From the NCBI GenBank assembly GCA_035310145.1, contig DATGEL010000137.1, positions 1 to 60,311 of the forward strand: a stretch of DNA of 60,311 bases. Reading direction: 5' to 3'. Under the pieces are notes generated by a model that was not told the DNA's origin, did no database searches, and saw only the letters and a program-made list of their open reading frames with translations. Below are positions 1 to 60,311 of the stretch, piece by piece; the first letter of the stretch is position 1; each line of letters starts with the position of its first letter. Origin of the DNA: Dehalococcoidia bacterium (GTDB lineage Bacteria; Chloroflexota; Dehalococcoidia; CAUJGQ01). The translations under genes were made by a program, and so were the position numbers.

Positions 1-120
1 GAGTGCTGCCACAACCGGCTGAAGCAGTTCCGCGCCCTGGCCACCCGCTACGACAAGCGAGGCTGGAACTACCGCGCCATGGTGGTGATTGCCGCATTAC
101 TGCTGTGGCTCCCCAAGTGA
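1..120 (+). mobile_element. IS5-family transposase, C-terminal fragment cut by window edge
   Basis: Frame 1 reads 39 residues to TGA at 118-120. They include [15 protein letters not shown] followed by a hydrophobic end (AALLLWLPK), which is the C-terminal signature of IS5-family DDE transposases. In that family the residue two positions before the Cys-His-Asn stretch is the catalytic Glu; here it would be the first codon of the window (GAG). The rest of the gene lies upstream, so its intactness cannot be judged. The element probably ends shortly after the stop, because CTAG at 136-139 fits the YTAR-type target of this family; the terminal repeat itself is inferred. Confidence 0.85.
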
Positions 121-135
121 TTCACCAGACACGCC

Positions 136-531
136 CTAGACCGGGTGAAGCTGCCAGCCGCGGCTGATACTCCAGCGGTGCAGTGCGTTTGCAAATGGTC
201 TGCCTGAGCCGACAAGCTGCGCGATAGCCGCCGCCGTTTCATCGAGCCGCGCAACCGGGAGCTGCGGGATCGTCAGAATCCCCGAGTGAACCGGCGCCGG
301 CGAAAGCCGCCAGGCGCGGGTCCACGCCTGCCATGCCTCATGCAGGGTGAGGAAGTCCTGGTGGTTCTCGGTGACCAGGATCAGGCCGCGCCCGGCGGCG
401 ATGAGCAGGATTGAGGCGTCGCGCACACCCGCCAATCCGAGCGCTCGCACGTGGAACGCCGAATGGCCGCGCTGGGAGAGCGGCTCGCGCAGGCGAGGCG
501 TGACGTGTTCATCGATCAGGAATGCTGCCAC
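136..531 (-). CDS. DUF5615 PIN-like toxin of a type II toxin-antitoxin pair
   Basis: This is a 131-residue protein starting with GTG (529-531). The N-terminus FLIDEHVTPRLREPL, the following 'RGHSAFHV' strand, and the later LILVTENHQDF match the DUF5615 family, PIN-like single-domain proteins usually regarded as VapC-like ribonuclease toxins. The acidic residues in LIDEH and TENHQDF are the expected metal-site positions, although the second motif is normally a TxDxDF-like sequence. It lies 3 bases downstream of a DUF433 gene on the same strand, the standard antitoxin-toxin order. Its stop codon falls on the CTAG next to the IS5 remnant, so the insertion may have set its last residues. Toxin activity is inferred from the family. 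Confidence 0.8.
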   Translation of the reverse strand: MAAFLIDEHVTPRLREPLSQRGHSAFHVRALGLAGVRDASILLIAAGRGLILVTENHQDFLTLHEAWQAWTRAWRLSPAPVHSGILTIPQLPVARLDETAAAIAQLVGSGRPFANALHRWSISRGWQLHPV

Positions 532-534
532 GCA

Positions 535-867
535 TTAGCCTGGCAGCGCCGCGCGGTCCAGCACCAGGCGCGAGATGACCGCATCAGGATGGCGCCCGGC
601 ATAGGCGAGCGCCGCCTCGATCGCCTCGGCCGCGACATCGTAATACGTGGCAACACGTTCAATCAATTCGCGGGAGACATCACCGTCGATGATGGCACGG
701 TAAGCCGCCGGGTCATCGCCGCAGGCCTCGACCGCAAGCTGGCCCACGATCCGCCAAACCGGCAGGCCGGTGAATCTGATACGCCACTCCGCCGCTCCAG
801 GTTTGTGCGGGTTTGGCTCCAGCCAGCGGCCGATCAGTCGGGTAGCTGCTGCCGTTCGCGCGCTCAC
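535..867 (-). CDS. DUF433-type antitoxin, partner of the DUF5615 toxin
   Basis: This is a 110-residue protein starting with GTG at 867. The segment GLPVWRIVGQL followed later by VATYYDVAAEAIEAAL and a short PDAVISRL tail resembles DUF433, the HTH-like VapB antitoxin family, in which a helical domain recognises DNA and a 'YYp..eeI..Al.y' helix is conserved. It is the first gene of a two-gene operon with the toxin 3 bases downstream. Such antitoxins normally repress their own promoter, which would lie upstream of 867. No strong Shine-Dalgarno sequence is visible, so the start is less certain than the family. Confidence 0.75.
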   Translation of the reverse strand: MSARTAAATRLIGRWLEPNPHKPGAAEWRIRFTGLPVWRIVGQLAVEACGDDPAAYRAIIDGDVSRELIERVATYYDVAAEAIEAALAYAGRHPDAVISRLVLDRAALPG

Positions 868-1036
868 GATAGCTATTGGTTCCTCACGGGCTGCCAGAAG
901 TTAGTGCCCTTCGCAAGTCGAGTATCGCATGCCGCCGAACGGCGCCGCACCCTGCGGGCATTGCGTAACGAATCTCCCTCGCGAATGGGAAGCCTCTAAG
1001 CGCCTCTTGCCGGATCGTGCGACGCGGCTGCGCCGG

Positions 1037-2188
1037 TCAGTACGGCAGCGATTCGCGGCCCATCAGCTCGCGGGCGATGATGATCTTCGAAACCTGCGCC
1101 GTGCCGTCGCCGATCTCCAAGCCGATCACGTCGCGCAGCCGTTGCTCGATCGGCAGCTCCTGCGTGTAGCCGTAGTGGCCGTGCAGCAGCAGGCACTCGT
1201 GGATGGCGTCCACGGCGGTCTTCGGCGCCAGGTACTTCGCCATCGCCGCCTCTTTGGTGTGCGGCAGGCCGGCGTCTTTGAGCCAGAGACCGCGGTAGCA
1301 GAGCCACTTCGCCGCTTCGATGTGCGCGGCGTGCTCGGCGATCGGGAAGGAGACACCTTCGAACTGTGCCAGCGGCCGGCCGAACGCCTGCCGCTGCTTG
1401 ACGTAGGCCATCGTCTCGTCGAGCGTGATCGCGGCCGCGCCGAGGCACATCAGGCCAATGATGCTGCGGCTGAAGTCGAAGCCCTGCATCACCTGGTAGA
1501 AGCCCTTGTTCAGCTCGCCCAGCAGGTAATCGGCGGGCAGGCGCACCTCGTCCATGAAGATGCTGCCGCGCTGAATGCCGCGGCTGCCCATGTCCACCAG
1601 CGGCGTACGCGAGACGCCGGGCAAGGCGGTCGGCACGAGAAAGGCGGAGACGCCGCGGGCGCCGGCGGCGGGGTCGGTCTTGGCGAAGAGCACGAGCGCG
1701 TCGGCCGCCATCATCAGCGAGACGCCGGTCTTCTCGCCGTTCAGCACCCATTCGTCGCCGTCGCGCCGCGCCGTCGAGCGCATCTCCTTAGCGTCGGAGC
1801 CGGAGCCGGGCTCGGTCAGCGCCAGGCCGACCACCGCTTCGCCGCGCGCCATCGGCGCCATCCACTCGCGCTTGACGCGTTCGGCCGCGTGCTCGCGCAG
1901 CACCTCGCCGCAGAGCGCCGGCATCAGCACGCCGTAGGAGAGGTTGAAGTCACCCCGTGCGACCTCCTCCGCCACGATGCCCGTGCTGACGGCCGGCATC
2001 TCCTGTCCGTCGTAGGCGGCGGGTACGCGTGCGCCGGTGAGGCCGAGCTCGCCCATGCGCCGCCACAGGTCGCGCGGGAAGGCGCCGTTGCGGTCCCACG
2101 ACGTGTAGCGCGGCAGCAGCTCGCGCAGGGCGAAGTCGCGCACGGTGCGGCGCAACTGCTCCTGCTCGGCGCTGAAGCCCAGCTCCAT
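1037..2188 (-). CDS. acyl-CoA dehydrogenase
   Basis: This 383-residue flavoprotein should oxidise an acyl-CoA to the enoyl-CoA and pass electrons to ETF. Family signatures are ALTEPGSGSDAKEM (FAD/substrate loop), QAFGRPLAQFE, and the C-terminal IGDGTAQVSKIIIAREL. In medium-chain enzymes the last motif carries the catalytic Glu (YEGT); here the position is Asp. The base could be this Asp or a Glu elsewhere, as in isovaleryl-CoA dehydrogenase. The ATG overlaps the TGA of the upstream PH-like gene (TGATG), so the two are translationally coupled. Located just after the branched-chain 2-oxoacid dehydrogenase genes, it could act on isobutyryl-, isovaleryl- or 2-methylbutyryl-CoA; the exact substrate is not readable. 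Confidence 0.93.
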   Translation of the reverse strand: MELGFSAEQEQLRRTVRDFALRELLPRYTSWDRNGAFPRDLWRRMGELGLTGARVPAAYDGQEMPAVSTGIVAEEVARGDFNLSYGVLMPALCGEVLREHAAERVKREWMAPMARGEAVVGLALTEPGSGSDAKEMRSTARRDGDEWVLNGEKTGVSLMMAADALVLFAKTDPAAGARGVSAFLVPTALPGVSRTPLVDMGSRGIQRGSIFMDEVRLPADYLLGELNKGFYQVMQGFDFSRSIIGLMCLGAAAITLDETMAYVKQRQAFGRPLAQFEGVSFPIAEHAAHIEAAKWLCYRGLWLKDAGLPHTKEAAMAKYLAPKTAVDAIHECLLLHGHYGYTQELPIEQRLRDVIGLEIGDGTAQVSKIIIARELMGRESLPY

Positions 2189-2697
2189 CAGGCGCTCTCC
2201 ACACCGGCGGCGGCGCTGATTGCGCCCGCCAGCGCCTCGGGGTCGTTGGAGGAGACGAAGGTGCGGTGCTGCTTGCCGTCCTCCACGCTGGTGATCTCGA
2301 CGCCGCGGCGCACGCCGAGCTGACTGAAGGCGCGGCGGCCGCCGAGTCCCACCCGGTAGCCCCAGCCGAGGTAGACGAGCGGGTTGTAGCCGACCACGCG
2401 CACGTCGCGCACGCTCTCGGCCGGGATGCGCCGCTCGAAGGGGCCAAGCCCGACGCGAACATCCGCGCCGCGCACCTCGACCGCCACCTTGCCGAAGCTG
2501 CGCAGGAAGCGGAAGGCGGTGAGCAGCGTCATCGTGCTGCCGACCAGGGTAACGCCGGCGCGCCAGAGCGAACGCTCGCGCGCCTGCTTGCGCGTGCGGC
2601 GCAGCACCCAGAGGGCGCCGACGGCGCCGAGCGCCGGCCGCGCCCAGCGCGGCATGCCGACCCGCTCGCGGTAGCCTTTGCTGGTATCCGTTCCCAT
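2188..2697 (-). CDS. small protein with PH-like domain and basic, weakly hydrophobic N-terminus
   Basis: The 169-residue protein starts at ATG 2697, with AGGAG 5 bases upstream. Residues 1-75 are basic (RRTRKQARERSLWR) with a modest hydrophobic stretch (AGVTLVGSTMTLLTAF). The remainder is beta-rich (VAVEVRGADVRVGLGPFERRI ... VRDVRVVGYNPLVYLGWGYRV), reminiscent of bacterial PH-like domain proteins (bPH/DUF304 type) that sit at the membrane. No catalytic motif is seen. It is the first gene of a two-gene unit with the acyl-CoA dehydrogenase, sharing a TGATG junction, but its role there is unknown. Confidence 0.75.
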   Translation of the reverse strand: MGTDTSKGYRERVGMPRWARPALGAVGALWVLRRTRKQARERSLWRAGVTLVGSTMTLLTAFRFLRSFGKVAVEVRGADVRVGLGPFERRIPAESVRDVRVVGYNPLVYLGWGYRVGLGGRRAFSQLGVRRGVEITSVEDGKQHRTFVSSNDPEALAGAISAAAGVESA

Positions 2698-2724
2698 GCA
2701 AGCTCCTGCGGGGTTGCTGCTTTC

Positions 2725-2733
2725 AGTGTAGCA
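2725..2733 (-). promoter_or_regulatory. extended -10 promoter for the PH-like / acyl-CoA dehydrogenase unit
   Basis: Read on the minus strand the sequence is TGCTACACT, an extended -10 (TGn plus TACACT), 27 bases before the ATG at 2697. The same element recurs at several other gene starts in the window. No good -35 is seen, which is usual for extended -10 promoters. Confidence 0.55.
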
Positions 2734-2911
2734 GCGCCGGGTCCGACGCCGCCGCGGCAAGCCGCGTGTGCACGGGCAGTCTGCGACGGTTGCGCAGCGC
2801 CCCAGCCCCACGTGGGAAGGGTGGGCTAGAGGAAGTTCGATGAGCTGGGACAATCTTTCTCCGTGAAGAAAGGACAGCCGAGCCTGAGCGACGCGGCGAC
2901 AGCCGAGAGGT

Positions 2912-4492
2912 TCAGTAGAGCGGCGTCTCCGGTCCCATCGCTTCGAGCGTGGCCTTCAGCGTCTTCATGAAGGGACCGATGTCGCCGCCGTCCACAATGC
3001 GATGGTCGAAGCTGATGCAGCAGTTCATCAGCGAGCGCACGGCGATCGCGTCATCGATCACCACGGGGCGTTTGACGATGCTCTCCATCGTGAGGATCGC
3101 GCACTGCGGCTGATTGATGATCGGCTGGCTGATGATCGAGCCGATCGGGCCGACGTTGTCTAGGGTAAACGTGCCGCCCTGCACCTCTTCGAGCCGCAGC
3201 CGCCGCGTGCGCGCCCGCGCCGCCAGGTCCTGCGAGCGCTTGGCGAGGCCGGCGATACTGAGGTCGTCCGCGTCGTGGATCACCGGCACGAGCAGCCCCT
3301 GCGGCGTATCGACGGCAATGCCGATGTTGATGCGCCGCTTGAGAATCACGCCCGCGTCCGACCAGGATGAGTTGAGGCGCGGATGCCGTTTCAGCGCCGC
3401 GACGAGCGCCTTGATCATGAAGGGCATGTAGGTCAGGTCCACGCCCTCATGCGCGGCGAACTCGGCCTTGAGCGCGGCGCGATAGGCGACGAGCCGCGTG
3501 ACGTCGACCTCGACCATCATCCAGGCGTGCGGCGATGTGCGCACGCTGCGGGCCATGTGCTCGGCGATCGCGCGGCGCGTGGGTGTCAGCGGCTCCAGCT
3601 CCTCATCCGGGGCGAGCGCCGCTGCCGCCGCGGGTGATGGTAGCACGGCCGGCTGAGCCGGCGTCGCGGCAGCGGGGGGCTGAAACGCCGGTGCCGGTTC
3701 GCGTCCCTCCGGGGCGCGCGCCGGCTCTACCGGCTGCGCCATCGGCGGCGCAAACACCGCCCGCTCCTCGCCCAGATTGCCGGGCAAAGCAGCCACTATT
3801 CCCTGTTCCCTGTTCCCTGTTCCCTCAACAAACGCCTGCACGTCCTTGCGTGTGACGCGGCCGCCGGCACCGCTGCCGCGCAGCGTGCCGAGATCGACGT
3901 TGTGCTCGCGCGCCAGGCGCAGCACGGCCGGCGAGTAGCGCCCCGCCATGCCTTGCTCATCGCCGTGGCCGTTGCGACGCCCGTCTGGCGCGGGTTGCGG
4001 TGCGCCCGCGGGCGTGCCGGAAGGCTCCGCGCCGGCGGGCGGCGCGCTCTCGCCCGTGGAGAACATGCCGTGCGCGGTACTGGCCGGGCCGAGCGGGCCG
4101 GTGGCGCTGAAGGCCGGCGCCGGCTGGCGCGGCGAGGAGGCGCCGGCTGCCGCGGGCGCCGCCGCAACGGGGCGCGGCGACGGGGCGGAAGCGGCAGCTG
4201 CCGGGGCCGGAACGGCGGCTTGTGAGGGCGCGGATGCGGCGGCGATCGGCGCGCCCGCCTCCTCGATCGTGGCGATCAGGGTGCCGACCTGCACCGTTTC
4301 GCCCTCGGGCACGAGCAATTGCGCAAGCGTGCCGGCGAAAGGCGAAGGGATCTCGACGTTTACCTTCTCTGTCTCGATCTCGGCCAGCGACTCGTCGAGC
4401 GCCACGGCGTCACCGGGGTGCTTCAGCCAGCGCACGACCGTGCCCTCCGTGACGCTTTCGCCAAGCTGCGGCATGCGGACTTCGGCAGCCAC
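2912..4492 (-). CDS. bkdB: branched-chain 2-oxoacid dehydrogenase E2 (dihydrolipoyl acyltransferase)
   Basis: E2 core of the complex; it moves the acyl group from E1 via a lipoyl-lysine to CoA. From GTG 4492 (AAGGAG 6 bases upstream) the protein has 526 residues. Residues 1-80 are a lipoyl domain with the modified Lys43 in ETEKVNVEI. A long Ala/Pro-rich linker follows, then a peripheral-subunit-binding domain (YSPAVLRLAREHNVDLGTL), a second Pro-rich linker and the acyltransferase domain with SFDHRIVDGGD near the C-terminus (His and Asp catalytic). An in-frame ATG at 4576 adds 28 low-complexity residues and is less likely. A heptamer microsatellite sits inside the first linker (see 3798-3825). 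It is the last gene of the lpdA-bkdA1-bkdA2-bkdB operon. Confidence 0.95.
   Translation of the reverse strand: MAAEVRMPQLGESVTEGTVVRWLKHPGDAVALDESLAEIETEKVNVEIPSPFAGTLAQLLVPEGETVQVGTLIATIEEAGAPIAAASAPSQAAVPAPAAAASAPSPRPVAAAPAAAGASSPRQPAPAFSATGPLGPASTAHGMFSTGESAPPAGAEPSGTPAGAPQPAPDGRRNGHGDEQGMAGRYSPAVLRLAREHNVDLGTLRGSGAGGRVTRKDVQAFVEGTGNREQGIVAALPGNLGEERAVFAPPMAQPVEPARAPEGREPAPAFQPPAAATPAQPAVLPSPAAAAALAPDEELEPLTPTRRAIAEHMARSVRTSPHAWMMVEVDVTRLVAYRAALKAEFAAHEGVDLTYMPFMIKALVAALKRHPRLNSSWSDAGVILKRRINIGIAVDTPQGLLVPVIHDADDLSIAGLAKRSQDLAARARTRRLRLEEVQGGTFTLDNVGPIGSIISQPIINQPQCAILTMESIVKRPVVIDDAIAVRSLMNCCISFDHRIVDGGDIGPFMKTLKATLEAMGPETPLY
3798..3825. repeat. four tandem heptamers (TTCCCT-type) inside the bkdB linker
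   Basis: ATTCCCT is followed by three perfect copies of GTTCCCT (AGGGAAC on the coding strand). Seven is not a multiple of three, so the four units (28 bases) shift the frame through the repeat; they encode the stretch GNREQG and neighbours in the low-complexity linker. Purine-rich tracts of similar composition occur at 56359-56390 and 60265-60311. Confidence 0.9.
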
Positions 4493-4580
4493 GGGGCGCT
4501 CCTTCAAGCGGTTGGGGTTCCGGGATTGGGAGGTAGCGTATGGCTCCCCATTCCCCTCGTTGAACCCTTCGCTCATTCGA

Positions 4581-5564
4581 TCAATAGGCGGCCAGCGTAC
4601 GCATGGCCGCGGCGATCTTCGCGGGGCTGGGCATATAGAACGCTTCGAGTACGTGATTGAAGGGCACCGCGGGCACGTCCGGGCCGCCGAGGCGCATGAT
4701 CGGACCGTCGAGGTAGTCGAAGGCGTGCTCCGCGATCAGCGCCGCGATCTCGCCGCCGAGGCCGCCGGTGAGATTGTCCTCGTGCACGATCAGGATCTTG
4801 CCGGTCGCCTTCGCCGTCTCGAGGATCGTCTCCCGATCGAGCGGCGAGAGCGTGCGCAGATCGACGACCGTCGCCTGCACGCCGTCCTCGCTGGCCAGGG
4901 TTTCGGCGGCTTCGAGGCACATATGCATCGCCAGACCGTAGCTGAAAACGGTGAGGTCGCCGCCCTCGCGCCGCACCTCGGCCTTGCCGATGGGGATTTC
5001 GTAGGGCTCGTCGGGCACCTCGCCGCGAATCAGGCGATACGTCCGCTTGTGCTCGAAGTAAATCACGGGATCGGGGTCGCGCACGGCGGCGCGCAGCAGG
5101 CCCTTCATGTCGTACGGCGTGCAGGGGGCCACGACTTTCAGGCCGGGCTGATGGGTGAAGAGCTGCTCCAGCGACTGCGAGTGGTACAAGCCGCCGTGGA
5201 TGCCGCCGCCGTAGGGGGCGCGGATCACGAGCGGGCAGGACCAGTCGCCGGCCGAGCGGTAGCGGAACTTGGCCGCCTCGCTGATGATCTGGTTCACCGC
5301 CGGCAGGATGAAGTCGGCGAACTGGATCTCGGCGATCGGCCGCAGCCCGTTGAGCGAGGCGCCGATCGAGACGCCGACGATGCTCGACTCGGCCAGCGGC
5401 GTGTCCATGATGCGGTTCCGGCCGTACTTCTTCAGCAGGCCCTCCGTCGCCCGGAAGACGCCGCCCTCCTCTACGTCCTCGCCCATGAGCATGATGCTCG
5501 CGTCTTCGGCCATGAGCTGGTCGATCGTGTCGCGCACGGCTTCGAGATTTGATTTCACGGCCAT
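4581..5564 (-). CDS. bkdA2: branched-chain 2-oxoacid dehydrogenase E1 beta subunit
   Basis: The 327-residue E1 beta subunit pairs with E1 alpha to bind thiamine diphosphate and decarboxylate the 2-oxoacid. Typical beta features are the N-terminal MLMGEDVEEGGVFRATEGL (Glu that contacts the thiamine ring), DTPLAESSIVGVSIGASLNG, QFADFILPAVNQI, and the C-terminal transketolase domain VHEDNLTGGLGGEIAALI. Its ATG overlaps the stop of bkdA1 (TGATG), so the subunits are coupled in translation. The length matches the family. Confidence 0.96.
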   Translation of the reverse strand: MAVKSNLEAVRDTIDQLMAEDASIMLMGEDVEEGGVFRATEGLLKKYGRNRIMDTPLAESSIVGVSIGASLNGLRPIAEIQFADFILPAVNQIISEAAKFRYRSAGDWSCPLVIRAPYGGGIHGGLYHSQSLEQLFTHQPGLKVVAPCTPYDMKGLLRAAVRDPDPVIYFEHKRTYRLIRGEVPDEPYEIPIGKAEVRREGGDLTVFSYGLAMHMCLEAAETLASEDGVQATVVDLRTLSPLDRETILETAKATGKILIVHEDNLTGGLGGEIAALIAEHAFDYLDGPIMRLGGPDVPAVPFNHVLEAFYMPSPAKIAAAMRTLAAY

Positions 5565-6622
5565 CAGCGCGCCCCCGGCTCGGCGTACACATGGCGCAGC
5601 GCCGCTTCTGGCGCCGGGTCGGGCGCCGCTTCCGCCTCGCGGATCGCGGCGGCGATCTGCGCGTCCACCGTCTCCTGAATCTCCTGCACCTTCGCCTCGG
5701 AGAGCACGGCCTCGTCCAGCAGGTACTTGCGGAAGCGGTCGATCGGATCGCGCTTCATCCAGCTCTGCAGCTCTTCGCGCGTGCGGTAGCGGCGGTCGTC
5801 GTCGTCGCTGGAGTGCGGCACGATGCGGTAGGTCTTCGCCTCGATCAGCGCCGGGCCGTGGCCGCGCCGCGCCTCGCCCACCGCCCACTTCACCGTCTGG
5901 TAGACGGCCAGCAGGTCGTTGCCGTCCACCACCTGGCCGCGCATGCCGTAGGCGGGGGCGCGGTCGGCGACGTTCGGTACGGCCATCTGCTTCCAGATCG
6001 GCTCGGAGATGGCGTAGCCGTTGTTCTCGACGTAAAAGATCACCGGCAGCTTGTGAATGGCGGCGAAGTTCAGCGCCTCGTGGAAGTCGCCCTGCGCCGT
6101 GGAGCCTTCACCCAGGCTGGTCAGGCAGACCTCTTTCTTCTTGCGCAGCTTCGCGGCCAGGGCGCAGCCGGTGGCGTGCAGCAACTGCGTGGCCACCGGG
6201 CTGGAGCCTGAGACGATGCGCGAGGCCCTGCGGCTCCAGTGGGCGGCCATCTGCACGCCGTGGCTGTTCGGATCGTCCTGCTTGGCGAAGAAGTTCATAA
6301 ACAGCTCGACGGGCGTCATGCCGAAGGCGAGGCACATGCCGAGGTCGCGGTAGTAGGGAAAGAGCCAGTCGGTGCCGCGCTTGAGCGCGTTGGCCGCGCC
6401 GATCTGGCACGCCTCCTGGCCCTGGCCGGAGATCACGAACGGAGCCCGCCCCTGCCGCTGCAAGACCACCATGCGGTCGGCGATGCGCCGCGCCTGCACC
6501 AACTGGGTGTACATCAACACCAGCTGCGCATCGGCAATGCCGAAGTGCGCCGCGGCGCCCCGCGCCTGAACACGGGTTGAACCCGTTGCAGCCGATTTAC
6601 CCGTCTCTTCTGCGGTGGTCAT
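5564..6622 (-). CDS. bkdA1: branched-chain 2-oxoacid dehydrogenase E1 alpha subunit
   Basis: The 352-residue thiamine-diphosphate enzyme subunit starts at ATG 6622 behind GGAGG. The cofactor motif reads GEGSTAQGD...NNGYAIS; GEG rather than GDG at this place, with a GD a few residues on and NNGYAIS at the end, is typical of branched-chain rather than pyruvate E1 alpha subunits. The phosphorylation-loop-like segment RIVPHSSDDDDRRYR also matches the branched-chain type. It follows lpdA by 37 bases and overlaps bkdA2. The likely substrates are the 2-oxoacids from Val, Leu and Ile. Confidence 0.95.
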   Translation of the reverse strand: MTTAEETGKSAATGSTRVQARGAAAHFGIADAQLVLMYTQLVQARRIADRMVVLQRQGRAPFVISGQGQEACQIGAANALKRGTDWLFPYYRDLGMCLAFGMTPVELFMNFFAKQDDPNSHGVQMAAHWSRRASRIVSGSSPVATQLLHATGCALAAKLRKKKEVCLTSLGEGSTAQGDFHEALNFAAIHKLPVIFYVENNGYAISEPIWKQMAVPNVADRAPAYGMRGQVVDGNDLLAVYQTVKWAVGEARRGHGPALIEAKTYRIVPHSSDDDDRRYRTREELQSWMKRDPIDRFRKYLLDEAVLSEAKVQEIQETVDAQIAAAIREAEAAPDPAPEAALRHVYAEPGAR

Positions 6623-6659
6623 CTGCGTCCTCCGACGCGGCTGCGGCGCTTCGTCCCCA

Positions 6660-8063
6660 TCAGAGCTTCCGCGGCGGCCGGCCGGCGGCCTGCGCGGCCT
6701 CACCGATCGCTTCGGATAGCGTGGGGTGCGGGTGCACGCTATGCGCCAGCTCCCAGAGACTGGCGTCGAGGAAGGTCGCCAGGGCACCCTCCGCGACCAT
6801 CTCGGTTACGCCGGCGCCGATCAGGTGCAGGCCCAGCAGGTCGTCGCTCTCGGCGTCCGCGATCACCTTGACCATGCCGTCCGGCTCGCCCAGGATCAGC
6901 GCCTTGCCGTTCGCGCGCAGGTGAGCGCGGCCCGTCTTGAGCCGGCGGCCGGACTCGCTTGCCTGCTGCTCGGTGAGGCCGACGCTGGCCACCTGCGGGC
7001 GGCAGTAGGTGGCGCGGGGCAGGCGCGGGTAATCTACGGGCGCACCGGCAACGCCGGCGATCGTCTCGGCGGCCAGGATGCCTTGCGCCGCGGCGACGTG
7101 CGCGAGCAAGAGGCTGCCCGTGATGTCGCCCACGGCGAACACGCCCGGTACGTTCGTGTGCAGCGCCGCATCGACCGCCGCGAAGCCGCGATCGAGCTGC
7201 ACGCCGGCCTCTTCCAGGCCGATGCCGGCGGTCAGCGGCTCGCGCCCCGTGGCTACGAGCAGACACTCGGCGCGCAGGTGTTCCGTCTGCTCGCCGGCCC
7301 GTACGTCCAGCTCGACGCCGCCCTCGGCCAGGCGAACCGTATCCAGCGCCACCGCTGCGCCCGTCAGCACGCGAATGCCGCGCTTGACGAACAGCCTGCC
7401 CAGCAAGGCCGAGATGTCCTTGTCTTCCAGCGGCAGCACCGCGGGCAGCATCTCGATCAGCGTCACCTCGGCGCCAGCGTCGTGATAGAAGGAGGCGAAC
7501 TCAACCCCCACCGCGCCCGCGCCGAGGATCATGACCGAGGCCGGCACGTGCTCGAGCTCGAGCGCCTGGTCGCTGTCGATGATCCAGCGTCCGTCCGTCT
7601 CGATGCCCGGCAGTCGCTTCGGCCGCGAGCCGGTGGCGATGATCACGTTGCCGGCGGGCAACTCCTGTTCCCGGCCGTCCTGCCGCACGCGAACGGCGTT
7701 GGCGCCTGCCAGCGAGCCGTGGCCGGCAATGATCTCAACGCCGTTCGCCTTGACGAGTTGCCGCAGGCCGCCGAAGAGCTGGTCGACGACCTGGTCCTTA
7801 CGAGCGCGGACGGTTTCGTAGTCAAGCGCCGGCTCACCCACACGCACGCCGAATTCGGACAGCCGGCGAGCGAGATCGAGGTGCTCGGCGGACTGCAGCA
7901 GGACTTTGGTAGGAATGCAGCCGCGATGCAGGCAGGTGCCGCCCAGCTTGTCGCGCTCGACCAACGCGGCCGAGAGGCCAAGCTGCCGCGCCCGAACAGC
8001 GGCGGTGTAGCCGCCCCAGCCGCCGCCGATCACCACGACATCGAACGGACCCGTTGGATCCAC
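6660..8063 (-). CDS. lpdA: dihydrolipoyl dehydrogenase (E3)
   Basis: The 467-residue FAD enzyme reoxidises the lipoyl group of E2 and reduces NAD+. Seen are the FAD-binding GGGWGGYTAA near residue 13, the redox disulfide C44-LHRG-C49, the NAD-binding MILGAGAVGVEFASF in the middle, FAVGDITGS for FAD, and the C-terminal dimer-interface VHPHPTLSEA with the catalytic His-Glu pair. It starts with GTG at 8063 and is the first gene of the bkd operon, so the operon promoter should lie in 8064-8200. Confidence 0.96.
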   Translation of the reverse strand: MDPTGPFDVVVIGGGWGGYTAAVRARQLGLSAALVERDKLGGTCLHRGCIPTKVLLQSAEHLDLARRLSEFGVRVGEPALDYETVRARKDQVVDQLFGGLRQLVKANGVEIIAGHGSLAGANAVRVRQDGREQELPAGNVIIATGSRPKRLPGIETDGRWIIDSDQALELEHVPASVMILGAGAVGVEFASFYHDAGAEVTLIEMLPAVLPLEDKDISALLGRLFVKRGIRVLTGAAVALDTVRLAEGGVELDVRAGEQTEHLRAECLLVATGREPLTAGIGLEEAGVQLDRGFAAVDAALHTNVPGVFAVGDITGSLLLAHVAAAQGILAAETIAGVAGAPVDYPRLPRATYCRPQVASVGLTEQQASESGRRLKTGRAHLRANGKALILGEPDGMVKVIADAESDDLLGLHLIGAGVTEMVAEGALATFLDASLWELAHSVHPHPTLSEAIGEAAQAAGRPPRKL

Positions 8064-8216
8064 GCCCTCACCAGCGAGGTGCGACGCCGTCTGGCCGGAC
8101 GGCCGCGCTGCTGCCTTCAGTCTACACCTGCTGTACGCGCCCAGGGGCGCCGTCGAGAGGCGGCAACGCGCCGAATAGCCCTATCGATGCATGGCGGGAC
8201 GGGATGAGGCTCCGCA

Positions 8217-8222
8217 TATACT
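8217..8222 (+). promoter_or_regulatory. candidate -10 box for the marR-type gene at 8310
   Basis: TATACT within GCATATACTGG is an AT-rich island in GC-rich DNA, about 85 bases before the MarR start. A nearly identical context (CATATACTGG) precedes cmk at 27892. No -35 is recognisable. Confidence 0.4.
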
Positions 8223-8309
8223 GGAACGATCCATTATCCCCGCACGAACTACGAAGCTCCGCGAAAGCAGTCGCGGGCAGCGCCCGCGGTCGGAGCGAAA
8301 GCGGCGGAG

Positions 8310-8837
8310 ATGAGCGAAGGCGAGGTCGATCGGGAACTGATCGAGCGGTTGGCCGGAGTGCTCCATGCGCTGCTGGTCGCCGGCGCCGAGCATTGGGCAG
8401 GGATGACCCTGACGATGCCGCAGCTCAAGGTCTTGCTGATCCTGGGCGAGCGCGGCGGCGCCCGCGTAAGCTGGCTGGCCGAGCAGATGGCGGTGTCGGC
8501 GCCAAATATTACCGGCATTCTCGACCGTCTGGAGCGGCGTGGCTGGATTACGCGCACGGCCGATCGCGTCGACCGGCGCGTCGTGCGTGTGGTGCTCAGC
8601 GATGCCGGGCATCAGGTGATCGCTGAGCTGTGCGCCGCCTCGGCCGCGCGCTGCGAGCCACGCCTGCGCCGGCTCTCCGCAGGCAGCCGGCGCGAGCTGA
8701 TTCACGCGCTCGATCGCCTCGCCGCCGCGCTCGGCAACGGGGTGGTCGCCGGCGGGGACACCGGCGGAGCGCAGGTCCCGGAAGAGCAACGCGGCCAGCT
8801 ACCTCAGCGGGCCCAGAAGGCCAGCGCCCGCTCGTAG
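8310..8837 (+). CDS. MarR-family transcriptional regulator
   Basis: This 175-residue protein has the MarR winged helix: LTMPQLKVLLILGERGG, the recognition region VSWLAEQMAVSAPNITGILDRLERRGWI, and the wing RTADRVDRRVVRVVLSDAG. It is transcribed divergently from the bkd operon (8063), so it may control itself and that operon; this is inference from position only. The final 30 residues are polar and not conserved. The 3' end overlaps the convergent nucleotidyltransferase gene by 34 bases. Confidence 0.9.
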   Translation: MSEGEVDRELIERLAGVLHALLVAGAEHWAGMTLTMPQLKVLLILGERGGARVSWLAEQMAVSAPNITGILDRLERRGWITRTADRVDRRVVRVVLSDAGHQVIAELCAASAARCEPRLRRLSAGSRRELIHALDRLAAALGNGVVAGGDTGGAQVPEEQRGQLPQRAQKASARS

Positions 8838-9439
8838 GCCGCCGGATCGTTGCAGTCGAGCAGCACCTCGGCGCTGGGAAAGTCGACCTCAGTGCGGGCC
8901 GCCGTGTGCCGGCGCGAGACGGCGCGCAGCCCCTCGCTCGCCTCGTCGACGGCGCGCAACTCATCCAGCAGCGTACTGGCGAAGATCGCCGGATGCCCGC
9001 GCCGGCCTTCAAACACCGGCACGCTGATCGGGCCGTGGCCGTGTCGGTGCGCCGCCATCAGCGATGCCAGGGTTTCGGCCCGGCGCGGCTGGTCTACGTT
9101 GAGCAGCAGGATCGCGTCGAGCCCGGTGGGCAGCGCCATGGCTGCCGCGCGAACGGAGGTGGCGCGGCCCTCGCGGTACGCCGGATTGCGCACGATCGTC
9201 GCGCCGCTGCCGGACGCGGCGGCTTCGACATCTTCCGCCGCGTGGCCGGTGACGAGCAGCAGCGGATCGCAGCCGGCCAGGCGCAACTGTTCAAGCTGGT
9301 AGACCACGAGCGGCCGGCCGCCCCAGTCGAGCAGTGCCTTTGGTGTGCCCATGCGCGTGGAGAGGCCGGCGGCGAGCAGCACGCCGGCAATCGTGTGAGG
9401 CGGGCGCGCCTCCACCGTTTCGGCCCCGGTGTGGCTCAC
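8804..9439 (-). CDS. MocA/MobA-type nucleotidyltransferase (molybdenum cofactor NTP-transferase-like)
   Basis: The 211-residue protein has the NTP-binding N-terminus LLAAGLSTRMGTPKALLDWGG with the family's GxSxRMGxxK motif, and NVDQPRR, where the metal-binding Asp sits. This fits the MocA/CoxI group that transfers CMP or a related nucleotide to molybdopterin, although other small nucleotidyltransferases share the fold. The start is GTG 9439, which overlaps the stop of the upstream scaffold gene (GTGA). No molybdenum enzyme lies in the window, but a ModE-type HTH gene lies 2.7 kb away, so a molybdenum link is suggestive only. Confidence 0.85.
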   Translation of the reverse strand: MSHTGAETVEARPPHTIAGVLLAAGLSTRMGTPKALLDWGGRPLVVYQLEQLRLAGCDPLLLVTGHAAEDVEAAASGSGATIVRNPAYREGRATSVRAAAMALPTGLDAILLLNVDQPRRAETLASLMAAHRHGHGPISVPVFEGRRGHPAIFASTLLDELRAVDEASEGLRAVSRRHTAARTEVDFPSAEVLLDCNDPAAYERALAFWAR

Positions 9440-9819
9440 GCGCTCGCCTTCGCGCGGTAGGCGCGGATCGCCCTGCGCAGCGCATCCTGCGCCAGTACAG
9501 AGCAGTGCAGCTTGCTGGGCGGCAGGCCGCCGGCGGCCTCGGCGATCTGCTCGCGCGTCAGGCTCTCCACGTCGCCCAGGTCCTTGCCGGTGATCATCTC
9601 GGTCGCGATCGAGCTGGTGGCGATCGCCGCGGGACAACCGACGGTCTGCCAACGCGCCGCACGGATTGTGTCGCCGTCGATGCGCAGCATGAGCTTCATC
9701 GTGTCGCCGCACACGGGGTTGGTGGTGACGCCCACCGCGTCGGGATCGGCGAGCACGCCGGCGTTGCGCGGGTGCTGAAAGTGGTCGAGAACGATTTCGC
9801 TGTAGGCTTCTTCGGCCAT
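9436..9819 (-). CDS. IscU/SufU/NifU-N type iron-sulfur cluster scaffold
   Basis: This 127-residue protein has the three scaffold cysteines: TTNPVCGD, VGCPAAIATSS and KLHCSVLAQDALR. Together with the N-terminal EIVLDHFQHPRN, these are diagnostic for the U-type scaffold on which [2Fe-2S] and [4Fe-4S] clusters are assembled. No cysteine desulfurase is adjacent, so sulfur must come from an enzyme encoded elsewhere. The gene lies between a peroxiredoxin and the MocA-like gene in one operon. Confidence 0.92.
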   Translation of the reverse strand: MAEEAYSEIVLDHFQHPRNAGVLADPDAVGVTTNPVCGDTMKLMLRIDGDTIRAARWQTVGCPAAIATSSIATEMITGKDLGDVESLTREQIAEAAGGLPPSKLHCSVLAQDALRRAIRAYRAKASA

Positions 9820-9832
9820 CGTCGGGTTCCCA

Positions 9833-10294
9833 TCAGGCGCTCGGGTCCAGGCCGAGCGCCGCGAAGATCTGCGCGAGTTGTTCGCTGTTCAGCGGGTTGT
9901 ACCAGGTCAGGGCGAGGCTGATCACGCCGTCCGGCTCGACGACGAAGGCCGCGCGGCGCGCCCTGCGGCTGACCTCATCGTACACCCCGTAGGCCTTCGC
10001 CACCGCAGCGTCGGCGTCGCTGACCAGCGCCACGCCGGCCGGCAGTTCGGCGGCGAAGGCTTGCAGTCGCTCGAGTGAATCGGTGCTGACGAACAGCGCC
10101 GCCGCGCCCAGCTCGCCCAGCAGCGCAGCCTCGTCCGCAAGCGAGCGCACCTGCATGGTGCAGGTGGGCGTGCCGGCCTCCTGGAAGAACATCAGCACCT
10201 GCCGCCGTCCACCCGGGTCGGGCACGCCGGCGCTACCGGAGAGCGCCGGCAGCGTGAACGGCGGCGCCGGCTGTCCCGCGGTCAGCGCATCCAC
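9833..10294 (-). CDS. peroxiredoxin-like (AhpC/TSA, BCP-type) protein
   Basis: The 153-residue thioredoxin-fold protein begins MDALTAGQPAPPFTLPALSG and has FFQEAGTPTCTMQVRSL, where TPTCT matches the peroxidatic Cys loop (PxxxTxxC). There is no second conserved Cys nearby, so any resolving Cys would come from a partner. The GTG start at 10294 lies 13 bases inside the end of the MidA gene, showing tight coupling. It would reduce peroxides in the cytoplasm, consistent with protecting an iron-sulfur scaffold encoded next to it. Confidence 0.85.
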   Translation of the reverse strand: MDALTAGQPAPPFTLPALSGSAGVPDPGGRRQVLMFFQEAGTPTCTMQVRSLADEAALLGELGAAALFVSTDSLERLQAFAAELPAGVALVSDADAAVAKAYGVYDEVSRRARRAAFVVEPDGVISLALTWYNPLNSEQLAQIFAALGLDPSA

Positions 10295-11520
10295 AGCGTC
10301 TCGACCTCGTTGCCATGCGCAAAGCCGCGCAGCCGAGGGGTTCCAACATCTTTGCCCTGGAGCAGCACGCGCACCCGGCCCAGTCCCTCCGGATTCAGCA
10401 GATCGCCGACGGCGCGGCGCCGCGCCAAGAACTCTTCGAGCGGCACAGCACCACCCGGCCCGCCGGCCAGCGCCTCCTCGATGCCCAGCGACGCGAGGAA
10501 GCGCTGCTGGCTGGTGAAGCCCAGGGTTTGCAAGCCCGCTTCTTCACCGGCGCGGGCCAGCGAGGTGAAGTCGACGTGCGCGGTCAAATCCTGATGGCCG
10601 AGGCGGACGTACGGATTCGTGTGGGCGGTGTGCTGGTAGTAACAGAGCAGCGTGCCCTTCCGGCGCCAGCCCGCGTAGAGCTGGCGCGCCGGGTAGCCGT
10701 AGTCGAGCGTCAGCATGAAGCCGCGTTCGAGGGCCGCGGCCGCCTCGCGCAGCCAGGCCGGGGCGTCGAGGTTGACCTCGGCGGCGCAGCCCTCGCCCGG
10801 CAGCAGGCCGATCCGCACAAAATACTCCGCAAGCGCCGGCGTCGAAGGATCGCCCTCGACATCGATGAACTCGTCGCCGGCAAGACCGACCAACAGCTCG
10901 CGCAGGCGGCCGTTGCGCACCATCACGCGGTGTACAGGAAAGCTGTCGATCAGCTCGTTGCTGAGCAGGCAGCCGGCCGCGATCGGCGCAAGCGAGGTCA
11001 GCGTCTCGTGCCAGGTGACCGCCTGCGCCAGTGAGCCGAGCGTCCGCACCTGCATGTCGCGCAGACGACGGTGCGGCTCGACGATGGCGTAGCGCAGCGC
11101 CGCGCCGAACTCCGAATCGGCGGCGGCGAGGATCGCCCGCGCCAGGGCGCCTGAACCCGCGCCCACTTCCGCAACCGTGAACACGGCGGGGCGTTCAAGC
11201 GCCCGCCACAGCTCGGCAAGCTGGCGGCAAAGCAGAGCGCCGAAGAGTGGGTGCAGCTCCGGGCTGGTCAGGTAGTCGCCGCGGGCGCCGATCGGGTCGC
11301 GGCGCGAATAGTAGCCCTCGTCGGGGTCGTAGAGCACGAACTGCATGAAGCGGCGGAAGCTGATCGGGCCGTTCGCCCGCAACTGTGCCGTAACATATCG
11401 TCTGAGAAGCGCGTTCTCCGCGGCGTTGCCGAAGGCGAAATCCGGCTCACCTTCAGCCGAATGATATTCAGCAGACACCGGAAACCTCATCAATCTCAGA
11501 ATATCGCCCGGTGCAGGCAT
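10282..11520 (-). CDS. MidA-family SAM-dependent methyltransferase
   Basis: The 412-residue protein shows the MidA (DUF185, human NDUFAF7-like) pattern: ISFRRFMQFVLYDPDEGYYSR, GDYLTSPELHPLFGALL, the SAM-binding VAEVGAGSGALARAIL, and SNELIDSFPVHRV. Members methylate protein arginine, as in complex I assembly for the mitochondrial homologue; the bacterial target is unknown. It heads the operon MidA-peroxiredoxin-scaffold-nucleotidyltransferase. The start is uncertain: ATG 11520 or ATG 11490 (MRFPVSAEYHSAEG); no Shine-Dalgarno sequence is obvious before either. Confidence 0.88.
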   Translation of the reverse strand: MPAPGDILRLMRFPVSAEYHSAEGEPDFAFGNAAENALLRRYVTAQLRANGPISFRRFMQFVLYDPDEGYYSRRDPIGARGDYLTSPELHPLFGALLCRQLAELWRALERPAVFTVAEVGAGSGALARAILAAADSEFGAALRYAIVEPHRRLRDMQVRTLGSLAQAVTWHETLTSLAPIAAGCLLSNELIDSFPVHRVMVRNGRLRELLVGLAGDEFIDVEGDPSTPALAEYFVRIGLLPGEGCAAEVNLDAPAWLREAAAALERGFMLTLDYGYPARQLYAGWRRKGTLLCYYQHTAHTNPYVRLGHQDLTAHVDFTSLARAGEEAGLQTLGFTSQQRFLASLGIEEALAGGPGGAVPLEEFLARRRAVGDLLNPEGLGRVRVLLQGKDVGTPRLRGFAHGNEVETLWMR

Positions 11521-11618
11521 GGGTCGAGCGGCGGCGCATTGACCTGCTGGCGGGCATCACGTATCGTTGCCGCACTCTCAGCGGCGCCCGCCGATGAGCG
11601 ACGAACGGAGGCGCGACC

Positions 11619-12083
11619 GTGGACCGGGAGCAACTAACCGAACGCGCAATCGCTCTGTTCTCGTACGCCGTAACGCTCTTCGATCCGCTGCGCCTGCACG
11701 CGTGGGCGGACCTGGGCCTCACCCTGCCGACGCTGAAGGTAATCGTGTTGATCCGCGCCGAGCCCGGCGCGCCGTCCGGCGTGATCGCCAGCCGGCTCGG
11801 CGTCACCCCTTCCACCGTAACCGGCCTGGTGGACCGGCTGGTGCATCAGGGGCTGGTGCGACGCGAGGAAGATCCGCGCGACCGCCGGCTGGTGCGCAAC
11901 TTCCTGACCGAGGCGGGCGAACGCACGGTCGGCGACCTCGAACGCCAGGCGCGCGAGGCGATCAGCGTCTTGCTTGCCGAGCTGACCGACACTCAGCTCG
12001 CGCGTCTCGTGGACGGGTTGGACGATGTAATCGCCGTGGCCCGGCGGCAGTCGGCGCCCACGCCGGCCGCGGCCACGGTGTGA
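11619..12083 (+). CDS. MarR-family transcriptional regulator
   Basis: This 154-residue winged-helix protein starts with GTG behind CGGAGG. LTLPTLKVIVLIRAEPGA, the recognition helix VIASRLGVTPSTVTGLVDRLV, and the wing REEDPRDRRLVRNFLTEAG are classical MarR features. It is divergent from the MidA operon with about 100 bases between starts, so it is a candidate regulator of that operon. Ligand unknown. Confidence 0.9.
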   Translation: MDREQLTERAIALFSYAVTLFDPLRLHAWADLGLTLPTLKVIVLIRAEPGAPSGVIASRLGVTPSTVTGLVDRLVHQGLVRREEDPRDRRLVRNFLTEAGERTVGDLERQAREAISVLLAELTDTQLARLVDGLDDVIAVARRQSAPTPAAATV

Positions 12084-12173
12084 GCGACCAGGACGACGCA
12101 GCGATGGCTGCAAATCGTGCTCGCTGGCCCGGTGACGCTCGCAACGGACTGCCGAGCCACGGGTATTGAAACC

Positions 12174-12599
12174 ATGTCTGGCCTGGAACCCCGGCTCAAG
12201 CTCTGGCTCGAGTGTGACGGTCGCGTCGCCTTCAGCGACTATCGCGCCCGCCTGCTGCGGCGCGTGCAGGAGAGCGGCTCGCTGGCGCAGGCCGCCGCCG
12301 CGACGAGCCTCTCCTACCGCCGCGCCTGGGGCAAGGTGCGCGAGCTGGAGGAGAACCTCGGTGTTGCCGTGCTGGAGAGCGATGTGGGCGGCGTGGGCGG
12401 CGGCCGTTCGCGGCTAACGCCGGCCGGCGCCGATCTGCTGGCACGCTACGAGCGCTTCGCCGCGGCCGTTGCCGAGGCCGCCGATGCATTGTATGAGCGG
12501 CACTTCCCTGAGGCAGGCGCCTCTGGCTCAGGGCAGGCCGGCGAGCAGGTCGAGCCGATCGCTGATCACGCCGTCCGCGCCCCACTCGACCAGCGTTGA
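12174..12599 (+). CDS. ModE-N-terminal type (LysR-like) HTH protein
   Basis: From ATG 12174 the protein has 141 residues. LKLWLECDGRVAFSDYRARLL, then ESGSLAQAAAATSLSYRRAWGKVRELE, match the N-terminal HTH of ModE molybdate regulators. The glycine-rich GGVGGGRSRLTPAGADLLARY is the usual wing and linker. The C-terminal molybdate-binding TOBE domains are absent, so this is the short single-domain type and sensing is unclear. The last 72 bases overlap the convergent GDPD gene. Confidence 0.85.
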   Translation: MSGLEPRLKLWLECDGRVAFSDYRARLLRRVQESGSLAQAAAATSLSYRRAWGKVRELEENLGVAVLESDVGGVGGGRSRLTPAGADLLARYERFAAAVAEAADALYERHFPEAGASGSGQAGEQVEPIADHAVRAPLDQR

Positions 12600-13247
12600 G
12601 GCCCTGCTCTCGTCGTTCACCGTCCAGGCGAAGAGCTGGCGCCCATCCTGGCGCAGCCGGCCGACGATCTCCGGCGTCAGCAACCAGTGCGCTGCCGAGA
12701 CGCCATGCGAGACGGTGTCCCGTTCCAGGCGTCGCAGATGCTGCACGACGTGCTCGGGCCGCCCCAGCGAATGGAAGACACGAATCCGTGGCTCGGCGGC
12801 GACAACCGCATCGAGCGGTGGCCAGTACTGTCCGCAGACCGCGGCGCGCTCGCAGGCGCCGTGCCGCTGCAGCGTGCGCACGATCGCGTCGGGCAGGCGA
12901 GAGCTGGTGCCCTTGAGATCGAGAAACAGGTTGGGGCCACCTGCCGTGCGCTCGATCAACGCGTCCAGGTCCAGCAGGCGTTCGTGCAGCAGGCGCACGT
13001 GCCACTTGTCGTAGACCACCGGCAGCCGCCAGACGCCGCGCTCGTGGCGGGCGACCAGACGGCCCCAGGCGTACCAGAGATCGACCTCGATCCAGTCCAC
13101 GCGCGCCTCGATCGCCTTGCTCAGGGCGTCGCGGTCGTTTCCCGCGCGGTGGGCAATTCGGGCGATATGCTGCGGTGGTCGGACGAGGGCCGTGGGTTCG
13201 GGTGAGGTGGATTCGGCGCCGGTGATCAAGAGAGGAACGCGCTCCAC
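12528..13247 (-). CDS. glycerophosphodiester phosphodiesterase family protein
   Basis: IAHRAGNDRDAL (His-Arg, catalytic loop), WIEVDLWYAWGRLVARHE (Glu, Asp and His of the metal site) and the C-terminal FAWTVNDESRASTLVEWGADGVISDR give the GDPD TIM-barrel pattern. The enzyme would hydrolyse glycerophosphodiesters to glycerol-3-phosphate and an alcohol. No export signal is seen, so it is probably cytoplasmic. From the likely GTG start at 13247 it has 239 residues; the reading frame is open to 13430, so the start is not certain. Confidence 0.87.
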   Translation of the reverse strand: MERVPLLITGAESTSPEPTALVRPPQHIARIAHRAGNDRDALSKAIEARVDWIEVDLWYAWGRLVARHERGVWRLPVVYDKWHVRLLHERLLDLDALIERTAGGPNLFLDLKGTSSRLPDAIVRTLQRHGACERAAVCGQYWPPLDAVVAAEPRIRVFHSLGRPEHVVQHLRRLERDTVSHGVSAAHWLLTPEIVGRLRQDGRQLFAWTVNDESRASTLVEWGADGVISDRLDLLAGLP

Positions 13248-13329
13248 GCTGCACGGCTCATCCTGCAAGCCCTGCACGGGTATGGTAGCACGTCGCACGC
13301 TCCGGTCACGCCCGCTGGCTGCCTCCGGT

Positions 13330-14199
13330 TCAGTCTTCACGCGAGCGCGGCCGCTCGCCGTCATTGCCCTCGTGGCGCAGCGTCTCCAGCCGGACGCGGA
13401 TTCGGTCCGCGTCGGCGGCGTCCGGCGCAAGTTCCAGGTAGTGCGCCAGCGCGGTCCGAGCCGGGGCCGGGGCGTCGAGGTAAACGCTCAGCAGGCCGTA
13501 GTCGCGCCACTCGGCTGCCGCCCACGGAGTAAGGACCAGCAGCAGCTCGACCGCGTCCCGGCAGCGGGCCAGCTCGCGGCGGTCGCGGTACATACTCTTT
13601 ACGTTCAACAGCATCCGGGCGAGGATCTGCCGCGGCGTCACCGCCGCGAGGAACAGGTCGAGCTGGCGATCGGGATCGCCGCCCTGCCGGCGCAGCAGCG
13701 CGGCCAGCGCCTCGCGTGCGATCTCGCGCCCACCGTTGAACGGGTCGAGATACACGTGCCGGTCGGGCGGCTCGCCGGCGCGGACGAGGAAGTGGCCGGG
13801 AAAGCCCACACCTTCAAGCGTGAGGCCGGCGCGCCGCCCCGCGGCAAGGTAGACCAGCGAGATCGTGATTGGGAGGCCGGTGCGGCGGGCCAGTGTTTCG
13901 TGCAGGAAGCCGTTGCGTGGGTCGCCGTACTGCTCGTGGTTGCCGCGAAAGCCGCGGTGCTCGAAGAGGGCGCGGTTCAGCGCGGCGAGGCGATCGAGGT
14001 CGCCGTCATGCGAAAGCTCGTCTGCCACGGCGCCGGCCAGCGCATCGAGCGCGACGCGGGCGACGCCGAGGTCCAGCGCCGGGTCCGCGATGCGCCCTAT
14101 CGTCAGGGCGGCATCGAACAGATCCAGCCCGCCTTCGCGTTCGATCGCGGCGCGGAAAGCGGTGGCCGCGAGCGAGGGGGCCGGCAAATGCTCGCTCAT
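13330..14199 (-). CDS. SirB1-like transglutaminase-fold protein with TPR-like C-terminus
   Basis: The 289-residue protein from ATG 14199 resembles the SirB1/Transglut_core2 family: ALNRALFEHRGFRGNHEQYGDPRNGFLHETL, TGLPITISLVYLAAGRRAGL, and VGFPGHFLVR with DRHVYLDPFNGG. The Cys of active transglutaminases is replaced (GLPITIS), as in most SirB1 proteins, so a non-catalytic role is likely. The C-terminal third is helical, with repeats (AVELLLVLTPWAAAEWRDYGLL). No defined function. It is divergent from the peroxiredoxin at 14313. Confidence 0.85.
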   Translation of the reverse strand: MSEHLPAPSLAATAFRAAIEREGGLDLFDAALTIGRIADPALDLGVARVALDALAGAVADELSHDGDLDRLAALNRALFEHRGFRGNHEQYGDPRNGFLHETLARRTGLPITISLVYLAAGRRAGLTLEGVGFPGHFLVRAGEPPDRHVYLDPFNGGREIAREALAALLRRQGGDPDRQLDLFLAAVTPRQILARMLLNVKSMYRDRRELARCRDAVELLLVLTPWAAAEWRDYGLLSVYLDAPAPARTALAHYLELAPDAADADRIRVRLETLRHEGNDGERPRSRED

Positions 14200-14267
14200 T
14201 CTCCGATCCTGACACGTCGCGAGCACGAGCGCACCTGCCGGGCGCTGCGCTGGGCGCGCTGCTCGGG

Positions 14268-14273
14268 CATACT
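14268..14273 (+). promoter_or_regulatory. candidate -10 (CATACT) for the peroxiredoxin gene
   Basis: CATACT in GGGCATACTG lies 39 bases before the ATG at 14313 and resembles the TATACT/TACACT boxes used elsewhere in the window. No -35 is recognisable. Confidence 0.35.
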
Positions 14274-14312
14274 GTACCGTGCGGCGCGCAGACGCTGGGG
14301 AGGGCAGTGAAC

Positions 14313-14771
14313 ATGGCAGAGATCCAGGTCGGCAAGGAAGCTCCGGACTTTACGCTTGTGGACGAGAACGGCGAGAAGGTTCACCTCGCGGAGCTGCGCG
14401 GGCAGCCGGTCGTGCTCGTCTTCTTTCCGCTCGATTTCTCCCCCGTCTGCACCGGCGAGATGTGCGAAATCCGTGACCGCTCGCTCGACATCCAGCCGAC
14501 GGGTGCGAAGGTCTTCGGCATCTCCCGCGACAGCCGTTACACGCACAAGGCCTTCAAGGAAAAGGAAGGACTGACGATCTCGCTGCTCGCCGACATGAAC
14601 GGCGCCGTGGCCCGCGAGTACGGCACCTGGAACGAGCAGTTCGGGCTTGCCGAGCGGCTCACGGTGGTGATCGACAAGAACGGCAAGGTCGCCTTCACCG
14701 ACCGCAGCCCCGCGATTCCCACGGCGCGCGACCAGCAGAAGATGCTCGACGCAGTGAAAGCGCTGGCCTGA
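14313..14771 (+). CDS. peroxiredoxin (AhpE/BCP-like)
   Basis: This 152-residue cytoplasmic peroxidase has VGKEAPDFTLVDENGE, VFFPLDFSPVCTGEMCEIRD with the peroxidatic Cys at about residue 47 and a second Cys five residues on, and the later Arg in a PTARDQ context. The loop PxxFSPVCT fits PxxxTxxC with slight variation. The two closely spaced Cys could form an intrahelical disulfide as in some PrxQ proteins. It is followed by a strong hairpin, so it is probably monocistronic. Confidence 0.93.
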   Translation: MAEIQVGKEAPDFTLVDENGEKVHLAELRGQPVVLVFFPLDFSPVCTGEMCEIRDRSLDIQPTGAKVFGISRDSRYTHKAFKEKEGLTISLLADMNGAVAREYGTWNEQFGLAERLTVVIDKNGKVAFTDRSPAIPTARDQQKMLDAVKALA

Positions 14772-14788
14772 GTGGCCGCGAAGCGGCA

Positions 14789-14822
14789 GCCGGCGAGCGG
14801 CCGTGCCGTGCCGCTCGCCGGC
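14789..14822 (+). terminator. strong GC hairpin, probable terminator of the peroxiredoxin gene
   Basis: GCCGGCGAGCGGC (14789-14801) and its perfect complement GCCGCTCGCCGGC (14810-14822) form a 13-pair stem with an 8-base loop, 17 bases after the peroxiredoxin stop. No T-run follows, which is common in GC-rich bacteria. Confidence 0.65.
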
Positions 14823-14836
14823 CGCAGCGCTGAACG

Positions 14837-15175
14837 ATGACGTGGATCGCCCGTGCCTTGCAGCATCTGCCGCGCCGTGCCGGCAGGCGGTTGTTTGATC
14901 TCGACGTGCTCGATCAGTGGCTGGTCGCCACTCTCGCCCGTTTCGGCGACTGCACCTACCGCCGCATCGACGCCGAGCTGCGCGCCATCCGCGCCGCGAC
15001 GCCCGCCGAGGTGGTGGCGGCGCTGCTCAAACTGCAGGAGATCGGCCTGGTGCAGCGCGTGGAAGCGCGCGGCCTGATGCTGGAAGAGCGCACCTTCCGG
15101 CTGACGCGGCCGGGCCAGCGGCTCGCCCGGCTGCTGCCGGCCGAGCCGAAAAGCCCCACGATCTTTTATCTCTGA
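14837..15175 (+). CDS. small winged-helix-like protein of unknown function
   Basis: This 112-residue basic protein begins MTWIARALQHLPRRAGRRLFD. TYRRIDAELRAIRAATPAEVVAALLKLQEIGLVQ and the following RVEARGLMLEERTFRLTRPGQRLARLL look like a helix-turn-helix with a beta wing, as in PadR or ArsR-like domains. No family could be assigned with confidence. It stands alone between the hairpin at 14789 and the convergent alcohol dehydrogenase. Confidence 0.65.
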   Translation: MTWIARALQHLPRRAGRRLFDLDVLDQWLVATLARFGDCTYRRIDAELRAIRAATPAEVVAALLKLQEIGLVQRVEARGLMLEERTFRLTRPGQRLARLLPAEPKSPTIFYL

Positions 15176-15196
15176 GCGCGTGCGTCGGGCCGCGTC

Positions 15197-16255
15197 CTAC
15201 TTGCTATCGCCGTAGACCATGATGCTGCGGCCCGCGATCTCCCCGCGCTCGAGGGCGCGCACGCCTTCGTTGATCTGGTCGAGCGTGTAGCGCTGCGTCA
15301 CCAGCTTGTCCAGCGGCAGCTTGCCCGCCTTGAACCACTCGATGTACTGGGGAAAGTCGCGGTCGGGCACGCCGGAGCCGCCCAGCGAGGCGCGGTAGAT
15401 GCGCTCGCCCATCAGCATCTGGCGGGCGTCGAGGGTAGCCGGCGTCTGCGGCACGCCCACGAGCACGGCGGTGCCGCCCGGGCGCACTCCCCACTCGTTC
15501 GGCCGCGTCGCCAGCAGGATCTGGCTCATCGTCTCCGGCACGCCGATCGCGTCGAAGGCGTAATCCACGCCGCCGCCGGAGAGCTGCTTCACTGCCGCCA
15601 CGGCGTCGCCCTCGCGGGCGTTGACGACGTGCGTGGCGCCGAAGGCACGGGCGAAGTCGAGCTTCTTCGCATCAAGATCGACGGCGATCACCATGCCGGC
15701 GCCCACGTTTGCGGCCGCCTGGATGGCGCAGAGGCCGACGCCGCCGGCGCCGAACACGGCCACACTCTCGCCGCGTTGCACGTTCGCCGTGTTGGTGACG
15801 GCGCCGCAGCCGGTGATGACGGCGCAGCCGATCGGCGCCGTGACGTCCATTGGCACACCATCGGCCAGCGGCACGACGAACGCCTCGTCGCAGAAGGCAT
15901 GCTCGGACCAGGTGAAGACGTTGCGTGAGCCGATATTTTGCCCTCGCCAGAGCACCTGGGCGGGCTCGGGCTGGGCGCCGCGCGGGTGGCGCGGCACCCA
16001 GGTGACCATCACGCGGTCGCCCTCCTTGACATGACGGACCGCCGAGCCTTTCGCCTCGACGTGGCCCGTCGCCTCATGGCCGAGCAGGGCGGGGCGCGGC
16101 TGCTCGGCGTTGTGAATCTGGTGCAGCTGTGAGTGGCAGATGCCGCTGGCGTAGAGCCGCACCAGCACCTGCCTCGGCCCGGGCGCGGGGTATTCGACCT
16201 CTTCGACCAGGAGCGGCTTGCCGTGCTCGGCCAGCACCGCGGCGCGCGATCGCAT
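15197..16255 (-). CDS. zinc-dependent alcohol dehydrogenase, class III-like
   Basis: The 352-residue MDR enzyme would oxidise an alcohol with NAD(P). Catalytic zinc ligands are C40 (GICHSQLH), H60-E61 (GHEATG) and C144 (IGCAVITGCG). The Rossmann motif GAGGVG is at 169-174, followed by Asp in IAVDLD, which favours NAD+. The four cysteines of the structural zinc site, normally near residues 90-110, are absent; the loop reads PRHPRGAQPEPAQ instead. ATG 16255 is preceded by GGAGGA. Substrate unknown; the architecture otherwise resembles mycothiol/glutathione- or NDMA-dependent family members. Confidence 0.92.
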   Translation of the reverse strand: MRSRAAVLAEHGKPLLVEEVEYPAPGPRQVLVRLYASGICHSQLHQIHNAEQPRPALLGHEATGHVEAKGSAVRHVKEGDRVMVTWVPRHPRGAQPEPAQVLWRGQNIGSRNVFTWSEHAFCDEAFVVPLADGVPMDVTAPIGCAVITGCGAVTNTANVQRGESVAVFGAGGVGLCAIQAAANVGAGMVIAVDLDAKKLDFARAFGATHVVNAREGDAVAAVKQLSGGGVDYAFDAIGVPETMSQILLATRPNEWGVRPGGTAVLVGVPQTPATLDARQMLMGERIYRASLGGSGVPDRDFPQYIEWFKAGKLPLDKLVTQRYTLDQINEGVRALERGEIAGRSIMVYGDSK

Positions 16256-16303
16256 GACGTTCCTCCGTGCTGTTGCCCATCTGCTGCTGTCTGCCGACGT
16301 ACG

Positions 16304-16312
16304 CTATACCAC
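16304..16312 (-). promoter_or_regulatory. extended -10 candidate for the alcohol dehydrogenase
   Basis: The minus strand reads TGGTATAGC, TGn plus a -10-like hexamer, about 49 bases before the ATG at 16255. It shares TGTGGTATA with the opposing promoter at 16550. Confidence 0.45.
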
Positions 16313-16375
16313 ATCGCGGCCAGTTCGTGCTGGTCCGCGCGGCGCCTATCCCGGGCTCGGCTGCGCACTGCAGGT

Positions 16376-16408
16376 CTCCGACGGTTGCGCTGCGCTCTGG
16401 CCCGACGC
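16376..16408 (+). repeat. dispersed intergenic repeat, copy 2
   Basis: It contains GTTGCGCTGCGCTCTGGCCC followed by GAC, 23 bases that recur exactly, inverted, at 20589-20611. A degenerate relative occurs at 2779-2813 (GTCTGCGACGGTTGCGC and on). All three copies are intergenic. Confidence 0.7.
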
Positions 16409-16549
16409 GGGCAGACGCCGCCTGCTTCAGATCGCCGCGGGGCGGCGAGGTTGAATCAAAGCGCGGTCGGGCGCGGGCCGGCGTCGCCAGTCTTATGTGT
16501 GCCGGCGCACTTTTAGGGCTTTCCCCGACGTCCGAATCCGCTTTACCTG

Positions 16550-16558
16550 TGGTATAAT
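16550..16558 (+). promoter_or_regulatory. consensus extended -10 promoter (TGGTATAAT)
   Basis: A perfect TATAAT with TG one base upstream is the best -10 match in the window. A start about 7 bases downstream gives a leader of roughly 50 bases before the 43-residue gene at 16617. Confidence 0.65.
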
Positions 16559-16616
16559 TGTGACGGAAGACACAAAGAGTGGCCGCGCGTCCCGTGGCCG
16601 CGCCGGAAGGACCGCC

Positions 16617-16748
16617 ATGTTCATCGCCGAATACTACGTCGCCGCCTTCGTCAGCGAGAAGGAGAGCCAGTTCCGCTCGCAGCGCTTCGCGCAGCAGGCT
16701 GCCTACCTGTTCGATCGCCAGCAGCAGAAGGCGGACGCTGATCGCTAA
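16617..16748 (+). CDS. 43-residue small protein of unknown function
   Basis: ATG 16617 lies 5 bases after GGAAGGA and downstream of a consensus extended -10. The protein begins MFIAEYYVAAFVSEKESQFR and continues with a Gln/Arg/Ala-rich helix (SQRFAQQAAYLFDRQQQK). It looks like one amphipathic helix, with an aromatic N-terminus and a charged C-terminus. It has no Cys and no transmembrane segment. It belongs to no family I know; the strong promoter and ribosome site are the main support for expression. Confidence 0.55.
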   Translation: MFIAEYYVAAFVSEKESQFRSQRFAQQAAYLFDRQQQKADADR

Positions 16749-16832
16749 CCGCGGTCGAGGCACGCGGCGAGGGTGTGCGGATTCGCTCCGCACACTCTCG
16801 CCGCGCGCCTCCTGCTCGGGCTGGCGCTTCCC

Positions 16833-17126
16833 CTACTGGAAGAGCACGCCGCTGAACTGCACGAACGGATTGCTCTGGTCCAGAGCACTGGTGGCGATCA
16901 ACAGGTTGCCGCCCTGCTGAAAGAGAATCCCGCCGCCGAACGACCCATCGAAGCCCTGCGGCGCCGAGTACCCCGATACGTCCGCCGCATTGGCGACCGG
17001 CGCCTTCTTCAGCGCTTCGACCTGCTCTTGTGTGCACCGATGCTGCTCGAGCACGGAGCGCGGAATCGCGTAGTACGTGCCGTCCGCCGTGCCGATAATC
17101 AGACCTTCCTGGGCGCTGTCTGCCAT
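16833..17126 (-). CDS. 97-residue protein with Gly/Phe-rich C-terminal half, function unknown
   Basis: ATG 17126 follows GGAGGA by 8 bases. Residues 1-42 (MADSAQEGLIIGTADGTYYA, then IPRSVLEQHRCTQEQVEALK) form a compact, charged leader-like part with a single Cys. Residues 43-97 are uncharged apart from a few Asp and rich in Gly, Ser, Phe and Gln (GFDGSFGGGILFQQGGN). The second half lacks Lys and Arg. This leader/core layout resembles peptide precursors, but no modification enzyme lies next to it. It is divergent from hsp20. Confidence 0.7.
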   Translation of the reverse strand: MADSAQEGLIIGTADGTYYAIPRSVLEQHRCTQEQVEALKKAPVANAADVSGYSAPQGFDGSFGGGILFQQGGNLLIATSALDQSNPFVQFSGVLFQ

Positions 17127-17353
17127 CGCTAGCTTCCTCCGCCGGGCTGATGCCGCGACCGTCCGGGCACGCGGCGCGAACTGCTGTGCCGGCTTGTTGC
17201 AGTGATCGTGCAAGTATGATACGCGGCGCGGCGCTGGCTGTGAAGCGCTGCGGTTCGAGACCAATTGCATGCGTGCATCGCGGCGGTCGGCGCAGGGCAG
17301 CAGCAGGCGCGGCGGCGCCGGATCGCGGCCGTCGGGCCGCGTGCGGGCTTCCA

Positions 17354-17362
17354 TGATACAGT
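17354..17362 (+). promoter_or_regulatory. extended -10 candidate (TGATACAGT) for hsp20-lon
   Basis: TGn plus TACAGT lies 39 bases before the hsp20 ATG. No CIRCE-type inverted repeat was found between 17127 and 17401. Confidence 0.4.
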
Positions 17363-17401
17363 GTGGGAGCGGCCGAGCTGCCTGCGGAGGAGTCCAGCGC
17401 C

Positions 17402-17857
17402 ATGGCTCAGCGTGCGCGCCTGTCATCCGATCTCGAACACGTCGCCGAGCACCTGGAGCAGATGTGGGATCAGTTGGTCAGCCGCGGGCCAGGCCTGCCG
17501 GGCGGTCCGCGCTTCGTGCCTGCCGTGATCGAGCCGCCCACCGATGTCTACCAGACCGACGGCGAGATCGTTGTGCTGATGGAAGTCGCGGGGATGCGCG
17601 ATCAGGAGGTCGAGATCCAGCTCGACGGTCGGCGTATGACCGTGCGCGGCGAGAAGCGTGACCGCCGCAGCCACCACGCCGGCCGCGTCTACAACACGGT
17701 CGAGATCCAGTACGGCTCCTTTCAGCGCGTGGTCCAGTTGCCGGCGGATGTCGATACCGAAAGCGTAACCGTGCAGTACGACGACGGTCTGTTGCAGATC
17801 ACGCTGCCCAAGCGGGCGGTGCAGCCCGAGCGCCGCGTGCGTATCACCGTGCACTGA
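17402..17857 (+). CDS. Hsp20/alpha-crystallin family small heat-shock protein
   Basis: The 151-residue chaperone holds unfolding proteins in a refoldable state. The alpha-crystallin domain spans about residues 42-145: PPTDVYQTDGEIVVLMEVAG, VEIQLDGRRMTVRGEK, and the conserved end DDGLLQITLPKR. The typical C-terminal IxI motif is present as RITV near the end. ATG 17402 has GGAGGAG about 9 bases upstream. It precedes lon by 41 bases on the same strand, so chaperone and protease are probably co-expressed under stress. Confidence 0.95.
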   Translation: MAQRARLSSDLEHVAEHLEQMWDQLVSRGPGLPGGPRFVPAVIEPPTDVYQTDGEIVVLMEVAGMRDQEVEIQLDGRRMTVRGEKRDRRSHHAGRVYNTVEIQYGSFQRVVQLPADVDTESVTVQYDDGLLQITLPKRAVQPERRVRITVH

Positions 17858-17898
17858 ACGATTCAGCGGCGCGCGAGACTTCATCGGGATCGGAAGCT

Positions 17899-20448
<2,550 letters not shown>

Positions 20449-20520
20449 GCTGGGTGGCCGGCTGCATCCGCCGGCGAAGCGCCCGGCGGCGCCTCTCCCA
20501 GCCTCGCTCGGGCTCGGCTG

Positions 20521-20543
20521 GCCCTTTCCTCCGAGGAGAGGGC
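20521..20543 (+). terminator. hairpin downstream of lon
   Basis: GCCCTTTCCTC pairs with GAGGAGAGGGC around a single C, 11 pairs with one wobble (9 pairs if a 5-base loop is allowed), 72 bases after the lon stop. No T-run follows. Confidence 0.5.
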
Positions 20544-20548
20544 GCGGG

Positions 20549-20619
20549 TCGAGCACTCTCGGTAGCTCTCGAACCTACCCTTCCCCTGTCGGGCCAGAGC
20601 GCAGCGCAACGGTGCTCGA
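20549..20619. repeat. 71-base element bounded by an 8-base inverted repeat
   Basis: TCGAGCAC (20549-20556) and GTGCTCGA (20612-20619) bracket 55 bases that include the 23-base dispersed repeat in inverted orientation (20589-20611). It looks like a small palindromic intergenic element; no protein is encoded. Confidence 0.6.
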
Positions 20620-20700
20620 TGGGCGCTGGGCGCCCATGTCAGACCGAGACTTCCCATGCGGACGCGCCTTCAGCCGCGGCGGGGTTAGGCCCGCGGCCTG

Positions 20701-20709
20701 TGCTACACT
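20701..20709 (+). promoter_or_regulatory. extended -10 (TGCTACACT) placed for leaderless capA
   Basis: TGCTACACT ends 9 bases before the capA ATG at 20719 and no Shine-Dalgarno sequence lies between. A transcription start 6-9 bases after the box would fall at or just before the ATG. Confidence 0.6.
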
Positions 20710-20718
20710 CCGCCTCGA

Positions 20719-22584
20719 ATGCCGCGCGGCGGGGCGGAGCGGCGGAGGGGCTGGGCGTTGCGGCGTCTGCGGCCGGGCTGGTTCCTGCTTGCCGTCGTGT
20801 TCTTCAGCGCCGCTCTGCTCGCCTGCGCCGGGCGCGGCGGTGAGCCGCAGGTGCGGATCATCGTGCTCGGCAGCGCCACGCCCACGCCGGCTGCGGCAAA
20901 CCCGTCCGCCGCAACGGCGCCGTTCTCGGTAGAGTCGACGCCGGGCGCCGCGCCAACGATCACCGTCAGCGGCACGTTCAAGATTGCCGCCACGGCCACC
21001 GTGGCTACCGCCGTCGGTCCTGCCTTGAAGCAGGTTGGCGCCGACTTCCCGAAGCTCAAGTTGTCGCTCACGCCGCTGCAGGAGGGTCAGGCGGCCGATC
21101 GTACCGGCGCCGACCTCGCCCTGGTCAGCGTGCAGCCCGGGGAAGCCGCGCCCCCAGGCGGCACGTTGGTGCAGACCCAGCCGCTCGCCATCGCCCTGCC
21201 GCTCACACTCACTCCCAACGACCTGACGCTGAGCGACGCGGTCAACCTGCTGACGGGCGCCGTCGGCGACTGGAGCAGTCTCGGCGGCGCAGCCCGCCCG
21301 GTGCGGCTCGCCTTCGCCGATGCGCAGGAGCTGGCGCATGTCGGCGGCCTTGCCGGCAAAGCGGATGCGCCGCTCACGGCCGGGCGGGTGGCCGACGCCG
21401 CCACGCTCCTGGCCGAGACGGATCGCGGCGAGGACGAGGCGATCGTCGTGCCATGGAGCGGCCCCTGGCTGCACAGCAAGCCGCTGCGCATCGACGGCCG
21501 CTTCCCGGACGATCCGCAGTACCCGCTGGCCGTGCAAACGGTGGCCGTGCCGCTGCACCGCGAGGCGACCCAGCTCAGCGCGCAGCTCGGCGGCGTGCTG
21601 GCGGCGCGGCTGGCGCCCTCCCGCGCAGGCAGCGTGACGATCGATGCCATGGGCGACCTGATGCTGGCGCGCGGCGTGGTGGCGAAGGTGCAGCAGTACG
21701 GGCCGGGCTGGCCGCTGGGCGCGGTGAGCGACCGCCTGCGTTCGGCGGATCTGCGCTATGCCAACCTCGAGTTCTCGCTCACCGATCGCGGCACGCCGGC
21801 GCACAAGGACTACACGTTCCGTGCGCCGCCGTCGGAGGTCGCCTGCCTGACGAGCGCCGGCGTCAACGTGGTCGATCTCGCCAACAACCATGTGCTCGAC
21901 TACGGCGCGCAGGGCTTGACGGACACGATCGCGGCGATCGACAGCGCAGGCATCGCCCACATCGGCGCCGGTCCGGATGGTGAAACGGCGCGCACGCCGC
22001 TCGTGGTGCAGGTGAACGGCCTGCGCGTCGCCTGGCTGGCCTACGCCAACGTGCCGGACGACACGATCACCGGCTTCAAGGCGCAGAGCCTCGAAGCCGG
22101 TCCGGGCAGCCCGGGAATCGCCTGGGGCACGGCGGAGGGCATCGCCCGCGACGTGGCCTCGGCGCGCAAGCAGGCCGACCTGGTGGTCGTGGCGCTGCAC
22201 TCCGGCTTCGAGTACACCTCGCAGCCGAACCGCACGCAGAGCGACCTGGCGCACGCCGCGATCGACGCCGGCGCCGCGCTGGTGCTGGGCGCCCATCCGC
22301 ACGTGCTGCAGGGGCTGGAGTTCTATCACGGCGGCCTGATCGCCTACAGCCTGGGCAACTTCGTCTTCGACCTGGACGACGCCGACCTGGCGCAGTACGG
22401 CTTGCCCAGCGTGCTCTCGGTGATCCTGCGCGTGCGGCTGAACGCCTCGGGCGTGACCGGGATCGAGGTCTACCCCGCGATCATCAACCGCACCGACTTC
22501 CGTCCCGAACCCGTTTTCGGCGCCGCAGCCCGCCCGGTTTACGACCGCCTCTATACGCTCACCGACGCGCTGGCGAAGCGCTGA
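20719..22584 (+). CDS. CapA-like metallophosphatase lipoprotein with N-terminal periplasmic-binding-like domain
   Basis: The 621-residue protein is predicted to be a membrane-anchored lipoprotein: basic N-terminus, hydrophobic WFLLAVVFFSAALLAC and lipobox LLAC with Cys36. Residues about 75-300 (PTITVSGTFKIAATATVATA, PLAIALPLTLTPNDLTLSDA) resemble a PstS-like solute-binding fold. Residues about 307-600 are CapA/PgsA: TIDAMGDLMLARGV, YANLEFSLTDRG, VVDLANNHVLDYG, LHSGFEY, LGAHPHVLQG, with the metal-binding Asp, Asn and His of a calcineurin-like site. CapA proteins take part in polyglutamate or other envelope polymer work; no pgsBC genes are here. The initiation appears leaderless. Confidence 0.9.
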   Translation: MPRGGAERRRGWALRRLRPGWFLLAVVFFSAALLACAGRGGEPQVRIIVLGSATPTPAAANPSAATAPFSVESTPGAAPTITVSGTFKIAATATVATAVGPALKQVGADFPKLKLSLTPLQEGQAADRTGADLALVSVQPGEAAPPGGTLVQTQPLAIALPLTLTPNDLTLSDAVNLLTGAVGDWSSLGGAARPVRLAFADAQELAHVGGLAGKADAPLTAGRVADAATLLAETDRGEDEAIVVPWSGPWLHSKPLRIDGRFPDDPQYPLAVQTVAVPLHREATQLSAQLGGVLAARLAPSRAGSVTIDAMGDLMLARGVVAKVQQYGPGWPLGAVSDRLRSADLRYANLEFSLTDRGTPAHKDYTFRAPPSEVACLTSAGVNVVDLANNHVLDYGAQGLTDTIAAIDSAGIAHIGAGPDGETARTPLVVQVNGLRVAWLAYANVPDDTITGFKAQSLEAGPGSPGIAWGTAEGIARDVASARKQADLVVVALHSGFEYTSQPNRTQSDLAHAAIDAGAALVLGAHPHVLQGLEFYHGGLIAYSLGNFVFDLDDADLAQYGLPSVLSVILRVRLNASGVTGIEVYPAIINRTDFRPEPVFGAAARPVYDRLYTLTDALAKR

Positions 22585-22645
22585 AACGGCGCCTGGTGGC
22601 GGACCCGGGCAACAAGGCGCGCGGCTCGCACGCCGCCGGCCTACT

Positions 22646-22654
22646 TGCCATACT
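22646..22654 (+). promoter_or_regulatory. extended -10 candidate (TGCCATACT) for the CoA transferase
   Basis: TGn plus CATACT lies 34 bases before the ATG at 22689 and matches the recurring promoter type of this window. Confidence 0.4.
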
Positions 22655-22688
22655 GCGGGCAACCTGCACTGCGACGGAGGCTTTGGGC

Positions 22689-23888
22689 ATGGCTGGACCG
22701 ATGGAGGGCGTGAAGGTTGTCGAGATGGCCGTCTGGGTTGCGGGGCCGGCCGCGTCAGGCATGCTCTGTGACTGGGGCGCCGATGTGGTCAAGATCGAGC
22801 CGGCCGAGGGCGATCCGATGCGCGGCATCCTTTCGCTGCTCGGCGGTGCCGTGTCGATCAACCCAATCTTCGAGCTGGACAACCGCGGTAAGCGCAGCGT
22901 CTGCCTCGATCTGCGTTCGGAGGAGGGCCGCGAGCTGGCGCTGCAGATTGTCGAACAGGCCGACGTCTTCGTCAGTAACTACCGCCCCGGCGCCCTTTCG
23001 CGGCTGGGCATGGACTACGCTTGCCTGCGGGAGCGCAATCCGCGCCTGGTTTACTGCCAGGTGACCGGCTACGGCCCCGACGGCGAGGAGCGGGACCGCG
23101 CTGCCTATGATGTCGGCGCTTTCTGGTCGCGCGCCGGCATCGCCAGCCTGCTCACCGCGCCCGGCCAGGAGTATCCGCTGCAGCGCGGCGGCATGGGCGA
23201 CCACAACGCCGCCGCCCAGGCCGCCGGCGCAATCGCGGCCGCCCTCTTCCGCCGCGAGAGGAGCGGCGAGGGGCAGATGGTCGCCGTCTCGCTGGCGCGC
23301 ACGGGCGCCTATACGATCGGCTGGGACCTGAACATGGCGCTGCGGCTCGGCGTCCCGATCGAGCCCGCGCAACGCTACGCCTTCCCCAATCCCCTGATTT
23401 TGCCCTATCGCTGCGGAGACGGGCACACGCTCTGGCTGCTGATGCTGCAGGGCGACCGGCACTGGCCCGACTTCTGCCGCGCCATCGCCCACGAGGAGTG
23501 GATGCAGGATCCGCGCTTCCTGACGATCGTAGACCGCGCCGCGAACGCCGACCCGCTGGTGCGAGCGATCGAGGCGGTGATGGCGGAGAGGAGCGCAGCC
23601 GAGTGGAGCGCGATCTTCGACCGCGAGAACGTCTGGTTTGCGCCGGTGCAGACGCCGGCCGAGGTGATCGCCGACCCGGTGATGGCCGCTGCCGGCGCCT
23701 TTGTGGAGGTGCCGCTGCCCGATGGACCGGCGCAGATGGTGGCGACGCCCGCCGACTTCTACGGCACGCCCTGGCAACCGCGCGGCCCGGCGCCCGAGCT
23801 GGGCCAGCACACGGAAGAGGTGTTGCTGGAACTGGGGTTGGACTGGAACCGCCTCGTCACGCTGAAGGAGGCGGGTGTGATCCCGTAG
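22689..23888 (+). CDS. CaiB/BaiF family (class III) CoA transferase
   Basis: From ATG 22689 (GGAGG 7 bases upstream) the protein has 399 residues. VVEMAVWVAGPAASGMLCDWGADVVKIEP, DLRSEEGRELALQIVEQADVFVSNYRPG and YGPDG are class III CoA-transferase signatures. The catalytic Asp that forms the acyl anhydride is D171 in GGMGDHN. The enzyme exchanges CoA between two carboxylic acids. The substrate cannot be read from sequence; the VOC-type enzyme encoded next may act in the same pathway. Confidence 0.94.
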   Translation: MAGPMEGVKVVEMAVWVAGPAASGMLCDWGADVVKIEPAEGDPMRGILSLLGGAVSINPIFELDNRGKRSVCLDLRSEEGRELALQIVEQADVFVSNYRPGALSRLGMDYACLRERNPRLVYCQVTGYGPDGEERDRAAYDVGAFWSRAGIASLLTAPGQEYPLQRGGMGDHNAAAQAAGAIAAALFRRERSGEGQMVAVSLARTGAYTIGWDLNMALRLGVPIEPAQRYAFPNPLILPYRCGDGHTLWLLMLQGDRHWPDFCRAIAHEEWMQDPRFLTIVDRAANADPLVRAIEAVMAERSAAEWSAIFDRENVWFAPVQTPAEVIADPVMAAAGAFVEVPLPDGPAQMVATPADFYGTPWQPRGPAPELGQHTEEVLLELGLDWNRLVTLKEAGVIP

Positions 23889-23927
23889 TTGCGGCTGCGC
23901 CGGCGCGTTGACGGCTCTGCTATCATC

Positions 23928-23936
23928 CATGCCAAC
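23928..23936 (+). promoter_or_regulatory. extended -10 candidate (TGCTATCAT) for the VOC gene
   Basis: TGn plus TATCAT lies 52 bases before the ATG at 23989, in the 100-base gap after the CoA transferase. Confidence 0.4.
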
Positions 23937-23988
23937 GCGAACGCTGCGGCGCGGAAGCAGCCGCCGGCGGAAGACGTGGAGGACGGCG

Positions 23989-24441
23989 ATGGCGATCCAG
24001 CGTGTGGGCCACATTGTGATCAAGATGCGCGATTTGGAGGCGGCGAAGGGGTTTTACCGCGACATCCTTGGGATGAAGATTGCGACCGAGAGCGAGCGCG
24101 GCGTCTTCTTCCGCTTCGATGAGTATCACCACGATATCGCCGTGTTCAAAGTCAGCGAGAATGCCGAGCTGCCCAAGGCGGATCAGGTCGGGCTGGCACA
24201 CATGGCGCTGGTGATAGACAGCTTCGACAGCCTGGTGCGCATGTACCGCAGGCTCAAAGAGCACGGAGTAGATGTGGATCACACGACCGACCATGCCTTC
24301 ACCAAGAGCATCTACTGTCGCGACCCGGAAGGAAATATGGTCGAGATCTACTGCGAAGTGCCGGAAGATGACTACCACGCCGACGGAATGGGCCGCATGA
24401 CGCCGCTTGATCTCGACACGCCCGCGGCCGCGCTGGCCTGA
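23989..24441 (+). CDS. VOC superfamily (glyoxalase / extradiol dioxygenase-like) protein
   Basis: The 150-residue protein has two beta-alpha-beta-beta-beta modules. The metal triad is visible: H8 in RVGHIVIK, H71 in GLAHMALVI and E119 in GNMVEIYCE. RDLEAAKGFYRDILGMKI is the usual first-module helix. His-His-Glu is the arrangement of iron extradiol dioxygenases (catechol 2,3-dioxygenase type), although single-domain VOC proteins can be lyases or isomerases. ATG 23989 follows GGAGG. Confidence 0.9.
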   Translation: MAIQRVGHIVIKMRDLEAAKGFYRDILGMKIATESERGVFFRFDEYHHDIAVFKVSENAELPKADQVGLAHMALVIDSFDSLVRMYRRLKEHGVDVDHTTDHAFTKSIYCRDPEGNMVEIYCEVPEDDYHADGMGRMTPLDLDTPAAALA

Positions 24442-24448
24442 TCGGGAG

Positions 24449-24826
24449 ATGCATCGCGTTTTCCGCTCACCAACGCCGTCTGAGGTTGAGCGCACGGCGC
24501 CGTTTGACCGAATCCGGGGCGCCCTGGTCGCCGGCGGCTGTGTCGAGCGTGAGCTGGCGGCAGTTCTGCTTTACTCAGTGGCCGAAGCCGGCGCTGCGCG
24601 GCAATTCGCCACCCTGAGCGGGGGCCGGCACACGGCAACGCTGTATCTCTACCCCGACGCGCTGGGCGGGCCGCGTGGTCGCGCCGCACGCTTCTACCAC
24701 GTGCTGGACGAAGCCGGGCTCAACCTCGGCTCGAAGGCCGGCCCTTCGATCGGCATCGACCTGGGGGATGCGGCGCAAGTCCGCCTGGTCTGTGACGGCC
24801 TGCGCGAGTTGCTCGCGGTCAGGTAG
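24449..24826 (+). CDS. hypothetical protein, 125 residues
   Basis: The frame opens 7 bases after the VOC stop and is probably in its operon. The sequence has a central alpha/beta pattern (CVERELAAVLLYSVAEAG, HTATLYLYPDALGG) and ends DAAQVRLVCDGLRELLAVR. No motif is recognised. Codon use is like its neighbours. The start is uncertain, because the only purine stretch (GGGAG) touches the ATG. Confidence 0.55.
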   Translation: MHRVFRSPTPSEVERTAPFDRIRGALVAGGCVERELAAVLLYSVAEAGAARQFATLSGGRHTATLYLYPDALGGPRGRAARFYHVLDEAGLNLGSKAGPSIGIDLGDAAQVRLVCDGLRELLAVR

Positions 24827-24862
24827 CCGCGCCGCGGGCACCACAAGGCGCCGAAGCGAGCG

Positions 24863-27754
24863 TCAGCGCAGACGATTCAGCGCCGGTGCGGCCGCCGGCG
24901 GCGCCTGGAGGCGAGCCAGCGCGCCGGTGGGCTGACCCGCGAGCGCCACCCAGACGCTGCCGTCCTCGCCCACCGCGGGCCACCATGGCCCGCTGCCCGC
25001 GGGAACCGCGTGCATAACGAAGCGCCCCGTAGCCGGGCCGTAGGCGAGCACGGCGTTGCCGTTGGCGGAGCCGATCCAGACCGTGCCGTCCGCGCCGATC
25101 GCGACGCCGTACAGACCGGCTTCCGGCGCCCGCGTCGCGGTCATCGCGCCGCTGGCCGGTTCGACGCGCACGACGCTGCCTTCGGTCGTGACGAACCAGA
25201 CGAGGCCGTTCGCACCGGCCGCGATGCCCACGGGATGTTCGGCGTTCGGCGTCGTGTACTCCGTCACCCGGCCGCTTGCCGGATCGAGCACACCGATGCG
25301 CAGGCCAGACAGCTCGCTGAACCAGACGCGGCCGTCTGCCGCGACGGTGAGCCAGTAGGGAGCGGCGTCCGCGGTCGGCAGGCGAAACTCTCGGAAGAGG
25401 CGTGTCCCTGGATCGAAGCGCACGATCTGATCGGCCGTCATCTCCGTGAGCCAGACGGCGCCGTCCGGCGCAAGCGCGATGCCCGAAGGCGCGGGGCGCG
25501 CGGTCGGCGGCGTGAACGCCTGGTAGGCGCCGGTAGCCGGATCGAACAGGCCGAGCACGCCGGCCGACTGCTGCGCCAGCCAGACGTGGTTGCCCGCATC
25601 CACGGCGACGCCCATCGTGCCCTGATAGACGCCGCCGAAGCTGAACTCTTGCACCGCACCGGTGGTCGGATCGAGGCGGGCCAGCTTGTTCGTGTCCATC
25701 TCGCCGATCCAGACGGCGCCGTCCGGCCCGACCGCGGGTATCATCAGGCCGGCGTGCGCCGTGGGAATCGCCCAGCTCTGCAGGCCGGCCTGGATGGTCG
25801 CCTGGACCCGCGCCGTCCGGCCCCACGCCCCGGAGGGACTGGCCGACGGCGCACGCATCGCCGTGACGGCGCTGACGACCACCGCTGCCGTCAACACGCC
25901 GCCGCACAGCCCAAGGGCGCCGCCGCGCACGGCCCGAGTCAGCGGCGCCCGCGTCAGCGCCAGCAGCGCGGCGGCGCCGCTGAGCAGCGCGAGCGCCAGC
26001 AGCCAGCTGGGAGCGGGCCCAGCGATGGCATGGTCGGTGGCCGCCGGGGCGATGCTGACGGCCACGGCCGCGCTGTTGCTCCCCCGTTGCAGTGCGATCG
26101 TGGCATGCCACTCACCCGCCACGCCGCGCAAATTGAGCGGCCCTTGATAGATAGCGTTCCCACCGGGCTCGGTTCCCGTGCTGGGCAGGAAGGCCGTCGA
26201 GCTCTGGCCCGACGGAGAGGTGAGGGTCAGCGTGGCACCCCGGCCGTCAGAGCCGCCCTCGACCTCGAGACGCGCCGCGTTCGCGCCGAGCGTGGCCGGC
26301 GTGAGGCTGAGCGTCGCCGGGTGGCCGCCGAGCCGGAGGTTCGCCGTGAAGCTGGCGGCGGGATTCGGATCGGCGGCGAAGCGCCCGGCGGCTGCATGGG
26401 CTGCGTCGACCGCGCGAGAGGGCGCGTATAGCGTCATCGCGGCAGCCGCGACCAGGACGAGCAGGCCCGCGCTGCCCTCGGCGATCACCCCGGGGGGGAA
26501 GAGCCGCCCCGTGGCCGTCCGCGCAAGGAAGGCGCGTCGCAGCACAAGGGCGTTCGCCGCGGCGAGGGCGAGCACGGCGCCGGCAAGCAGCACCTTGATC
26601 AGCAGGGCTCGGCCGTAGCCGCCTCGCAACAGGTCGCCCGGATCATGCAGCTCAACCGCCGCGCTGGCCAGGCCGCTCAGCAGCACGACCGGCACGGCGG
26701 CGCCTGCCGCCAGCGAAAAGCGCTTCACCAGGCAAGCAACCCGCCCGGGTTCGCCGGCGCGGTGGGCGCGGCGTAGCGCCGGTGCCAGCACGATCGCGCC
26801 GCCGATCCAGATCGCAGCCGCGATCAGGTGTACGAAGTCGAAAGCCGCACCCCACCACGGATCGGCGGAGGCGGCGCCGTGGCTGGTGGCGGCGAACCCG
26901 GCGCCGATCGAGAGCACAGCGCCGGCCGCCAGCCAGCGAGCGATGCGCGTGAGCCGGCGCGGCGGGCGCCCGGCGCAGATCGGGAGCAGCGCCAGGGCCA
27001 CGGCCATGCGCAGCAACCACCATTCGCCGCTGCGGCTGCCTGCGACGGCGCCGGCCCCGCTGAGGCTGCCGTGCGGCAGCCACTGCGCGAACAGTTCCCC
27101 CGCGCCACCGAGCAAGAGCAAGCCGACGCCGAGCATGATGGTCCGGCGGCGTTCCGAAGTGGCCGCCGCCGAGGCGCCGTCAATGAGCATGAACAGCGCC
27201 GTGCCCGCCAGCAGGAAGTACCCGAGCAGCGCGAGCCAGTGCGTGGCGGCGCTGGCGGCGCCCGGCAGTTGCAGCGGCTCGCCCGGTGCCGCCGCGGGCC
27301 GCTGCGCCGCCGGGGCGGCGCCATCCGGCTCAAGCACGGTGAAGCTGTAGGCGCCGCGCCGTTCGTGACCGTCGACCAGCGAGACGGTGTGCCAGGCGAC
27401 GGTGTACACGTCGGGAGCGAGCGGCGGCAGCATCACCGTGTAGGCGCGGTTGTCGGCCGGGTCCGCGCCGGCGCTGCGCGCTGGCACGCGGCTACCCGAC
27501 GAGGCGAGCAGCTCAATGCCGCTCTCGCCGGCGTTCAGGGGTTCGCTGAAGACGATGCGGATCTGCGCCGGCGCGGCACTGAGGCGGGCGCCCGGCGCGG
27601 GCGTGGCCGATTCAAAGATCGCGTGCGCCTGCGCGGGCCGAGCCGGCTGAAGCAGCGCCGTCAGGACGAACAGCAGCCCGAGGACGAGCGCGGCGGCGCG
27701 ACCCGCAGGCAGGTGGCCTTGTCGTGCGGTCGGAGACCTGGAGCAATTCGTCAT
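24863..27754 (-). CDS. CopC-CopD copper protein fused to a seven-bladed Vgb-like propeller
   Basis: 963 residues. A signal peptide (1-43, ending ARPAQA) exposes H44 as the mature N-terminus of a CopC domain; with D128 and H130 in SLVDGHERRG it gives the Cu(II) site of CopC/YcnJ. Residues about 170-445 hold the eight-helix CopD membrane part. A beta-sandwich follows (about 465-560: FTANLRLGGHPATLSLTP), then two membrane helices (about 580-640). The last 300 residues make seven repeats with the blade signature 'PDGAVWxxE...L.R.DP.TG', as in virginiamycin B lyase/NHL propellers. CopCD handles copper at the membrane; the propeller is an unusual addition. Confidence 0.88.
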   Translation of the reverse strand: MTNCSRSPTARQGHLPAGRAAALVLGLLFVLTALLQPARPAQAHAIFESATPAPGARLSAAPAQIRIVFSEPLNAGESGIELLASSGSRVPARSAGADPADNRAYTVMLPPLAPDVYTVAWHTVSLVDGHERRGAYSFTVLEPDGAAPAAQRPAAAPGEPLQLPGAASAATHWLALLGYFLLAGTALFMLIDGASAAATSERRRTIMLGVGLLLLGGAGELFAQWLPHGSLSGAGAVAGSRSGEWWLLRMAVALALLPICAGRPPRRLTRIARWLAAGAVLSIGAGFAATSHGAASADPWWGAAFDFVHLIAAAIWIGGAIVLAPALRRAHRAGEPGRVACLVKRFSLAAGAAVPVVLLSGLASAAVELHDPGDLLRGGYGRALLIKVLLAGAVLALAAANALVLRRAFLARTATGRLFPPGVIAEGSAGLLVLVAAAAMTLYAPSRAVDAAHAAAGRFAADPNPAASFTANLRLGGHPATLSLTPATLGANAARLEVEGGSDGRGATLTLTSPSGQSSTAFLPSTGTEPGGNAIYQGPLNLRGVAGEWHATIALQRGSNSAAVAVSIAPAATDHAIAGPAPSWLLALALLSGAAALLALTRAPLTRAVRGGALGLCGGVLTAAVVVSAVTAMRAPSASPSGAWGRTARVQATIQAGLQSWAIPTAHAGLMIPAVGPDGAVWIGEMDTNKLARLDPTTGAVQEFSFGGVYQGTMGVAVDAGNHVWLAQQSAGVLGLFDPATGAYQAFTPPTARPAPSGIALAPDGAVWLTEMTADQIVRFDPGTRLFREFRLPTADAAPYWLTVAADGRVWFSELSGLRIGVLDPASGRVTEYTTPNAEHPVGIAAGANGLVWFVTTEGSVVRVEPASGAMTATRAPEAGLYGVAIGADGTVWIGSANGNAVLAYGPATGRFVMHAVPAGSGPWWPAVGEDGSVWVALAGQPTGALARLQAPPAAAPALNRLR

Positions 27755-27893
27755 CGCGGCCGTGCTTCGGACCCTTCATCTGCAGTCTAGCAACGGGCTG
27801 CGGCCGGGCCGAAGCCGCCGCGGCGGGATTGGCGCCTTGAAGGACTTGGCGTACGCGGCGCCGCGGGCCGTTGGCCGGGTTCGGCGCCTCTCA

Positions 27894-27899
27894 TATACT
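27894..27899 (+). promoter_or_regulatory. -10 box (TATACT) close to the cmk start
   Basis: TATACT in TCATATACTGG ends 10 bases before the GTG at 27910. A transcription start about 7 bases downstream would give a leader of a few bases at most. Confidence 0.5.
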
Positions 27900-27909
27900 G
27901 GCGGGGGTC

Positions 27910-28650
27910 GTGGCGATCAGCGGATCGATCGCCGCGGGGAGGCGCGACGCGAGCAGTGCAATCGCCATCGACGGCCCGGTCGCCTCGGGTAAGAGCAGCG
28001 TGGGCAGCCGCGTAGCGGGCGCGCTGGGCTGGCCATTTGTCGATACCGGCACGATGTACCGTGCCATCACCTGGCTGGCGTTGCAGCGCGGTATCGATCC
28101 CGGGGATGCGGAACGGGTGAGTGCGCTGGCCGAGGCTGCGACGATGTGCGTGCGGCCGCCCGCAGCGGGCAGCGCCGAGTACGCGATCGTGATCGTGGAC
28201 GGCGAAGACGCGACGCCTATGCTGCGCACGCCGGCGGTGGAACGGGCCGTCTCGATCGTCTCGGCCGTGCCGCGCGTGCGGCGGCGCATGGTTGCCCTGC
28301 AGCGCGAGCTGGCTGCCGAACATCCGGTGGTGATGGCCGGCCGCGACATCGGCACCGTGGTGCTGCCCGACGCTCGCTTGAAAGTCTTCTTGGACGCCTC
28401 CGCCGAGACCCGCGCCGGGCGCCGCGCCGCCGAGCTGGCGCGGCGCGGGCGGCCGTCCGCGCCCGCGGCGGTGCTCGCCGAAACGCTGGCGCGCGACCGG
28501 CTGGACAGCGAGCGGGCCGATTCGCCACTGGCGGCGGCCGCCGATGCGATCGTGCTGCACACAGATGGCCTCGGCGAAGACGATGTCGTGGCGCGCGTGC
28601 TGGAACTGGCGCAGCGCAGCTTCGGTCCGCAGGCGCAACCGGCGCGATGA
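27910..28650 (+). CDS. cmk: cytidylate kinase
   Basis: This enzyme phosphorylates CMP/dCMP with ATP. The P-loop IDGPVASGKSSVGSRV, DTGTMYRAITWLAL and the LID region GRDIGTVVLPDARLKVFLDAS are diagnostic for Cmk. From the GTG at 27910 there are 246 residues, including about 23 before the P-loop strand, slightly long; a TTG at 27871 would lie upstream of the -10 box and is unlikely. The stop overlaps the plsC start (ATGA), so the two are coupled, the usual cmk-plsC pairing. Confidence 0.94.
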   Translation: MAISGSIAAGRRDASSAIAIDGPVASGKSSVGSRVAGALGWPFVDTGTMYRAITWLALQRGIDPGDAERVSALAEAATMCVRPPAAGSAEYAIVIVDGEDATPMLRTPAVERAVSIVSAVPRVRRRMVALQRELAAEHPVVMAGRDIGTVVLPDARLKVFLDASAETRAGRRAAELARRGRPSAPAAVLAETLARDRLDSERADSPLAAAADAIVLHTDGLGEDDVVARVLELAQRSFGPQAQPAR

Positions 28651-29405
28651 GCAACCGCAGCGACGCCGCACCGCGTCCCCTGCCTGCCCGGGTGGTGGCC
28701 CTGTTCTACTGGGCTACCACGCGGCTGATGGCGGCGGTGGTCTGGTGCTTCGGCCGCTGGCGCGTGCGCGGGCGCGAGCACGTTCCGCGACGCGGCGCGT
28801 TGCTGATCGTCGCCAACCACCTGAACAACGCGGATCCGCCGCTGATCGGCGCCACGCTGCGCACCCGGCGCATCCGCTTCATGGCCAAAATCGAGCTGTT
28901 CCGCGGCGGCGTGAAGGGGTTGCCGATCCGCCTGTTCGGAGCCTTTCCCGTGCGGCGCTTCGAGGCAGACCTGGCGGCGCTGCGCAGGGCGCAAGAGCTG
29001 CTGAAGGCGGGCGAAGCCGTGGCGATCCTGCCGGAGGGGCACCGCAACCGCACGGGCACCGGTATGCAGCAGGCGTATCCCGGCGCCGCACTGATCGCAC
29101 TGCGCAGCGGCGCTCCCGTCCTGCCCGTGGCGATCACGGGCACGGAGCGGATTCACGGTCCTGGCATTCTGCTGCGCCGGCCGCGCATCACCGTCACGAT
29201 CGGCGAACCGTTCGTGCTGGCGCGAGCTGACAAGATCGACCGCGCCGCTGTGGAAGCCGGCACGCGGACAATCATGCGCAGCATCGCCACGCTGCTGCCG
29301 CCGGATTACCGCGGCGCCTGGAGCGACGAACCTGCTGCTCAGGCGGAGGCGCCGGCACCAGCTCCACCGGCTCGGCCGCCGGAAGCTCGCCGCGGGGTAG
29401 ACTAA
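28647..29405 (+). CDS. plsC: 1-acyl-sn-glycerol-3-phosphate acyltransferase
   Basis: The 252-residue membrane-associated acyltransferase makes phosphatidic acid. The catalytic HX4D box is NHLNNADPPL; FPVRRFEAD and LPEGHRNRTG are the glycerolphosphate-binding blocks (usually FPEGTRS); PVLPVAITGTE is the fourth block. A hydrophobic helix near the N-terminus (VVALFYWATTRLMAAVVWCF) anchors it. Its C-terminus is a short Ala/Pro tail. It sits between cmk and the radical-SAM gene, 8 bases from the latter. Confidence 0.94.
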   Translation: MSNRSDAAPRPLPARVVALFYWATTRLMAAVVWCFGRWRVRGREHVPRRGALLIVANHLNNADPPLIGATLRTRRIRFMAKIELFRGGVKGLPIRLFGAFPVRRFEADLAALRRAQELLKAGEAVAILPEGHRNRTGTGMQQAYPGAALIALRSGAPVLPVAITGTERIHGPGILLRRPRITVTIGEPFVLARADKIDRAAVEAGTRTIMRSIATLLPPDYRGAWSDEPAAQAEAPAPAPPARPPEARRGVD

Positions 29406-29413
29406 AGGCTGCT

Positions 29414-30880
29414 ATGGCAGGCGAACGATTGCAATTGCTTGAGGTGGACGCTGCCCCGGTCTCTGCGCCGCGCGCGCACCAGGGCAGCGGGGTGGGCGGC
29501 CTGATCGACGCCGTCGAGCCCGGCAGCCTGGCCGAAGAGGCCGGCGTCCGTGCCGGCATGCGCCTGCTGGCCGTCAACGGCCATGCCCTGCGTGACGTGG
29601 TCGATTATCAGTTCCACGCCGCGGAGCCGCGCGTCGAGCTGGCGCTGGACGACGGCGCAACGCTGCGCCGCGTCGTGATCGAGAAACATCCGGACGAGGC
29701 GATCGGCCTCGCCTTCGATGCCGCGACCTTCGATGGCACGCGCATCTGCGCCAACAAGTGCTTCTTCTGCTTCCTGAAGGGCTTGCCCAAGGGCATGCGC
29801 CGCACGTTGTACGTGAAGGACGATGACTACCGCCTCAGCTTCCTGCACGGCAACTTCGTCACGCTGACCAATCTGGGCGAGGCCGACTGGCGGCGGCTCG
29901 CCGAGCAGCGGCTCAGCCCGCTCAACGTCAGCGTGCACGCCACCGACACGGCGCTGCGCCGTGCAATGCTCGGCTACCTGGCGGCGGACGACATTCTCGA
30001 CCAGATCCGCCGCCTGGGCTCGTTCGGCATCCGCTGCCACACGCAGATCGTGCTCTGTCCCGGCGTCAACGACGGCGCCCAGCTCGAACGCAGCGTGCAC
30101 GAGCTGGCCGCGCTCTACCCGGTCGTGCAGTCCGTCTCCGTTGTGCCGGTGGGCGCGACGATGCAGTACGAAGAGCGCGCCGCCGCACGGGGCAAAGACG
30201 ATCTTGACGCCTGCGAGCCCGCGTTCGCGCGCGAGTTGATCGCCGCTGTGCGGCCGTGGCAGCGCGCCTTCCGTAAGGCGACGGGCGCGGGCATCGTCTA
30301 CCTCGCGGACGAGTATTACCTGAGCGCGGGCGTGCCCGTGCCCGGCGCGTCGCTCTACGACGGCTTCGAACAGTACGAGAACGGCATCGGCATGACGCGC
30401 CGGCTGATCGACGACTGCCGGCGGGCGCTGCGCTGGCTGGGGCGGCGCGGCATCGCCTTCCGGCCGCTCGACGTAACGCTGGGCTGCGGCACGCTGATCG
30501 CGCCGACGCTGGCGTACCTGGCCGAGGAAGTGGGCGCGGCCACGGGCCTGCGTTTCAACGTCGTGCCGATCGAGAATACGCTGTTCGGCCCGCGCATCAA
30601 CGTCTCCGGCCTGCTGGGCGCGGGCGACACGATCGGGGCACTGCGCGCCGAGTCGCTCGGCGAGCTGGTCTTTCTGCCGCGCACCGCGCTCGACTACTTC
30701 GGCCGTCACCAACTGGATGACGGCACGCCTGCGGACATTGCCCACGCCATCGGACGTCCGGTCGCCTTCGCCTCGCTGTGGAGCGAATTGCTCGACCAGC
30801 TGCTCGACTTCCAGGAGCGCGGCGCCGTGGCGGCGCCGGGGCCGGGCCGCTCAACAAACGGCAAGTTCTGGGCGTCATGA
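29414..30880 (+). CDS. PDZ-containing radical SAM protein (DUF512)
   Basis: This 488-residue protein has an N-terminal PDZ domain (about 28-90: GLIDAVEPGSLAEEAGVRAG), then a radical-SAM-like core with cluster motif CANKCFFC (CX3CX2C, residues about 113-120), and a DUF512 C-terminal domain ending FQERGAVAAPGPG. The family is widespread in Firmicutes, Chloroflexota and cyanobacteria, usually near der, cmk or plsC; its reaction is not known. AAAGG lies 6 bases before the ATG. It is co-transcribed with cmk and plsC. Confidence 0.92.
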   Translation: MAGERLQLLEVDAAPVSAPRAHQGSGVGGLIDAVEPGSLAEEAGVRAGMRLLAVNGHALRDVVDYQFHAAEPRVELALDDGATLRRVVIEKHPDEAIGLAFDAATFDGTRICANKCFFCFLKGLPKGMRRTLYVKDDDYRLSFLHGNFVTLTNLGEADWRRLAEQRLSPLNVSVHATDTALRRAMLGYLAADDILDQIRRLGSFGIRCHTQIVLCPGVNDGAQLERSVHELAALYPVVQSVSVVPVGATMQYEERAAARGKDDLDACEPAFARELIAAVRPWQRAFRKATGAGIVYLADEYYLSAGVPVPGASLYDGFEQYENGIGMTRRLIDDCRRALRWLGRRGIAFRPLDVTLGCGTLIAPTLAYLAEEVGAATGLRFNVVPIENTLFGPRINVSGLLGAGDTIGALRAESLGELVFLPRTALDYFGRHQLDDGTPADIAHAIGRPVAFASLWSELLDQLLDFQERGAVAAPGPGRSTNGKFWAS

Positions 30881-30991
30881 GCGTGAATCGCCGACGTCCA
30901 TCAGACAGTGAGCGGCGACGCAATCGTGGTTCCGATCCGGGAAGATTCGCTAAAGAGGGCGGCGGAAGCTTTCGATCTTGAACCCGCAGCG

Positions 30992-31011
30992 GGGCGCCGG
31001 TAGAGCGGCGC
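30992..31011 (+). other. hairpin in the glmS leader
   Basis: GGCGCCG and CGGCGCC form a perfect 7-pair stem with a 6-base loop, ending 18 bases before the glmS ATG. It could slow translation or end upstream transcripts. It does not match the glmS ribozyme core. Confidence 0.45.
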
Positions 31012-31029
31012 CACTGGGGAGCGAAGCGC

Positions 31030-32883
<1,854 letters not shown>

Positions 32884-33002
32884 GGCGCCGACTCCCGCCA
32901 AAACTCGCGCTCCGTGTACCATGCCTGTGCGCCCGTCGCCCCGGCGGCGCCGCAAACGCCATGCGTGTGCCGCCGCCTGGCGGCGTGCCCGAAGGATGGT
33001 TC

Positions 33003-34346
33003 ATGCGCGCCCTGGTGATCGGCTTTCCGCTGCCGAGTCCGCAGATCGACAACTACAACCTGCTCACGGCGCCGTCGTGGTTTGACTATGACGGCGTGCT
33101 GGTCGAGCCGCTCTCCGTCTCGCAGGTGATTGAGGACGTGCTGGAGCAGCGCGAGGAGCACCAGACCCGCGCGGAGGAGCCGATCGTCAACCGCCCGACC
33201 GGGCCGCTGGCCGTGAGCCTGGCGGAGATGATCAAGCGACGCCGCGCCGAGGCGCAGTTCTTGCTGCAGAACGGCGGCGTGATCGCCGTCTTCGCCCGGC
33301 CGAACGTGTTGCACGAGGGTGTAGCCGGCTTTGCCGGCTGCGATCGTTACGCCTGGCTGCCGGCGCCGGCCGCTGTCGCCTGGGAGCCGCCCTTCCTGCT
33401 GCGCGCCGAAGGCAGCGACGTGCACATCACCGATCCGCTGCACCCGTTCGCCCGCTTCGTCGAAGCGAACGCGCGCTGGATCGCCTACCACGCCCGCTTC
33501 GATGAAAACACCCCCGGCTTTCCCAGCTTCGGCCACGTCTTCGCCCGCAGCGCCGGCGGCGCGGCCGTGGGCGTCGAGTTGCGCGTCGGCAACGGCAAGG
33601 TCGTCTTCCTGCCGGCACTCGGCAGTATCGCCTACGGCGACCCGCGCTTCGAGATGGCGACGCAGATGCTGGAGGCGCTGCGCCGCGCCTCGCTCAAGGA
33701 CGGGGCGCAGGAAGAGCCGGGCTGGGCGCGCGAGATCCCGCTGCCCGGCGTTGAGGAGCTGGAGACAAAGGCGCAGGCGGCCAGCGCTGCGCTGCATGCG
33801 GCCGAAGGCTCGCTCGGCGAGGCGATGGTCGAACTGGAGAAGGTCGCGAAGTACCGGGCGCTGCTCTGGCAGGAGGGAGCGCTCGGCCTGGAGCCGGTTG
33901 TGCGCGACGCCTTCCGCACGCTGGGCTTCGAGGTGGAAGACGACCCGGACAAGCCGGGCTGGATCGCGGACGGGTCGCTGAAGGCGTTCTTCGAGGTGCA
34001 GGGCTCGAGCGGGCCGGCGCCGGAGTATCCCTACTTCCGTTTGCAGAAACGGCTGGAGAAGGACCTGCTCGACACACGCGAGCCAAAGCGCGGCCTGATC
34101 GTGATTAACGGCTTCCGCGAGCAGCGGCCGGAGATGCGCGAGGCGCAGGCGAGCGAGACGCTGCGCATCGCCTGTGAGAACTACCGGTATGCCCTGCTGA
34201 CTACAGAGCGGCTGCTGGAGATGGTGCGCTGTGTGCTGGATGAGCCGCTTGACGCCGTGCGCCGCTCGATGCTGCGCGAACGGCTGCTGAAGGCCACGGG
34301 CGAGGTCGGGCCGGAGGTCATCCCGACTGCGGCAGAGCTGGCGTAA
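33003..34346 (+). CDS. unknown protein with C-terminal nuclease-fold-like region
   Basis: From ATG 33003 (GAAGGAT upstream) 447 residues, soluble. The N-terminal 240 residues start MRALVIGFPLPSPQIDNYNL and contain several aromatic-rich strands (FDYDGVLVEPLSVSQVIEDVL). A coiled-coil-like stretch (VEELETKAQAASAALHAAEG) precedes a C-terminal part, AFRTLGFEVEDDPDKPGW, then FFEVQGSSG and RGLIVINGFREQRP. That order (helix, GF-beta, acidic residue, ExQ in a strand) is reminiscent of PD-(D/E)XK restriction-endonuclease folds. No partner genes are adjacent. The assignment is tentative. Confidence 0.75.
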   Translation: MRALVIGFPLPSPQIDNYNLLTAPSWFDYDGVLVEPLSVSQVIEDVLEQREEHQTRAEEPIVNRPTGPLAVSLAEMIKRRRAEAQFLLQNGGVIAVFARPNVLHEGVAGFAGCDRYAWLPAPAAVAWEPPFLLRAEGSDVHITDPLHPFARFVEANARWIAYHARFDENTPGFPSFGHVFARSAGGAAVGVELRVGNGKVVFLPALGSIAYGDPRFEMATQMLEALRRASLKDGAQEEPGWAREIPLPGVEELETKAQAASAALHAAEGSLGEAMVELEKVAKYRALLWQEGALGLEPVVRDAFRTLGFEVEDDPDKPGWIADGSLKAFFEVQGSSGPAPEYPYFRLQKRLEKDLLDTREPKRGLIVINGFREQRPEMREAQASETLRIACENYRYALLTTERLLEMVRCVLDEPLDAVRRSMLRERLLKATGEVGPEVIPTAAELA

Positions 34347-34650
34347 CACCCTCGGCCGCGACGTCGGCGACGACGTCGAACCATTCCTGGATCGGTGGCC
34401 CCTTCAGCAGGCGGAAGCTGGCGTGAGTCAATTCGTGCATGCGCGGCAGCCCGTAGTAGACGTCCCATGCCTCACGGGAGGCCCACAGCGCGTAGACAAC
34501 GAATTTGCCCGGATGTTCGACCGAGCGCAGCAAACGGGCCTGCAGGAAGCCTGGTGTCTGGCGCGCCAGCTCGTGCATCTCCTGCCAGATCGTCTCCCAT
34601 TCGCCCGCGCTGTGGCGGTCGACGTGCCAGTTGGTGACCAAATGCTGCAC
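34318..34650 (-). CDS. antibiotic biosynthesis monooxygenase (ABM) domain protein
   Basis: This 110-residue dimeric ferredoxin-like fold protein has the ABM pattern: NWHVDRHSAGEWETIWQEM, TPGFLQARLLRSVEHPGKFV, VYALWASREAWDVYY. Such proteins act as cofactor-free monooxygenases, heme-degrading enzymes or have no known activity. The GTG at 34650 follows GGAGGT. It overlaps the convergent upstream gene by 29 bases. Confidence 0.85.
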   Translation of the reverse strand: MQHLVTNWHVDRHSAGEWETIWQEMHELARQTPGFLQARLLRSVEHPGKFVVYALWASREAWDVYYGLPRMHELTHASFRLLKGPPIQEWFDVVADVAAEGVTPALPQSG

Positions 34651-34789
34651 GGTACACCTCCGGCGCGCCTGGGGTGAGCGGCGCAGAATGTTGCCTTCAG
34701 GACGGGCCGGCTTCGCACCAGCGGCCTCGCCGATGCCGGCAGCGCGGGCGGGAGCGCATTACGATCAACCCTCAGGACTCACGCGTGCG

Positions 34790-36622
34790 TCAGTCCTCCA
34801 GGCTGAGCACGGCGAGGAACGCCTCCTGTGGAATCTCAACGCTGCCCACGCGCTTCATCCGCTTCTTACCCTCGGCTTGCTTTTCCAGCAATTTTCGCTT
34901 GCGCGTCACGTCGCCGCCATAACACTTTGCGAGGACGTTCTTGCGCATCGCCCGAACGGTCTCCCGCGCGACGATGTGCCCGCCGATCGCCGCCTGCACG
35001 GGCACGTCAAACAACTGGCGCGGGATCAACGAGCGCAGCTTCTCGACCAGCCGCCGTCCCTGATACTGGGCCCGGTCGGAATGGGTGATCAAGGAGAGCG
35101 CATCGACGGGCACGCCGTTGACCAGCACGTCGAGCTTCACCAGCTTCGCGGCTTCGTAGTGCGAGAAGGTGTAGTCGAGCGAGGCGTAGCCCTGCGTGCC
35201 GGACTTGAGCTGGTCGTAGAAGTCCACCAGGATCTCGGAGAGCGGGATCGTGTATTCCAGCAGCACGCGCGCCTCGCCCGCCGCCGTGGCCGAGCCCTCG
35301 TTGCCGTGCTCTAAATACTCCATCTTCTTGAAGGCGCCGCGGCGGTTCGTCACCAGCTCCATCACGGGGCCGATGTAGCGGCTGGGCGTGATGATCGAGA
35401 TGTTCATCCACGGCTCGCGGATCTCGGCGATCTTCTCCGGCGGCGGCAGCTCGGCCGGGTTGTCTATCACCACCTCGCCGCCGTCCGTGCGCGTGACCTG
35501 GTACTCGACACTCGGCGCCGTGGCGATCAGCTCGAGCTGATACTCGCGCTCCAGCCGCTCCTGCACGATCTCCATGTGCAGCACACCCAGAAAGCCACAG
35601 CGGAAGCCGAAACCGAGCGCGGCGCTGTTCTCCGGCTCATAGATGAGCGCGGCGTCGTTCAGCTTGAGCTTGTCGAGCGCGTCGCGCAGCAGCGGGTAGT
35701 TGTTCGCCTGCTGCGGGTAGATGCCGGCGAAGACCATCGGCTTGGCGGGCTGGTAGCCCTTGAGCGGCACCGCGGCCGGCCGCGCCGCCTCGGTGAAGGT
35801 GTCGCCGACCTGGCAGTCCTTCACGTTCTTGAGGCCGGTAGCGATGTAGCCGACCTCGCCGGTTTGCAGCTCGGCGCCGGGCAGCAGGGCGGGGCGGAAG
35901 GTGCCGATCTCAACCGGTTGCAGCTCAAGTCCGGTTGACATCAGCGCCAGCTCGCGCCGCACCGAGGCGTGGCCATCCACCACGCGCACGTAGGCGACCA
36001 CGCCCTTGTACTGGTCGTACTTCGAGTCGAAGATCAGCGCCCGCAGCGGTTTCGCCGGGTCGCCCTTCGGCGGCGGGATGCGGCGCACGATCGCTTCGAG
36101 CAGATCCTGCACACCGGTGCCCTCTTTGGCCGAGGCGAGCACCATCTCCTCGCGGTCGAAGCCGATCACGTCCTGCAACTCCTGGCTGACGCGCTCGGGC
36201 TCGGCGTTGGGCAGGTCGATCTTGTTGATCACCGGGATCAGGATCAGGTTGTGGTCGAGCGCCAGGTAGACGTTGGCCAACGTCTGCGCCTGAATGCCCT
36301 GCACCGCGTCCACGACGAGGACCGCGCCCTCGGCGGCGGCGAGGCTGCGCGAGACCTCGTAGGTGAAGTCGACGTGTCCGGGCGTGTCGATCAGGTTCAG
36401 CTCGTACTCGCGGCCGTCGGCGGCGGTGTGGAACATGCGCACGGCCTGCGCCTTGATCGTGATCCCCTTCTCGCGCTCAAGCTCCATCGTGTCGAGCACC
36501 TGCTCCTCCATCTCGCGCGAGGAGAGCGTGCCCGTCGCTTCCAGCAGACGGTCGGCGAGCGTGGATTTGCCGTGATCGATGTGGGCGATTATGCAGAAGT
36601 TGCGAATACGACTCTGATCCAT
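34790..36622 (-). CDS. lepA: elongation factor 4 (LepA) GTPase
   Basis: 610 residues. LepA is a ribosome-associated translational GTPase. G1 is [11 protein letters not shown]2 lies in [14 protein letters not shown]3 is DTPGHVDF and G4 is NKID. The LepA-specific C-terminal domain follows [30 protein letters not shown], ending in [12 protein letters not shown]. The ATG at 36622 has no Shine-Dalgarno sequence and starts 8 bases after an extended -10, so the message is probably leaderless. Confidence 0.97.
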
Positions 36623-36630
36623 GCCGGAAT

Positions 36631-36639
36631 ATCGTAGCA
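36631..36639 (-). promoter_or_regulatory. extended -10 (TGCTACGAT) placed for leaderless lepA
   Basis: The minus strand reads TGCTACGAT, ending 8 bases before the lepA ATG. The intervening ATTCCGGC has no ribosome-binding purine tract. Confidence 0.55.
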
Positions 36640-36730
36640 CAGGGGCTGTTCGCCGCCGCCTGGCGCCTTGTTGATTCGGTACACTGCCCGTACGCGCGGC
36701 TGAGCACGCGGCGCGCGAAGGGAGCACAGC

Positions 36731-37324
36731 ATGGCGTACACGTATCACGAGGGCAGCCGCCGCATGCAGGACCAGTTCGACACCCGCCGCCTGGCCGACC
36801 TAGGCGCGGAGAAGTGGGTGCACGACTTCATCAGCGAGCCGGACCGCGCCTTCGTCGAGCGGGCCGACATGTTCTTCCTCGCTACGGCGGACGAGCACGG
36901 CCAGCCGAACTGCTCGTACAAGGGCGGCGACCCCGGTTTCGTGCGCGTGGTGGACGAGCACACGATCGCTTTTCCCATCTACGACGGGAATGGCATGTTC
37001 CTCTCCGCCGGCAATGTGCTGGTGAACCCGCGGGTGGGGATGCTGTTCATCGACTTCGAGCGGCAGCGGCGCATGCGCCTCAACGGCGTCGCCAGCATCG
37101 ACGCGAACGACCCGCTGCTTGCCGAGTACCCGGAGGCGCTGTGCATCGTGCGGGTGCGGGCGGGCGAGGTTTTCCCCAACTGCCCGCGCTACATCCACAA
37201 GCTGCAGCTCGTGGAGCGCTCGAAGTTCGTGCCGCGTGAAGCCTGCGAGACGCCGATCCCCGACTGGAAGCGCAGCCCCGACTACAAGAACGCGCTGCCG
37301 GCCAACGACCGTGCGCGGCAGTAA
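36731..37324 (+). CDS. pyridoxamine 5'-phosphate oxidase-fold (flavin-binding split barrel) protein
   Basis: This 197-residue protein has [62 protein letters not shown] and [14 protein letters not shown]. This fits the PNPOx-like group with the FPNCPRYIH end seen in flavin- or F420-binding proteins; it is not the vitamin B6 enzyme itself. The ATG at 36731 follows AAGGGAG. It is divergent from lepA. Confidence 0.88.
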
Positions 37325-37533
37325 CACGCCGGCCGATCATGCAGTTTCTGTTCGACGAAGCCGAGTTTGTTGCCGGGCCGATGCCGCAGCCGCGGCCGCG
37401 TGGTGTTTCCAGACTACAGCCGTGGCACAGCGAGGACTTTCCCATTGCCGAGGACAGCGGCGATCCTCCGTGGCCGGCTCAGGCGGTGCGACTTCGGCTA
37501 CTGGTAGGCTCGCAGGAACTGCTTGCACATACC

Positions 37534-38502
37534 TTACTCCAGCGCCGGCGGGCCGAAGCGCTCGGACAGATACTGCTCGGCGGCGATGGCCGCCGTGGCG
37601 CCGTCGCCGGCGGCGCTGATCGCCTGGCGCGACGAGTGCGTGCGCACGTCGCCCGCCGCGAAGACGCCGTCTACCGGCGTGTTCATCATCAGACCTACGA
37701 GCAGATGACCGCCCGGGTCGGTCGGGGCGAGGCCGCGCAGGAAGCCGGTCGCGGGCGTCTGGCCGATGAAGATGAACACCGCCGCGACGTTGAGCCGGCT
37801 GTGCTCGCCGGTCTCGACGTTGCGCAGCAAGGCTGCCTCCACCTCGTCTACACCGACGATTTCCTCGACGACGGTGTTCCAGACCGGTGTGATCTGCGGA
37901 TTGGCGAAGGCGCGCTCTTGCAGGATGCGGCTGGCGCGCAGCTCGGCGCGACGATGAATGAGATGTACGCGCGAAGCGAAGCGCGTGATGAACAGCGCCT
38001 CGTCCACCGCCGCATCGCCGCCGCCGACCACGGCGACCTCGACATCGCGGAAGAAGGCGGCGTCGCAGGTGGCGCAGTACGAGACGCCGCGGCCGGTCAG
38101 GCGCTCCTCGCCGGGCACGCCGAGCCGGCGGTATTCGGCGCCGGTCGTGATGAGCAGCGCCCGCGCCCGCAGCGCGCCGCCGTCGACCGTGATCTGGAAC
38201 AGGTCGCCGTCGCGCGCGACCGCGTCCACGGCCTCGAAGCGGAACTCGGCGCCGTAGCGCTGGGCCTGCGTCTGGATCGCTTCGGCCAGGGCGAAGCCGC
38301 TGGTGCCTTCAACGAAACCGGGGAAGTTCTCCACCAGGCTGGTCAGGGCGATCTGGCCGCCGGTCACGCCCTTCTCCAGCACCAGCGTGCGGCGACGGGC
38401 GCGGGCGGCGTAGAGCGCGGCGGTCAGTCCCGCCGGTCCGCCGCCGATGATCACCACGTCGTAGAGAGGCGCGGGTGGTGTTGCTGGCTCGGGGTCGCTC
38501 AT
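37534..38502 (-). CDS. trxB: thioredoxin reductase family flavoprotein
   Basis: The 322-residue enzyme uses NADPH to reduce thioredoxin through FAD and a dithiol. The FAD motif is IIGGGPAGLTAALYAARA, the active-site disulfide is CATC in VSYCATCDAAFF, the NADPH motif is VVGGGDAAVDEALF, and the FAD end GVFAAGDVRTHSSRQAISAAGDG is complete. It starts at ATG 38502 (MSDPEPATP). It may serve the two peroxiredoxins of the window. Confidence 0.94.
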   Translation of the reverse strand: MSDPEPATPPAPLYDVVIIGGGPAGLTAALYAARARRRTLVLEKGVTGGQIALTSLVENFPGFVEGTSGFALAEAIQTQAQRYGAEFRFEAVDAVARDGDLFQITVDGGALRARALLITTGAEYRRLGVPGEERLTGRGVSYCATCDAAFFRDVEVAVVGGGDAAVDEALFITRFASRVHLIHRRAELRASRILQERAFANPQITPVWNTVVEEIVGVDEVEAALLRNVETGEHSRLNVAAVFIFIGQTPATGFLRGLAPTDPGGHLLVGLMMNTPVDGVFAAGDVRTHSSRQAISAAGDGATAAIAAEQYLSERFGPPALE

Positions 38503-38600
38503 CGGATCGTCTCTTCGCACCGATCTTAACGGTCGGGCGAGGATGCGGCGAAATGGCCGCACCTGGAGGCGCCTGGCCTGCGCTGAGCCGCACAGCAACG

Positions 38601-38624
38601 CCCCGCTTCGAATCCGAAGCGGGG
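38601..38624 (-). terminator. perfect 10-pair hairpin after the opp genes
   Basis: CCCCGCTTCG and CGAAGCGGGG surround a 4-base loop, 28 bases beyond the oppF stop (minus strand). It is the most regular hairpin in the window and probably ends the oppDF transcript. No T-run is present. Confidence 0.65.
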
Positions 38625-38652
38625 GCAGTTCGCTGCTGCGCCGGGCGGCCGG

Positions 38653-39669
38653 CTACACGCGGTGGCAGGCGACAAAGTGGTTGGGCACGATCTCGCGGAA
38701 CTCGGGGATGCGCTCGCGGCACTCCTCGATCGCGATCGGGCAGCGCGTATGAAAGTTGCAGCCCGGCGGCGGGCGCAGCGGGCTGGGCACGTCGCCGGTG
38801 AGGATGATGCGCTCGCGCTTGGCCTCCACCGACGGATCCGGCACCGGCACGGCCGAGAGCAGCGCCTTCGTGTACGGATGCAGCGGGTTCTCGTACAGCT
38901 CGTTGCGATCGGCCAACTCGGCGATGCGGCCGAGGTACATCACGGCCACGCGGTCGGAGATGTGGCGGACGACTGACAGGTCGTGCGCGATGAACAGGTA
39001 GGTCAGGTTGTACTCGTTCTGGAGGTCTTCCATCAGGTTGATGATCTGCGCCTGAATCGAGACGTCCAGCGCCGAGACCGGCTCGTCGGCCACGATGAAC
39101 TGCGGCTCGACGGCCAGCGCCCGCGCGATGCCGATGCGCTGCCGCTGGCCGCCGGAGAACTCGTGCGGGTAGCGGTTGGCGTAGTAGGGGTTGAGGCCGA
39201 CGACGCGCAGCAGTTCTTGAACGCGGTCCTTGCGGGCCCTGCCCTTCGCCAGGTTATGAATCGCCAGCGGCTCCGAGATGATGCTGCCGACCGACATACG
39301 CGGGTTGAGGGAGGCGTACGGGTCCTGGAAGATCATCTGCATGCGGCGGCGGAAGCGGCGCAGCTCACCGGATTTCATCTTCGTCAGCTCGCGGCCGTCG
39401 AAGTTGATCGAGCCGGTCGTCGGCCGGTAGAGCTGCAGGATGGCGCGGCCGGTGGTGGACTTGCCGCAGCCGGACTCGCCCACCAGGCCTAGCGTCTCGC
39501 CCTTCTTGATCGCGAAGTTGATGCCGTCCACGGCCTTCACGTCGGCGACCTTGCGCTGGAAGATCAGGCCGGCGGTCACCGGAAAGTAGACGCGCAGATC
39601 CGAGACGTTGACGAGCACATCGCCGACGGCGGCCGTGCTTGCAGTGACGTGGCTTACCTGCTGAACCAT
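38653..39669 (-). CDS. oppF: dipeptide/oligopeptide ABC transporter ATPase OppF-type
   Basis: 338 residues. Walker A is GESGCGKS, the signature is [15 protein letters not shown] and Walker B is [12 protein letters not shown]; the C-terminal oligopeptide-family extension has CNFHTRCP with the conserved Cys pair. With OppD it would energise peptide or nickel-type uptake at the cytoplasmic face. No permease or binding-protein gene is adjacent; the partner membrane genes must be elsewhere. Four bases separate it from oppD. Confidence 0.95.
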
Positions 39670-39672
39670 CGG

Positions 39673-40752
<1,080 letters not shown>

Positions 40753-40838
40753 TGGTCCTCCTTCGCCTCACCAGGAGTGCGACCAGCCCACCGTCTCCCG
40801 ATCGCCCGGCCGTGCGGGGCCAGGCGATTGCCGAATGC

Positions 40839-40856
40839 GCGGGCCGGGCCGCCCGC
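40839..40856 (-). terminator. hairpin just after tRNA-Leu
   Basis: GCGGGC and GCCCGC form a 6-pair stem with a 6-base loop starting about 3 bases beyond the tRNA 3' end. It could terminate the transcript or mark the processing site. Confidence 0.4.
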
Positions 40857-40858
40857 GG

Positions 40859-40940
40859 TGGGGAAGAGGAGACTCGAACTCCCACGCCTTGCGGCACATG
40901 ATCCTAAGTCATGCTCGTCTGCCAGTTCCGACACTTCCCC
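40859..40940 (-). tRNA. tRNA-Leu (anticodon UAG)
   Basis: The minus strand folds as a class II tRNA. The acceptor arm GGGGAAG pairs with CTTCCCC. The anticodon arm ATGA-CTTAGGA-TCAT gives anticodon TAG (codon CUA). A long variable arm precedes the T-arm GGGAG-TTCGAGT-CTCCT. The discriminator base is A, and the next two bases are CC but then G, so the CCA end is not fully encoded and must be added. It sits alone, upstream of oppD. Confidence 0.95.
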
Positions 40941-40997
40941 CGAACGTCCCGAGTCCCTACCCTGCACCGGTTCGAGCATCGCCGCGTGATAGCGAAC

Positions 40998-41023
40998 GTG
41001 CTGCCCCCTGCAGGAGACAGCAC
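40998..41023 (-). promoter_or_regulatory. 11-pair hairpin in the tRNA-Leu leader
   Basis: On the minus strand GTGCTGTCTCC pairs with GGGGGCAGCAC around TGCA, 11 of 11 pairs counting two U-G wobbles. On the plus strand the same positions would be C-A mismatches, so the structure is specific to minus-strand RNA. It starts 58 bases upstream of the tRNA and downstream of two -10-like boxes. Confidence 0.5.
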
Positions 41024-41049
41024 CACTCCGCGCTATTACGATCAAGGTG

Positions 41050-41058
41050 GTTATACCA
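41050..41058 (-). promoter_or_regulatory. extended -10 candidate (TGGTATAAC), tRNA-Leu proximal
   Basis: The minus strand reads TGGTATAAC. A start about 7 bases downstream would give a leader of about 100 bases before the tRNA. Confidence 0.45.
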
Positions 41059-41110
41059 TCCGCACGTCGCTCCGCACATTTCACTTTTCTGGCGCGAGCG
41101 AAGTGGCCGG

Positions 41111-41119
41111 AGTATAGCA
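41111..41119 (-). promoter_or_regulatory. extended -10 candidate (TGCTATACT), tRNA-Leu distal
   Basis: The minus strand reads TGCTATACT, identical to the boxes before gatC (59866) and the RDD gene (53270). It would give a leader of about 160 bases. Confidence 0.45.
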
Positions 41120-41236
41120 TAGGGCGTATGGCCCCGCAAACGTTTTCTCGCCGGATCGATGGCCGGCTGGCTCGCGGCAACGACGCGGCTTTGTAGCCCC
41201 AATATTGCGCTCAATCGCGCGGGAGTGACGCTGCCC

Positions 41237-42181
41237 ATGCGCATCGCGATCACGGGTGGCGCCGGGTTCATCGGCTCGCACAGCGTGGACCGGCTCGCCG
41301 GCGCCGGTCACGATCTGCTGGCGCTGGACGACCTCTCCTCGGGCTCGCTGGAGAACCTGGCGCAGGCGGGGCCGCGTACCCGCTTCCAGCGCCTGGATGT
41401 GCGCGACGGCGCGGCGCTGGCCGGCGCGCTTACGGCCTTTCGCCCCGCGGCGGTGCTGCATCTCGCGGCGATCGCCTCGGTGCTGTACAGCGTCGAGCAG
41501 CCGCGTGACAGCTACGCCGTGAACCTGACCGGCACGCTGCACGCGCTGGAAGCGGCGCGCGCGGCCGGCGCCACACGCTTCGTCTTTGCCAGCTCCGCCG
41601 CCGTGTATGGGGGCGACCCGGCGCTGCCCTCGGCGGAGGACGATCCGCTGCGCCCGGTTGCGCCCTATGCGGCGCACAAGGCGGCCGGCGAACTGCTCTG
41701 CCGCTCCTACCGGGCGGCGTTTGGCCTGGAAACCGTGTCGCTGCGTTTCTTCAACGTCTTCGGCGCCCGGCAGAACCCCGACAGCCCCTACTCGGGCGTG
41801 ATCTCTTTGTTTATCGAGGCGATGTCCGGCGGCGGTGTAGCCACGATCATGGGTGACGGCGAGCAGACGCGCGACTTCATCGACGTGGGCGACGTGACGC
41901 GAGCGATCGAGGCGGCGTTGGCCGGCCCCGACCCCGGCCCGGAGCCGATCAACGTCGGCCGCGGCGAATCGGTCAGCATCCGCGATCTCTACCGCCTGAT
42001 CGCCGCCGCGGTCGGCGCCGCCGATGCGCCGCGCTTCGCTCCGGCGCGGGCCGGCGATGTGCGCCACTCGCGCGCCCGTATCGATGCCCTGGGCACGCGG
42101 CTGGGGCTGACGCCGCAGATTCCGGTAGCGGAGGGCATCGCACACCTGGTGCGGACGCGGCTCGCCTCCGCCGGAGGCTGA
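41237..42181 (+). CDS. NAD-dependent epimerase/dehydratase (UDP-glucose 4-epimerase-like)
   Basis: The 314-residue extended SDR has RIAITGGAGFIGSHSVDRLA (NAD binding), VLHLAAIASV, FASSAAVYGG (catalytic Ser/Thr region), YAAHK (Tyr and Lys of the active site) and RFFNVFGARQNP. It fits GalE-like or dTDP-glucose dehydratase-like nucleotide-sugar enzymes; the substrate is not readable. ATG 41237 (MRIAITGG) is the natural start because it begins the first Rossmann strand. Confidence 0.92.
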   Translation: MRIAITGGAGFIGSHSVDRLAGAGHDLLALDDLSSGSLENLAQAGPRTRFQRLDVRDGAALAGALTAFRPAAVLHLAAIASVLYSVEQPRDSYAVNLTGTLHALEAARAAGATRFVFASSAAVYGGDPALPSAEDDPLRPVAPYAAHKAAGELLCRSYRAAFGLETVSLRFFNVFGARQNPDSPYSGVISLFIEAMSGGGVATIMGDGEQTRDFIDVGDVTRAIEAALAGPDPGPEPINVGRGESVSIRDLYRLIAAAVGAADAPRFAPARAGDVRHSRARIDALGTRLGLTPQIPVAEGIAHLVRTRLASAGG

Positions 42182-42440
42182 GGGGCCCTTGCTCGGCCGC
42201 CGGCCGGCACGCTTGCGCCGGAGGGCGCCGCAATGTGTAGGGCCAGGACCGCATGGATAGCGCCTTCGGATCTGACGCGCGCGGCCTCGGGTCTGTCACG
42301 CTGAGGCTATGTAACGCACGGCTCGTGCGGTGTGACAAAACCCTAAAGTTCCGCACCAGCAGGCCCGATAACCAGTACAGCGGCGCCCGGACGCGGCAAC
42401 ACCGCGCCGCCGCAGGCAATCCGGGCGAGGAGCGCCGGCG

Positions 42441-42671
42441 ATGTTTATCCTCAAGGGCTGCCCGAAGTGCAAGGGCGACCTGGCGGCGGAAAGCAGCCGC
42501 CGCCGCATGGAAGCGGACGACGACGTCACCTGCATCCAGTGCGGCTACCACCTGCGCCCCGACGAACAGCAGAGCCTGTTCAGCCGCCTGGTGCCCGTGC
42601 AGCGCCGCCCGCAGCCGCTGTCGGCGCTGGCGGCCATACCTGTGACGCTGCCGGTGCGACGCTCGGCCTAA
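42441..42671 (+). CDS. small zinc-ribbon protein
   Basis: This 76-residue protein starts at ATG 42441 behind GAGGAG. CPKC (residues 7-10) and CIQC (31-34), 20 residues apart, form a zinc ribbon. The rest is basic and proline-rich (RLVPVQRRPQPLSALA). It resembles short zinc-ribbon proteins of unknown role found in Chloroflexota and Actinobacteria. It ends 4 bases inside the convergent enoyl-CoA hydratase gene. Confidence 0.75.
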   Translation: MFILKGCPKCKGDLAAESSRRRMEADDDVTCIQCGYHLRPDEQQSLFSRLVPVQRRPQPLSALAAIPVTLPVRRSA

Positions 42672-43459
42672 CGCCCTGTCCAGACGGGGTCGCGCTTCTC
42701 GGCGAAGGCACGGGGCCCTTCCTTCGCATCCTCGGCCGTTCGTGCCAGGCGGCGGATCGCTTCGCCCATGCGCACGGCGTCGGGCAGCGGCAGGGTGGAG
42801 CAGCGCACGCAGACTTCTTTGGTAGCGGCCACGGCCGTCGGACCGCGCTGAAGCAGCCGGTCGGCCCAGCGCTCGGCTTCGGCCAGCAGATCGTCGTGCG
42901 GAATCACCCGGTGCACCAGCCCCACGCGATGGGCTTCGTTGGCGTTGATCGAGTCGCCCATCAGCAGCAGTTCCAGTGAGGGCCCCATGCCCACCAGCCG
43001 TGGCAGGCGGATCGCGGCCATGATCGTGGGCACGCCGATCTTGACCTCCGGGAAGCCGAACATGGCGCGGTCCGAGGCCAGGCGGAAGTCGCAGGTGATC
43101 GCCAGGGTGCAGCCGATGCCGAGGCAGTGGCCGTTGATCGCGGCGATCGTCGGCTTCCAGACCTCGAGGCCGGACTCGAAGCTGTCCAGCCCGTACATCG
43201 AGGACCAAAAGCCGCTGTAGTTGACCGGCTGGCCGGCGCCGGCACGGTTGCCCGCCGCCAGTTCCTTCACGTCGGCGCCGGACGAGAAGGCGCGGCCGTT
43301 GCCCGTCACGATTGCAACCCAGACGTCGGGATCCTGGCGGAAGTCGAGCCAGGCTTCGCGCAGCTCACGCCCCATCTCGCCGTTGAAGGCGTTGAGCGAC
43401 TCCGGGCGGTTGAGCGTGATGTATGCCTTGCGCCCCTTCTTCTCGTAGATCACCGCCAT
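42668..43459 (-). CDS. enoyl-CoA hydratase/isomerase family protein
   Basis: 263 residues with the crotonase fold. ITLNRPESLNAFNGEM, GNGRAFSSGADVKEL (oxyanion hole), and AINGHCLGIGCTLAITCDFRLAS followed by FGFPEVKIGV are characteristic. The Glu in FPEVKIGV matches one of the two catalytic Glu positions; the other position in GHCLGIGCTL is not acidic, which suggests isomerase or other activity rather than standard hydratase. AAGGAG lies 6 bases before the ATG. Confidence 0.92.
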   Translation of the reverse strand: MAVIYEKKGRKAYITLNRPESLNAFNGEMGRELREAWLDFRQDPDVWVAIVTGNGRAFSSGADVKELAAGNRAGAGQPVNYSGFWSSMYGLDSFESGLEVWKPTIAAINGHCLGIGCTLAITCDFRLASDRAMFGFPEVKIGVPTIMAAIRLPRLVGMGPSLELLLMGDSINANEAHRVGLVHRVIPHDDLLAEAERWADRLLQRGPTAVAATKEVCVRCSTLPLPDAVRMGEAIRRLARTAEDAKEGPRAFAEKRDPVWTGR

Positions 43460-43521
43460 CGTGGACTCCTTCGCTTCGCGGCCGCGTGCGCCCATAAGGC
43501 GTCGTGGCCTGTGGCGCCTGC

Positions 43522-44037
43522 CTATGCCGGGAGGGCCGGCGGCAGGTCGTCGGCGAACCAGCCCGCCTGGCCGGGCGCCTCCTCGACGCCGACCGTGATG
43601 CGGCGGATATTGTCGCCAGCAGCAGCGTGCAGCGCCTCCACCACCTGCCACCAGAACCACTCGGCGATCAGCTCGGCGGTCGTGTTGGCGATCGGCAGCT
43701 CGAGCACATCCTCGGCGGGGAACACGTAGCCCTTCTCGCCGAAGCGCAGCGCAATCGTGCGCTCCTGGCGCGCGATCTCGATCTCGCGGCTCGCGCCCTG
43801 CAAGAGGAAATGGTGATCCAGCCGCTCGCAGATCTTGCGGCCACTGTGCTTCAGCAGACCGAAGTCGGCCACCCAGCCGATCGCGCTCAACTCGCCCTCG
43901 GCCTCGATCGTGACAGCGTAATTGTGGCCGTGCAGCGGCTCGATGCTGCCGCCGAAGGTTGCCATGTGCGCGGCGGCGAACTTGAGGCGTTGCGCCTGCA
44001 CCCTGGCCGCGCGGTAGGGCCGCTGATCGGGCGTCAT
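43522..44037 (-). CDS. 6-pyruvoyl-tetrahydropterin synthase / QueD-fold protein lacking the usual Cys
   Basis: 171 residues from ATG 44037. The zinc His ligands are in KFAAAHM and in HGHNYAVTIEAEG, and the conserved DFG..K and LDHHFLL follow, as does the C-terminal E in TVGVEEAPGQAGWF. In QueD and PTPS the catalytic Cys lies four residues before HGH; here that place is Ile, in IEPLHGH, with Glu next to it. This is unlike canonical QueD and may mean a different product, as in PTPS-III where Glu replaces Cys. No queosine or folate gene adjoins it. Confidence 0.85.
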   Translation of the reverse strand: MTPDQRPYRAARVQAQRLKFAAAHMATFGGSIEPLHGHNYAVTIEAEGELSAIGWVADFGLLKHSGRKICERLDHHFLLQGASREIEIARQERTIALRFGEKGYVFPAEDVLELPIANTTAELIAEWFWWQVVEALHAAAGDNIRRITVGVEEAPGQAGWFADDLPPALPA

Positions 44038-44172
44038 CGCAGACCGCCCGCGCGCCGCCACCGCGCCGTGCCACGGCGGTGTCTGGCATTTTTTTTCGAC
44101 ACCATTGCACTACCGGCATCGATCGCGTTACGGTTTGGTATCGGGGTCAAGTCACGGACATTGAGACTGTGG

Positions 44173-44201
44173 TTCAACCGCGTAGGGACAAGTTCTAACA
44201 T
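44173..44201 (+). promoter_or_regulatory. sigma-70-type promoter candidate, TTCAAC-17-TAACAT
   Basis: TTCAAC (44173-44178) and TAACAT (44196-44201) are spaced by exactly 17 bases, matching -35 and -10 at several positions each. It reads toward the MarR gene. Confidence 0.45.
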
Positions 44202-44231
44202 AAATTTTTAGCATCAGCTCCTTGGAGGTGC

Positions 44232-44255
44232 TAGGCTTACGCAGATATCAGCCTA
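44232..44255 (+). promoter_or_regulatory. palindromic operator candidate
   Basis: TAGGCT, 12 bases, AGCCTA: a perfect 6-base inverted repeat whose centres are 18 bases apart, typical of a dimeric regulator. It lies downstream of the promoter candidate and 117 bases before the MarR start, so autorepression is plausible. Confidence 0.5.
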
Positions 44256-44372
44256 CATAAGATTACCGGCGTGTGGTAGTGCAGCCCCGGCCCGGCGCAC
44301 GGCCGTTGAGATTGGTGCGGCCGATTGGCCAGTTCGGCCCAGGTCGCCGCGGACATGAAGGCAGGAACAGCT

Positions 44373-44879
44373 ATGCAGAATCCCCCACATCCCGCCGTCG
44401 ATGCCTACCGACGGCTGTATGTTGCGCACACCGCGGTTGCACGAGCGATTGAGCGCGACCTGATCCGGGTCGGCGTGAGCCTGCCGCAGGCGATCGCGCT
44501 GCAGGTGATTGGCACCGCGACCGGACCCGTAACGGCCACGCAACTCGCCGGCTACATGGGCCAGGAGCGCCAGAGCATGACCGGGCTGATCGACCGCATG
44601 GAGGTAAAGTCCTGGCTGATGCGTGTGCGCGACCTGCCGGATCGCCGCGCAATCCGCCTTGAGCTGACCGACAGCGGCCGCAAGAAGCTCGACGAAATTC
44701 TGCCGATCACCTATCACGCGGTGATCCAGATCTTTAACCGCTTCGGCGAGGGTGAATTGCTGAATATGGCGCGTACCTTTGAAGCGGTCTACGACGCCGC
44801 GGCCGCGCAGCCGGGTATGGATCTGCCGTCGGTCTTCGATCGCGAGCCGCACGCCGCGGCGGGCGCGGCCATCGCCTGA
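44373..44879 (+). CDS. MarR-family transcriptional regulator
   Basis: This 168-residue protein from ATG 44373 (AGGA 7 bases upstream) has SLPQAIALQVIGTATGPVTA, TQLAGYMGQERQSMTGLIDRM (recognition helix) and RVRDLPDRRAIRLELTDSGRKKL (wing). The C-terminal 40 residues are helical and extend beyond the usual MarR dimer region. Upstream ATG 44355 is an alternative start. It is divergent from the QueD-fold gene and lies behind an AT-rich control region with a palindrome. Confidence 0.88.
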   Translation: MQNPPHPAVDAYRRLYVAHTAVARAIERDLIRVGVSLPQAIALQVIGTATGPVTATQLAGYMGQERQSMTGLIDRMEVKSWLMRVRDLPDRRAIRLELTDSGRKKLDEILPITYHAVIQIFNRFGEGELLNMARTFEAVYDAAAAQPGMDLPSVFDREPHAAAGAAIA

Positions 44880-45173
44880 GTCTGCCCGGGCGCCTCACAC
44901 CGCCGCGCCCGCCAAACCAGCGATCCTGCCTTCGCTCCCCGCGCCCGGCGTCTTCAACGCGCCGCAACCCCCTCGCTCGTTTCGGGAAGGGGCAGCATTC
45001 GTCTGCGCCGGCTCCGGGGAAGAGGCGCCTCGCCTGCTTCGCCAGGTCGCACGATTGGCGTCTGCGTCGCGGGGGCGATACCATGCCCTTCGGCATTGGC
45101 ACAGCAGGACGCGCGCGGCATGGGTGCCGGCCGGCGGGCGCTGTGCCCGCGCCGCGTTCGGGGGAGTGTGCCC
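44880..45173. other. 294-base gap between marR-type gene and speA
   Basis: GC-rich, with a CCCC...GGGG stem (CCCCCTCGCTCG to GGGAAGGGG, 44970-44995) that could terminate the MarR transcript. I see no further feature. Confidence 0.5.
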
Positions 45174-47072
45174 GTGGGGGAGTGGTCGATCGAACGCAGC
45201 GCGGAGCTGTACCGTCTGCGCGGCTGGGGCGAGCCGTACTTCGACATCAACGCCGAAGGGCATCTCATTGTCTCGCCCACGGGCGCCGCGCCGCCCGTGA
45301 TTGACCTCTTCCGCCTGGTGCGGGAGCTGCAGAGCCGCAACCTGAGCCTGCCCTATCTCATCCGCTTCTCCGACATCCTCGGCGACCGCATCCGCCGCCT
45401 GAACGAGTCCTTCGGCCGGGCAATCCGCGAGTACGAATTCGCCGGCAAGTACCGCGGCGTCTACCCGGTGAAGGTCAATCAGCAGCGCCACCTGGTCGAG
45501 GAGGTGATCGTGCACGGCCGGCCGTATCACCTGGGCCTGGAAGCCGGCTCGAAGCCGGAGCTGCTGATCGCCGTCGCTCTGCTGGACACGCCGGACACCT
45601 TGATCGTCTGCAACGGCTTCAAAGACCAGGAGTACATCGAAACGGCGCTGCTGGCGCGCAAGCTGGGCAAAAATCCCGTGGTCGTGATCGAGCGGCTGGC
45701 CGAGTTGGACCTTGTGCTGCGAGCGCACGAGAAGCTGGGCATCGAGCCGGTGGTCGGTGTGCGAGCCAAGCTGACGGCGCGCGGCAGCGGCCGCTGGGGC
45801 ATCTCCACCGGCGACGGCTCGAAGTTCGGGCTGACCTCGTCCGAGATCGTGCGCGTCGTGGAACAGCTGCGCGCGGCCGGCCTGCTCCACACGCTGAAGC
45901 TGCTGCACTTTCACATGGGCTCGCAGATCACGCAGATCGGCGTGATCAAGTCGGCCCTGCGCGAAGCGACGCAGTTCTATTGCGAGCTGGCGGCGATGGG
46001 CGCGCCGATGGGCTATCTCGACGTGGGCGGCGGCCTGGCGATCGACTATGACGGCTCCAAGACCGACTTCCCCGCCTCCAAGAACTACAACGTGCAGGAG
46101 TACGCCTACGACGTGATAGCCGCGGCACAGACGGCCTGCGAGCGGCACGGCCTGCCGATGCCGACGATCGTGACGGAGAGCGGCCGCGCGATGGTCTCGC
46201 ACCAGTCGGTACTGGTCTTTGACGTGCTGGGCGTCAACCGCGTCTTTGCCGGCGAGCCGGAACCGCCGCGCCGCGAAGACCACCAGCAGGTGCACGACCT
46301 CTACGAGACGTATCGCTCGGTGGAGGCGGACAACCTGCAGGAGGCGTATCACGACGCGGTCGAGGCGCGCGACCAGACGCAGACGTTGTTCTCGCTCGGC
46401 TACGTCGGTTTGGAGGGCCGGGCGCGGGCAGAGCGGCTGTTCTGGGCCTGCTGCGAGCGCATCTTGCACTTCCTGCGCGGCGCCGAGCACGTGCCGGAGG
46501 AGCTGGAAGACCTCGAGGAGATCCTCGCGGACACCTACTACTGCAACTTCTCCGTCTTCCAGTCGATCCCCGATAGCTGGGCGATCGACCAGCTCTTCCC
46601 GATCATGCCGATCCACCGCCTGGACGAGGAGCCCGACCGCCGCGCCACGCTCGCGGACCTCACCTGCGACAGCGACGGCCGCATCGACCAGTTCATCGAT
46701 TTGCAGGACGTGAAGCGCGTGCTCGAGCTGCATGCGCCGGACGGCCGGCCCTACTACCTCGGCGTCTTTCTGGCCGGCGCCTACCAGGAGATCCTGGGCG
46801 ACCTGCACAACCTCTTCGGCGATACGAACGTGGTGCACGTCCACGCGACCGAGGGAGGCTACCGGCTGGAGCAGGTGATCAAGGGCGACACGATGGCCGA
46901 GGTGCTGAACTACGTGCAGTACGACGGCGAGGCGTTGCTGGAGGGCGTGCGCCGCCAGGCCGAGCAGGCGTTACAGCGCGGCCAGCTCACGCTGGAGCAG
47001 TCGCGCCTGCTCTTGCAGACGTTTGAGAGCAGCCTGCGCGCCTCGACCTATCTCACCGGCGTGGTGAGCTGA
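45174..47072 (+). CDS. speA: biosynthetic arginine decarboxylase
   Basis: 632 residues from GTG 45174, which has GGGGGAG 7 bases upstream. The PLP enzyme turns arginine into agmatine for polyamine synthesis. YEFAGKYRGVYPVKVNQQRHL holds the PLP Lys; GLEAGSKPELLIAVAL, LHFHMGSQITQI, YLDVGGGLAIDYDGS and TESGRAMVSHQSVLVF are the usual alanine-racemase-type barrel motifs. The C-terminal part contains DTYYCNFSVFQSIPDSWAI, conserved in SpeA. Length matches the E. coli enzyme (658). Confidence 0.95.
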   Translation: MGEWSIERSAELYRLRGWGEPYFDINAEGHLIVSPTGAAPPVIDLFRLVRELQSRNLSLPYLIRFSDILGDRIRRLNESFGRAIREYEFAGKYRGVYPVKVNQQRHLVEEVIVHGRPYHLGLEAGSKPELLIAVALLDTPDTLIVCNGFKDQEYIETALLARKLGKNPVVVIERLAELDLVLRAHEKLGIEPVVGVRAKLTARGSGRWGISTGDGSKFGLTSSEIVRVVEQLRAAGLLHTLKLLHFHMGSQITQIGVIKSALREATQFYCELAAMGAPMGYLDVGGGLAIDYDGSKTDFPASKNYNVQEYAYDVIAAAQTACERHGLPMPTIVTESGRAMVSHQSVLVFDVLGVNRVFAGEPEPPRREDHQQVHDLYETYRSVEADNLQEAYHDAVEARDQTQTLFSLGYVGLEGRARAERLFWACCERILHFLRGAEHVPEELEDLEEILADTYYCNFSVFQSIPDSWAIDQLFPIMPIHRLDEEPDRRATLADLTCDSDGRIDQFIDLQDVKRVLELHAPDGRPYYLGVFLAGAYQEILGDLHNLFGDTNVVHVHATEGGYRLEQVIKGDTMAEVLNYVQYDGEALLEGVRRQAEQALQRGQLTLEQSRLLLQTFESSLRASTYLTGVVS

Positions 47073-47087
47073 GTCCGCGGCCGGCCA

Positions 47088-49982
47088 TCAGCTCGTGAAG
47101 CCCTCCCAGCGGGCCAGCGGGCCGCAGGCGCTGCCGTTACAGGCCTGCACCGTGTAGTAGTAAAAGTGCCCGGCTTGCAGACCGCCGACCGACGTCACGG
47201 TGTCCTGCAACGCGGTCGTGGTCTGCTGGAACTTCATCACACCGGCCGCCGGATCCCAGACGTAGACCGTGTACTGCGTGGTGCCGGAGAGCGAACCGGC
47301 CGGCGCCGACCAGCGGATGGTCGGCGTCACCCCGTTGCCGGTCGAGCCTTCCAGCGGATTGAGCAGCGTCGGCGTTCCCGGCGCCCCGATCGTGGTGAAG
47401 CCCTCCCAGCGGGCGATCGGACCGCAGAGCGGACCGTTGCAGGCCTGCGCCGTGTAGTAGTAGAAGTGGCCCGGTTGCAGAGCCGAGCCCTGTGGCACCG
47501 CGATCGCCAGCGCCGTGGTTGCGGCCTGGAAGGCCATCACGCCGCCGGACGGATCCCAGATGAACGCCGTGTACTGCGTTGTACCAGCGGCGGAGCCGGC
47601 CGGGGCGTTCCATTGCAGCGTCGGCGTGAGGCTGTTGCCGCTCGATCCTTCGGCAGGGCTGCTCAACCGCGGCGCGCCCGGCGTGCCGATCGTGGTGAAC
47701 CCCTCCCAGCGAGCGGCCGGCCCGCAGGCGCCGCCGTTACAGGCCTGCACCGTGAAGTAGTAAAACGTTCCGTACTGCAGGCCCGCGTTCGGCGCGAGCT
47801 GCTGGCTGAGCGCGTAGGTCGAGAGCTGAAGCGCCATCCTGCCCGCGCCCGGATCCCAGACGGAGAGGGTGTAGAGCGTGGTGCCGTCGAGGCTGTTGGC
47901 GGGCGCCGTCCACTGGAAGGTGGGATTCACGCTGACGCCGCTTGAGCCCTCTACGGGCGCCGTCAAGCCCGGCATGCCCGGCGTGCCGATCGTGGTAAAG
48001 CCTTCCCAGCGCGCCAATGCACCGCAGCTCGAGCCGTTGCAGGCCTGCACCGTGTAGTAGTAGAAGGTGCCGTTGGCAAGCGACGGACTGACCACGACGC
48101 TCGTGCTCGTCGTTGCCTGCTGGAACCGCATGACCCGCGCACCGGGATCCCAGACGTAGGCCGTGTAGATCGTCGTCCCGGGGACGGCGGCCGTCGGCGC
48201 GCTCCACGTGATCTCCGGGTTCAACGTGACGTTGGTGGCGCCCTCGCGGGGGCTCTGCAGCCCGGGCGCGCCGGGGGTGCGGGTGGGCGCCACGGCCTGA
48301 TACACGCCGCCCATGTTGGGCGAGCCCAGGCCGAGGTGGGCAAAATCGCTGCCCATACTGCTGGCGCTGTGGTACGCGGAGCCGCCGGCGTTGTAGAGCA
48401 CCTGCGGCCCGCCGAGGCCGCCGCCCAACTGCTGATTGAGCCGCGCCGCGCCCGCGGCCCAGATCGGCGTCGCGAGGCTCGTTCCCCGCACCTGCCACTG
48501 GCAGCCGGCCTGGCAGACGAGGATGCCAGGGCTGGCGGCGGCCGCCACATCGGGGATCGAGCGCATCGTGGCGGTGGTCAAGCCGCTCTGGAAGCTCGGC
48601 AGCGGGAAGAACTGGCTGACGCCGAAGCCGCTGCCAAGAGGCGGACTCCCACCCGCATTCCAGAACTGTTCGCTGCCGTAGCTGGCTCCCGGTCCCAGGC
48701 TGAAGCTGGTGCCGCCGATCGCGATGCCGTGCGGTATGTCGCTGGGGACGCTGATCGTATTTGGGTAGGCGGTCGTTCCGGTTGAACCGCCGAAGCACGT
48801 GCTCAGATTGTCGGCGCTGGCGGAAAAGATGGCGACGCCGCCGGCCGCTGCCGAGGCGAAGATCGAATCGATCCCCTGGACGTTGGCCAGCGTGTCGTCC
48901 GCCTCGCAGTTCGTCCAACTGTTGCTGATCACCGTGTCGCCGTCGTTGAGCATCGTGTTGAACATTTGTGACCAACTCGTCGCGTTGTTCGGCGCCTGGT
49001 AGTCGATCACCGCGGCGCCCGGCGCCATGCCCAGGATGACATCGATGTCCAGCACGTCCTCGATCTGGCCGGAGGTGTCGCTCGTGCCGCCGTTGACCGT
49101 CTTGTCGCCGACGTTATTGAGCAGTGAGGACGGCAGGCCGACAAGATTCAGCCAGGCGCTCACGTCGCTGCGGTTGTAGGTTGAGAACTCGACCAGGCCG
49201 ACGCGCTGGCCCGCGCCGTTGGCGCTGCCGATGCCCGGGAAGTTGTAGAACTGCGCGATGTCCATCGGCGTCGGCAGCCCGCCGGCCAGGGCCGGTGCGA
49301 GCGCCTGCGCCGGGGCGGCGCGATGCGGCCGCGCCAGGTTGTTGAGGCCGGCTACCGTGCGCACGATCGTCGAGAGGTTGGCGGGTACGGCGGGATCGCT
49401 GGTGTTGGCGAAAAAGCTGCGCGAGCTAAGCTGAAAATCGTTGATCTGCACCGCGAAGGCTTGCTCGGCCTGGGCGCGCGTGCCCTGGAACGTCAACGTC
49501 AGGCGGTTGGCCGAGTCCTGGACAAGCGCGAAGCCCTGCGCCTCCATGTACGACCGCACGGCCGCGGACGCCTGCGCGGTCGGTCCGAAGCGGTCGGCGA
49601 GCTGGCTCTGGCTCAGGAACCGGCGGTAGGACGGCGATCGCGGATCCTGGACGGCCTCAAGGAAGCTCTCGAAGCCCGATTCGTCCGTGCGGTTGAGCAC
49701 GACGGTGACCGTGATCGGCTGATCCGCAACCTGAGGCAGCCGCGCCAGCGCCTGGGCGCGCCCCAGCGCCTGCAACGTGTGTCCCGGCAGCCGCACGAGC
49801 GGGCCGACCTGGGCAGGCCCCGGCGCCGGGGAGGGCGTTGGGGCGGGCGTGGCCGTCGCGCTGGGGCTGGGAGACGGCGTCGCGGCCGTGGCGCTGCCGC
49901 GGCCACCGCCGGCGCCTGCCAGACCGATCACGGTCGCGAGGAGCAGGAAAGCCGCACCGAGGCTGCGCAGGGATCGGAGCAT
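47088..49982 (-). CDS. secreted sedolisin (pro-kumamolisin-type serine-carboxyl protease) with four 100-residue repeats
   Basis: 964 residues. A signal peptide (1-24) is followed by a Thr/Pro/Ala linker and an activation prodomain (about 60-220: RSPSYRRFLSQSQLADRFGP). The catalytic domain has E308 and D312 in IEDVLDID, D391 in SASADN (oxyanion) and S502 in RGTSLATP, the Glu-Asp-Ser triad of sedolisins. Residues 565-964 are four repeats of exactly 100 residues, each beginning near 'P..SP.EGS' and ending CNG..CG..ARWEGFTT. Two Cys per repeat in CNGxxCG may form disulfides. It would digest protein outside the cell at low pH. Confidence 0.94.
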   Translation of the reverse strand: MLRSLRSLGAAFLLLATVIGLAGAGGGRGSATAATPSPSPSATATPAPTPSPAPGPAQVGPLVRLPGHTLQALGRAQALARLPQVADQPITVTVVLNRTDESGFESFLEAVQDPRSPSYRRFLSQSQLADRFGPTAQASAAVRSYMEAQGFALVQDSANRLTLTFQGTRAQAEQAFAVQINDFQLSSRSFFANTSDPAVPANLSTIVRTVAGLNNLARPHRAAPAQALAPALAGGLPTPMDIAQFYNFPGIGSANGAGQRVGLVEFSTYNRSDVSAWLNLVGLPSSLLNNVGDKTVNGGTSDTSGQIEDVLDIDVILGMAPGAAVIDYQAPNNATSWSQMFNTMLNDGDTVISNSWTNCEADDTLANVQGIDSIFASAAAGGVAIFSASADNLSTCFGGSTGTTAYPNTISVPSDIPHGIAIGGTSFSLGPGASYGSEQFWNAGGSPPLGSGFGVSQFFPLPSFQSGLTTATMRSIPDVAAAASPGILVCQAGCQWQVRGTSLATPIWAAGAARLNQQLGGGLGGPQVLYNAGGSAYHSASSMGSDFAHLGLGSPNMGGVYQAVAPTRTPGAPGLQSPREGATNVTLNPEITWSAPTAAVPGTTIYTAYVWDPGARVMRFQQATTSTSVVVSPSLANGTFYYYTVQACNGSSCGALARWEGFTTIGTPGMPGLTAPVEGSSGVSVNPTFQWTAPANSLDGTTLYTLSVWDPGAGRMALQLSTYALSQQLAPNAGLQYGTFYYFTVQACNGGACGPAARWEGFTTIGTPGAPRLSSPAEGSSGNSLTPTLQWNAPAGSAAGTTQYTAFIWDPSGGVMAFQAATTALAIAVPQGSALQPGHFYYYTAQACNGPLCGPIARWEGFTTIGAPGTPTLLNPLEGSTGNGVTPTIRWSAPAGSLSGTTQYTVYVWDPAAGVMKFQQTTTALQDTVTSVGGLQAGHFYYYTVQACNGSACGPLARWEGFTS
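47091..48290 (-). repeat. four 300-base coding repeats in the sedolisin gene
   Basis: CCCTCCCAGC (CCTTCCCAGC in the fourth) recurs at 47101, 47401, 47701 and 48001, exactly 300 bases apart with no indel. The units are diverged at the DNA level but keep length exactly, so unequal exchange is possible but selection on length is indicated. Confidence 0.9.
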
Positions 49983-50331
49983 TGCAGGGGGCGTCCTTCG
50001 GAGCTTGCGGTGGGCCTGAAGGTCGCGTGTGCATCGGCCCGCCGCCGGTCTGAGCCTACGCGGCGCTGCCCGTCGGGGGATTCGGCCCCGACCGCCAGCG
50101 CCCATCCAGTCTACCGTATCGCCATGATTTTGTCAGATCGAGATCGTGAGACACCGTGATGCAGCGAATCAGACGAAGGGGATGTATTGGCCCGTGCTCT
50201 CAGGACGCAGCGGCGCGTTGTTCGGCCGGTGAGCGCACGGCACGGGGCAGCCTCTAGCGCCGCGAGGGAGACCGGCGCCAGGGGACGCGGCGACGCCGCG
50301 GCGCGGACGGGATCGCGGCTGTTCGGAGAGG
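49983..50331. other. 349-base non-coding region upstream of the sedolisin
   Basis: It contains the sedolisin promoter candidate at 50108-50136 and a leader of about 120 bases. I see no gene in it. Confidence 0.6.
50108..50136 (-). promoter_or_regulatory. promoter candidate CTGACA-17-TAGACT for the sedolisin
   Basis: On the minus strand CTGACA and TAGACT are separated by exactly 17 bases. They match the sigma-70 consensus at five of six (-35) and four of six (-10) positions. It is the best complete two-box promoter in the window. Confidence 0.55.
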
Positions 50332-51510
50332 CTACGGCCGCAGTTGGGCTACGCGCTGCTTCAGCACCTCGGGCACCTCTTTGCCGGCGTCGGTGAACGC
50401 CTTCGCCAGCGCCTGCTGGCTTGGGGCGAAGATCGTGCGGCGGTGCGAGGAGACGTACTCGCGCGAGCCGATCGTCGTGCGGACGGAATCCTGGAAGTGC
50501 GGCATCACGTAGCGGGCGAGCAGCTCGAAGCTGCGCATCGTCGCCTCGCGGTTCGCCCATTCCGTGGCGCGAATCAGCAGGCCGCCGAAGCCGCCGCTGT
50601 CGGTTTGCAGCTTCTCCAGCGCCTCGATCGCATCCTCCGGCGTGCCGACGATGTTGACGCCCAGCCGCACCAGCTCTTCCAGGTTGTTCGGACCCTCCGG
50701 CTGTCCCAGAGTTTGCTGGAAGTAGCTGACGGTTTCGCGCCGCTCACCAACTTCGACATCGCGATAGGCCTGTTCGCGCGTTTCCGCCAGGTGCACGCTC
50801 TTCACCAGGCGCCACTCGGCGCGGTCCATCGTCTTACCGTGCTGCGCCGCCGCCTCCTCGGCCAACGACCAGTGCTTGCGGATGCCGTCCACCTCGCCGG
50901 TGACGCTCGCGCCGATCGAAAGCACGCCCAGGCCGTGCTTGCCTGCGGCCAGCATGCCCGCGGGCGAGAGCACGCTGGCGACGGCGATGGGGAAGCAGGG
51001 CCGCGTGTAGGGCAGCAGTTGCAGGCTGGCGTCGCGCAGCTCGAACCAGTCGGTCTTCATGTCCACGGTTTCGCCGTGGAGCAGGGCGACGATCGCGTCG
51101 AGCGACTCTTCCATGCGCGGCCGCTGGGTCGCGGGGTCAATGCCCATCATCCAGGCGTCCGACGTGAGGGCGCCCGGGCCGACGCCGAGCATCGAGCGGC
51201 CGCGCGTCATGTGGTCGAGCTGCACCATGCGGTCGGCCACCATCAGCGGATGGTGGTACGGCAGGCTGGTGACGCCGGTGCCGAGCATAATGTGCTTCGT
51301 GCGCTCGGCCGCGGCGGCGATCATCAGCTCCGGCGAGGCGATGATCTCCCAGCCGGCGCTGTGATGCTCGCCGATCCAGGCCTCATCGAAGTCCAGGTAG
51401 TCGAGCCACTCGATCAGCTCGAGGTCGCGTTGCATCGCCAGTGTCGGATTGTCTCCCACGCGGTGGAACGGGGCCATGAATATGCCGAACTTCATCCGCT
51501 GACCTGCCAT
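50332..51510 (-). CDS. LLM-class (luciferase-like) flavin-dependent oxidoreductase
   Basis: 392 residues. GIFMAPFHRVGDNPTLAMQRDL, FDEAWIGEHHSAGWEIIASP, GTGVTSLPYHHPLMVADRM and RGRSMLGVGPGALTSDAWMMG are typical of LLM flavin monooxygenases that need a separate flavin reductase. The active-site His pair EHH is present. ATG 51510 or ATG 51495 (MKFGIF) may be the start. No reductase adjoins; the substrate is unknown. Confidence 0.92.
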   Translation of the reverse strand: MAGQRMKFGIFMAPFHRVGDNPTLAMQRDLELIEWLDYLDFDEAWIGEHHSAGWEIIASPELMIAAAAERTKHIMLGTGVTSLPYHHPLMVADRMVQLDHMTRGRSMLGVGPGALTSDAWMMGIDPATQRPRMEESLDAIVALLHGETVDMKTDWFELRDASLQLLPYTRPCFPIAVASVLSPAGMLAAGKHGLGVLSIGASVTGEVDGIRKHWSLAEEAAAQHGKTMDRAEWRLVKSVHLAETREQAYRDVEVGERRETVSYFQQTLGQPEGPNNLEELVRLGVNIVGTPEDAIEALEKLQTDSGGFGGLLIRATEWANREATMRSFELLARYVMPHFQDSVRTTIGSREYVSSHRRTIFAPSQQALAKAFTDAGKEVPEVLKQRVAQLRP

Positions 51511-51662
51511 CGTCCCAGCTCTCCCCCATGCGCCGCGCCCGCCCAAGGCTCCGCAGACGCGGCGCGGGCGATCGCTGCTCGCACGATTCGTAGCATGTGC
51601 CGGCGGCCGCGGGCAAGCCGGTACACACCTGCGCCGGCGTTCGCGGCGGAACGGGAGACGGT

Positions 51663-52622
51663 CTAGCCGCGGTAGCCGCGTGCCCTGGCCGGGTCCGCGG
51701 GCGTGGCGAAGAGGTCGCTGAGCCGTTCGAAGAGCAGGCCGAGAAGCACGATCGCCAGCGCCAGCAACACGTAGATGAGATAGCTGAGGAGGAGGAACCA
51801 GCAGACGTCGCGGGCGAGGTCGGAGGTGCCGGCGACCAACGGGTCGAGCGAGGTGCCGTACGCCAGTTGCACGATCAGCCAGGCGATGCCGCTGAGCACG
51901 AGCAGGGGCAGCGCGGCGATCAGCAGGGCTGCCCCATACATCACCAACTGGTTGTAGCCGCGGCTGAGCGGCAGCAGCAGAATGCCGAGCACCGCGACCG
52001 CGATCAGCGCCGCCTTGGCGATGGAGAGCGCGTGCGCGTGAAAGCCGGGATCGAGCACGTTGAGCGCGGTGTTGAAGGCCCAGGGCGCGGAGAGCTGGGA
52101 GAAGCTGCCGAGCTTCACGGGCCGGCCGTTGGCGGTGAAGGCGCCGGTGCCACGCTCGTAGACCGCGTCCGCGGCGCGGGTCAGCAGCGTCTGGCGGACC
52201 TCGCTGGGCGAGCGGTTGAGCACGTCTTTCGGGTAGAGTACGGCCTTGATCGGGAAGCCGGTGAGCGTGAAGCCGTTGGCGCCGGCCGGCGAGGCGGCGG
52301 CGCTCTGCAGCTCGTCATAGTGGGCGCTGAGCGTGCTGTCGAAGTCGGTGATCTCGGGAATGGCGCGCCCCAGGATGCGCCGCGCCGAGTCGCGGGCGGT
52401 GACGCGCGAGAGCGTGTACGCCGCCAGCATCGCGACGAGGGAAAGCACCAGCAGCAGCGCGAACAGGCGCAGCCAGAAGGCGACGTTCGACTCCGCATCT
52501 TCGCGGTAGGCTGCTGCACGCCCGTAGCGACGCGCGATCTCCCGCCGATCGAGGCCGTCGAACTCCGGCTGGTAGACGCGCGGCGAGTCGATCGGTCCGC
52601 TCCTCTGGCTCATGCGACTCAT
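51663..52622 (-). CDS. multi-pass membrane protein of unknown function
   Basis: 319 residues with five likely membrane helices: one near residue 50 (LRLFALLLVLSLVAMLAAYT), then after a roughly 135-residue external loop a cluster near 210-300 (AALIAVAVLGILLLPL, AALLIAALPLLVLSGIAW, FLLLSYLIYVLLALAIVL). The loop includes NGFTLTGFPIKAVLYPKDVL. No family is recognised. ATG 52622 overlaps the RDD stop (ATGA), so the two are coupled. Confidence 0.8.
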   Translation of the reverse strand: MSRMSQRSGPIDSPRVYQPEFDGLDRREIARRYGRAAAYREDAESNVAFWLRLFALLLVLSLVAMLAAYTLSRVTARDSARRILGRAIPEITDFDSTLSAHYDELQSAAASPAGANGFTLTGFPIKAVLYPKDVLNRSPSEVRQTLLTRAADAVYERGTGAFTANGRPVKLGSFSQLSAPWAFNTALNVLDPGFHAHALSIAKAALIAVAVLGILLLPLSRGYNQLVMYGAALLIAALPLLVLSGIAWLIVQLAYGTSLDPLVAGTSDLARDVCWFLLLSYLIYVLLALAIVLLGLLFERLSDLFATPADPARARGYRG

Positions 52623-53233
52623 CGAAGAACGCCGGGAGCGCCGGGGCGCGCGAGATCGCGCGCGGCGCCGGCGGCGCGCACCACGCGCGTGCCAGCAAGC
52701 AGATCGTGCAGCGCTCGCCGTTCCGGCGTCAGGAGCCAGACGAGCGGATCGGCCACGGCGAGCGCCAGCGGCAGCAGCAAGGCAAGGGCGAGCACCGTGG
52801 GCAACGTCTGCTGTGCGGCCGCGGCGAACGCGCCAAGCAGCAGGAGGACGGTGATCAGGCCGATGCCGGTGGCCGCGCCAACGACGATCAGTCGCAGCAG
52901 GGCGCGCAGCGGTGACGGCGGCGTATCGCCCCTGCCGACCAGGCGCAGCGTCATTGCCGCCAGCCCCGGCGACTGGCCGCGCCGGCTCCAGCAGAGCAGC
53001 ATAATGGCGCCCCAGAGGGGCAGCCAGGCGGCGAACAGGGCCAGCGCCACGTAGATCGCGCCGTCGGAAGGCTGCCGCGTGCCGCCGTCGCTCGTCGCCA
53101 GCAGCCACAGCCAGGCGGCCAGCAGGCAGCCCAGCGCCACGCCGGCTGCCATCAGCAGATCGATCAGGTAGGCGGCAAGGCGCGCCGCGGCCGGCGCCGG
53201 CACGCCCGAACCTGCCTCTGCCTGGCGCTGCAC
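52619..53233 (-). CDS. RDD-family membrane protein
   Basis: 204 residues from GTG 53233. AARLAAYLIDLLMAAGVALG fits the RDD domain start (Arg and two Asp in helix 1), GQSPGLAAMTLRLV is the RDD signature middle (often GxSxGKxxxGL), and DPLVWLLTPERRALHDLLAGTRVV is the usual third segment ending HDLLAGTxVV. RDD proteins are membrane proteins of mostly unknown role. It precedes the other membrane gene and shares its operon. Confidence 0.9.
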   Translation of the reverse strand: MQRQAEAGSGVPAPAAARLAAYLIDLLMAAGVALGCLLAAWLWLLATSDGGTRQPSDGAIYVALALFAAWLPLWGAIMLLCWSRRGQSPGLAAMTLRLVGRGDTPPSPLRALLRLIVVGAATGIGLITVLLLLGAFAAAAQQTLPTVLALALLLPLALAVADPLVWLLTPERRALHDLLAGTRVVRAAGAARDLARPGAPGVLR

Positions 53234-53269
53234 CGCTCCTCCATTGCCCGGATCGCCGGGGCCGCGGCA

Positions 53270-53278
53270 AGTATAGCA
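53270..53278 (-). promoter_or_regulatory. extended -10 (TGCTATACT) for the RDD-membrane operon
   Basis: The minus strand reads TGCTATACT, 36 bases before the GTG at 53233. The surrounding 13-mer GATGCTATACTTG is repeated before gatC. Confidence 0.55.
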
Positions 53279-53303
53279 TCCGGCCCGCGCGTGGCCGAGG
53301 CGC

Positions 53304-55067
53304 TCACAGCTCGCTTTCGCGCGCATCCAGTGACGTGACTTCGAAGCGCTCGTCGGTCTGGTGGATGATCTTGATCGTCGGCGTGGCGCGCTCGTGCACG
53401 GCGGCCTCGCCGCTGAGGCCCAGCCGGCTGGTGAGCACCTGCGCCGCGGAGAACGAACGGCGATTCGCCTCCGCCAGGCCAAGCGGCCGCGCGATCCGCT
53501 CTTCCAGCGCCACCTGAGCGATCGCCTTCAGCCCGTAGCGATCGAGCATGTCGATCAGCAGGCCCAACGGCGCGGCGTCGCCGCTGAAGACGGGTAGCTG
53601 CCGGGCGGCGCTGCGGCGCACCGCCTGCTCGACGCCGAGCGGATCGATCACGCCCGAAAGCTCGGCGAAGAACAGGTTCAGCAGCGGCCGCACGGCCAGT
53701 TCGCCGACGAGCGCCTCCAGATCGGTTTCGGCGCCGTCGGCCGGGGTGCCAAAGAAGCCCTTGACGTAATTGAGGCGCTCGTTGGCGAGCAGCGGCCCGG
53801 CCGGCCCGTAGACGAGCTTGGCGTGCGGGTTGCGGATGTCGGCGTCGATCCAGACGATAATGTCCGACTTCATGCATTCGAGGCTGGCGTGGATCAGCCG
53901 GCCGCGCTGTCCGGGCGCGGCGCCACGCACGCCGACAGCCTGCAACCCGGTGGCCTGCGCCGCCTCCAGCAACTCCGGCGACTCGCCCGCAAAGAAGGCG
54001 GCCTCGTCGACGAGCTTCACGGTGGAAAGCTCGTCGTGCAGCACGCGCGCGTGCGCGGGCAGCGTGTCGGAGCTTTCTCCCGCCAGGAGCGCCACGCCGA
54101 GCGTGAGGCCGCGCGCCTGCTTCTGCGCCACCAGCTCGGCCAGGTTGGCGTACTCGCGGCAGTGGCTGGTGTTCTCCACGAACCAGGCGTTGACCACCTC
54201 TTCCACGGGAAAGCGGCGAGGGCGGAACAGCGCCGGATGCACCGGCCGGCGCGACTTCACCACCAGCACCGTGGCGTCGCTGCGGGCCAGGGCGGCCAGC
54301 GGCAGCGCGCCGAGATCGGACTCGCGCCTCGAGCTGCCGACGCGCGCCCCCAGCACCAGCAGATCGTGCCGCGCGGCCTCGGACAGCACCGCCTCCTCGG
54401 CGGAAGCGGCAGCGACGCTGAATGTGCGCAGCCGCGGGGCATCGGCCGAGCGTGCCACGAGCGATTGGAACAGGCGCTGTTCCTGCTGGCGCAGCGCCGG
54501 CTCGCCGCCCGGCACGTCGACGTGCATCACGGTGACGGCAGCGCCATGCGTTCGCGCGACCCGCAGGGCCACGTCGAGCGCCGCCTCGGCATGCGGCCCG
54601 CCACGCGCCGAGACGAGCACGTGGCGAGGCTCGCCGGCAGTGCCAGGCCGCGCAAAGATCGTGTCGCAGAGTGGCGCTGCGACCAGACCGCGATACGGTT
54701 CTTCCGCCAGTACGGCACGGATTTCGTCGGCGTGCGGTGGGAGGGCTATGATCAGCACGTCGTTGTCGCCGCCGGCTGCCTCGTGAATGCCCGCCAGCAA
54801 CGAGTCGGCCGCGCGCACGACGGTTTCATTGGCAACGGCGCCGAGCTGTTCGCGGGCCAGCGCCCGCAGTTGGCGGCGGGCAGAACGTGCCGCGGTGGTG
54901 GGACCCGCCAGGTCGTGGCCGCGCGGCACGGGTACCACCGCCAGCAGCACGACGGAGCCGGCCGTGCCGGCCAGGTCGCACGCCAGCGGCAACACGCCTG
55001 CCGAGTCGGCGTCGGGCAGGACGGGCACCACCACTCGCGGCGCCGAAGGACGTACCAGCGCTGACAT
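53304..55067 (-). CDS. fusion of two UspA-like domains with a glucosyl-3-phosphoglycerate synthase-like GT2
   Basis: 587 residues from ATG 55067. Residues 1-140 and 148-272 are universal-stress-type domains; the second has the ATP-site pattern GARVGSSRRESDLGALPLA. Residues about 288-575 resemble GpgS (GT81/GT2-like): EVVNAWFVENT, DIIVWIDADIRNPHA with the DxD at 408-410, YGPAGPLLANERLNYVKGFF, DMLDRYGLKAIAQVALEER and RSFSAAQVLTSRLG. GpgS makes glucosyl-3-phosphoglycerate, precursor of the compatible solute glucosylglycerate. The N-terminal nucleotide-binding strand of the transferase is degenerate (TLGVALLAGESSDTL). A stress-linked compatible-solute enzyme is inferred. Confidence 0.88.
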   Translation of the reverse strand: MSALVRPSAPRVVVPVLPDADSAGVLPLACDLAGTAGSVVLLAVVPVPRGHDLAGPTTAARSARRQLRALAREQLGAVANETVVRAADSLLAGIHEAAGGDNDVLIIALPPHADEIRAVLAEEPYRGLVAAPLCDTIFARPGTAGEPRHVLVSARGGPHAEAALDVALRVARTHGAAVTVMHVDVPGGEPALRQQEQRLFQSLVARSADAPRLRTFSVAAASAEEAVLSEAARHDLLVLGARVGSSRRESDLGALPLAALARSDATVLVVKSRRPVHPALFRPRRFPVEEVVNAWFVENTSHCREYANLAELVAQKQARGLTLGVALLAGESSDTLPAHARVLHDELSTVKLVDEAAFFAGESPELLEAAQATGLQAVGVRGAAPGQRGRLIHASLECMKSDIIVWIDADIRNPHAKLVYGPAGPLLANERLNYVKGFFGTPADGAETDLEALVGELAVRPLLNLFFAELSGVIDPLGVEQAVRRSAARQLPVFSGDAAPLGLLIDMLDRYGLKAIAQVALEERIARPLGLAEANRRSFSAAQVLTSRLGLSGEAAVHERATPTIKIIHQTDERFEVTSLDARESEL

Positions 55068-55176
55068 GCAGGGCTCCGACCACCGGCGACTTCGGGGATG
55101 GTACCACAGCGGCGCCCACCTGCCCTCGCCCGAAGGGAGCGGGCCGGGCTCGCCCCCTCGATCGCGCCGCCAGACC

Positions 55177-56343
55177 GTGCTGGCGCTGGCGCTGCTGCTG
55201 CTCGCCCTCTGGGTTGCGCCTTTGCTGACGCTGGGCGCCGTGGCCGGACTCGCCGGCGCGGACGACGAGTTCAACCTCGTGCACTGGGAGGTGACGCGGC
55301 TCGCGGGCTTCGCGTTGAACCGGCTCTCGGCGAGCGTGGCAGGACGCTCGGCCACGAATGCCGAGGTGCTGCGCTACTTTGATCTGCTGCGCCAGGCGCG
55401 CCTCGCGCGGCGAGCCGCGCTTGCCGGCGATGCCTCGGCAACGGGCCGAGCCGCCGACAGGCAGGCGCAGGCCGAGCGCCTGCGGCCGCGAGTCGAGACC
55501 CGCTTCGAGGACGCGGTGGCGGGCGCGGCGCGCGACGCCGGCCTGGTGGAGCGCCTGCCGATCTTCGGCGGCATCTCCTTTGTCTGGCCGCCGCCCGCCG
55601 CCGGCCTGACCACGCCGCCGCACATTCTCGTGATCTCACCGCGCGATCACATCGCGCTGGAGAGCACGCAGTTGCTGCGCAGCACCCTGAGCGACGCCCG
55701 GGCCGCGCAGATTGAGCGCATGGCCGAGCAGGACGGCAACGACAGCGCCCTGGTGGACCAGATCGGCGGCCTCAGCGCCTGGCCAAGCATCGTCGATCAG
55801 AACGACTCGCCGCTCGGCGTGCTGCAGACGATGGCGCACGAGTGGATGCACGCCTATCTCGTCTTCCACCCGCTGGGCGCCCGCTACGGACGAAGCGGCG
55901 ACCTGACGCTGATCAACGAGACCGTGGCCAACCTCGTCGGCCGCGAGCTGGGCAGTGCGGCCTACGCCGGCCTTGGTCTGCCGCCGCCGGCGCCGGACGC
56001 CTCGACCACCTCCCCGAAGGCGGTCGATTTCACCCAGACGATGCACGACCTGCGGCTGCAAGTCGATGCTCTGCTGGCGCAGGGGAAGATCGACGAGGCC
56101 GAACAGCGGATGAACGAGACGCAGCAACTGCTCGCCGCGAACGGCTACGCGATTCGCCGCATCAACCAGGCCTACTTCGCCTTCTACGGTTCCTACGGCG
56201 ACAGCCCGCAGGCGTCGAGCCCGCTTGGCGGCGAGATTGAGACCTTGCGCAAGGCGAACCCCAGCCTCGCCGCGTTCGTGCACCGGGTACAAAACGTGGC
56301 CAGCCGCGCCGATCTGGAGCGGCTGCTGCGAGCGGCCCGCTGA
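55177..56343 (+). CDS. membrane-anchored HExxH metallopeptidase
   Basis: 388 residues from GTG 55177; an ATG at 55066 in frame would add 37 residues but would collide with the divergent gene start. One N-terminal membrane helix (ALALLLLALWVAPLLTLGAV) precedes a large extracytoplasmic part. HEWMH (221-225) with E248 in INETVANLVG is a gluzincin-type zinc site. FHPLG and RRINQAYFAFYGSYGD near the C-terminus are conserved-looking. I do not recognise a named family; it could be an aminopeptidase-like or envelope protease. It is divergent from the UspA-GpgS fusion. Confidence 0.82.
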   Translation: MLALALLLLALWVAPLLTLGAVAGLAGADDEFNLVHWEVTRLAGFALNRLSASVAGRSATNAEVLRYFDLLRQARLARRAALAGDASATGRAADRQAQAERLRPRVETRFEDAVAGAARDAGLVERLPIFGGISFVWPPPAAGLTTPPHILVISPRDHIALESTQLLRSTLSDARAAQIERMAEQDGNDSALVDQIGGLSAWPSIVDQNDSPLGVLQTMAHEWMHAYLVFHPLGARYGRSGDLTLINETVANLVGRELGSAAYAGLGLPPPAPDASTTSPKAVDFTQTMHDLRLQVDALLAQGKIDEAEQRMNETQQLLAANGYAIRRINQAYFAFYGSYGDSPQASSPLGGEIETLRKANPSLAAFVHRVQNVASRADLERLLRAAR

Positions 56344-56395
56344 CCGCCGTTCAACCACGTTTTCCTGCTTCCTCCTTCATACTCCCTACCTGGAA

Positions 56396-56436
56396 GCCCC
56401 GTTCCCCCCGCCAATTCTGGAGAAAGGGAGCGGGGC
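56396..56436. terminator. bidirectional hairpin between convergent peptidase and PBP genes
   Basis: GCCCCGTTCCC (56396-56406) pairs with GGGAGCGGGGC (56426-56436), 10 pairs plus one T-G, with a 19-base loop. It lies 53 bases after the peptidase stop and 38 before the end of the PBP gene, as expected for a shared terminator. Confidence 0.5.
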
Positions 56437-56473
56437 CGTTGAGCTGAAGCGCACGTGAGGGCGTCCGCGCCGC

Positions 56474-59014
56474 CTACCCGCCCGGCCCGCAGACCTGGTT
56501 GCGCACCGCCGTGGGCACGACCAGGCCCGGCGGGCAGCGCAACTGCTGCGGCGGGGCAGGAGCCGGCGCGGGCTGTGATGGCGGCGGTGCCGGCGGCTGC
56601 GCCGGTTGGGGCGGCTGCGCAGGCGGCGGCGGTTGCTGCGGTTGCTCGACGGGTGACGGATTCCCCGAGGGCGGCTGCGGCTGTGCTTCCTCCGGCGTCG
56701 CGGCTTCCGGATTGATCACGGGCGTATGCGCCACTTCCGGCTCGGCCGTGCGCGGTGGCGGAGGCGCGGTGGGGACTTCGTTCGGGCCGACGGTTGCCAC
56801 GCCGCTGGCGCCGGGAGCGGGCGTGGCGGCCAGCCGGCAGTCTTTGGCGCCATTGCTGAGCGGCGGTCCGGCCACCGGCTGGCCCACGACATAGATGTCC
56901 GGTTGCAGGCCGCAGCCGACGAGGCGTGAGCCGGGCGGCACGGGCATACCGCGGGCGATGCCGGCGGGCACCACGAAATTCTTGGGCGGCACATTGTACT
57001 TGTCCACCGCGTACTGCATCACGTCCTTCCAGACGTTCAGCGAGCTGGTGGCGCTGAGCAGGTTGGGGTTCAGGAACGTGCCGTCCGAGTTGCCCACCCA
57101 GACGCCAACCGTGAGATCCGGCACGAAGCCGAAGTTCCAGGTCGCGCGCACCTGGCTGAGCTGCTCGCCCTGCTGCGTGCCGGTCTTGGCGGCGATCGGG
57201 CGGCGGTCGCGCAGGTTGAAGAGGCCGGGACTGTAGGTCAGATGCTTGGCGGCGTCGTCCGAGATAATGTTCGTGATTTCATACGCGTAGGGCGCCGGCA
57301 CGACCTGATCGCGATCCGGGCCGTTGAACTGATAGACGAGGTTGCCGTTGCGGTCGGTGATGCGCAGCACGGCCACCGGATCGACCTTGCGGTAGCCCGG
57401 CTGCGGATCGTCGAGCTTGAGGCCGCGCATCTCGCCGTTATTCGCGAACGTCGAGTACATGTACGTCATGTCGTAGAGCGTGACCGACGAGCCGCCGGTC
57501 GCGATCGAGACGCCGTACTTCGACGGATCGGGCATCGTGTTGATGCCCATCTTGTGCGCCACCTCCAGCACCCATTGCACGGTGGAGAAGTCGGCCGCCT
57601 GCACCGCGGGCGAATTCATCGAGCTGGCCAGCGCCACGCGCACCGGCAGCGGGCCGACGAACGAGCGCGTGGGGCCGGAGGGACAGAACGGCTTCTCCGT
57701 GCCGTTGGGGAAGCACTTGGGCTGATCGACCACGATCGTGCCCGCGCTCCAGCCCTTGAGAAACGTCGAGAGATAAATGATCGGCTTCAGCGCCGAACCG
57801 GGCTGGTATTCGGCCAACGTGTTGTTGTTCTTGCCGCCGATGCTTTCGTCGTAGTAGTTGCGGCTGCCGACCATCGCCAGGATCTGGCCGGTGTTGTTGT
57901 CGATCACCATCACGGCGCCGTTGTGGCACTCGCAGTTGAGCTTTTCCATCGCGGCCACGTCTTTGTCGACGATCGCCGTAGCCTGGTCGGTAAGCTGTGA
58001 GTCGAGCGTGGTGACAATGCGTAATCCCATGTGATACAGCGCGTCGTCGCCGCTCTTGCAGTCCTTGATCAGCTCCTTGCAATGCTGCTTGATGTAGTCG
58101 GTCATGAAGCCGACCCAGTGCGGCTCCTTGATGACCGTGGTTTGCTCCTTGAGATCGAGTGGCTCGGCGAAGGCGGCGTCGGCTTCCTCGCGCGTGGCCT
58201 GGCCGTGATCGACCATCAGGTCGAGCACCTGCTTCTGCCGCGCCTTCGCCGTGTCGTAGTGCGCGATCGGGTCGTAGTCGCCGGGCGAGGCAGGGATACC
58301 GGCCAGCAGCGACGCCTGAGCCAGGTCGAGATCCGCGGCCTTCTCGTTGAAGTAGATCTTGGCCGCGGCGCCGATGCCGTTGGCGCGGTTCGCGTAGAAG
58401 ATCGTGTTCAGGTACCACTCAAGGATCTGATCCTTGTTGTAGCGCTTGGTCAGCTCGACGGCGATCGCCGCCTCCCTGACTTTGCGGTCGATGCTGCGCG
58501 TGGAGGCCTCCTCCTGCGTCTCAAACAGCAGCTTGACGAGCTGCTGGGTGATGCCGGAGCCGCCGGTGCTGAGCGCGCTTGCGCTCTTGCACAGATGCAC
58601 GTACTCGCAGGCGGCGCGAACCAGGCCCTTCTCGTTCACGCCGCGATTGGTGTAGAAGTCCGGGTCTTCCGTCGCGATCGTCGCCTTGATCAGGTTGGGC
58701 GAGATCGCGTCGAGCGGCACCGGCTCGCGCAGGCCCGTGTCTTTGTCCTCGAACTCGTAGAGCTGGTTGCCGTCGCGGTCATAAAGGATCGCCGGCCCCT
58801 GGTCCTTGCTGACCTTGTCCGCCGGATTGGTGAGGTCTTTGACGTAGGAGTTGTACTTGTCGACGGAGTAGACGGCAGTTCCGGCCGCGGCTCCGGTAGC
58901 GCCCAGCAGCAGGATGGCGAGCACCGCGAATGGCCAGAGCGGCAGACGGCGCTTGCGCTTCGTCGCCAGCTCGCGGCGGCGCCGGTTGCGCCGGATCGTG
59001 TCAGTCGCGCTCAC
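56474..59014 (-). CDS. penicillin-binding protein 1A (transglycosylase/transpeptidase)
   Basis: 846 residues from GTG 59014 (a GTG at 59041 is also possible). A basic tail and membrane helix (LWPFAVLAILLLGATGAAAG) are followed by the GT51 domain with E116 in IATEDPDFY and GGSGITQQLVK, then the transpeptidase domain with SALK (S407, K410), SMN (465-467) and KTG (610-612). The last 130 residues are a Pro/Gln/Ala-rich extracellular tail ending CPPGLVVPTAVRNQVCGPGG. Several paired Cys (C136/C142, C312/C319, C361/C363, C434/C444) are unusual for this family and may form disulfides. Confidence 0.96.
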   Translation of the reverse strand: MSATDTIRRNRRRRELATKRKRRLPLWPFAVLAILLLGATGAAAGTAVYSVDKYNSYVKDLTNPADKVSKDQGPAILYDRDGNQLYEFEDKDTGLREPVPLDAISPNLIKATIATEDPDFYTNRGVNEKGLVRAACEYVHLCKSASALSTGGSGITQQLVKLLFETQEEASTRSIDRKVREAAIAVELTKRYNKDQILEWYLNTIFYANRANGIGAAAKIYFNEKAADLDLAQASLLAGIPASPGDYDPIAHYDTAKARQKQVLDLMVDHGQATREEADAAFAEPLDLKEQTTVIKEPHWVGFMTDYIKQHCKELIKDCKSGDDALYHMGLRIVTTLDSQLTDQATAIVDKDVAAMEKLNCECHNGAVMVIDNNTGQILAMVGSRNYYDESIGGKNNNTLAEYQPGSALKPIIYLSTFLKGWSAGTIVVDQPKCFPNGTEKPFCPSGPTRSFVGPLPVRVALASSMNSPAVQAADFSTVQWVLEVAHKMGINTMPDPSKYGVSIATGGSSVTLYDMTYMYSTFANNGEMRGLKLDDPQPGYRKVDPVAVLRITDRNGNLVYQFNGPDRDQVVPAPYAYEITNIISDDAAKHLTYSPGLFNLRDRRPIAAKTGTQQGEQLSQVRATWNFGFVPDLTVGVWVGNSDGTFLNPNLLSATSSLNVWKDVMQYAVDKYNVPPKNFVVPAGIARGMPVPPGSRLVGCGLQPDIYVVGQPVAGPPLSNGAKDCRLAATPAPGASGVATVGPNEVPTAPPPPRTAEPEVAHTPVINPEAATPEEAQPQPPSGNPSPVEQPQQPPPPAQPPQPAQPPAPPPSQPAPAPAPPQQLRCPPGLVVPTAVRNQVCGPGG

Positions 59015-59807
59015 GAACGTTGCCCCCACACCCGGCCGCACCCGCCGTCCGCTCCAGGATCAAGAAATGCGAAAGGCCGAATATGCGCAGCCAGGACCCC
59101 TCCGCCGCGTACGTGGCACGCCGCAGCACACGCGCCAGCGCGCGACTCCTCCCTTCGATGTTGTCGAAGCCAGGATAGACGTAGGAATGGACGACGGTTC
59201 GCAAGGGCAATCCCCTGGCGATGCGGCGAAAGTCGCGCGTCAGATAGGCGCGCGCGTGCGGCACGAGCCGGTTGCGCAGCGGCGCCGGCAGGTAGTTCAC
59301 CAGCGGAATATTGCCGAATGTGTAGCGCGGGCCGAGGTAGACGCCGTGCGTCTCGAACGGGTAGAAGCGGTTGGGCGCGTAGAAAATGGCGTGACCGCCG
59401 GGGCACAGCACGCGCGCCAGTTCGGCCATCGTTGCGCGGTCGTCACGGACGTGCTCGATCACTTCGTTGAGCAGCACCACGTCGAAGAAGCCTTCGCGAA
59501 ACGGCAGCGCGTCGCTGGAAGCGAGCAATAGCTTCGGCAGCTCCTCCGCGCCCTTGCGTACGCGGTCGAAGGCGATGTCGATGCCGTAGACCTCGCTTGA
59601 GAAGGCGCGGAAGCGGCGCACGTACGTGCCCACACCGCAACCGACGTCGAGAATGCGCCGGCCTTCCAGCGGCACGAAGCGCCGGATCAGCTCCAGCCGC
59701 CGGTCCTGGCCGAAGCGCCAGACGAAGCTGGGATTGCCCAGCGCGGCGCGCTCGTCCGCGTGCAGCCGGCCGTCCGGCGCCGAGGCGATCGGTGTCTCTG
59801 TCGTCAT
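59001..59807 (-). CDS. class I SAM-dependent methyltransferase
   Basis: 268 residues from ATG 59807. RRILDVGCGVGTYVRRFRAF (SAM site), YGIDIAFDRVRKGAEEL, SSDALPFREGFFDVVLLNEVIEHV and ELARVLCPGGHAIFYAPN follow the Methyltransf_11 order. The C-terminal part is longer than average and rich in Arg. Substrate unknown; it overlaps the start of the PBP gene by 14 bases, so it may be co-expressed with cell-wall functions. Confidence 0.9.
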   Translation of the reverse strand: MTTETPIASAPDGRLHADERAALGNPSFVWRFGQDRRLELIRRFVPLEGRRILDVGCGVGTYVRRFRAFSSEVYGIDIAFDRVRKGAEELPKLLLASSDALPFREGFFDVVLLNEVIEHVRDDRATMAELARVLCPGGHAIFYAPNRFYPFETHGVYLGPRYTFGNIPLVNYLPAPLRNRLVPHARAYLTRDFRRIARGLPLRTVVHSYVYPGFDNIEGRSRALARVLRRATYAAEGSWLRIFGLSHFLILERTAGAAGCGGNVRERD

Positions 59808-59865
59808 GCCTGTTAGATCGTAACAGCCGCGTGCGGGGCGCTTCAACGCCGCCGCCGATCTATGA

Positions 59866-59874
59866 TGCTATACT
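59866..59874 (+). promoter_or_regulatory. extended -10 (TGCTATACT) for gatC
   Basis: TGCTATACT, inside the 13-mer GATGCTATACTTG shared with the RDD promoter, lies about 100 bases before the gatC start. Confidence 0.5.
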
Positions 59875-59976
59875 TGGCGCGTTACGGTCGCCCCGGCGGC
59901 CGCGACACAGATTAACGCGCGGTTGTGAATGCGTCGCGCTTGACGAGTTCTGACCGTTGCGATGAGGCGTGGGGCC

Positions 59977-60264
59977 GTGGCCCTCTCCCGTGACGAAGTC
60001 AGGCACATCGCCCAGCTGGCGCGCGTCGGCGTGACGGAAGAGGACGTGAGCCGCTTCCAGGCACAGCTCTCGGTGATCCTCGACCACTTCGCTGCCCTGG
60101 GCGAGATCGACACCAGCGGCGTGCCGCCCACGGCCCATACCCTGCCGCTGGCCAACATCGAGCGTGACGACACCTCGCGACCCTCGTGCCCCACCGAGTC
60201 GGTGCTGGCAAACGCGCCGCGAAAGCAAGACGCCTTCCTGCGCGTGCGCAAGGTGCTGGAGTAA
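59977..60264 (+). CDS. gatC: Asp-tRNA(Asn)/Glu-tRNA(Gln) amidotransferase subunit C
   Basis: 95 residues from GTG 59977 (or 100 from ATG 59962). LSRDEVRHIAQLARVGVTEEDVSRF and LANIERDDTSRPSCPTESVLANAP are the GatC signatures. It stabilises the GatAB amidotransferase that amidates misacylated tRNAs. gatA would be expected just downstream, beyond the window. Confidence 0.95.
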   Translation: MALSRDEVRHIAQLARVGVTEEDVSRFQAQLSVILDHFAALGEIDTSGVPPTAHTLPLANIERDDTSRPSCPTESVLANAPRKQDAFLRVRKVLE

Positions 60265-60311
60265 CGGGACGAGGAACGAGGAAATAGGAAAGAGAAAATA
60301 GGAAATAGGGG
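60265..60311. repeat. purine-rich tract at the window end
   Basis: GGAACGAGGAAATAGGAAAG and further AGGAAATAGG units form an almost pyrimidine-free stretch after gatC. It resembles the AGGGAAC heptamers in bkdB (3798-3825) and the complement of the tract at 56359-56390. Confidence 0.7.

Follow-up and report, generated by a model that had tools for sequence, protein, structure and literature searches.

The window analysed here is a stretch of 60,311 nucleotides (positions 1–60,311 of contig DATGEL010000137.1) from the Dehalococcoidia bacterium assembly GCA_035310145.1; below, 'class' refers to Dehalococcoidia and 'phylum' to Chloroflexota. At 53304..55067, on the minus strand, lies a gene for a protein of 587 residues (L001; stop codon included in the coordinates), in which two universal stress protein (Usp) domains in tandem are followed by a GT81 glycosyltransferase domain with the fold of glucosyl-3-phosphoglycerate synthase (GpgS) and MpgS. 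The frame is open throughout, as an earlier note on this DNA had reported, while the plus-strand reading of the same interval contains stops. Directly downstream, on the minus strand, is an open reading frame for an RDD-family membrane protein (52619..53482; domain at approximately 52691–53197, PF06271, E 7e-14). Two further minus-strand genes encode a luciferase-like (flavin-dependent) monooxygenase (50332–51546, PF00296) and a Pro-kumamolisin (S53-type) protease whose C-terminal part is a series of fn3-like repeats (47088–50105). A divergent plus-strand frame without a Pfam match is listed at 54787–56343, so that its start overlaps the fusion gene, although translation probably begins beyond 55067; the frame includes an HExxH-like stretch, HEWMH, and perhaps encodes a metalloprotease.

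The protein was searched against profiles. The glycosyltransferase domain (residues 291–587; 53307..54197, minus strand) matched the NCBIfam glucosyl-3-phosphoglycerate synthase profile NF010496 across residues 291–576 (E 3.2e-42, 144.7 bits, below the curated cut-off of 262 bits), and matched the sequences of solved GpgS and MpgS structures in the PDB at about 1e-24. The second Usp domain (residues 148–271; 54255..54626, minus strand), which has a family-conserved N-terminal RGGP and a non-canonical ATP motif, matched the Pfam Usp profile PF00582 (E 2.3e-4, 22.2 bits), narrowly missing the 24-bit cut-off. The first (residues ~10–140; 54648..55040, minus strand) is divergent, gave no Pfam profile match, and was recognised from the structure model only.

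An AlphaFold2 model built from 33 full-length sequences was confident (mean pLDDT 86.9, pTM 0.84). Its glycosyltransferase half has the GT81 GT-A fold, with Rubrobacter MpgS as the best structural match (Z 36.0 over 292 residues) and mycobacterial GpgS also superposing well (Z 34; VIA-align). Residues 7–273 superpose on tandem Usp structures, namely 3loq (Z 20.3), Rv2623 (3cis, Z 19.6) and TTHA0350 (3ab7, Z 19.2), consistent with two Usp folds in tandem. The two UspA-type domains and the GpgS-like transferase that the earlier note had proposed are thus both recovered, and, judged by the predicted fold, the fusion is real and each half was correctly named. A chance origin is excluded by full-length fusion homologues of 29–40% identity in many families.

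Within its own genome the fusion is present in one copy. Full-length relatives were found in seven of the 60 relatives searched and in eight of 393 genomes of the class, the window's own genome being counted in both, with each of the eight from a different family; G001, the one other genome of the window's family, does not have it. Some complete genomes of the class, 1.4–1.7 Mb in size, gave 21–28 matches to the reductive dehalogenase family, in keeping with Dehalococcoidia. Across the phylum, the full-length fusion was found in approximately 117 of 400 sampled genomes at E <= 1e-40. A single-sequence scan of genome contigs returned zero matches and an alignment-based scan was needed. The scan of named genomes yielded at least 567 relatives, chiefly from Chloroflexi MAGs; some others carry the labels Myxococcota, Actinomycetota, Acidobacteriota, Armatimonadota and Pseudomonadota (MAG labels as given). 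Since the patterns of the alignment-based scan favour intact active sites, the generality of the intact site can be judged from the unbiased whole-protein searches only. Most relatives share a C-terminal tail, ERPPM-x-x-VPEY, which is absent from the window protein (53304–53340) and from its relative L002. In the open literature we found no description of a Usp–GpgS fusion, nor a paper joining 'glucosyl-3-phosphoglycerate synthase' with 'universal stress protein'; this agrees with the earlier note, which named no described protein of this design, and is weak evidence of novelty, subscription journals being outside the scope of the search.

The Usp half was examined for the ATP-binding Usp motif, G-2X-G-9X-G(S/T/N), of which domain 1 of TTHA0350 carries a 10X variant (PMC5168468). 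The motif is absent from both Usp domains of the window protein, including when the second gap is widened to 7–11 residues. The ATP-site pattern that had been recognised in the second domain therefore does not match the canonical motif, and the idea that ATP sensing governs solute production is unsupported by the sequence of this protein. Across the fusion family, second Usp domains mostly have G-A-x-A or similar at the motif position, while several relatives, L003, L004, L022, L037 and L042 among them, have a near-motif (e.g. GWKGWTDSQHRIFGA) in their first Usp domain; ATP sensing is thus possible for part of the family.

To describe the active site we used the 3ckj sequence as a ruler, which is offset by five from M. 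tuberculosis numbering, and this offset matches the sites named for GpgS, P50, K114, D134/D136, T187, Y229, E232, R256 and H258 (PMC2581804). In GpgS, Asp134, Lys114 and Glu232 form a network, Tyr229 also has a named role, His258 is a metal residue, V186 and T187 have a role at the acceptor, and R192 and P193 are named as dimer-helix residues (PMC2581804). Aligned with intact members of the family, the window protein retains the DxD metal motif as D408-A-D410 (53838..53846; equivalent to Asp134-x-Asp136), the DAD motif of the earlier note. Around it, the site has been replaced. The nucleotide-sugar strand P-x-L-N-E-x (P50–E55 of GpgS) reads LAGESS (54069..54086), and R388 stands in place of Lys114 (53904..53906). 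The acceptor-site residues G184-R185-V186-T187 are replaced by A-L-V-G (53703..53714), changing 184, 185 and 187. Y229-G-V-E232 is replaced by D-A-A-P (53568..53579), so that of the Asp134–Lys114–Glu232 network only the aspartate remains, lysine having become arginine and glutamate proline. Finally, R256-x-H258-R-N260 reads R-I-A-R-P (53484..53498), with loss of the metal histidine and of the asparagine (all on the minus strand). The GpgS-specific C-terminal blocks reported previously are present as scaffold, but their catalytic letters are changed, and the earlier suspicion that the transferase is no longer catalytic is strengthened by replacement of the equivalents of P50/N53/E54, K114, R185, T187, Y229, E232, H258 and N260. 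His258 alone does not decide activity, because Rubrobacter MpgS has no H-x-N pair at 258/260 in the alignment.

The same site is intact outside the class. In all 94 aligned fusions from elsewhere, P50, E54, S81, K114, D134, D136, G184, R185, T187, Y229, E232, R256, H258 and N260 are kept, with rare changes only at 52 (Arg) and 53 (Asp). Among the eight class members, H258 and N260 are lost in 8/8 and R185 in 7/8, while the DxD motif is present in 6/8. Of 16 active-site residues, the window protein retains 3, L002 retains 5, and the other six retain 8–11, making the window copy the most decayed of the eight. Retention in the class is 49% at active-site columns vs 77% at the remaining columns that are conserved in fusions from elsewhere (permutation p 0.0005); with columns taken as exchangeable and the eight sequences sharing ancestry, this value describes a concentration of loss rather than a number of independent events.

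The pattern of loss differs within the class. An alternative is that this branch has remained a working glycosyltransferase, with a nucleotide-sugar donor but another acceptor and another metal geometry (Asp, Glu or Gln at 258). L003–L008 keep 39 of 48 donor letters (P50, L52, N53, E54, K114, D134, D136 and E232) but 13 of 36 in the acceptor site and loop (G184, R185, T187, R256, H258 and N260), and these six pass the curated GpgS cut-off at 273–317 bits; having kept most donor residues, they may transfer sugar to a different acceptor. The donor site is, however, also lost in the window protein (2/8 donor letters; 1/6 acceptor and loop letters) and in L002 (3/8 and 2/6), and the letters at 258 and 260 vary from one class member to another, which speaks against a single new chemistry common to them. 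On this comparison of residues, we consider a change of acceptor across the branch unlikely, at perhaps one chance in several.

We built a family tree from an alignment without the active-site columns. On it, all class members except L007 group in a supported clade of seven (95/98), within which the window protein pairs with L002 (100/99). L007 is placed elsewhere, but the data do not reject a tree that unites the eight (p-AU 0.41), so there was one loss of the loop at minimum, and there may have been two. The branch to the window protein, at 1.64, is the longest among the fusions, and with no close relative on it, late decay of this one copy would look the same as stable functional loss.

This long branch, together with the rarity of the fusion in the class and its absence from G001, would suit a pseudogene of a lost pathway that is decaying with no present function. 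Such a reading has to accommodate an open frame of 587 codons, a confidently predicted fold, constraint on codon positions, and scaffold residues kept in 8/8 class members, and we consider it very unlikely. Between L001 and L002, the glycosyltransferase half differs at 0.43 and 0.41 of first and second codon positions vs random expectations of 0.70 and 0.74, while third positions are near saturation (0.525 vs 0.595 expected); this constraint applies to the pair jointly and not to the window's own branch up to its tip. The dimer-helix residues R192 and P193 are invariant in 8/8 class members, L189 is kept in 7/8, and L266 in only 2/8. The glycosyltransferase fold is still constrained in the class.

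Gene neighbourhoods differ as well. Outside the class, 45 of 79 named outgroup loci have at least one glucosylglycerate-type neighbour. GT4 glycosyltransferases with a weak likeness to mannosylglucosylglycerate synthase occur at 33 of these 79 loci, sucrose-phosphorylase-like GH13 proteins adjoin at 12, and MGH1/GGH-like hydrolases are also among the neighbours. Mycobacterial GpgP is a member of the histidine phosphatase superfamily, and a histidine phosphatase is found at 10 of the loci, mostly directly downstream, where the profile cannot separate a His_Phos-type GpgP from other members of this large superfamily. At three loci, an MPGP-family HAD phosphatase lies directly downstream of the fusion.

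Several of these loci are informative in themselves. At L094, L128 and similar loci, a GH13 (sucrose-phosphorylase-like) protein, an MGH1/GGH-like hydrolase, one or two GT4 proteins, the Usp–Usp–GpgS fusion and a histidine phosphatase lie within ~1–8 kb around the fusion; we found no description of such a glucosylglycerate-type gene cluster in Chloroflexota. At L054, L056 and L114, from MAGs labelled Deltaproteobacteria, an MPGP-family HAD phosphatase directly follows the fusion; the L054 enzyme scores above the MPGP subfamily cut-off, and at L054 and L056 sugar ABC transporter-like genes follow, as judged by eye. At L097, a second GpgS-like glycosyltransferase of 414 residues (1372–2616, NF010496 E 7e-18) shares an operon with the fusion.

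At the class loci, some of them on short contigs, glucosylglycerate-type phosphatases and hydrolases were not found beside the fusion. The sole match to the operon partners is a generic GT4 at L134, which is encoded on the opposite strand ~3 kb downstream. Instead, an RDD or YihY/BrkB membrane protein flanks the fusion in four of eight class loci: the RDD protein lies directly downstream in the window and also at the sister locus L131 (pairwise E 2e-7 between the two RDD proteins), and YihY/BrkB lies directly upstream at L134 and L137. The window protein thus shares the domain order of the intact form, without its full active site or its glucosylglycerate-type neighbours.

The rest of the genome was searched with the same families in mind. 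No MPGP was found over the cut-off, and no other GpgS passes its cut-off; the fusion is the only GpgS-like protein of the genome, other matches being weak, partial and of GT2 type. Two strong MGH1-like hydrolases are encoded elsewhere (G000:C108:22117-23208 and G000:C145:4439-5521). As this one GpgS-like protein looks inactive, the genome's owner may obtain the solute by scavenging instead of synthesis.

These observations bear on the proposal of the earlier note, a stress-gated GpgS, here with divergent but working residues. The intact fold and DAD motif would allow it, and the two hydrolases could act on its product. Against it stand the replacement of K114, E232, Y229, H258, N260, R185, T187 and the P-x-L-N-E strand, the lack of an MPGP over the cut-off in the genome, and the lack of adjoining glucosylglycerate genes. 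We regard an active GpgS at this locus as highly improbable. A Usp-linked GpgS does fit the intact relatives, with their full site and often glucosylglycerate-type neighbours, and in that family both sequence and gene context give good support to the enzymatic part, with regulation by the Usp half a proposal.

We favour, with reasonable but not strong confidence, a window protein that is a catalytically dead GT81 domain (a pseudo-glycosyltransferase) carried on a tandem Usp and kept as a scaffold or ligand-binding part. In the ancestral form, a tandem Usp would have stood ahead of a GT81 GpgS. This C-terminal domain would make glucosyl-3-phosphoglycerate, from which glucosylglycerate-type solutes are formed, and the Usp half, covalently attached to it, would serve in regulation or oligomerisation. 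In the class lineage, the glycosyltransferase domain gave up its metal and acceptor loop, and the window protein and L002 lost most of the donor site as well; the GT81 fold would have been retained within a Usp-based stress protein, either as a scaffold for dimerisation or to bind a ligand. More speculatively, and rather doubtfully, the class as a whole may have Usp-linked pseudo-glycosyltransferases, in which the GT81 pocket now senses a sugar phosphate or nucleotide sugar and the Usp domains provide the output or the means of oligomerisation, perhaps beside RDD or YihY/BrkB membrane proteins.

To our knowledge, the function of Usp proteins is still largely open. If the intact form is as it looks, much of the phylum makes the solute with an enzyme that is covalently joined to a universal stress protein, and Usp domains gain an enzymatic read-out that can be measured directly. 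The window branch provides a natural comparison, having the same fusion with catalytic letters removed and the fold kept, so that experiments can separate the part played by the Usp–glycosyltransferase scaffold from that of catalysis.

Compared with known systems, the glycosyltransferase half (residues ~284–587) shares the GT-A fold, the DxD motif and the dimer-helix residues with GpgS (GT81; M. tuberculosis Rv1208 and M. hassiacum GpgS), and the intact fusion relatives share the entire active site with the mycobacterial enzyme. GpgS has no Usp domains, and the window protein is without Lys114, Glu232, Tyr229, His258, Asn260, Arg185, Thr187 and the nucleotide strand. The closest fold, that of Rubrobacter xylanophilus MpgS (GT81, 3o3p/3f1y), belongs to a stand-alone protein that retains Lys114, DxD, G-R-V-T and Y/E, whereas the window protein has only the DxD of these. 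At the other end, residues ~7–273 resemble the tandem Usp proteins Rv2623, TTHA0350 and A. fulgidus 3loq in having two Usp folds per chain. Rv2623 and TTHA0350 carry G-2X-G-9/10X-GS motifs (PMC5168468) and the window protein none; unlike all three, it bears a glycosyltransferase domain.
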